Part shown: piece by piece, positions 1 to 26,966 of the stretch | Position numbering within the stretch: position 1 is the first letter of the stretch | How the letters are laid out: each line of letters starts with the position of its first letter | IMG/VR virus record: IMGVR_UViG_3300025736_000159 | Span: 1 to 26,966 of that record | Source: a virus | DNA: 26,966 bases | Strand: one strand, 5' to 3' | Notes under the pieces: model-generated | The model's input: the letters and a program-made list of their open reading frames with translations, nothing else | Databases searched by the model: none | Told to the model about the DNA's origin: nothing | Translations under genes and position numbers: made by a program

Positions 1-357
1 GATACCGGTGCCGCATGGGGATTACATGATTTCTATCGTTTTGGACGTACCCAGGATAATACTAAGATACTTACATCAGGGACATCACATCATTGTGACT
101 CTTATTATTATGGCTATCTCTTTGGGGAGATAGATATAAACCTTAATTTTACAGGGAAAATATACGACAATCTATGGGTAGGTGCCTTTGGTGGGTGGGG
201 GTGGACATGGGGTATAGACCGTGCGGGGTATATTTATGTAACTATAAAGAGGGGATACGAAAACGAAACAATTGTTAAATTAAACCCAAACTATTCTGCA
301 GCTTGTCAGTATATGAATATCCAGTTTACATGTGCCCCCATAGTGGTGGTTACATGA
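1..357 (+). CDS. C-terminal part of an unidentified virion-region protein (5' truncated)
   Basis: Frame 1 is open from the first base to a TGA at 355-357, giving 118 residues without a start, so the gene begins outside the window. The visible part is rich in Gly, Tyr, Trp and Asn, with a WVGAFGGWGWTWG-like stretch around residues 60-75 followed by a strand-like IYVTIKRG segment. This suggests a beta-rich fold, possibly the end of a tail or fibre protein. It is the first gene of a rightward virion block and its end overlaps the start of the next gene. I do not recognise a family; the tail-protein idea rests only on location and composition. Confidence 0.55.
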   Translation, partial: DTGAAWGLHDFYRFGRTQDNTKILTSGTSHHCDSYYYGYLFGEIDINLNFTGKIYDNLWVGAFGGWGWTWGIDRAGYIYVTIKRGYENETIVKLNPNYSAACQYMNIQFTCAPIVVVT

Positions 358-761
358 TGAGTTGCAATAAAAAAACAAAACCTGAGTTTACGGATGAGCA
401 GCTTGCTGAGTGTCGGGATGGATGCCTAAAATTGGCCTCCGATAACAGGTGGTGTGGTCAGTTTGGTTGCTACATAGATAAAAAGGAAGCTAAGCCACGG
501 ATTATTCAGCCCCAGATTATTAAGCCACCTACGATGGTGCAGATGGCTAAGCACTTTACGATGGCGATGGCTAAGTGGAGTGGCAGTGGGTTTAAGCTGG
601 TTGATAAGGATACGTATTTCTTGCGTAGGGAGCGATGCAGTTTGTGTACAGATAAAAAAGATTGCCCTATATGTGGGTGTAAACTGTGGGCTAAGGCAGC
701 GTTAGCCACTGAGGAATGCCCGAAGGGTTATTGGAGTGACCATGCCTGTAAAAACAAGTAG
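330..761 (+). CDS. Small cysteine-rich probable zinc-binding phage protein
   Basis: Encodes about 143 residues from ATG 330. Two cysteine clusters are visible. The N-terminal one is CPH..., a Cys ten residues later, then C-R-D-G-C. The C-terminal one is CSLC, CPICGC and a final ECPKGYW. These look like two zinc-binding units, and small Cys-rich proteins of this style are common next to phage structural genes. The start is uncertain. ATG 354/357 overlaps the upstream stop as ATGATGA but would drop the first Cys of the N-terminal cluster. A TTG at 303 is also in frame. I chose 330 because it keeps that cluster. The 3' end overlaps the next gene by 20 bases. Function unknown. Confidence 0.75.
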   Translation: MCPHSGGYMMSCNKKTKPEFTDEQLAECRDGCLKLASDNRWCGQFGCYIDKKEAKPRIIQPQIIKPPTMVQMAKHFTMAMAKWSGSGFKLVDKDTYFLRRERCSLCTDKKDCPICGCKLWAKAALATEECPKGYWSDHACKNK

Positions 762-3078
762 AGACTATATACAATATAATTTTCCAGGGCCTCACATGAA
801 TCGTGGTGCGGCCTACACCAAGATAATGCCCGGTTCGTGTGGACGCGTAGTTGGGGCTGACTGTAGATACGGGGAGGGTATCCGTAAGTTCTACGGGATG
901 AAGTTGCTGGTAGACCTCGACGGTGAGTCCGGACTGGGTGACATAGATGCCTATTCTGGCCCGAGTTTTATGCAGGCAGTGACTTTCCAGAAGCGAGGTA
1001 CTGTTACCACGTATCGTGGCTTCGTAATCAGGTGGGACGCGATAGATAGTCTGACCGACCAGCAGGTTGATCTGGTGTATACTGATGATAATGGAGCCAC
1101 CTGGGCAAGAGAAAATATATGGGCCACAGGTAGTGGGATTACCAGTACGGTGGCGATGCAGTGTGCCGAGACCGGGGATTTCCTGATGATCGCCATCGAG
1201 GGGCAGTCCTGTAAGACGGTGTATTGGGATACTTCTGGAACCCCGGCACTGACGGTGGTGGATTCAGGAGCTGGTGCTTTTACGACGTCGCTACCAGAAA
1301 TCACGTATGCACCAGGGAGTGCTCCGGTGGCGGTAGCTTCAGATGATGGATATTATCTACGGTTAGGAGGTACTTATCAGTTTGCGTACCGATTTTATAG
1401 TTCCACCCGAAATGTGTACAGTGCCATGAGTACGATACATACGACGGTTGAAGACACAAACAGCTATAGTAAGTATCATATTGAATTTCCAGACAGTAGT
1501 GCATCCTTTACATACACTGATAGTGGTGCAGGGTTCGCTGATTTGTTTGATACGCTGCAGGTGTTCAGATCGGTCAATATAGCGGGTTCTACCTCGGCGG
1601 GGGCATTATTGTATCTTGATACGGAGCTAACACAGGCAGGAGTAACCACTCCGGATCTGAGTGATGACTCTAATCCGTGGACTGATGTGAGTAAGTGGAA
1701 TGCTCTGACGTTGGATGTGGGGAGGATACCCGATGAGGCATTATTTTTTCAAGAGACATATAATCCGGAGACGGACATAATGAAGGCGGTGCCTGAGTCG
1801 GGGGCTATCGGTAGGTATCAGGGGATAACGCTGATAGCACAGGCTGCTACGGATGAGGGGGGGTTTAATACGCTGCACTCGGCTGCGGATCAGTTGTCGC
1901 CAGAGTATTTTAACAGTTATAACGAGTACCAGGCAGATACTATGGATGGGGTGCCCTTGAACTATGTGAATGGGGCCGATTCGTGCTATATTATGGCAAC
2001 CAGCTCGATAGTACAGGTGAATAAGAAATCAGATACTCAGCCGCTTAAGTTTACCAAGATGCACCTGAGGCGGGGAATCGTAGCTAAGGAGGCCGCCCAT
2101 TCGGTGGGTAACAGTATCGTGATGCTTAGCGGGCTGGGTTTTATGCTGCTTGATGGTACCCGCGGGAATGCGGCACAGATAACCGCTGCTGACCGGGTGG
2201 TATTTGGAGATTGGGCAAGCGACCTGGCTAAGGTTAAGAGTGCCTATGATGCCAGGATGAATACAAGCTATTTTCTTAATCCAGATGATGACGAGATACT
2301 GCAGATAGGCCACTCCACACAGTCGGTGTCTATGCTGGAGGGTGCTAATTTTGTAACAGTATCCAGTACGATAGATATAGTGGATGAGGACATGCAGAGG
2401 GCCTACTTTATTACCGAAACCGGATTGATCGTGTATCCTGACGCCAACACGGCAGGCTCCGGAACCATGTGGGCCCTGGACGATGATGGGGCGGGCGAGT
2501 ATACATTTAACGGGGCAACTACAAATGTAGGTACGGATAATGTGATAGATACAGGTGCAACCTTTAGTGACGATATGATCGGTGCCCTGGTGTACATGAC
2601 AAGCGGAGACAATGCCGGAGAGTCCCGCGTGATAGAATCGTTTAAGGGAACTACGATGGTACTGGTGACTGCGTTTGATAATCAGATTGCGATAGGCGAT
2701 ACGTATGCAGTTAGCCCTGTACCATTTAAAGTTAGAATGTGGCCCCTCCGGGATAATGACCCACGGGTTGCGGTATACAGATTCAAACGGTGGAACATGA
2801 CTTCGATAACCCTTGAAGTAATCGACCAGTCCGGCTTCACAAACCTATCTAATAATAAGTTCAGACTCTCAGGATACCGAAACGGATCATCTAACCTGTC
2901 CAACTCTTCATCGTACGTCGCGGCGGACACTAATCCCGCGGATATGTCTGAAAGTATTAATATAGATGGAATAGTAGTAGAACCATATATAGAACAAATA
3001 TCAGTCGGTACAGGTTTTGAGTTGACAAGAGCCGAAGTAGGTGTTACAATAACTGAGAGTAGAAATGCTGCTGATTAG
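742..3078 (+). CDS. Putative tail nozzle / tail tubular protein B-like structural protein
   Basis: Encodes 778 residues. ATG 742 is chosen because GGAG at 733-736 lies five bases upstream; a GTG at 736 is the alternative. The protein is almost wholly beta-rich. It has a segment around residues 210-240 resembling the fibronectin-like part of tail tubular B / P22 gp10 type proteins, then repeats with L-x-V-F-R and D-G-T-R-G turns, as in a beta-propeller. Around residues 600-660 is a small domain reading DTGATFS..GALVY...SGDNAGESRVI, a module I know from several phage structural proteins. Size, composition and position just before ejection-type genes fit the podoviral nozzle that closes the tail channel. 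It could also be another large tail-hub protein; assignment is by pattern, not alignment. Confidence 0.6.
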   Translation: MPVKTSRDYIQYNFPGPHMNRGAAYTKIMPGSCGRVVGADCRYGEGIRKFYGMKLLVDLDGESGLGDIDAYSGPSFMQAVTFQKRGTVTTYRGFVIRWDAIDSLTDQQVDLVYTDDNGATWARENIWATGSGITSTVAMQCAETGDFLMIAIEGQSCKTVYWDTSGTPALTVVDSGAGAFTTSLPEITYAPGSAPVAVASDDGYYLRLGGTYQFAYRFYSSTRNVYSAMSTIHTTVEDTNSYSKYHIEFPDSSASFTYTDSGAGFADLFDTLQVFRSVNIAGSTSAGALLYLDTELTQAGVTTPDLSDDSNPWTDVSKWNALTLDVGRIPDEALFFQETYNPETDIMKAVPESGAIGRYQGITLIAQAATDEGGFNTLHSAADQLSPEYFNSYNEYQADTMDGVPLNYVNGADSCYIMATSSIVQVNKKSDTQPLKFTKMHLRRGIVAKEAAHSVGNSIVMLSGLGFMLLDGTRGNAAQITAADRVVFGDWASDLAKVKSAYDARMNTSYFLNPDDDEILQIGHSTQSVSMLEGANFVTVSSTIDIVDEDMQRAYFITETGLIVYPDANTAGSGTMWALDDDGAGEYTFNGATTNVGTDNVIDTGATFSDDMIGALVYMTSGDNAGESRVIESFKGTTMVLVTAFDNQIAIGDTYAVSPVPFKVRMWPLRDNDPRVAVYRFKRWNMTSITLEVIDQSGFTNLSNNKFRLSGYRNGSSNLSNSSSYVAADTNPADMSESINIDGIVVEPYIEQISVGTGFELTRAEVGVTITESRNAAD
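2895..2904 (-). repeat. Dispersed GTTGGACAGG element, copy in nozzle gene
   Basis: Exact 10-base match on the minus strand, antisense to its gene. The wider 16-base context (AACCTGTCCAACTCTT on the plus strand, 2893-2908) is identical at 10771 and 21265. Confidence 0.75.
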
Positions 3079-3092
3079 AAAGGAAGTTGATT

Positions 3093-4451
3093 ATGGCAAA
3101 GTTGGTAAGGCCTTACGATTTTGATACTGATGCTGCTGACCCCTATAATAAGCTTCTCCGTGAAGCTGTTAGTAGAGATACAGCAAGTACTGTGTCCAGT
3201 AGTCCTGGTTTGACTCGTCAAGCTATGGGTGGAAAACCAGGCGGAGGTACTGTAATGATGGGTGGGGGTGGCCCAAGAATAACACCCCAAATAAAAGCGG
3301 GGCAGGATAAACTTACCGATATGGGAAAGGCTTATGACGTTCCCGGTATAGAATCTTTGATGCAAACCATGACCTCACCTAAGAGTCAGGCTATGGCTGG
3401 AGCGGCCCTTACTGATTTTGGTGCTCAAAAGAAGGCTATGAGTAATCAGCAGGCTGAAAACGAGCAGATACTCAGTGCGATCACCGAAAAGACCCGGAAT
3501 TATCAGGAGGGCCTGCAGGAGGCCGAAGTTGATATGGAAAAGACTACGGAGCGTATGTCCGAGAGGTGGGAAAATGTTGAGGCAAAGGCCGATGAGTATG
3601 TGCAGAATACGTATGATCGTAATGTGGAGATGTTCGATAGGCTTGATACGCTTAGTGATGAGTTGACCGAGAGTAGGAATAGTGCTAAGGCACACGATAT
3701 GCAGGTGGCAATACAATCTACTATTGGGGCAATGACACGACAGGAAAAAGATATTGCCTGGAGGTACGGTAAAGATAGTGCTGAGTATCAGGCGTTCAAG
3801 GGTCAACAACACCAATCATTAGCTGTGATGAGTAGTAATATTGCAGCTAAATATCAACAGTTCGCCGAGCAGGCGGCTCAGCTTCGTCAGCAGTTGACCG
3901 CTGAGGTTGGCACCAAGATGGCGATGTACTCGAATTTTGCCGAACAGAATGCTCTGGAGACGGCTAAGCTGCGGGCCAATTCCGAAATACAATGGGAATT
4001 AAAACTATCACAACAGAAGGTTGCTCTCAGGCAGCTTGACCTGGCGGGCGAAGAGAATTTGTCTAAATGGTATAATGCTATGCCTGAGCTGACAATGAAC
4101 TATTCCGGGTTAACGGCTTTGCTGGCTAACATGGCATCTGGTCGCAGCTATGCTAGTGTATCAGCTGGTGGGGTTAGCGGCTCCGATGGTGGAGGTAGAG
4201 TTGGACAGGAGGGGTCGTCTGATGGTAGTTCGAGTGGTGGTACGGCGAGTGCGAAGACGAAGTCTGATTCGAGTACGGGGGGTAGTCGGCCCTCTGCTGC
4301 AGAGCGTAGAGCTACTGCGTCAGATCGTACTATAGAGGTTAACCGGAGACGCCAAGCAGCTGCGGGGGCTCGCACAAAAGATACACGTGAGAGAATTATA
4401 ACTCGACCTGCTGGGGATATGCCAAATAGGTATAGTAACCAGTATGCTTAG
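3093..4451 (+). CDS. Coiled-coil internal virion (ejection-type) protein
   Basis: Encodes 452 residues from ATG 3093, preceded by AAAGGAAG at 3079-3086; a TTG at 3087 is less likely. Residues 1-70 are Gly/Met-rich and probably disordered. Residues about 110-330 are heptad-like, Gln/Glu/Ala-rich helices typical of a long coiled coil. Residues 345-400 form a Ser/Gly linker, and the tail is Arg-rich. No enzymatic motif is visible. It follows the nozzle gene and precedes four more genes of the same style, matching the internal-virion cluster of podoviruses whose products enter the host envelope with the DNA. That role is inferred from context and composition. Confidence 0.6.
   Translation: MAKLVRPYDFDTDAADPYNKLLREAVSRDTASTVSSSPGLTRQAMGGKPGGGTVMMGGGGPRITPQIKAGQDKLTDMGKAYDVPGIESLMQTMTSPKSQAMAGAALTDFGAQKKAMSNQQAENEQILSAITEKTRNYQEGLQEAEVDMEKTTERMSERWENVEAKADEYVQNTYDRNVEMFDRLDTLSDELTESRNSAKAHDMQVAIQSTIGAMTRQEKDIAWRYGKDSAEYQAFKGQQHQSLAVMSSNIAAKYQQFAEQAAQLRQQLTAEVGTKMAMYSNFAEQNALETAKLRANSEIQWELKLSQQKVALRQLDLAGEENLSKWYNAMPELTMNYSGLTALLANMASGRSYASVSAGGVSGSDGGGRVGQEGSSDGSSSGGTASAKTKSDSSTGGSRPSAAERRATASDRTIEVNRRRQAAAGARTKDTRERIITRPAGDMPNRYSNQYA
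4200..4209 (+). repeat. Dispersed GTTGGACAGG element, copy in coiled-coil protein gene
   Basis: Exact 10-base match, preceded by GA as in most other copies (GAGTTGGACAGG), sense to its gene, in a Ser/Gly linker region. Confidence 0.7.
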
Positions 4452-4475
4452 TGATTGATGTGATTGGAGATTATT

Positions 4476-5849
4476 ATGGGTTTAGCTAATGAAATGCGTA
4501 CGGGGATGACACCGCTTCAGTTTGGGGCTCCCGATCCTACGATGGTGGCCAGTGTTGCTCAGGATAAGCAAAGGGCCCATGAGACTGGGATGCAGCGTTC
4601 CTCTAACGAGGCGGGAATGCAGCGGGCTCAGTTGCAGGCTGTAACGCAGCAGGATATTACTGATCGTCAAATAGAAGCTCAAACTGAGAATAATAAGCTG
4701 CTTGACCTCAGCCGAAGAAATGAGGAGGAGGGGCGTACGGCTCGGGCTAATGCTACGCTGGAGTTCCAGCAGAAGGTATTTACTTCTGAGAAGGAACGGG
4801 CCGCAGCCGCACGAGAGCTAGCTATGGATATAGCAACAGTGAATGCTGCACAATTAAATCGTAGTCAAAATCGTAATCTCGCGTTCGAGCTAAAAAAGTT
4901 GAAATTTGAGGCTCGGTCGAACTTGCAGAAAAGAAACGGCCAAAATGAGATTATTAAAGGGACGGTGGAACAGAACCAACGTAATAAGGATTTTGAAAAC
5001 AATAAGGTTAATTATCAGGGTTTGGTTGGGGAGGCACTGCCTGATTTTCTCACTATGAATAGATTGATGGAGGATAAGAGTAAGTGGGAGAAGGAGACGG
5101 CTGAAATGGAAGAGGAAGGGGCTACTATCTGGGGTACGTTTAAGTCTGGGTTGCCTGGTGGTAAGGAGAGAATAGACAGGCAATTGGCTAAGGAACCAGA
5201 AGGTAAATTGGTAGCATTTGATCCATTAAAAGGAGCATCCGTTGAACTGTCCAAGATACTTGGGGATAAGCTGCCTATTTCGTTCAATCAGTTGGCTGGT
5301 CCTCAGGGTGAGAAGCTACTGAGTGCGGCGATTGTGGAGGGTAAACTTACTGGAGAGGGACTGACTAGTCTGCGGGAGTTGATAGAGGGGTCGTTTCTGG
5401 CTCTTGACGCTCATAGTGATAGGGTTGGTATGACTCCGACTGGAGGGGTTAAGGTGCGGGAGTTTTATGACACACACATGTCGCCAGCTATTAGTAAGTT
5501 GTCACGTATTAAAATAACCCTGGCACAATTGGGCGATAGTGATAATAAAGATGTAGCTACAGCAGCGAAATATGCTATGGGTACGGCTGCTGCTGATATT
5601 AGCTCCCGATTGGAGAAATACACTAATATGCAGGCTGATCCTATGGCTAATCTGGATTTATTATTCAAGGAATTAGGGACTGATAAGTACGTACCTATCC
5701 CTAATCCAAATAACAGTAGTTTTATTGCCAATGCTAATGAGCAGGGTGCAATGCAGCAGGCCGCTTATCTTCTTTTGCTTCAGGGCATGGATACACAGGT
5801 TGAAGTTATTGAGTCAATAGGTTCAGGTGCGAATAAAAATATAGAATAA
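4476..5849 (+). CDS. Coiled-coil internal virion-type protein
   Basis: Encodes 457 residues from ATG 4476, with TTGGAG at 4464-4469 as ribosome binding site; a TTG at 4464 is rejected because it would remove that site. Residues about 20-180 are Gln/Glu/Arg/Asn-rich helix with many GMQR and QAQ-type repeats, predicting an extended coiled coil. The C-terminal half is mixed helical, including a hydrophobic-rich stretch around residues 260-320. No membrane segment or catalytic motif is visible. It probably assembles with the preceding coiled-coil protein inside the capsid or tail. I do not recognise a named family. Confidence 0.58.
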   Translation: MGLANEMRTGMTPLQFGAPDPTMVASVAQDKQRAHETGMQRSSNEAGMQRAQLQAVTQQDITDRQIEAQTENNKLLDLSRRNEEEGRTARANATLEFQQKVFTSEKERAAAARELAMDIATVNAAQLNRSQNRNLAFELKKLKFEARSNLQKRNGQNEIIKGTVEQNQRNKDFENNKVNYQGLVGEALPDFLTMNRLMEDKSKWEKETAEMEEEGATIWGTFKSGLPGGKERIDRQLAKEPEGKLVAFDPLKGASVELSKILGDKLPISFNQLAGPQGEKLLSAAIVEGKLTGEGLTSLRELIEGSFLALDAHSDRVGMTPTGGVKVREFYDTHMSPAISKLSRIKITLAQLGDSDNKDVATAAKYAMGTAAADISSRLEKYTNMQADPMANLDLLFKELGTDKYVPIPNPNNSSFIANANEQGAMQQAAYLLLLQGMDTQVEVIESIGSGANKNIE

Positions 5850-5859
5850 GGAGTTTATT

Positions 5860-6282
5860 ATGTTTCAACTATTAGGTATCATTGACCCTATAAGTCAAAT
5901 TCTTATGGCTATTGCCGGGGGTATGGTAATGAGCAAGGGTATCGGGCTTTTTGGGAAAACAGGTGAACGGGCTCATGCGGAGAAGATGCAGGGCAAGGCC
6001 GATGAAGCGAGCAGAATGCAGTTCGAGGCTATGAGTAGGATGTCTCAGGCCGCTGGCACCAGAGCGGAGAAGGTACAAGCACTGAATATTAAGACCGGGC
6101 GGGAAGATAGGACTTCCGAGCAGGAGTTTCAGCTATTGAGAGATATGCTTAGTAGGGATCAGAATACTTCGGATAAACAGATGGCTATGGTAATGGCTAT
6201 GTTGGGAAATGCAGGCAGACCCCCGGCAAGCGTTGGTGGTAACCTGGCTAACAACCCGTCATTATTGGCTTTAATGAGATAA
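5860..6282 (+). CDS. Small virion-module protein with N-terminal membrane segment
   Basis: Encodes 140 residues from ATG 5860, with AAGGAG at 5848-5853. Residues 5-30 form one hydrophobic Gly/Met/Ile-rich segment with a GGMVMSKG turn, consistent with a transmembrane helix. Residues 35-110 are a charged, Met/Gln-rich amphipathic helix, and the end is a short flexible tail. The design of one membrane helix plus coiled coil, placed among ejection-type genes, fits a small internal virion protein that inserts in the host membrane during DNA entry. T7 gp14 is a functional analogue at most. It is cotranscribed with its neighbours, with gaps of 10 and 12 bases. Confidence 0.58.
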   Translation: MFQLLGIIDPISQILMAIAGGMVMSKGIGLFGKTGERAHAEKMQGKADEASRMQFEAMSRMSQAAGTRAEKVQALNIKTGREDRTSEQEFQLLRDMLSRDQNTSDKQMAMVMAMLGNAGRPPASVGGNLANNPSLLALMR

Positions 6283-6294
6283 AGGGATAGACAA

Positions 6295-7092
6295 ATGGCA
6301 AGCAACCAATCACTTGAAACTTTAATTAAACAGATTATGAACTTAGCCCGACAGACAGGTAGGGGGGGTAATCCTGTATCAGCAAAGGGTATAACTGCGC
6401 TCATCCGAAATGCAACAGTTAGTCAGGGAAAAGAAATAGTTATTGCGGCTAAGGTTGCTGAGAATACTATGGGGGAACCCCGCGTCCTGAAAAAACTAAT
6501 TGATAATATTAGGGATATAACAACCCAAACTACAGTAGCTAAGACCGGTTCAAAGTTTGCTGGGGTACGGAACTTAAGCGATCTTAAAGCAACCGTGCAG
6601 GCAGTAGCTTCCGGCACTGCTGGAGGTGTAGGTGTAGGTTCCAGTACTGCAGGTATTACAGGCACCCCACCTATGGGTGGTGGGGTTATAAAAGGGGTGG
6701 CCTCAGAGTTGGATGATGCAGCTAGATTAGCTGCTGGTGGCGTGGATGATGCAGCGGCGGCTGCTGGTGGCGTTAAAGAGATAGGTAGATTGGATAAGAT
6801 TAAGGGTAGTTTCAATAAACTCAAGAAGCCTGGTGGTACGGAGTTAGGTTGGGGGCTTGGTATTGGGTTGTTGTATGAGTTGCTTAGTGGAGGTATGGAT
6901 GTAAAAGGGCAGGCTATGGATAGGGATATTGCGGAGGCTCAGGCTCCGACACCGGAGATGATGTTCAGACAGGCTATGATGCCCGCTGTGCAGGGTGAGT
7001 ATCAGCAGAATCTGGCGATGCTTATGCAACAAATGCAGGGAGAATCGGGAATGCCCCAGGCAGCACGGGGTGAAGAACTTATAGGGGGTTAG
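6295..7092 (+). CDS. Glycine/alanine-rich virion-module protein
   Basis: Encodes 265 residues from ATG 6295, with AAAGGGA at 6281-6287. Residues 1-100 are helical. Residues 105-160 are Gly/Ala/Thr-rich with repeated GGVDDAA-like units. A hydrophobic stretch LGWGLGIGLLYELLSGG around residue 185-200 could insert in a membrane. The end is Met/Gln-rich. No recognised domain. Gene order places it with the ejection-type proteins; it overlaps nothing and is separated from the next ATG by one base, suggesting translational coupling. Function is inferred only from context. Confidence 0.55.
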   Translation: MASNQSLETLIKQIMNLARQTGRGGNPVSAKGITALIRNATVSQGKEIVIAAKVAENTMGEPRVLKKLIDNIRDITTQTTVAKTGSKFAGVRNLSDLKATVQAVASGTAGGVGVGSSTAGITGTPPMGGGVIKGVASELDDAARLAAGGVDDAAAAAGGVKEIGRLDKIKGSFNKLKKPGGTELGWGLGIGLLYELLSGGMDVKGQAMDRDIAEAQAPTPEMMFRQAMMPAVQGEYQQNLAMLMQQMQGESGMPQAARGEELIGG

Positions 7093-7093
7093 A

Positions 7094-10000
7094 ATGGTCA
7101 TAAGCAGGACTATGGTATTTCCCTCTGAGCTGTATGATCGTAGCTCTATTGCTCTGGGTAACATGGCATCAGGAGATATGGGGGCTGCGATGACCGCACT
7201 GATCAGCCCGATGAAGCTGTCTCCGGCGGAGATAAAGTCGATAAGGTCGGCGTTCATGCCCAATGAGGCAGCTAAAAAGAATCCAATTATGGCCACCGCT
7301 ATGGACCTGGCCACAAATCCAATGATTATTATTGGTCTTGCTATGATGCTGGGGCCCTGGGGTAAAATCGCAAACCCTAAACAGCTAAATGCCTTATTAA
7401 AAGAAGGTAAGGGTTTTATCAAGGGCTCCAGTCCTTTCTTGCGTGGTTTGTTTAGTGACTTTACAAACTACCGTAACCTGTGGTACAAGAAGGATTTTCT
7501 ACAGTTGCTGGGTCAACAGACCAACGAGACCATACTGGTGCAGTCGAAGCTGGAGGCTAAGTTTGATGATCTGGTGGCGGTGATGGGCCAGAAGTTAGGT
7601 AGGAAACTGCTTAAGGAAGACTTTATGGCTATAGAGTCCTATGCTCGTGGCTTTAATAAGACAGATAATATATTCAGTGTGAAGTATGGAGATATTCTGG
7701 GCACAAAGGTACCCCTGATGCCTAAGCTGCAGGCTAAGCTGGGCCCGGTAAGATTGGAGGCTGCCAGAAAACTAAAGGCACTGTATGCTGAGGTGGATGG
7801 GCTGATGACTAAGGGGCCTGGATTTGCTGAGCACGGAGGGAGTGCTATGCACGAGATGGAGCTAAAAGGGTTTCTGATGCGATCCGGCACTACAGGGTCT
7901 GATTACTTTCCGGCTCGTGCGACAATCAAGAGTAAAGCACAGGAGTGGCTCAAGCTGAGTAGTGCTGAGCTTAGACGGAGGTATAGGGAAACCCTGAACG
8001 TGGCGTTAGAGGGGAGGACTGCGGGTAGGAGTGCTGCTACTAAGGGGTATTCGATTCCGTTGCAGGCTGACCTGGAGATGATGAAGGATTACTTTGATCC
8101 GGTGCAGTATAAAAAGCTGCTTAGTATTGAGCCCACGAATATTGAGAATGCCCGCAAGGGATTGACTAACCTGACCGATGATATGATTAAGTTCTATGGT
8201 AGGAAAGTAATGCCCAAACCGATCAGTGCAAAGGTCAAAGCACGGGTAGCTTCGCAGTTAAAGGTAGTAGATCAGAAAATAGACGCGATCCGTAATATAG
8301 GCGTAGAACACCATATGCGAGACGTAGGCTCTTTAACACCGGGGAGGACTATAAGTGCGTTAAACAAGGCAAAACTAAGAGCCTTAGCTGCCGAGCGGGA
8401 TACGATTAGGAGTGCTCTTCGTACACCTGGTGGGACGGTTGAGGAGATTGAGGCGGGGTTTGAAGAAGTGATTGAGGGTATAATGAAGCACCTGCATGTA
8501 TTTGAGTCTAAGAGTGAGATCAGAAGTAAGCTGGTGAAGGAACTTGCGGAGGCGGCTAAGTATCGGCCTAAGGATATTAAGGGGTTAGTTGATTTGCTTA
8601 GTGTTGAGGTTGGTTCGGTTCCGCGGTTTGGATTGAGGGCAGATGTTACTATGCCTCGGTTGTTTAAGGCTGTGTCTCCTACACACAACTGGTGGATCAA
8701 AGGGTATGGGCCCACGATGACTAATATCGTTAAGACCGGAGATAAGTGGCAGCAGACAATGTGGGGGGACTATACGGCGGCGATGATGCGGGGGATGATG
8801 AATCCCAAGGAGTTTGCTCGTAATCAGTTTTTCAGGAGTACTACGCGGGCGGCCCAGGAGTTTTTGATCCAGCCCGGTAAAGCTCAGAATTTGATACCTT
8901 CCAGTACGAAGCAGTGGATGATAGATGCGTTGGGCGGTTCGACCGGTAAGCTGTCGGCTACTACGTTTGGCGGAGCACTGGCCTCCAGGATGTATGCTTC
9001 TACGCTGGCTATGAATATGAGTCCGGTTAGTAAGAATCTGCTGCAGAACTATATTACTACGCTGCCTATTGTGGGTGGTAAGTCTATGATGAAAGGGATG
9101 AGCAGGGTTACGGGGGGGCTGGGCAAATTGACTAACTGGCGGGGGGTTAGGGTGCCTGGGACGGGTGAGCTGGCTAAGAGCTTTGAGGAGGCTTTTACGG
9201 TGGTGTTTCCTGAATACACAGGGCAGTTTCCCAGTGAGCGGATCGCACAGGCGATGATGACTGGGGATATAGCTAAGGAAGGACAGATTCTTGGTAAGCT
9301 GGGGGGTATCAGGAAGATAGAGAAGCTTATGATGATGCCGTTCGCGGGGTCTGAAAAGTTCAATAGGTTGTTGGCATTTTACTCGTCGCATGACTGGGCC
9401 ACAAAAGGCGGGCTGGCGGCGGCTGACGCGGCGGGCATGGCTGGGCAATTGACCCGGCTGACTCAATTTTATGGGGGGACGTTGGGTGTTCCTAAGTGGT
9501 TGAGGGGTGTATCGGCTCCTGCAAGGCAGTTTATGCACTTTCCGATGAGATATTTGGAGTTTTTGTATAACTCGTCCAGGATGATGCACCCCGGTGGGCC
9601 GTTGGGTGAGGGGGCCAGGGGGATTACTACTGGTATTATGGGCAGGACGATGGTTGGTTCGGCGGGATTGTATACGGTGGCGAAGAATTTGCTCAATACG
9701 GATGTTAGTGGCGGGTTGGCATTTGCGGCTCTACCTTTTCCTCAGTATGAGAGTTCACCGTTCTATCCGTTTCCGTTGGTTCCACCTGCTATCTCGGCGG
9801 TGGGTGATGTAGCCAAGAGTGTGATGACGGGTAACTATGAGGGGCTTGGGGGAAGGATGGCTGGTATTGCGTTGCCTGGGGGGTTGGCGGCCAGAAGGGC
9901 GTATAGGACGTTTGCACCTAAGTATGCGGGGTATAAGCAGAGGTCGGCAGAAGGTAAGATTCCGGTGTACAATAAGGATGGGGCACTGATCTCGGAGCAG

Positions 10001-10402
10001 ACCCCGATGCAGTTGGTATTGAGAGGGATGGGTATTCACAATGCTGATGTGGAGCAGGAACGTAAGATGATGCAGTATTTGCTAGGCCAACGTGAGATGC
10101 TCAGGAAGTACAGGAGGGTGTGGATACATGAGCTGGCAAACAATAATATGGAGAAAGCCGCTAAGATAAGTAAGGAGTTCAGTGAGAAGTATCCGGAGCT
10201 GGGTAAATTGAAGGTACGGAAGTCTGATATACGGGCGTACAGGGATCGTAGGCATATAAACAGGATTCAGCGCGTACTGAAGGGCTTCCCCAAAGAGTAC
10301 AAGCCTTTGTTTTCGGAGTTCGCGGGGCAGGCCATACACAGTAAGATCGGGAACTACCTTGATACGGCCCCGGAGTCTTTAACCATGTTACTTGAGGATT
10401 GA
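7094..10402 (+). CDS. Large (1102-residue) putative DNA-ejection / internal virion protein
   Basis: The ATG at 7094 lies two bases after the previous stop, and its ribosome binding site AGGGGG is inside the preceding gene, so the two are translationally coupled. The protein is mainly helical and strongly basic overall. Hydrophobic stretches occur near residues 55-80 (NPMIIIGLAMMLGPWG) and 840-880 (Gly-rich, TMVGSAGLY). A segment near residue 745 reads PFAGSEKFNRLLAFYSS, a pattern I associate with large phage ejection proteins. No lysozyme or transglycosylase active site is visible at the N-terminus, unlike T7 gp16. It ends the rightward virion block and converges on the leftward replication block with only 27 bases between the stops. 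Role is inferred from size, order and composition. Confidence 0.58.
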   Translation: MVISRTMVFPSELYDRSSIALGNMASGDMGAAMTALISPMKLSPAEIKSIRSAFMPNEAAKKNPIMATAMDLATNPMIIIGLAMMLGPWGKIANPKQLNALLKEGKGFIKGSSPFLRGLFSDFTNYRNLWYKKDFLQLLGQQTNETILVQSKLEAKFDDLVAVMGQKLGRKLLKEDFMAIESYARGFNKTDNIFSVKYGDILGTKVPLMPKLQAKLGPVRLEAARKLKALYAEVDGLMTKGPGFAEHGGSAMHEMELKGFLMRSGTTGSDYFPARATIKSKAQEWLKLSSAELRRRYRETLNVALEGRTAGRSAATKGYSIPLQADLEMMKDYFDPVQYKKLLSIEPTNIENARKGLTNLTDDMIKFYGRKVMPKPISAKVKARVASQLKVVDQKIDAIRNIGVEHHMRDVGSLTPGRTISALNKAKLRALAAERDTIRSALRTPGGTVEEIEAGFEEVIEGIMKHLHVFESKSEIRSKLVKELAEAAKYRPKDIKGLVDLLSVEVGSVPRFGLRADVTMPRLFKAVSPTHNWWIKGYGPTMTNIVKTGDKWQQTMWGDYTAAMMRGMMNPKEFARNQFFRSTTRAAQEFLIQPGKAQNLIPSSTKQWMIDALGGSTGKLSATTFGGALASRMYASTLAMNMSPVSKNLLQNYITTLPIVGGKSMMKGMSRVTGGLGKLTNWRGVRVPGTGELAKSFEEAFTVVFPEYTGQFPSERIAQAMMTGDIAKEGQILGKLGGIRKIEKLMMMPFAGSEKFNRLLAFYSSHDWATKGGLAAADAAGMAGQLTRLTQFYGGTLGVPKWLRGVSAPARQFMHFPMRYLEFLYNSSRMMHPGGPLGEGARGITTGIMGRTMVGSAGLYTVAKNLLNTDVSGGLAFAALPFPQYESSPFYPFPLVPPAISAVGDVAKSVMTGNYEGLGGRMAGIALPGGLAARRAYRTFAPKYAGYKQRSAEGKIPVYNKDGALISEQTPMQLVLRGMGIHNADVEQERKMMQYLLGQREMLRKYRRVWIHELANNNMEKAAKISKEFSEKYPELGKLKVRKSDIRAYRDRRHINRIQRVLKGFPKEYKPLFSEFAGQAIHSKIGNYLDTAPESLTMLLED

Positions 10403-10429
10403 TCATGGGCTGAGCGATTACAGGATTGA

Positions 10430-11650
10430 TTATTCTTGCATTGCTGCTGGTGTTGATAGTGGTCGAGGATTAGGCAGGTGTGGGCCAGGAATGAACAGGC
10501 CTGTTTCATTAAGCACAGTTCTGATATTGGCTGACAAGGCATAGGTGTTATTGTTTGTGGTGTTTCTACGACTCTCTACTAGTATTGCGGTGTGCATAAA
10601 CTGTGAAATTATTGCAGCGAGGGAGGCCGGGGGGGTTCTGATGAGGGTCGCTAACTGGTTTATAGTGTATGATATGTTGGACTGGGGCTTTTGATAGAGT
10701 GCCATAAGTAGACGCCTGCGAATTGGGGATAACGTATCGATCACCACCCGAAGAACGAAGGAGGTATCAGAACCTGTCCAACTCTTTCTGTTGTCTGCGA
10801 TTATGCGACCGAGTCCGAGGGAGGTTAGTTGTTGCATCAGACGTGCTCCAGATTCCGCCTCTACGGGGGAGCCTTTGATGGGACTTGTTCGTAGAGTGGA
10901 TAACAACAGGGCAATACGGGCTAACTGACGGTCGGTGTCGGTGTCTATGGTTGGTAGAGGGTCGGTGAGGAAGGTTTGTTTTATCGTTAGGAGTTGAGCC
11001 TGTACTTTGCCTGCTAGTTGGGCTCTCCAGAGGGTTTTGGTGGCAAACTTGGTTGAGATGCTCATAAGGAAATCTATCTGGTCGTTGAATGATTTGGTTA
11101 CGCGACAGGTGCGGAAGGATACGAAGCGTTCACCAAGCTGCTGGTTGGATTCGTTGTAGGCATCTATGTAGTCAGTGACGGCTGCTATCACACCGAATTT
11201 TGATACATAGGAGCGTAAGCCTGAACGCCCCGATGGCTTGGCACAGTGGCCGTCGTAGGCATCCCGGAGGTCTCCGCATATCTTGGATACTTTGGTGGGG
11301 TTGTCTTGTAGCATGGCTGTCATGTCTTTCCAGATGAGTAGTTTACCATCAAGGAGTTTGATCAGGGAGGGGTCGTTACCTTCGGCGTCCTCGTAGCCGG
11401 AGAGGAGGGCGTTCTCTGTCATATTGGATATGAATATGTAATCTTTGTGGCCCATGTAAGGACGTAAACACTCGGTTTTGCTGGTGGACGGCGGGCCGAT
11501 GATGTAGCCCCAAACCGGTTCGGTCAGCTTTGGGTGTTTGTTTGCAGTATAGAGACTTATGATGTAGTCCACAACCATCAGGTCGTCCGTATCGAGGGTT
11601 AGAGCCTCCATGTACGCACTCCTGATGAGGGACAGTGCCGATTCAGCCAT
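10430..11650 (-). CDS. AAA+ / superfamily 3-like replicative helicase ATPase with C-terminal winged helix
   Basis: Encodes 406 residues; AAAGGAG lies nine to ten bases before the ATG and overlaps the stop of the upstream gene. Visible motifs are a Walker A GPPSTSKTE (residues 52-60, K58), a Walker B-like LLIWKDM (104-110, the usual acidic pair reduced to K-D), a sensor-1-like VIAAVTD near 153-160, and a GERFVSFR segment near 173-180 that fits an arginine finger. Residues about 325-385 resemble a winged helix. ATP-driven helicase or loader action in phage replication is the likely role, given polymerase, nuclease and single-strand binding genes in the same block. It is the most distal gene of the leftward block. 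The exact family is not certain. Confidence 0.7.
   Translation of the reverse strand: MAESALSLIRSAYMEALTLDTDDLMVVDYIISLYTANKHPKLTEPVWGYIIGPPSTSKTECLRPYMGHKDYIFISNMTENALLSGYEDAEGNDPSLIKLLDGKLLIWKDMTAMLQDNPTKVSKICGDLRDAYDGHCAKPSGRSGLRSYVSKFGVIAAVTDYIDAYNESNQQLGERFVSFRTCRVTKSFNDQIDFLMSISTKFATKTLWRAQLAGKVQAQLLTIKQTFLTDPLPTIDTDTDRQLARIALLLSTLRTSPIKGSPVEAESGARLMQQLTSLGLGRIIADNRKSWTGSDTSFVLRVVIDTLSPIRRRLLMALYQKPQSNISYTINQLATLIRTPPASLAAIISQFMHTAILVESRRNTTNNNTYALSANIRTVLNETGLFIPGPHLPNPRPLSTPAAMQE
10773..10782 (-). repeat. Dispersed GTTGGACAGG element, copy in helicase-like gene
   Basis: Exact match in the sense direction of its gene; its 16-base context is identical to the copies at 2893 and 21265. 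Confidence 0.75.
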
Positions 11651-11656
11651 AGTTGG

Positions 11657-12199
11657 TTACTCCTTTAGAAGGGGTCTCAGTAGTCCATCGGCAGTAACTG
11701 CTGCTATGTGCAGAACGGTGTAATCATTACCGTCGGTGCCAATAAGACTTTGGCAAATAGCGGTACTGCGTAGGTTGTTATCGACAGGTACACGTGCCGC
11801 CTCAGGCCAAATGTTTTCGGGTATGTATGCCCGCATTTCCTGATGGGTCTTGAGATAGGCTTTGACTCGTGCCAACCATACGGTGGGACCAAAGGGTTCT
11901 ATGGTGGGAAGGGCCTTTGATATTTTTATCAGATCGGTGGTACGTTTTGGGTGTTGTATTGTCAGACATAAACACTTGTGCATACCGACAAACTGGTTTC
12001 CGGGCAGGGGATACCATGCAAGACCAAACCTGCGGGGTATATAGATGTAGTAACCAGGGTTTGGGGTTTCCTGTTTATGTCGATATATGTTTATACTTAG
12101 AGCTACGGTAGGGGAATGTCCTTCTATGCAGGTCTGAAGTCCTTCTTTGACGATTCGTGCCCGTGCTCTTGGGTGCGAGGGGTCTACTTTGGGTTTCAT
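11657..12199 (-). CDS. Hypothetical protein of the replication block
   Basis: Encodes 180 residues. An upstream in-frame ATG at 12217 exists, but it lies in the T-tract of a terminator and lacks a ribosome binding site; ATG 12199 has AAAGG nine bases upstream, so I chose it. The sequence is mixed alpha/beta with a basic N-terminus and no motif I recognise. Its stop codon overlaps the ribosome binding site of the following helicase-like gene, so the two are probably coupled and may act together, for example as a primase-type or loader partner. That partnership is only positional inference. Confidence 0.6.
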   Translation of the reverse strand: MKPKVDPSHPRARARIVKEGLQTCIEGHSPTVALSINIYRHKQETPNPGYYIYIPRRFGLAWYPLPGNQFVGMHKCLCLTIQHPKRTTDLIKISKALPTIEPFGPTVWLARVKAYLKTHQEMRAYIPENIWPEAARVPVDNNLRSTAICQSLIGTDGNDYTVLHIAAVTADGLLRPLLKE

Positions 12200-12217
12200 T
12201 TTAGTTATACCTTTCAT

Positions 12218-12256
12218 AATAAAAAGGACTGACGGCAGGGTTAGCCACCGCCAGTC
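12218..12256 (-). terminator. Rho-independent terminator after the single-strand binding protein gene
   Basis: On the minus strand, GACTGGCGG pairs with CCGTCAGTC (nine pairs, one G-U) around a 12-base loop, followed directly by CTTTTTATT. It lies just after the stop of the single-strand binding protein gene. Some readthrough is needed to express the two distal genes unless they have a promoter I did not see. Confidence 0.75.
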
Positions 12257-12292
12257 TGGAGAGAAGAAACAACTACGCTTTTCACTACTTGA

Positions 12293-12811
12293 CTATTCAG
12301 TGGCTGCTTCGGGTTCAGTGGGTGGATCTACTGCTTCGGATTCAGAGGCTGCGGCGTCGATGACTTCAAGGAGAGAGACGTTGGTGAACTTCTTGCCGCT
12401 CTTGCGGCTGATACCACGCTCCACACCTGCGGTCACTACGGTGCCGACCGAACCTGCAACGATCTCGATAGATGCACGAAGGTCGTTAACGATACGCCCA
12501 GCCAGTACTGCTACGGCTGGCTTGAGGGAGTAGGCCAGGTTCTTCGAGTTGAAGAATCCAAGCGTGAACTCCTTGCCATTGAGATCGGGGTCGCCCTCTG
12601 CGATAAGGGTTCCGGTTAGCTTCCACCATGCAAGCGGGAGATCGCCCTTCTTGCTGATGCCTTTGTCGTACCCGCTGATCATGACGGTATACTCTCCGTC
12701 CGGGGGCATCCAACTACTGAACACATCAGCATCTGAATACTCCTTCTCGAAGTCGCCGAGTATAGATTCAAACTCAGCATCCAACTGTAAATCTTGTTCT
12801 GCTTCTGCCAT
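12293..12811 (-). CDS. Putative single-stranded DNA-binding protein (OB-fold, acidic tail)
   Basis: Encodes 172 residues from the ATG at 12811, preceded by AAAGGAG eight bases upstream. Residues about 35-130 contain a strand-rich PPDGEYTVMISGYD...LAWWKLTGTL...GKEFTLGFF pattern matching phage OB-fold single-strand binding proteins. The last 25 residues are Glu/Ala/Pro-rich and acidic, like the partner-binding tails of such proteins. It would coat single-stranded DNA for the polymerase and the Sak4-like ATPase encoded upstream. The gene is bracketed by terminator hairpins, and its ribosome binding site can pair with an upstream CCTTT, suggesting separate control of its level. Family assignment is by pattern only. 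Confidence 0.7.
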   Translation of the reverse strand: MAEAEQDLQLDAEFESILGDFEKEYSDADVFSSWMPPDGEYTVMISGYDKGISKKGDLPLAWWKLTGTLIAEGDPDLNGKEFTLGFFNSKNLAYSLKPAVAVLAGRIVNDLRASIEIVAGSVGTVVTAGVERGISRKSGKKFTNVSLLEVIDAAASESEAVDPPTEPEAATE

Positions 12812-12837
12812 TGCTATGACTCCTTTAATTAAAAGGT

Positions 12838-12870
12838 TAAAAAAATATGGGTTTTACGTAACGTATACCC
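12838..12870 (-). terminator. Rho-independent terminator after the RecA/Sak4-like gene
   Basis: On the minus strand, directly after the stop codon, GGGT pairs with ACCC around an inner ACG/CGT stem and a short loop, followed by ATATTTTTTT. The stem is modest but the T-tract is long. It separates the Sak4-like gene from the single-strand binding protein gene. Confidence 0.6.
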
Positions 12871-13857
12871 TTACATTCCAATCTTTGTTTTTATACTGGC
12901 TATTGCTTCGTCGTACGCCTCCTTGAATACTCCCCAACCAGTCTTGGCATCGAGGTATTCTGGTAGGTCTATCTGGGTTCGCATGGTGGGTACTCCGCGA
13001 CGCTTGCTGACCTTAGAACCAAACTCAGGTGTATTGGCTACATTCAACACTACTCGGGTGACTGTTTCATCCCCAGACCTGACCTTTATCTTCTGGCCTT
13101 TGACTGTTTTAACCAAATACTTAGGTACAGTATGAGAGACAGGGCTAATCATGCAGGACAGTTCGCTGTTACGCATGATCTGGTGTGCGAATGAGTTAAA
13201 TAATACAGGTCTAAGCACGGTACGCTCTGCTTTACCAACCACGATACTCTTTTCAGTCAGATGACCGACTACCGTCCACGCGTACCCAGCACGCTCCAGG
13301 CGTCCGATGTAATCCCAGGTGGCATTACGGAGTATGGAGTAACCAGCCCCGTGCGAGCCATACATGGTGATGTCTACACAATCGTACTGCAGAGATAGTG
13401 GGGCATTCATTACTTCGAGCAACTGGTCGATGGTATCTATAACTACCCGATCAAAAGGCCGGTTCTTGCTGGCACCGTCAGCCTCAAGCTGGGAGACAAT
13501 AGCATCCAGCTGTTCTTTGTTCTTTACGTATAGCCTATGGGCTTTGGTGTTGGGTATGCCGCTTGCCCCCTTCTCGAAATCGAGGATGAGGGTACGGGGA
13601 CTACTGGATACGAAGGTAGTCTTGCCTCCACCAGGAGGGCCGATGATGAACATACGAACTTCGTTTGCCTTAACCGGATCATACCCAGTCTTAACGCCGA
13701 GGTTAAGGTACGCCGACGGCAGAGACTGCGGCCTTATCTCAGTCATAGTATTAGGCGTCTGCGTTTGGGGCTTTGGGGGTAGCTTTGCCTTTGCCTTTTC
13801 CTTTGCCTTTGCTACGGCTACTTGTAGGGGTGTTGGTGGTGGTGTTGGTACTGGCAT
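12871..13857 (-). CDS. RecA-like / Sak4-type recombination ATPase
   Basis: Encodes 328 residues. Walker A is GPPGGGKTT (residues 73-81, K79) and the Walker B-like strand is RVVIDTID around 137-144. LILDFEKGA near 90-98 is typical of phage Sak4/AAA_24 proteins, single-domain RecA relatives that promote strand annealing or exchange together with a single-strand binding protein. The first 38 residues are a Pro/Lys/Ala tail encoded inside the end of the upstream nuclease gene. ATG 13857 has a perfect AAGGAG seven bases upstream. An internal ATG at 13746, just after the nuclease stop, would give the bare ATPase but has no ribosome binding site. Both forms are possible. Confidence 0.8.
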   Translation of the reverse strand: MPVPTPPPTPLQVAVAKAKEKAKAKLPPKPQTQTPNTMTEIRPQSLPSAYLNLGVKTGYDPVKANEVRMFIIGPPGGGKTTFVSSSPRTLILDFEKGASGIPNTKAHRLYVKNKEQLDAIVSQLEADGASKNRPFDRVVIDTIDQLLEVMNAPLSLQYDCVDITMYGSHGAGYSILRNATWDYIGRLERAGYAWTVVGHLTEKSIVVGKAERTVLRPVLFNSFAHQIMRNSELSCMISPVSHTVPKYLVKTVKGQKIKVRSGDETVTRVVLNVANTPEFGSKVSKRRGVPTMRTQIDLPEYLDAKTGWGVFKEAYDEAIASIKTKIGM

Positions 13858-15037
13858 TTTGTTTCTCCTTAGTTATAGGTTTCGATTCTTGTTCGGATTC
13901 TTGTTCAGATTCTTGTAGGGGGGCGGGTATGTTTGGGGTTAGGGGCATCTTGGGCTCTACTACCACGAAGTGTTGGTGGAGGAGAGCAGGCCAGGCAGCC
14001 ATGCTGGTGTTACAGAGCATGTAATAATCGCATACACGCTGGTAATCCTTACAGGTTGCTGTGGTGGTGTCCCGCGGGAACATATCTACGAATAGAGAGC
14101 CTGGCAGGTCTTTGGGGGGCATAGCACGTTGATAGGCACTACAGACACGCAGATTACCGTATAGTTCCGGGTTGTCCAGCGGCTCATTGTAGAGTATTGA
14201 GAATGAGCGGATGGCCTTCTTGCCCTGCTGGATGTACCAGCTGCGACAGCGTTTGACGTAGGCATCGAAGTTGGCATCCTTCTTACAGAATTTAATGGTA
14301 GGCATTTGTAAGAGGTCAAGGATGAATCCCTTGGGTGCTTTCTTCACTATGGCGGAAGCTAACAACCGGTACATTCTACACTGCAGGCTGAATTGATATC
14401 CGGTTAGGGTGTACTCTACGTCTCTACTTGTGGACTTGAAGTCTCGTATGTAGGCGTCACCGGTGTCCTTGTTGATGAGTACCTGATCGACCGTACCGCC
14501 GATGGCTACCTTGGTTGTGGTGCCGTCGTGCATGTCCAGATCGACGTAGATATAGATCAATTTCTCTTTGGCTATAATCTCATGGTTGTCAGGGGTAGGG
14601 AAGTTCGCCCAGTAAATCTCGGCTATCATCAGGGCCTTGTTGAAGTAGTCTTTTATCTGTTTAATTACCGAGGCCAAATCGCCCAGCAGGTCCTCACCGG
14701 CATCTATACGCAGGGTGAGCTTCTGCATCTGAGCAGCAACCTCGTCGCGTACTATATATACGCCATCTGGCCCAACCTCCATCAATCGGTGTACGAGATG
14801 ACCCTGAGAGCGGGCACCGGCATCAGCGGAGAACTTGGGACGCAGGCACCATCGATCTCTGTACATAAACTTACGCTTACACCTCAGACAGGTACTCATA
14901 CTGGACTGGTGGAGTGGCTGCATATAGCAGGTCAACTCCGAAGTGTCATTTACATCTATAGGTAGTGTCTGTGGCACGTATGACTCTTCCGGTTGTTCAA
15001 CAGGTGCGGCGGCGGGGGGGAGAATTAGTTTGCTCAT
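13751..15037 (-). CDS. PD-(D/E)XK nuclease, Cas4/AddB/RecB-like
   Basis: Encodes 428 residues. A RSQGHLVHRLME segment near residues 77-86 (H83) matches the N-terminal His motif of RecB-type nucleases. GTVDQV supplies D184, IRDFKST supplies D199 and K201, and YQFSLQCRMYRLL is the downstream Gln/Tyr helix. Cysteines occur early (C50, C53, C64) and late (CKDYQRVCDYYMLC), suggesting a metal or Fe-S cluster as in Cas4 and AddB. It likely resects or trims DNA in phage recombination. The C-terminal 35 residues are a Ser/Thr then Lys-Gly repeat tail whose DNA also codes for the start of the Sak4-like protein in another frame (13751-13857). The start has AGAAAGG upstream. Confidence 0.82.
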   Translation of the reverse strand: MSKLILPPAAAPVEQPEESYVPQTLPIDVNDTSELTCYMQPLHQSSMSTCLRCKRKFMYRDRWCLRPKFSADAGARSQGHLVHRLMEVGPDGVYIVRDEVAAQMQKLTLRIDAGEDLLGDLASVIKQIKDYFNKALMIAEIYWANFPTPDNHEIIAKEKLIYIYVDLDMHDGTTTKVAIGGTVDQVLINKDTGDAYIRDFKSTSRDVEYTLTGYQFSLQCRMYRLLASAIVKKAPKGFILDLLQMPTIKFCKKDANFDAYVKRCRSWYIQQGKKAIRSFSILYNEPLDNPELYGNLRVCSAYQRAMPPKDLPGSLFVDMFPRDTTTATCKDYQRVCDYYMLCNTSMAAWPALLHQHFVVVEPKMPLTPNIPAPLQESEQESEQESKPITKEKQNASTNTTTNTPTSSRSKGKGKGKGKATPKAPNADA

Positions 15038-15059
15038 AGCGGTTCCTTTCTACTTCAGC

Positions 15060-15080
15060 GGGGATAAGTTCCGATTCCCC
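15060..15080. other. Inverted repeat between small gene and nuclease gene
   Basis: GGGGA pairs with TCCCC around an 11-base loop. It sits just upstream of the nuclease ribosome binding site. No T-tract follows on the leftward transcript, so a processing or stabilising hairpin is more likely than a terminator. Confidence 0.45.
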
Positions 15081-15105
15081 TGTGTTATTATTTTTTAGGG
15101 TTAGG

Positions 15106-15438
15106 TTAATTTAGGTTTCCTTTTCTGAGGCGATCAAACCACGGCTGCTTCTGTGCCTCTTTGCCATGTAGGGCTTTGTGTTCATCTACAATCTTCTCTA
15201 ACGCTTCATTCACAGCAGCGTCGTCAATATCAAGTGCCGAAGTCTCCGGTGTTGCGGTATCCACTGTTAGATTGATCTTGGATATCAGAAAATCACGTAT
15301 CGAGATATAAGCAACGGGGTCTACTAGTGTGACACAAGATTCAGATTTAATATTACCCTCAGACGCAGGCATAAGCAGTATTGGGGGACATCCGTCAGGG
15401 CTCAGATGCTTCAGCATATTGTCACCGGGGGTATTCAT
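15106..15438 (-). CDS. Small hypothetical protein, first gene after the internal leftward promoter
   Basis: Encodes 110 residues; TTAAGGAG lies six bases before the ATG at 15438. The middle (residues 30-60) is strand/helix mixed with VAYISIRDFLISKI, and the end is a charged helix finishing QPWFDRLRKGNLN. No known motif. It is the first gene downstream of the strong promoter at 15518-15546 and shares its leader with the GTTGGACAGG element and a stable hairpin. Being promoter-proximal in the recombination sub-operon, it could be a regulator or nuclease partner, but nothing in the sequence proves that. Confidence 0.6.
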   Translation of the reverse strand: MNTPGDNMLKHLSPDGCPPILLMPASEGNIKSESCVTLVDPVAYISIRDFLISKINLTVDTATPETSALDIDDAAVNEALEKIVDEHKALHGKEAQKQPWFDRLRKGNLN

Positions 15439-15463
15439 TGTTTCTCCTTAAGAAAATAAGTGC

Positions 15464-15495
15464 CGGGAGTGATAAGGAATCCTTACCTACTCCCG
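15464..15495 (-). promoter_or_regulatory. Leader hairpin in 5' UTR of the recombination sub-operon
   Basis: CGGGAGT pairs with ACTCCCG, and inside it TAAGG pairs with CCTTA. The hairpin starts about 17 bases after the predicted transcription start and directly abuts the GTTGGACAGG element on its 5' side. No T-tract follows. It may protect the mRNA end or act in attenuation. Confidence 0.6.
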
Positions 15496-15496
15496 A

Positions 15497-15506
15497 CCTG
15501 TCCAAC
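15497..15506 (-). repeat. Dispersed GTTGGACAGG element at a promoter start point
   Basis: Exact match in the direction of transcription, located at about +5 to +15 of the promoter at 15518-15546 and abutting the leader hairpin. This placement suggests a binding site that blocks or modulates initiation or early elongation. Confidence 0.8.
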
Positions 15507-15517
15507 TCGTTCCATAT

Positions 15518-15546
15518 AATATATTGAAACTCTCTCGGGTTGTCAA
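15518..15546 (-). promoter_or_regulatory. Strong sigma70-type promoter, leftward
   Basis: On the minus strand a perfect -35 TTGACA (15541-15546) is followed by 17 bases and a -10 TATATT (15518-15523). Predicted start is near 15511, which is where the dispersed repeat GAGTTGGACAGGT begins. It would drive the 110-residue gene, nuclease, Sak4-like and downstream genes. Confidence 0.85.
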
Positions 15547-15574
15547 GAGAAAAATAAAAAAATTTCAATATTTT

Positions 15575-15946
15575 TTACGTATAGTCATCGTACCCAAATA
15601 CAATCACTGCTCCAGCAGCACTACCGTCTACGGTAGGGGTTACCCTAAGTATTGCATTTTCAGGAAGAACTACGGTATGGGGAAAATTCATGGGTACTGT
15701 ACCGATAGCACCAACATAGAATATTGCACCACCAAACAAATCTACTGAGGCAGCTTCTCCCACCTTAGACTGGAAGGAGTAGCCTGATGCCGTAACATTT
15801 GATAGTGTTATACCTGTTATGCTAATACGTTTGTTAGCCCCGGGAGATGCTAATACAGTCATCTCAGCGGTGCCAGCTGGAGGTACGCTGGCGGGCCAAC
15901 GGGTTGAGTTCTCTACTCTTATTGGTCTTACTTCTATTGAGGCCAT
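15575..15946 (-). CDS. Beta-sandwich-like protein, paralogue 1 of a tandem pair
   Basis: Encodes 123 residues from ATG 15946 with AAGAAAGG upstream. Predicted almost entirely beta. It shares with its upstream neighbour the start (EVRPIR.ENSTRWPA), the SPGANKRI.IT segment, FPHT.VLPENA and the end FGYDDY, so the two arose by duplication. Small beta-rich phage proteins of this size are often capsid decoration or head-fibre proteins, which would be unusual inside a replication block on the opposite strand. An alternative is a secreted or host-directed binding protein. Function not proven. Confidence 0.65.
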   Translation of the reverse strand: MASIEVRPIRVENSTRWPASVPPAGTAEMTVLASPGANKRISITGITLSNVTASGYSFQSKVGEAASVDLFGGAIFYVGAIGTVPMNFPHTVVLPENAILRVTPTVDGSAAGAVIVFGYDDYT

Positions 15947-15973
15947 TATGTTACCTTTCTTGTACTTTTACAT

Positions 15974-16345
15974 TTAAATATAATCGTCATATCCGAAGGC
16001 TACTACACCACCCAGGCTATTAAGATCGCTTGATAATGTTACCTGCAGGGCTGCATTTTCAGGTAGAACCAACGTGTGAGGAAAATTCAATACTACCGTA
16101 GTTGCGGTAGCGACTATGTAGCCATCCGCAAGGAGGTTTACTGATGCTGCTGACCCTACCTTAGATAGAAAATTAAAAGATGAGGCTGTTGCAGGAGGTA
16201 CCGATACGATTAGCTGCGTGATATTAATGCGCTTATTGGCACCCGGGGAGGTTAATAGTACTTGTTCGGCGGTGCCGTCAGGGGCTATCCCGGCGGGCCA
16301 ACGGGTTGAGTTCTCGCAGCGTATTGGTCTTACTTCGCTTGGCAT
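15974..16345 (-). CDS. Beta-sandwich-like protein, paralogue 2 of a tandem pair
   Basis: Encodes 123 residues, the same length as its paralogue, from ATG 16345 with AAGAAAGG upstream. Conserved blocks are EVRPIR.ENSTRWPA near the start, TSPGANKRINIT in the first third, NFPHTLVLPENAALQV and the terminal AFGYDDYI. Differences cluster in the middle (residues 50-85), where loops of a beta-sandwich would vary. The pair follows the ERCC4-type nuclease gene and precedes the internal promoter. Product probably multimeric and possibly displayed on the virion; this is inferred from fold style only. Confidence 0.65.
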   Translation of the reverse strand: MPSEVRPIRCENSTRWPAGIAPDGTAEQVLLTSPGANKRINITQLIVSVPPATASSFNFLSKVGSAASVNLLADGYIVATATTVVLNFPHTLVLPENAALQVTLSSDLNSLGGVVAFGYDDYI

Positions 16346-16358
16346 AAATTTACCTTTC

Positions 16359-16922
16359 TTATTTGTTATTTTGTTCTTGTATTTGTCTCATTGCGTATCC
16401 GAGCATCAGGTGCACGACAGCTGTACCCAGTGCCCTGCGTGATGTCGTACTACTGGACCTTGAGGCCCAGAGTAAATTGAAGTTATATTTTGCAACTATT
16501 CTGCAGAGACGGTGCATTACTTTTTCGGGGTAGACGGTATCGCTGCTGCGTAGTATCTGGGATGGGCTTAGCTCAAGGAGGAGAACGGGGTGTTTAACCT
16601 TGGCTAACTTGTTGAATGCTTTGGCCTGTCTGATCTGATCTTTGGGGTCGTAGAAGTTCTTGAGTAACTCTAGGACAGATGCTTTACGTTCCACGACACA
16701 AAGGTCAGGGTAGTTCTTGAGCCGGTAGTCACCTGCGTCCAGTTTTATTGATTCGGTGGCTACAGGCACACGAAGTATCTGCTTGAAGTTCTGTGCCTGT
16801 AGTGGGTTGTCTACGACTATGTGGCTGGGAAAGAGAAGAGGGTATTTCTCACGCGTGTCTATCTGTACGATCAGTTTGTCGGGCAGTCCGTATTTCAGCA
16901 GGCCGTTTATTTGCTTACTCAT
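16359..16922 (-). CDS. ERCC4-type nuclease
   Basis: Encodes 187 residues. The XPF/ERCC4 signature is clear: VQIDTREK at residues 19-26 (D22, R24), then LDAGDYRL at 61-68 (D65), then CVVERKAS at 75-82 (E78, R79, K80). These are the metal-binding acidic residues and ERK triad of structure-specific endonucleases. The 187-residue length is that of a stand-alone nuclease domain without helicase or helix-hairpin-helix parts, as in other phages. It lies three bases after the polymerase fusion gene, so the two are cotranscribed, pointing to processing of replication or recombination branch structures. Confidence 0.88.
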   Translation of the reverse strand: MSKQINGLLKYGLPDKLIVQIDTREKYPLLFPSHIVVDNPLQAQNFKQILRVPVATESIKLDAGDYRLKNYPDLCVVERKASVLELLKNFYDPKDQIRQAKAFNKLAKVKHPVLLLELSPSQILRSSDTVYPEKVMHRLCRIVAKYNFNLLWASRSSSTTSRRALGTAVVHLMLGYAMRQIQEQNNK

Positions 16923-16925
16923 ATA

Positions 16926-19544
16926 CTATAGCTGTGTCCTTTCATATACCATCGGTACGGTTCTGCCTAATTCCATGGACAGTATAGTAAGTAAGGGTGG
17001 GTTTGTCAAGTGTTTATCTACAATTTTATCTACCGCTGTGATTTCCTCTCGGGGGCAGTCAATATAAACAGCGTCGATTATTTGGAACGCTATTCGAGCA
17101 CGTAGGCGGGCAGCTATGAGATCACAGGTGATCGCGTACTGTGCGGACTGCATTATCTGGGCGGCCATGGCCTGTATCGGCATGTTACAGATTTCGTTCA
17201 GGTAGTTGTCGCACAGACTGGCACGGCCAAAGGTACGTGACCAGCCGGTAAAGAGCATAACATATCCGGTACGGCGCGCCTCGGCTATAAGGGAAGCTTG
17301 CCAACTACGAAAGACGTGATACTTGGCGTCGTGAGCATCGATTATCTGTTGGCAGCGGTCAAGTTCTATGTGGATACCGAGTTCCTGCATAGCAGTCTCT
17401 TGAAACTTGAAGGCTCCACCGAGGAAAAGCACAAGGAAGTTTAATTTCTTACCTAACTGACGTTCGCGTGTCTGGAAGGATTTGCTGTTGATGTCAGCAT
17501 CGGGTGCGAAGAGTAGGCCTGTCTGGGTGTGACGATTTAGACCTATATTGTGTTCGTGTAGCATTATGGGGTCGCCTGACAGCAGGGCTGCTATCCGCAG
17601 TTCTATTTGGGACAGATCGTAGCCGAGGACTACGCCGTAGGGGTAGCGACTGGTCATGGTGTGTTTTATTTTAGAGGGAAAAGTCTGTAGGGCGGGGCCT
17701 TTGCAGCTAAAGCGTGCCTGTATGGTGCCCCCTTCGATACTGTTATCACTTTTGCCTGCGTGTGCGGGCATGGGATACCATGAGGGGTAGATCATACCCT
17801 TGCGTGAGTTCTCGAAGTAGTGAACGATACCCTTCTTGGGTTGATTCACCAGAGGGTTGGTGTAACTGGTGAATAGTTTAGAGAGTGTTTTGTATTGCTG
17901 GAAGATTAGCAGGTAGGGTTGCAGTCGGTAGTTGCTGTCGGGTTCCAGGCATTCGAGGATGAGGTTGACGTTCTCTTTATTGATAGATATTTGTCGCGTC
18001 TTTGGGGTTAGTTGTAGGCGACTGTCATTTATGAGACCCAGTTCTTCTACGGCGGTCGTGATGAGAGCGAGGCAACTGGTTTTGGAGCCTTTGCCCCGGA
18101 GTATCAGGTCCATTTCAGAAGCTTGTTCGATCAGGGTGTTGATCTCGGTGCAGAGGTCGTCATGTATTTTATGGATTGCAGGTACATCTACGCAGCTGCC
18201 TGTAGTTTCCATCAGGATTATACACCAGAGTATCTGATTTCGTATGTCTCGGCAGACAGTTGATGTTTTGGGGTTATCGGGCCCATACTTTTTGACGATC
18301 TCCTGCCACGCCATTTTGTAGAGGGCGAGAGTTGTAGCCACGTCTAGGCAGTTGTAGTATTGGAGATCGGGGTCGTCAGGGCTGGTTGCGGTGCCTGTTT
18401 TGCCGGTGACCGTTAGCTTAGTGTAGTCTGAGATACCATAGAGAGTGGCCAGTTCCTTTAGTCCTTTTTCGGGACGCTGTTCGTACCAGAGGAAGCTGAC
18501 TAACAAGGTATCATCGAGATGGAGCCTGAGGGGACTAATCCAGTAGTTCAGGACGGAGTCATTTGCCCTTAGGAATTGAAGGTCGAATTTTATGTTCTGC
18601 CCTATAAGTAGAGTATTCTGAGTACTCATTCGATGGAACCACTCACGAATACGGATTATGTCCTTATCGAAGCGGTATACACAGGTTGTATAGCCAGATG
18701 GCCCTTCAGGGTCTTCATAGCCGAAAGCCACAGTAACTACCTGAGTACCTATTGGTTGCTTGTCGATGTGTAGGGCTTTGGTAGGATGAAAGACTGTTTG
18801 TTCGACACCCTTGAGGATACCGTAAGTTTCTATGTCCAGGCACACCAGTGGAGGCATGTGTTTGGGTACAGGCGGGTTGACTACCGGAGATACGGTTATA
18901 CCGCCTGGGGTGAAGTCACCCGAGAAGTAGCGAGTCAGTAGCTCAAAGTGGGCTATGACTGCAGGCAGGAGGGCAGGATTACGTCCAGGCATCAGCATGG
19001 CCGGGTGATAAGTGAAGAATACGGGTTTGGGTATACGGGCATGCTCGGGTGAAATATTGAAAGTATTGAATGATGACAAGTCTGCACCCTGATTAGAGAA
19101 TGCAGACTTTAGGGAGGAGAGCTTTGAAATCGTGAATGTTGCCCACCGGCCACAACACAGGATAGTTACACCCTCAGGGTAGTAGTTGCAGAGCTTCTCT
19201 ATGTCTGCAGCCAGATGCACTCTACATTTGCCAGCCTGCCCACGGGTGGGGTCTGCGTTCATAGGCGGACGACAACGACACGAGTTGGACAGGTAGATGT
19301 CTGTAGTTTTAGAGATGCGGGTGGCCTCCAGGAAGCGTTGGAGGAGCTTACCCGAGGGGCCAATCCAACTGACGGACTGCTGGTCTTCTCGGTAGCCGGG
19401 GGCTTCTCCAACTACTAATAAGGCTCTGGACTTGCCTGAGGCTGCAAACGCACGCGTGGGGATACCCGGATGGGTAGCCGAATCATGCAGATCACACAGC
19501 TGACAGTCAGGCATCGGGTTAAACGTTGGCAGGTGCTTTGTCAT
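16926..19544 (-). CDS. Fused family 4 uracil-DNA glycosylase and family A DNA polymerase with 3'-5' exonuclease
   Basis: Encodes 872 residues. Residues 1-205 are a type 4 uracil-DNA glycosylase: Fe-S ligands C14, C17, C89 or C91, and C107; motif GEAPG at 46-50; SGKLL at 64-68; and TYHPAML at 178-184. The usual PFVG is SWIG here. Residues 232-410 are a DnaQ-type exonuclease (D237, E239, N317-D321, Y397-D401). Residues 420-872 are the polymerase: motif A DLSQIELR (D643), motif B R695-K699-F703, motif C D824. Motif C reads IIDAV instead of HDE. This is the replicative polymerase, with a built-in domain that recognises or removes uracil. GAAAGG precedes the ATG. The ERCC4-type nuclease gene follows. 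Confidence 0.9.
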   Translation of the reverse strand: MTKHLPTFNPMPDCQLCDLHDSATHPGIPTRAFAASGKSRALLVVGEAPGYREDQQSVSWIGPSGKLLQRFLEATRISKTTDIYLSNSCRCRPPMNADPTRGQAGKCRVHLAADIEKLCNYYPEGVTILCCGRWATFTISKLSSLKSAFSNQGADLSSFNTFNISPEHARIPKPVFFTYHPAMLMPGRNPALLPAVIAHFELLTRYFSGDFTPGGITVSPVVNPPVPKHMPPLVCLDIETYGILKGVEQTVFHPTKALHIDKQPIGTQVVTVAFGYEDPEGPSGYTTCVYRFDKDIIRIREWFHRMSTQNTLLIGQNIKFDLQFLRANDSVLNYWISPLRLHLDDTLLVSFLWYEQRPEKGLKELATLYGISDYTKLTVTGKTGTATSPDDPDLQYYNCLDVATTLALYKMAWQEIVKKYGPDNPKTSTVCRDIRNQILWCIILMETTGSCVDVPAIHKIHDDLCTEINTLIEQASEMDLILRGKGSKTSCLALITTAVEELGLINDSRLQLTPKTRQISINKENVNLILECLEPDSNYRLQPYLLIFQQYKTLSKLFTSYTNPLVNQPKKGIVHYFENSRKGMIYPSWYPMPAHAGKSDNSIEGGTIQARFSCKGPALQTFPSKIKHTMTSRYPYGVVLGYDLSQIELRIAALLSGDPIMLHEHNIGLNRHTQTGLLFAPDADINSKSFQTRERQLGKKLNFLVLFLGGAFKFQETAMQELGIHIELDRCQQIIDAHDAKYHVFRSWQASLIAEARRTGYVMLFTGWSRTFGRASLCDNYLNEICNMPIQAMAAQIMQSAQYAITCDLIAARLRARIAFQIIDAVYIDCPREEITAVDKIVDKHLTNPPLLTILSMELGRTVPMVYERTQL
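19284..19293 (+). repeat. Dispersed GTTGGACAGG element, copy in polymerase fusion gene
   Basis: Exact match with GAGTTGGACAGGT context, antisense to its gene, inside the glycosylase domain coding region. Confidence 0.7.
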
Positions 19545-19568
19545 TGGGACCTTTCTTGGTTGGGGGTG

Positions 19569-19712
19569 TTATTTTTTAGGTTTAGGTTCTTCTTCCGCAT
19601 CCTCATAGTCCTTCAGCTCTGTTTTCAGTCGGTCTATCTCCTCACATATGGGACAGTGGTAGCCGTCGAAGGTGACGATTGCATCTTTATGCTTTTGACA
19701 TATCTGTAGCAT
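19569..19712 (-). CDS. Small zinc-finger-like protein (47 residues)
   Basis: From ATG 19712, preceded by AAGAAAGGAACC. The sequence has C5, H8 and then C20-P-I-C23, a C-x2-H...C-x2-C arrangement suited to one zinc, followed by a charged helix and an acidic/Lys tail. Such mini zinc proteins are frequent in phage early regions. The start overlaps the end of the upstream gene by 26 bases. Function unknown; coding status rests on the ribosome binding site and zinc motif. Confidence 0.6.
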   Translation of the reverse strand: MLQICQKHKDAIVTFDGYHCPICEEIDRLKTELKDYEDAEEEPKPKK

Positions 19713-20073
19713 TATTGGTTCCTTTCTTATCCTCAACTAAACCGGCAAAAATAAGTGCTTTTTTCTGTGCAGGATTTACATCCTTGATATTTACCCATGT
19801 ATCATACTTACAGGATAGACATCTAAAGTTTATTTCTGGTCTTATACGGGGATACTCTCTACGTTGAAAAGAAAGATCGACTACTTCTACACAATCATGT
19901 GGACACTTCATTTGCTTTACTGTATATTGTATTTTATGGGAGAGTCTCGTACTTATGGCATTATTAGCCTCCTGTAGACGGTTATGCTTACTGTTGATAT
20001 AACTGAGTATCAAAAATCCTACGAGTACCACTTCGACCATTCCCAATATCTGTACTAATACTATCTCTTTCAT
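19687..20073 (-). CDS. Membrane-anchored zinc-ribbon-like small protein
   Basis: Encodes 128 residues. Residues 4-27 (IVLVQILGMVEVVLVGFLILSY) are one transmembrane helix, then a basic helix to about residue 55. A CPHDC pair near 57-61 and a CLSC pair near 85-88 could hold a zinc ion. The ATG at 20073 overlaps the preceding stop as TAATG, and GGAAG lies inside the preceding gene. It belongs to a run of small membrane or helical proteins between the leader region and the polymerase. Function unknown. Confidence 0.65.
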   Translation of the reverse strand: MKEIVLVQILGMVEVVLVGFLILSYINSKHNRLQEANNAISTRLSHKIQYTVKQMKCPHDCVEVVDLSFQRREYPRIRPEINFRCLSCKYDTWVNIKDVNPAQKKALIFAGLVEDKKGTNNATDMSKA

Positions 20074-20342
20074 TATTCACTTCCTTTCTTCGGTTCTTCG
20101 TCCACACTATAAACAAAATTTAGCAATGCGGAAGCTTCGTACCCACTCAAGACTCCTAATGCACGGTATTGAATCATACTAGTCTCCTTTTTAACCAGCA
20201 CCATAGGGGCCTGTAGTTCGATTAGACGCTTGAGCCGCTCTGTACATCGGTTTATACCTTCCAACATACGCATCGTATCGCTGGCATTCAGCTCTAATAA
20301 AGGGGTAAGGGTTGCTTGTTGGTTTTCAACCAATTCACTCAT
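20073..20342 (-). CDS. Small helical hypothetical protein
   Basis: Encodes 89 residues from ATG 20342; the site AAGGGAACC is within the preceding 56-residue gene. The sequence is predicted helical with two amphipathic segments (residues 20-45 and 60-75) and ends in a Lys/Glu tail. No motif. It is linked by overlaps to the genes on both sides, so translation is coupled through the group. Confidence 0.6.
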   Translation of the reverse strand: MSELVENQQATLTPLLELNASDTMRMLEGINRCTERLKRLIELQAPMVLVKKETSMIQYRALGVLSGYEASALLNFVYSVDEEPKKGSE

Positions 20343-20505
20343 TTTGGTTCCCTTCTTTCTTGATTATCGTCTTGCATTCAAGCTTTATTAGTTTTGTATT
20401 TGTACCTTTTAAGCTATCCGTAATAAACGCTTTAAGTTCGTCATGCTGTTTTTCCCTGTCACACTGCACTACATCGGTAATTACTGTGTTTTTGTGTTTT
20501 TTCAT
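20335..20505 (-). CDS. Short hypothetical protein (56 residues)
   Basis: From ATG 20505, preceded by AAGAAAGGAAG. The product is very Lys-rich (about a quarter Lys) with two Cys and a likely strand-helix-strand order. Its stop overlaps the start region of the next gene by eight bases. No family recognised; the coding call rests on the good ribosome binding site and continuous spacing with neighbours. Confidence 0.55.
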   Translation of the reverse strand: MKKHKNTVITDVVQCDREKQHDELKAFITDSLKGTNTKLIKLECKTIIKKEGNQNE

Positions 20506-20509
20506 TATA

Positions 20510-20824
20510 CTACTTCCTTTCTTTCTGTTGGAGGCGGAGGCACTCCCGGTAGCCTATTTCGCTATCCCAAGCTCTGCGTGAGTCTTCACCTATGTGCCCG
20601 TCTACCTTTATGGGATAGCCAGAGGCTGCCAGTAACTCCTGAATCCGGGTTTGGGTAGGCAGGTGATTCTCTGGCATTACGAGGTAGGTCTGACCCGCGT
20701 AGATAAACCAACCCCTGTGTATACCATGCCACTGGGTTAGACTCGGGAGCACAAGACCAGCAACTAACGCCACGAGGGCCAAACACCAAATATTAACTTT
20801 AGTATTAAAAACATCATGCCACAT
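20510..20824 (-). CDS. Membrane-anchored protein with peptidoglycan-binding-like domain
   Basis: Encodes 104 residues from ATG 20824, chosen over an upstream ATG at 20902 because AAAGAAAGG lies about eight bases before it. Residues 10-32 are a transmembrane helix (NIWCLALVALVAGLVLPSL). Residues 60-92 read TRIQELLAASGYPIKVDGHIGEDSRRAWD, the core of the PG_binding_1 fold, in which an LxxxGY...VDG..G..T/SR.A pattern is typical. With a single membrane anchor it could reach the cell wall from the inner membrane, for example in lysis or host-wall control. No catalytic lysis domain is present. Domain call is good; role is inferred. Confidence 0.7.
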   Translation of the reverse strand: MWHDVFNTKVNIWCLALVALVAGLVLPSLTQWHGIHRGWFIYAGQTYLVMPENHLPTQTRIQELLAASGYPIKVDGHIGEDSRRAWDSEIGYRECLRLQQKERK

Positions 20825-20991
20825 AGTACGTTCCTTTCTTTGATTATAAGGGGAGAACCGGCCCCGGGGGCACCCCCTGCTTTGGTTTATCAACGCTCCC
20901 ATAGGAGACGCTTAGGTTGATTCACGTTATGCAGGTCAATGCTGATCCGGGGCTGGATTCTTATTATGAACTCCATTTCCTATCCGTATCC

Positions 20992-21240
20992 TTAAGCTTC
21001 TGTTTTAACCACCATAGTCTGCAGAGGGTCATCCGACGTATCAATAACTACTATTGGTTCGTCGTTAACAGAACAATCGAAGGAGCAATCCTTTATTTCA
21101 ACCTTAGGTACCTGGTTTAAAGCTCCAGCCACCTTGTTTATTGCTCCACATAACTCAGTTATAGCCTTAAGACGATCCTCACGTTGAATGGTAACTTTAA
21201 CCATCCCAATTTTAACTTCCTTTTTCATATCCGATTCCAT
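20992..21240 (-). CDS. Small hypothetical protein (82 residues)
   Basis: From ATG 21240, with TTAAGGAACC upstream; an internal ATG five codons in is possible. Residues 5-20 are strand-like (VKIGMVKVTIQRED), then a helix around 22-42 and an acidic strand-rich end. No recognised motif. It lies directly downstream of a GTTGGACAGG element and structured leader at 21265-21348, which suggests separate control from the gene upstream. Confidence 0.6.
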   Translation of the reverse strand: MESDMKKEVKIGMVKVTIQREDRLKAITELCGAINKVAGALNQVPKVEIKDCSFDCSVNDEPIVVIDTSDDPLQTMVVKTEA

Positions 21241-21266
21241 AATAGGTTCCTTAATTGATTTTTTAA

Positions 21267-21276
21267 CCTGTCCAAC
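21267..21276 (-). repeat. Dispersed GTTGGACAGG element, intergenic copy in leftward leader
   Basis: Exact match in the direction of transcription, between the lipoprotein gene and the 82-residue gene. It follows the structured leader at 21290-21348 on the transcript and precedes the ribosome binding site. Confidence 0.8.
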
Positions 21277-21289
21277 TCTTTACTCCGCA

Positions 21290-21348
21290 GGAGTCGGCAG
21301 GTTAGTACCGACTCCCACGAACTGCTTTCCCTTCCTAAGGTAGTGGGA
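21290..21348 (-). promoter_or_regulatory. Structured leader with overlapping alternative hairpins
   Basis: Hairpin A at 21290-21315 pairs GGAGTCGG with CCGACTCC (eight pairs, ten-base loop). Hairpin B pairs 21313-21318 (TCCCAC) with 21343-21348 (GTGGGA) and contains a small CCTT/AAGG stem. They share bases 21313-21315, so they compete at their bases. No T-tract follows on the leftward strand. The GTTGGACAGG element begins ten bases further on. Confidence 0.5.
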
Positions 21349-21350
21349 CC

Positions 21351-21872
21351 CTATTCAGGGTTTTTCAATCCTTCTTTGATACCCGTAATGATACCCTTAA
21401 CCACAGGATAGTACGTAGGGTGCTTTCTTACTAGTATACCTTTGACCTCTGATTTGACGAATTCACCTATTGTTGGACCCGCTTTACTTGTGGTAGGCAA
21501 ATCACTTACATTCTCTATGGCGTCAACTATGGCTATGGCGGTGTGCTTATAGGCATCCTCACTGATTAGGGTTTTATGTAACTGTAGTTTAGTGCGATAG
21601 TTTTTGTATGTGCCAAACAGGGTGCCGAAGAGGCCGCCAAGGGCTGTGATCAGCCATGCAAACTCAGGCATTAGTACGGTGGCTACACCCTGTACTGCAG
21701 GTAGGGCCTTCGCACTGGTATCCAGTGTTTGGTTCAGGGCACTGTTGGGGTCAACTATAGTCTGCAGGGTATCATCGCAGCCTGAAACTATTAGGATTAT
21801 CCCAATGCACATGACGGTCAGGAACACTCCTATCCATACTACTCTTTTCTGGTCTCGGGTTAGGGTTTGCAT
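21351..21872 (-). CDS. Putative inner-membrane lipoprotein with second membrane segment
   Basis: Encodes 173 residues from ATG 21872, with AAGGAG eight bases upstream. Residues 11-31 are a hydrophobic signal ending in a lipobox IVSGC, so lipidation at Cys32 is likely. The next residues are Asp-Asp, which in enterobacteria retain a lipoprotein in the inner membrane. A second hydrophobic stretch lies at about 66-88 (MPEFAWLITALGGLFGTLFGTY). The rest is helical and basic. It is the first gene after the main leftward promoter. A holin-like, superinfection-exclusion or spanin-like role would fit, but none is shown. Confidence 0.65.
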   Translation of the reverse strand: MQTLTRDQKRVVWIGVFLTVMCIGIILIVSGCDDTLQTIVDPNSALNQTLDTSAKALPAVQGVATVLMPEFAWLITALGGLFGTLFGTYKNYRTKLQLHKTLISEDAYKHTAIAIVDAIENVSDLPTTSKAGPTIGEFVKSEVKGILVRKHPTYYPVVKGIITGIKEGLKNPE

Positions 21873-21888
21873 TTGTGTCTCCTTGTGA

Positions 21889-22025
21889 TTATTGTTTGGT
21901 TAATAGCTTCGGGCAACTTCCGTTGTACGGAGGCAACCCACAAAGTTCGCTTGATTGAGGCAGCGTGATTTTTTCGTAATACACACTTTTACCTGTTTTG
22001 TCGGTTATTTGGTTCAATAGTGCAT
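21889..22025 (-). pseudogene. Possible frameshifted small gene or three-codon leader peptide
   Basis: AAAAGGAG (22032-22039) lies at ideal distance from ATG 22025, yet that frame stops after Met-His-Tyr. In the neighbouring frame an uninterrupted 42-codon stretch runs from TTG 22017 to the stop at 21889. It encodes a plausible soluble peptide (NQITDKTGKSVYYEK..., two Cys, Pro-rich end). One missing base next to the ATG would join the two. It may be a true minimal leader cistron, a decayed gene, or a sequencing error. Confidence 0.35.
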
Positions 22026-22039
22026 TTTTGGCTCCTTTT

Positions 22040-22097
22040 ATCGAAACATAATCGAAACATCACGTTTTTTCAGTTTTGTATACCTGTTAGTTAGGTA
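22040..22097. promoter_or_regulatory. Short direct repeats and an inverted repeat in the leftward leader
   Basis: ATCGAAACAT occurs twice, 11 bases apart (22040-22049, 22051-22060), one helical turn, as expected for side-by-side protein sites. TACCT pairs with AGGTA across seven bases at 22081-22097, just downstream of the predicted start near 22112. An operator function is a guess from placement. Confidence 0.3.
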
Positions 22098-22118
22098 CAT
22101 GTAATTAAGGATGAGCCT

Positions 22119-22147
22119 GTTATATACTATATAAAAATATTTGTCAA
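22119..22147 (-). promoter_or_regulatory. Main sigma70-type promoter of the leftward block
   Basis: On the minus strand, perfect TTGACA (22142-22147), 17-base spacer, then TATAAC (22119-22124, five of six consensus). Predicted start near 22112, with a leader of about 240 bases before the lipoprotein gene. It is divergent from the rightward promoter at 22362-22390. Confidence 0.85.
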
Positions 22148-22361
22148 GATTATTTATTATTTTTCTGCTTGTAGGGGAGATAGCGGAGTGGTAATTCATC
22201 AAAGAAAAGCTGTTAGGCTGTTAGGAAATTTTTGGGTGGCAGTTATAATTCATTATAATAAAAGCTATTAGAAAAAAATAAGGGTGTATTTTATATATAA
22301 TACCTATACTGTGTCTTTTTATACGGTAGAAAATTATTTTTTCTTTTTTCCGGTTTTGTCA
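22148..22361. other. AT-rich region between divergent promoters
   Basis: No gene is convincing here. It holds a perfect 8-base tandem repeat GCTGTTAG (22209-22224) and several A/T tracts (22226-22232, 22270-22280, 22331-22350). Such a region may bind a regulator or nucleoid protein for both promoters; nothing marks it clearly as a replication origin. Confidence 0.4.
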
Positions 22362-22390
22362 TTGACAGGTTGCCGTATATCATATATATT
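22362..22390 (+). promoter_or_regulatory. Sigma70-type promoter of the ubiquitin-like operon
   Basis: Perfect -35 TTGACA (22362-22367), 17-base spacer, -10 TATATT (22385-22390). Predicted start near 22397 gives a leader of about 230 bases before the first gene of the rightward operon. The hexamers equal those of the promoter at 15518-15546, so the same host polymerase should read both. Confidence 0.85.
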
Positions 22391-22513
22391 CCAGTGGTCG
22401 AACAGGTTTTTTCGGCGGTTTTCGCTTGTTTTGTGCTCTTTGAAAATTTTATCGGGTTTTTTGATTTTCGGCACAGTATTTGCTTCGCGTGTGTTCTACT
22501 TTAAGTGGTTTAT

Positions 22514-22543
22514 TTGCGACGATAAATATTGGGTTTGTATAAT
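22514..22543 (+). promoter_or_regulatory. Possible second promoter of the ubiquitin-like operon
   Basis: TTGCGA (22514-22519, four of six) is followed after 18 bases by a perfect -10 TATAAT (22538-22543). It is weaker than the upstream promoter and would start transcription near 22550. Confidence 0.45.
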
Positions 22544-22626
22544 AGGCTTGACTGTAAGGCTGAGAGTGGAGTTGTAGAATGGGAATTGGTTATGGATAAG
22601 GCTAACAAGGAAGGGAGGCATTGTGT

Positions 22627-22893
22627 ATGGGCATAGGTTGTAAGTGTGGTTATAGAACATCCTTAGCTGGAGCAGTCAGTTGTTTTTTAGTGGGTGAGCC
22701 TGCCAGTGGCGGTTCACTGATGAGTACGGGTGATGGTTTGTACTCGTATGGAGTGAGAATAGGATACTGGATGGACGGTAAGGTTGTAATGTCTGATGCG
22801 TTGTGTGTTAGAAGCCGGACTACCTCCAGGCACAGGAATCTACTTAGACAGATGGTTGTCGCTAAGGGGATATCCTTAATTGAAGATAAGTAG
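22627..22893 (+). CDS. Small conserved-looking protein with LYSYG and TTSRH motifs
   Basis: Encodes 88 residues from ATG 22627, with GGGAGG seven to eight bases upstream; an ATG at 22720 is an alternative that removes a Cys-containing N-terminal part. The core reads LYSYGVRIGYW.DGKVV...RSRTTSRHRNLLR. I associate this pattern (LxSYxTxIA ... TTSRH) with a small family found in phages and archaeal mobile elements. Its biochemical role is unknown to me. As first gene of the operon that encodes the ubiquitin-like protein, it could be a substrate, a regulator or an unrelated accessory protein. Confidence 0.65.
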   Translation: MGIGCKCGYRTSLAGAVSCFLVGEPASGGSLMSTGDGLYSYGVRIGYWMDGKVVMSDALCVRSRTTSRHRNLLRQMVVAKGISLIEDK

Positions 22894-22914
22894 ACAGCCA
22901 AGAATGGAGTTATC

Positions 22915-23112
22915 ATGAGTATTACAGTAAGTATCCGAAGACGTGGTGTAGATGATGAATTAACCCTGGACGCAGGCACTATGCTTTACAGTGTAGTTAA
23001 CCACAGCACTGACAATGTATTCCTCGGTGGTACCAAGGTTGAACGTGACACTGAGCTGCGTGATGGCGATGAGATCGAGACTACAGTTATCAGTTCCAAA
23101 GCTGGCTGCTAA
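22915..23112 (+). CDS. ThiS/MoaD-like ubiquitin-like (beta-grasp) protein ending in Gly-Cys
   Basis: Encodes 65 residues from ATG 22915 with GGAG six bases upstream. The order strand-strand-helix-strand-strand is visible: ITVSIRRRG, DELTLDAG, TMLYSVVNHS, NVFLGGTKV, then LRDGDEIETTVI. The D-G-D-E-I-E turn before the last strand is the hallmark of ThiS/MoaD-type sulfur carriers and related ubiquitin-like proteins. These are adenylated at a C-terminal Gly-Gly; here the end is Ser-Lys-Ala-Gly-Cys. Removing the final Cys would expose Gly64, which the JAMM peptidase of the same operon could in principle do. The E1-like gene lies downstream. Fold call is strong for such a short protein; conjugation versus sulfur transfer is open. 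Confidence 0.8.
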   Translation: MSITVSIRRRGVDDELTLDAGTMLYSVVNHSTDNVFLGGTKVERDTELRDGDEIETTVISSKAGC

Positions 23113-23143
23113 GACGATGTTGGTGTTGGTGTCCGAGTGAAAA

Positions 23144-23153
23144 GTTGGACAGG
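23144..23153 (+). repeat. Dispersed GTTGGACAGG element, intergenic copy in ubiquitin-like operon
   Basis: Exact 10-base match, flanked as AAGTTGGACAGGTT, in the direction of transcription. It lies between the ubiquitin-like gene and the zinc-protein gene, followed by a G-rich inverted repeat. Confidence 0.8.
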
Positions 23154-23165
23154 TTAGAGTTTGCT

Positions 23166-23205
23166 GGGTAGGGTGGGTTGGGCTGAGAGGTTCAGGTCGC
23201 CCTAC
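23166..23205 (+). other. G-quadruplex motif within an intergenic inverted repeat
   Basis: GGGTAGGGTGGGTTGGG at 23166-23182 has four runs of three G with loops of 2, 1 and 2 bases, a canonical quadruplex pattern on the coding strand. The first part (GTAGGG) can instead pair with CCCTAC near 23199-23204, followed by TCTTGTTTTC. It may therefore act as a weak terminator or a switch between two structures after the ubiquitin-like gene. Confidence 0.6.
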
Positions 23206-23255
23206 TCTTGTTTTCATAGGTTGTGGTTAGTATTCAGGCAGGAAAGGTGGTTACG

Positions 23256-23531
23256 ATGGGTATAGAGAGACGTGTGAAGATGTCGTGTGATAATCCTAAT
23301 TGCAAGGCAGAATTGGTAGAGGTTGAAGTTCAGGTTGGGGTTTGTGGTGGAAATAAGGAACTGAATAAGAGGGGTTGGTATGTGGGGGTATTTGAGACTC
23401 GACCTGAAGGTGGGGACCATGGTAAGGAGCGTTCGGTTTACTTCTGCTGTTGGTCTTGTTATGTAAAGTGGTGTTCGGTTATCGGTCTGCATACTATTGT
23501 AGATTGTGTGAATGTAGGTAAGTATAAATAA
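23256..23531 (+). CDS. Small treble-clef/FCS-type zinc-finger protein
   Basis: Encodes 91 residues from ATG 23256, with GGAAAGG upstream; an in-frame GTG at 23223 is rejected because that site would be internal. Cysteines are arranged as C-x4-C (residues 11-16) and YFCCWSCYVKW (C64, C65, C68), the layout of FCS/MYM-like treble clefs, where a C-terminal F-C-x-W-x-C helix completes the site. Such fingers bind proteins or nucleic acids; a RING-like ligase role cannot be claimed from this sequence. It is followed 17 bases later by the E1-like gene and preceded by the structured spacer with the G-quadruplex. Confidence 0.75.
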   Translation: MGIERRVKMSCDNPNCKAELVEVEVQVGVCGGNKELNKRGWYVGVFETRPEGGDHGKERSVYFCCWSCYVKWCSVIGLHTIVDCVNVGKYK

Positions 23532-23548
23532 GAAAGGTGGTTAGGACT

Positions 23549-24364
23549 ATGAGTGAGTTATTAGATATGAGTAAGAAGGTGCAGGTGTTGGTGGTTATTG
23601 GTTGTGGTGGGGTTTACTATCATGGTCGGGGGGCTATGCAGAACTGGGTGGCCCGGCGGGGTAGAGATAAGGTTGCGGTGGTGTTCGTCGATCCGGACAC
23701 GCTTGAGGAGCGGAATGCCCTGAGGCAGTGGCCTGGAGATGTGCAGGAAGGGGTAGTGAAGTCAGTGGTGGCTATGATGGACTTTGATGTTCTTGATGAG
23801 GATGAGGAGTTTGTTGCGTTGGCGGGGGGTGTTAGTAGTGTTTGTACTCCTTTTAGTGGGGAGCCGGGGCAGGGGCTGAGTAATTTTGTCGGTGCTGCTG
23901 GGGATGAGTTTACGCGTCAGGCAGGGGGTACTTCAGAGGTGATTGGGGTGAATGTGATGGTGTTTCCGGATAACCATGCCTGTAGGGTTGAGGCTCTGAA
24001 GCAGTGTATAGTATTGAGTGCGGAGCGGGGGATACCGGTGAGGATGGTTACGGCGGGGAATGATGAGACGAGTGGATGGGCATATTCGACGGTGGTTAGG
24101 GGTGGAGTGGTGTATGGCGACTGGCGTGAGAAGCATCCTGATATTGTGGAAGAAGCTAAGCTGGAGTTGGCAGGGACGAGTGATCCGCTGGGTTGTGGTG
24201 CTCTTGGCAATACAGCCGAGCAGAGTGTTCGGGGTAACATGCTGACGGCAACGCTGGCCTGGGACCTGGCTGAGAAGATGCTGGGTGGTAAGGTAGGTGA
24301 GGCTCACTGGGATGCTGACCCTGAGAATGAAGAATTGATAACCCTACGTACACAAATGCAATAA
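23549..24364 (+). CDS. E1/ThiF-like adenylating enzyme for the ubiquitin-like protein
   Basis: Encodes 271 residues from ATG 23549; AGAAAGGTGG precedes it and a GTG at 23537 is less likely. The Rossmann nucleotide loop is VVIGCGGVYYHGRG (residues 15-28). VFVDPDTLEERNALRQ (44-59) gives the D-x-D...E-x2-N-x2-R-Q motif that binds Mg-ATP, all key residues intact. A VFPDNHACR segment gives the downstream Asp-Asn. CGALGN near 220 holds a candidate catalytic Cys. Enzymes of this fold adenylate the C-terminus of a ThiS/MoaD/ubiquitin-like partner. The retained R-Q and short length recall the ThiF of PRTRC cassettes. No CxxC zinc pairs are seen. The partner is presumably the 65-residue protein upstream. 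Confidence 0.9.
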   Translation: MSELLDMSKKVQVLVVIGCGGVYYHGRGAMQNWVARRGRDKVAVVFVDPDTLEERNALRQWPGDVQEGVVKSVVAMMDFDVLDEDEEFVALAGGVSSVCTPFSGEPGQGLSNFVGAAGDEFTRQAGGTSEVIGVNVMVFPDNHACRVEALKQCIVLSAERGIPVRMVTAGNDETSGWAYSTVVRGGVVYGDWREKHPDIVEEAKLELAGTSDPLGCGALGNTAEQSVRGNMLTATLAWDLAEKMLGGKVGEAHWDADPENEELITLRTQMQ

Positions 24365-24367
24365 TCA

Positions 24368-24390
24368 TAGAAAGGTAGGTTACAGTTATG
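24368..24390 (+). repeat. 23-base repeated translation-initiation leader, copy 1
   Basis: Identical to 24794-24816. It contains TAGAAAGGTAGG and ends in the ATG of the 138-residue gene. A partial copy (AAGAAAGGTAGGT) precedes the JAMM gene near 25086-25098. Confidence 0.8.
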
Positions 24391-24804
24391 AGTCTATTTC
24401 AAGGTAGTAGTCTGAAGAACGGCGGGCCTTCGCTTGAGGAGTTGGATGCGTTGGCGGGTGTGTATACTGATGGCGGCAAGAGGGTGACTGCAAGTGGGTT
24501 GTATATACACCAGAAGAGGATTATTAACAATGAGATTGATTGTTATAATAACAGTAAGTACAGGGTGTATAGGCAGGCTGCGTTTGCCGAGAGAGTTATG
24601 GATGCAATTGAGGTGCTTAGTGCTGCATGCAAGTGTCAGGGTAATAGTGGTGGTGCAGATGACTTGTCGAGGGCACTTAAGAGATTTCAGTGGGATTTGG
24701 ATGCCCTTAGTGTTCGACTGCAGCTGCAACTGAAAAAGGAGGTTACCACGTTGATTAAACGTACGGTTATTAGAAGTTATAAGAGTGATAGGTTAGAAAG
24801 GTAG
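24388..24804 (+). CDS. Helical hypothetical protein of the ubiquitin-like operon
   Basis: Encodes 138 residues from ATG 24388. Predicted mostly helical: residues 15-25, 45-85 and a long amphipathic helix 88-132 ending Lys/Arg-rich. Two Cys (in ACKCQG, about residues 81-83) are the only conserved-looking reactive residues. No E2 signature (such as the HPN-type motif and catalytic Cys in a UBC fold) is visible. It could be an adaptor, a coiled-coil partner or a substrate. Cotranscribed, 23 bases after the E1-like gene. Confidence 0.65.
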   Translation: MSLFQGSSLKNGGPSLEELDALAGVYTDGGKRVTASGLYIHQKRIINNEIDCYNNSKYRVYRQAAFAERVMDAIEVLSAACKCQGNSGGADDLSRALKRFQWDLDALSVRLQLQLKKEVTTLIKRTVIRSYKSDRLER

Positions 24805-24816
24805 GTTACAGTTATG
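24794..24816 (+). repeat. 23-base repeated translation-initiation leader, copy 2
   Basis: Exact copy of 24368-24390, here overlapping the end of the upstream gene and ending in the ATG of the ribbon-helix-helix-like gene. Confidence 0.8.
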
Positions 24817-25086
24817 GGTGCGTATATGAATACAGTAAGTATGCCTATACAGATATTGATACGTGAAGTTGACGCCGAGAAGGTGAATAAACGTCAGTTT
24901 AAGAATAAGGTTACCCAGTCCTTGTTGGATGGATTTCAGCCTAAGCATGTTCCTGGTGTACCTCACATGGTACGATTGCAGTTTCAGTTGCCTGTACCTA
25001 TTGCAAAGAGATTAGTGCTTCTGGCTAAGCAGGCCAACATAAGTGTAAGTACACTTTGTAGACAGATATTGGGGTTGAAGTATTAA
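24814..25086 (+). CDS. Ribbon-helix-helix-like small protein, possible regulator
   Basis: Encodes 90 residues from ATG 24814. A later ATG five codons in is possible. The last 40 residues read MVRLQFQLPVPIAKRLVLLAKQANISVSTLCRQILGL, divided as one strand, a helix, a turn NIS and a second helix, which is the MetJ/Arc order with the typical S-x-S-x-L-x-R second helix. It may bind DNA as a dimer and could control the operon, perhaps through the operator-like sequences between the divergent promoters. Assignment is by pattern and of moderate certainty. Confidence 0.6.
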   Translation: MGAYMNTVSMPIQILIREVDAEKVNKRQFKNKVTQSLLDGFQPKHVPGVPHMVRLQFQLPVPIAKRLVLLAKQANISVSTLCRQILGLKY

Positions 25087-25105
25087 AGAAAGGTAGGTAG
25101 TAGAA

Positions 25106-26506
25106 ATGGTTAAGACTAAGGCTAAGTGTGTGGTTGATGGGGGATTGGGGGTTGCATTGGAGGTGAAGCTGCCCACGGGTAGGAAGGCCTGGGTGCGGCC
25201 TGATGGGGAGCTGTGGCAGAAGTCCCGTTGTTTGGGTGCGGAGGCGTTTGTGCCTATTTCGGATGAGCACCGCAGGGTTGACTTTGGGTTGGCTCCTGAA
25301 GAGGTGGTTGAGTTGGCGTGTAATCTGCAGGTGATGCCTGATGTTAAGTGGCGGCTGCCTGCGGCGGTGTTGGACAGGTGGGCACATAAGCTGGTCGCTA
25401 TGTTTAAGACTGAGAGTCTGGTGATTTATGGGTATAATGAGAAGAAGGATGATTGGCTGGCGGTGACGCCGGAGCAGGAGGTTACAGGTGGTAGTGTGGA
25501 TGTTGATGATTGTGGACCTGCCTTTGAGGTGTTGATGGGGTTGGGCTACAGGGTTGTCGGTACGATACATACCCATCCTGGTGGTATGGTTGCGGGTTCG
25601 AGTACGGACCATGGTGATTTGTGGACTGACTGTTCTGGGGTGCACTATGTGGTGGCCCGGACGACGGGTGGTGTTGGGGTTTACTTTAGTGTGCCAGGTG
25701 CTGTCTGGAAGATAGATGACGATAAGGCTTGGAAGCGGGAGGCACTGTGGGATTCAGGAACGAAGGTTAAGAGTAAGAAGAAGGTGCGGGGATTGGTTAA
25801 TCACCTGGGGGGCAGGAAGCTAAAGAAGTCTGTCACTACGAAGAAGATTATGCAGCTATACCAGGGTGGTGTTGGTAACTCTAAGTGGGGTACAGACTGG
25901 TGGAAGGATGATGAGTTGGCATACTGGCAGGGTGAGGCTAAGGAGCGGGAGTATCAGTCTATGCTTTTCCCTGACGAGGGTGGGGGTGTTCATGGGGTAC
26001 CGCATAGGCGGCAACCTAAGGAGTTGGAGCAGCTGACTATGGATGAGGCTACTGCCGCTTTGGTTGCTGATAAAACCTACGGTGAGGTTAGGGAGCGGGC
26101 TTTGAGTCAGCTTCTGCCTGAGTATTGTTGTGGGGATGATGGTTACAGCCTGGAGGGGATGATGAATGAGTTCGAGAATCAACTGTTTGGCACGGGTGTG
26201 GGTACTTTTCTTGAGGAGGGTATTCCTGAGAATCGGAAGTTGATTCGACGATACGGGTGGAGTCTGATCAAGAAGTTTAGGATGATGCTTGCGTATAAGG
26301 ATGAGCTTAGGGCTGCGGCTTTGGTGCCGAAGGATACGATGGGGGATGGTGATAGGACGATAGAGGAGGAGGAGATGCCGATTGAGTTGTGGTTTCTCAG
26401 GGCGGAGCTGCTTACGTGGCTGGATGATTTTGATTGTGAGTTTATGATTCAGGATGACTCTGTTGATGGGGTCAAGAAAGGAGTTAATAATGGTAATACC
26501 GATTGA
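25106..26506 (+). CDS. JAMM/JAB metallopeptidase with ~270-residue C-terminal extension
   Basis: Encodes 466 residues from ATG 25106 with AAGAAAGG upstream. Residues about 85-205 are the JAB/MPN domain: candidate catalytic Glu103 (in KTESLVIYG), then H155-T-H157-P, then S165-x2-D168, an exact fit to H-x-H-x7-S-x2-D that binds the catalytic zinc. JAMM enzymes cut after the C-terminal Gly of ubiquitin-like tags or trim precursors. The following P-E-Q-E-V segment recalls the JAB subfamily of phage and PRTRC cassettes. Residues 210-466 are a charged, largely helical region with one Cys-Cys (YCCGDDG) and no known domain. It overlaps the next gene by 17 bases. Activity toward the 65-residue protein is inferred. 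Confidence 0.9.
   Translation: MVKTKAKCVVDGGLGVALEVKLPTGRKAWVRPDGELWQKSRCLGAEAFVPISDEHRRVDFGLAPEEVVELACNLQVMPDVKWRLPAAVLDRWAHKLVAMFKTESLVIYGYNEKKDDWLAVTPEQEVTGGSVDVDDCGPAFEVLMGLGYRVVGTIHTHPGGMVAGSSTDHGDLWTDCSGVHYVVARTTGGVGVYFSVPGAVWKIDDDKAWKREALWDSGTKVKSKKKVRGLVNHLGGRKLKKSVTTKKIMQLYQGGVGNSKWGTDWWKDDELAYWQGEAKEREYQSMLFPDEGGGVHGVPHRRQPKELEQLTMDEATAALVADKTYGEVRERALSQLLPEYCCGDDGYSLEGMMNEFENQLFGTGVGTFLEEGIPENRKLIRRYGWSLIKKFRMMLAYKDELRAAALVPKDTMGDGDRTIEEEEMPIELWFLRAELLTWLDDFDCEFMIQDDSVDGVKKGVNNGNTD
25369..25378 (+). repeat. Dispersed GTTGGACAGG element, copy in JAMM gene
   Basis: Exact match (GTTGGACAGGT), sense to its gene. The upstream GA of other copies is replaced by GT, so this may be the weakest member. 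Confidence 0.6.
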
Positions 26507-26966
26507 TAATACGTATAGAGGTACGGGTGGAGAAGCAAATGAGCGTACGAGTGGAGATCCAACTATGAATGCCGGTGGGATACCGCGTACGGGGTTGAGT
26601 AGGGAGACTGTAGAGGATATGATGGGTACGGTGATAGAGGGGATGACTGCGGTGGTTCTTGCTTATACGGAGTGGATTGGGGTTAGGGGTATGTGTTGGA
26701 TGCTGGGTGAAGAGGGGTATGAGAATGGTTATACGATGAATATGAATCAGGATACTGGTTGGGATAGGAATTGCTTTTTGGCGGGGGTTGTCTGTGATGT
26801 TATGAATAGGCTGATACCGGCAGGGAGGACGGTCAGTAGGTCGGACAATAGGGTTACGATTAGGCCGGTTGTAGGGTTGACGTATGATACGGATGTGGAG
26901 GGTGAGCCGCCGGTGAGGCCGGTTGTAGGGTTGACGTATGATACGGATGTGGAGGGTGAGCCGCCG
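26490..26966 (+). CDS. Unidentified last gene of the operon (3' truncated)
   Basis: ATG 26490, with AAAGGAG at 26477-26483, starts a frame open to the window end, 159 codons. Residues 1-35 are polar, 40-75 helical with a hydrophobic patch (MTAVVLAYTEWIGVRGMCWML), 90-120 contain CFLAGVVCDVMNRL, and the end is two exact copies of an 18-residue unit rich in Pro, Val, Asp and Glu. No E2 or ligase motif is visible. The overlap with the JAMM gene makes it part of the same operon. The true C-terminus is outside the window. Confidence 0.65.
   Translation, partial: MVIPIDNTYRGTGGEANERTSGDPTMNAGGIPRTGLSRETVEDMMGTVIEGMTAVVLAYTEWIGVRGMCWMLGEEGYENGYTMNMNQDTGWDRNCFLAGVVCDVMNRLIPAGRTVSRSDNRVTIRPVVGLTYDTDVEGEPPVRPVVGLTYDTDVEGEPP
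26862..26966 (+). repeat. 54-base exact tandem repeat at the window end
   Basis: Copy 1 spans 26862-26915 and copy 2 starts at 26916 and is still identical when the window stops (51 bases seen). The repeat is in frame (18 codons). Being at the edge it may continue as a longer array, or reflect an assembly end. Confidence 0.85.

Follow-up and report, generated by a model that had tools for sequence, protein, structure and literature searches.

A phage operon encoding a ubiquitin-like protein, an E1-like enzyme and a JAMM protease is retained among related viruses

The ubiquitin-like protein (Ubl) systems described from bacteria are mostly parts of anti-phage operons and mobile elements, and the phage cases known to us comprise a Ubl domain and a JAB protease that serve tail assembly without an E1. 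What, then, might a phage do with a Ubl, an activating enzyme and a JAMM isopeptidase encoded side by side? An operon of this kind had been predicted from positions 22627 to 26966 of a linear fragment of 26,966 bases from an uncultured phage, which constitutes an entire IMG/VR record and is hereafter called the window. Structural-type genes occupy the left 10 kb on the plus strand, and a replication block on the minus strand in the middle of the window encodes PolA, an ERCC4-type nuclease, a Sak4-like annealing protein and an exonuclease. By eye, the N-terminal part of the PolA protein is of uracil-DNA-glycosylase type. The operon itself starts near position 22,600 on the plus strand and continues past the right end of the record, which terminates inside the gene that follows the JAMM gene. 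A near-duplicate record (99.9% identical) is represented by a contig that begins at window base 22,236, just ahead of the operon, and it therefore neither supports nor contradicts the arrangement.

The presence of this operon in the phage is confirmed by a fold model, by family profiles and by a metal-site motif. All of its genes lie on the plus strand, and most are preceded by a Shine-Dalgarno leader of the AGAAAGG or GGAAGGGAGG type. The gene ahead of the Ubl, u90 (22627..22893), encodes a small conserved protein with a LYSYG...TTSRH motif. By HMM, u90 is found directly 5′ of the Ubl gene in 8 of the 10 window-type loci described below and also in some loci of a sister type, which bears out its proposed role as a partner of the module. 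The Ubl gene (22915..23112) is followed by a reading frame for a small Cys-rich protein (23256..23531; CDNPNC ... FCCWSCYVKWC) that could bind zinc and was recognised from its reading frame and leader only, and then by the gene for the E1-like enzyme (23549..24364). The E1 reading frame starts at the ATG at 23549 and that of the Cys-rich protein at 23256, in preference to GTG codons further upstream. Two reading frames with strong Shine-Dalgarno leaders, u138 (24388..24804) and a gene for a 90-residue protein (24814..25086), separate the E1 gene from that of the JAMM protease (25106..26506). The last reading frame (26490..26966) is the 5′ part of the next operon gene and is open at the record end; it contains a 54-base repeat in two copies, at 26863 and 26917, and a homologue search with it gave no significant match.

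Some parts of the original prediction for this region did not hold. The Cys-rich protein had been labelled a treble-clef protein and the 90-residue protein a ribbon-helix-helix-like protein, the latter by eye only. Neither label was sustained, as profile searches of Pfam, PHROG and NCBIfam with these two proteins and with u138 gave no match, and none of the three has a recognisable counterpart among the relatives. A single strong promoter had also been proposed to drive the operon. The top promoter-like site (22362-22390) does match at 11 of 12 positions, but the nine such sites found are at the level expected by chance (6.8 +/- 2.4 in shuffled sequences).

The 65-residue Ubl was modelled by AF2 with a pLDDT of 84 as a beta-grasp protein, the fold that had been proposed for it. 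In Foldseek/VIA comparisons, the solved structures nearest to the model are Mth1743 (TM 0.80, Z 9.2), MoaD, SUMO and a bacterial Ubl. A family HMM unites 10 homologues, and Pfam ThiS matches six of eight aligned members (best 5e-6); a Pfam FHA match (0.005) was judged spurious. The window protein ends in SSKAGC (23092-23109), and a C-terminal Gly-Gly is absent from it and from every window-type homologue. Because the tails of window-type Ubls differ (AGC, AAA, QGN, QGSDN and RLA), any processing point assigned from them is a guess.

The 271-residue E1-like protein matched no E1 model in Pfam, PHROG or NCBIfam when searched alone, and an NCBIfam APH match was judged spurious. Its assignment to the ThiF/E1 superfamily comes from its relatives, which are 23-36% identical to it. 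Pfam ThiF matches six of the seven aligned family members, and the family profile retrieves UBA5, MccB, SUMO E1, the NEDD8-activating enzyme and MoeB from the PDB (1e-6 and up), with no real match among PHROGs. The superfamily motifs, located in the window at GCGGVY (23600-23617), DPDTLEERNALRQW (23690-23731) and D....R (23966-23986), are all invariant or nearly so, except for one position. Thus, the statement that the ATP motifs are intact stands for N..RQW (the RQ finger), the lysine and the catalytic aspartate of D....R, which are kept together with an invariant cysteine in GCGALG (24191-24208), and fails for the P-loop, where GCGGVY is without the last glycine of GxGxxG. The same glycine is lost in all nine relatives.

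The JAMM protein (466 residues, with a long C-terminal extension) carries the sequence hallmarks of a JAMM/JAB metal site, as evident by the glutamate in ESLVIYG (25412-25432) and by HTHPGGMVAGSSTD at 25568-25609, which reproduces exactly the H-x-H-x7-S-x2-D motif first noticed there. The HxH, S and D residues are invariant in nine aligned proteins. Pfam Prok-JAB scores 1.2e-3 with the window protein, under the curated cut-off, and 8e-8 with a relative. The family profile gives an Rpn11-like match in the PDB (2e-4), and more generally the JAMM profiles match Rpn11- and AMSH-type proteases and Cap3; the NCBIfam Cap3 model matches five of nine homologues (best 1.2e-4). No NlpC/P60 match was obtained in the JAMM proteins. 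Profile searches were informative only when relatives were included: the window proteins alone nearly fail, whereas their families give both ThiF/E1 and JAB matches.

These relatives were reached through the polymerase. Direct searches of phage and viral collections with the window proteins returned nothing useful, and a plasmid search with them gave a single ThiF match on a cyanobacterial plasmid at chance level. Of ten contigs matched by a DNA pattern for DPDx5NxxRQW, two were chance matches. An alignment of four related polymerases yielded some 60 related viral contigs, many of them 48-60 kb long. Among the 50 longer ones, seven carry an E1 homologue, adjoined in six cases by a JAMM homologue and in the seventh by one found through an HMM, and an E1 profile scan added two further phages. 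A small Ubl-like reading frame lies 5′ of E1 in each relative locus. The neighbourhood survey, by phmmer clustering and HMMs, therefore yields nine phages besides the window, and the order Ubl-E1-JAMM is the same in all ten loci.

The folds, families and fixed gene order of these three proteins are accompanied by their long-term co-retention. The window and its two closest relatives by polymerase all carry the module and form a three-row clade in the polymerase tree (support 100/99). Polymerases in this first group are about 50% identical, so that retention of the module must be of long standing. A second clade has the module in five of seven members; the records of the remaining two are short, at 38 and 40 kb. 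Absence from 40 of the 50 relatives does not demonstrate loss, since many records are fragments and the collections omit records close to the window. In six relatives the module comes after a run of paralogous genes that may specify virion appendages and after a gene for a small membrane protein. A large gene lies 3′ of JAMM in six relatives, and its FNGPxxxPCTG motif, with a Zn-rich end in some, looked E2-like by eye. It was rejected as an E2, since its AF2 model has a pLDDT of 43 and hhalign scores against E2 profiles were no better than those of shuffles.

When the E1 profile was run over the 50 relatives, three weaker matches revealed a sister module, carried by four phages from the clade of the window and its relatives and by some 20 further viral contigs. 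A scan with the sister E1 type recovered 24 viral contigs, and almost all of them show the order Ubl, E2-like protein, JAMM and E1. The sister families are related to those of the window by profile comparison (E1, 95.8%; JAMM, 96.9%; Ubl, 98.4%). In the first three loci the E1 has a normal P-loop, and one of these loci lies behind a u90 gene. The additional protein carries an HPHxxxxGxxCxG-like motif (also written HPHxxxxxCxG) followed by many cysteines, often as a RING-like tail. Its core profile gives five PDB matches, four of which are ubiquitin-conjugating enzymes (E values of 0.1-1.6), and the alignment shown with a PDB E2 pairs the HPN and Cys residues. PRTRC-B, the E2-like protein of plasmid cassettes, aligns with it above all 40 shuffles. 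Judged by its motif, by its place in the gene order and by profile scores that are weak, this protein is likely, although not proven, to be an E2. Most sister Ubls end in PxK(V/I)xG and then zero to nine more residues, and tails extending past K(V/I)xG would call for trimming.

By their defining features, the genes of the operon belong to none of four known systems and make up a new phage-borne variant. The nearest named family for the E1 proteins is that of the PRTRC cassette, a plasmid Ubl/JAB/E1/E2 set corresponding to row 6d in Iyer et al., 2006 (PMC1779556). PRTRC_ThiF (TIGR03736) is the top NCBIfam model, matching six of ten members (7e-10) with the window protein itself unmatched. In hhalign the E1 family aligns with PRTRC ThiF at 98% (4e-14), none of 60 shuffles scoring as high, and the invariant Cys, Gln and Asn of the phage enzymes align with the same residues. 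The PRTRC ThiF proteins compared were those of plasmid PRTRC cassettes, located with a PRTRC-C query and taken from annotated records only. The window-type JAMM profile is weakly related to PRTRC-A, and by eye the window Ubl ends near a K-x-G-like motif. However, the window module differs in its phage location and altered P-loop. PRTRC-C gave no alignment with window-type Ubls beyond shuffles in hhalign, and NCBIfam found no ParB-like, E or F protein in the operon up to the record end. No PRTRC-B-like E2 occurs in the operon, which the record end cuts, and the large downstream gene of the relatives is unlike PRTRC-B.

The anti-phage BilABCD operons share the Ubl, E1 and JAMM proteins with the window. 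Their gene order, Ubl-E2-JAMM-E1, is that of the sister modules and differs from that of the window and its nine kin, where E1 precedes JAMM, and no E2 is seen in the window variant. In addition, the Ubl and E1 of Bil each have two domains (PMC11354881), whereas those of the window have one. Type II CBASS resembles the window in its E1 and JAB proteins, Cap2 and Cap3, and its Cap3 model matches the JAMM homologues; it differs in that the window E1 is not fused to an E2 and a true Ubl is present. No CD-NTase profile matched within the operon. Lambda gpI and gpK likewise provide a phage Ubl and JAB protease, and Ubl and JAB genes in lambdoid tail clusters, as well as E1/E2/Ubl/JAB operons in bacteria, were described by Iyer et al., 2006 (PMC1779556). 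There, the Ubl of gpI is fused to a structural (tail) domain and the JAB of gpK to NlpC/P60, whereas the window Ubl is free.

We consider it probable that the operon specifies the core that activates and recycles the Ubl in a ubiquitin-like conjugation system owned by the phage. Trimming by the JAMM protease would leave the Ubl ending in a conserved glycine (SSKAG|C in the window), and E1 would use ATP to adenylate that glycine, its conserved cysteine perhaps carrying the Ubl as a thioester. The Ubl could then be linked to a protein of the phage or of its host, without an intermediary or through a transfer enzyme encoded past the record end, and JAMM may also remove it, presumably to some benefit of the phage. 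There is precedent for the chemistry: BilC is reported to trim BilA and thereby expose a C-terminal glycine (PMC11354881), and in CBASS a single C-terminal Gly suffices, with Ala serving less well (PMC10097602). Given the tails of the sister Ubls and of the window protein, trimming by JAMM, activation by E1 and reversal by JAMM is the simplest reading. Lost P-loop glycine counts against conjugation, and no E2 was found in the operon, whose downstream gene is cut by the record end. Both tagging and sulfur transfer had been put forward for this locus; a module of that general kind is supported, and conjugation and deconjugation are favoured because, in the sister modules, these families occur together with an E2-like protein. 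That argument also makes it unlikely that the activated Ubl C-terminus instead takes up sulfur as a thiocarboxylate for tRNA, cofactor or nucleotide modification. JAMM trimming of the Ubl is known from QbsE/QbsD-type sulfur pathways, the Ubl family is closest to ThiS/MoaD by Pfam and fold, and the E1 is a single-domain protein of MoeB/ThiF size. However, unlike ThiS/ThiF and MoaD/MoeB, which share these folds, the window has a JAMM and a Ubl without GG-COOH, and the scanned genes included no recognisable biosynthetic partner (rhodanese, cysteine desulfurase or thiolase).

Two further proposals concern the target and are compatible with conjugation. It is also unlikely, although less so than the other alternatives, that the proteins tagged by the module belong to competing phages or to host defences. 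The sister E1s score best against CBASS E1-E2 models in PADLOC and weakly against BilD, and the sister gene order is that of BilABCD; these scores may nevertheless reflect the shared E1 fold only, the window E1, JAMM and Ubl have no PADLOC match, and no CD-NTase or effector was recognised nearby. It is quite improbable that virion proteins carry the Ubl as a temporary tag, stripped by JAMM late in assembly. The gpK protein of lambda does cleave the gpI Ubl domain (PMC12908700), and the genes that precede the module in six relatives could be read in this light. However, the description of lambda tail assembly includes no E1 (PMC1779556), a Ubl that is free and accompanied by an E1 requires activation rather than cleavage alone, and structural genes are not adjacent to the module in the window. 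An extension of the conjugation reading, to which we would give an even chance, is that several phage lineages carry complete systems (Ubl, E1, E2-like protein with a RING-like tail, and JAMM) that, in infected cells, would attach tags to proteins of the host or of the virion, the window's phage clade holding a branch that is pared down or re-wired and has an altered nucleotide loop in its E1.

The joint retention of a Ubl, an activating enzyme and a protease in related viruses suggests that some phages run their own tagging system. Within a partial coverage of the literature, which is no proof of novelty, we found no paper describing the full Ubl/E1/E2/JAMM set in phages. If phages do own activating systems, with E2-like and RING-like proteins in the sister versions, then protein tagging would be a viral tool in bacteria too, and these modules would add simple systems for studying the origin of ubiquitin signalling and direct targets for reconstitution. 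Nothing was found for the window E1 type in GTDB genomes, and the sister E1 type matched two short MAG contigs. Phage terminases, all of a single family, are present in 9 of the 27 module-bearing records tested, the viral status of the others being that of the IMG/VR classification.

In six related phages that carry the module in the order Ubl-E1-JAMM, the gene downstream of JAMM encodes a large conserved protein with an FNGPxxxPCTG motif (contigs L090, 8202-9758; L091, 6212-7966; L092, 3782-5215; L093, 4529-5785; L099, 11820-13307; L100, 5994-7259), and some copies have zinc-rich ends. Assignment of this protein as an E2 was considered and found no support. Immediately after JAMM in contig L089 (8098-9684) lies a gene for a 528-amino-acid protein carrying a PCTG motif and many CxxC pairs, the latter corresponding to double zinc ribbon matches. 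Upstream of the module, six relatives encode a small HExxH protein that, as judged by this motif, is metalloprotease-like (L090, 5059-5364; L091, 2755-3060; L093, 8313-8630; L099, 8623-8922; L100, 797-1111).

Sister modules, in which an E2-like protein with a Cys-rich, RING-like tail is encoded between Ubl and JAMM and E1 comes last, are present on approximately 23 viral contigs of 30 to 183 kb (minus strand of L122, 2141-5825; L123, 5089-8552; and L124, 5690-9861; also L125-L147). Ubl ORFs of 221 amino acids in L132 (1438-2103) and L142 (1288-1953) score higher than single-domain Ubl ORFs, and possibly represent tandem Ubls as in polyUbl systems.

Within the window, adjacent paralogous genes (15575-15946 and 15974-16345) encode proteins of 123 amino acids each that are 58% identical. 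The near-identical record L002 (99.9%) has its boundary at position 22236, shortly ahead of the operon. At the extreme end of the window (26863-26966), a 54-base in-frame repeat occurs as two head-to-tail copies, which probably accounts for the assembly breaking off at this point.
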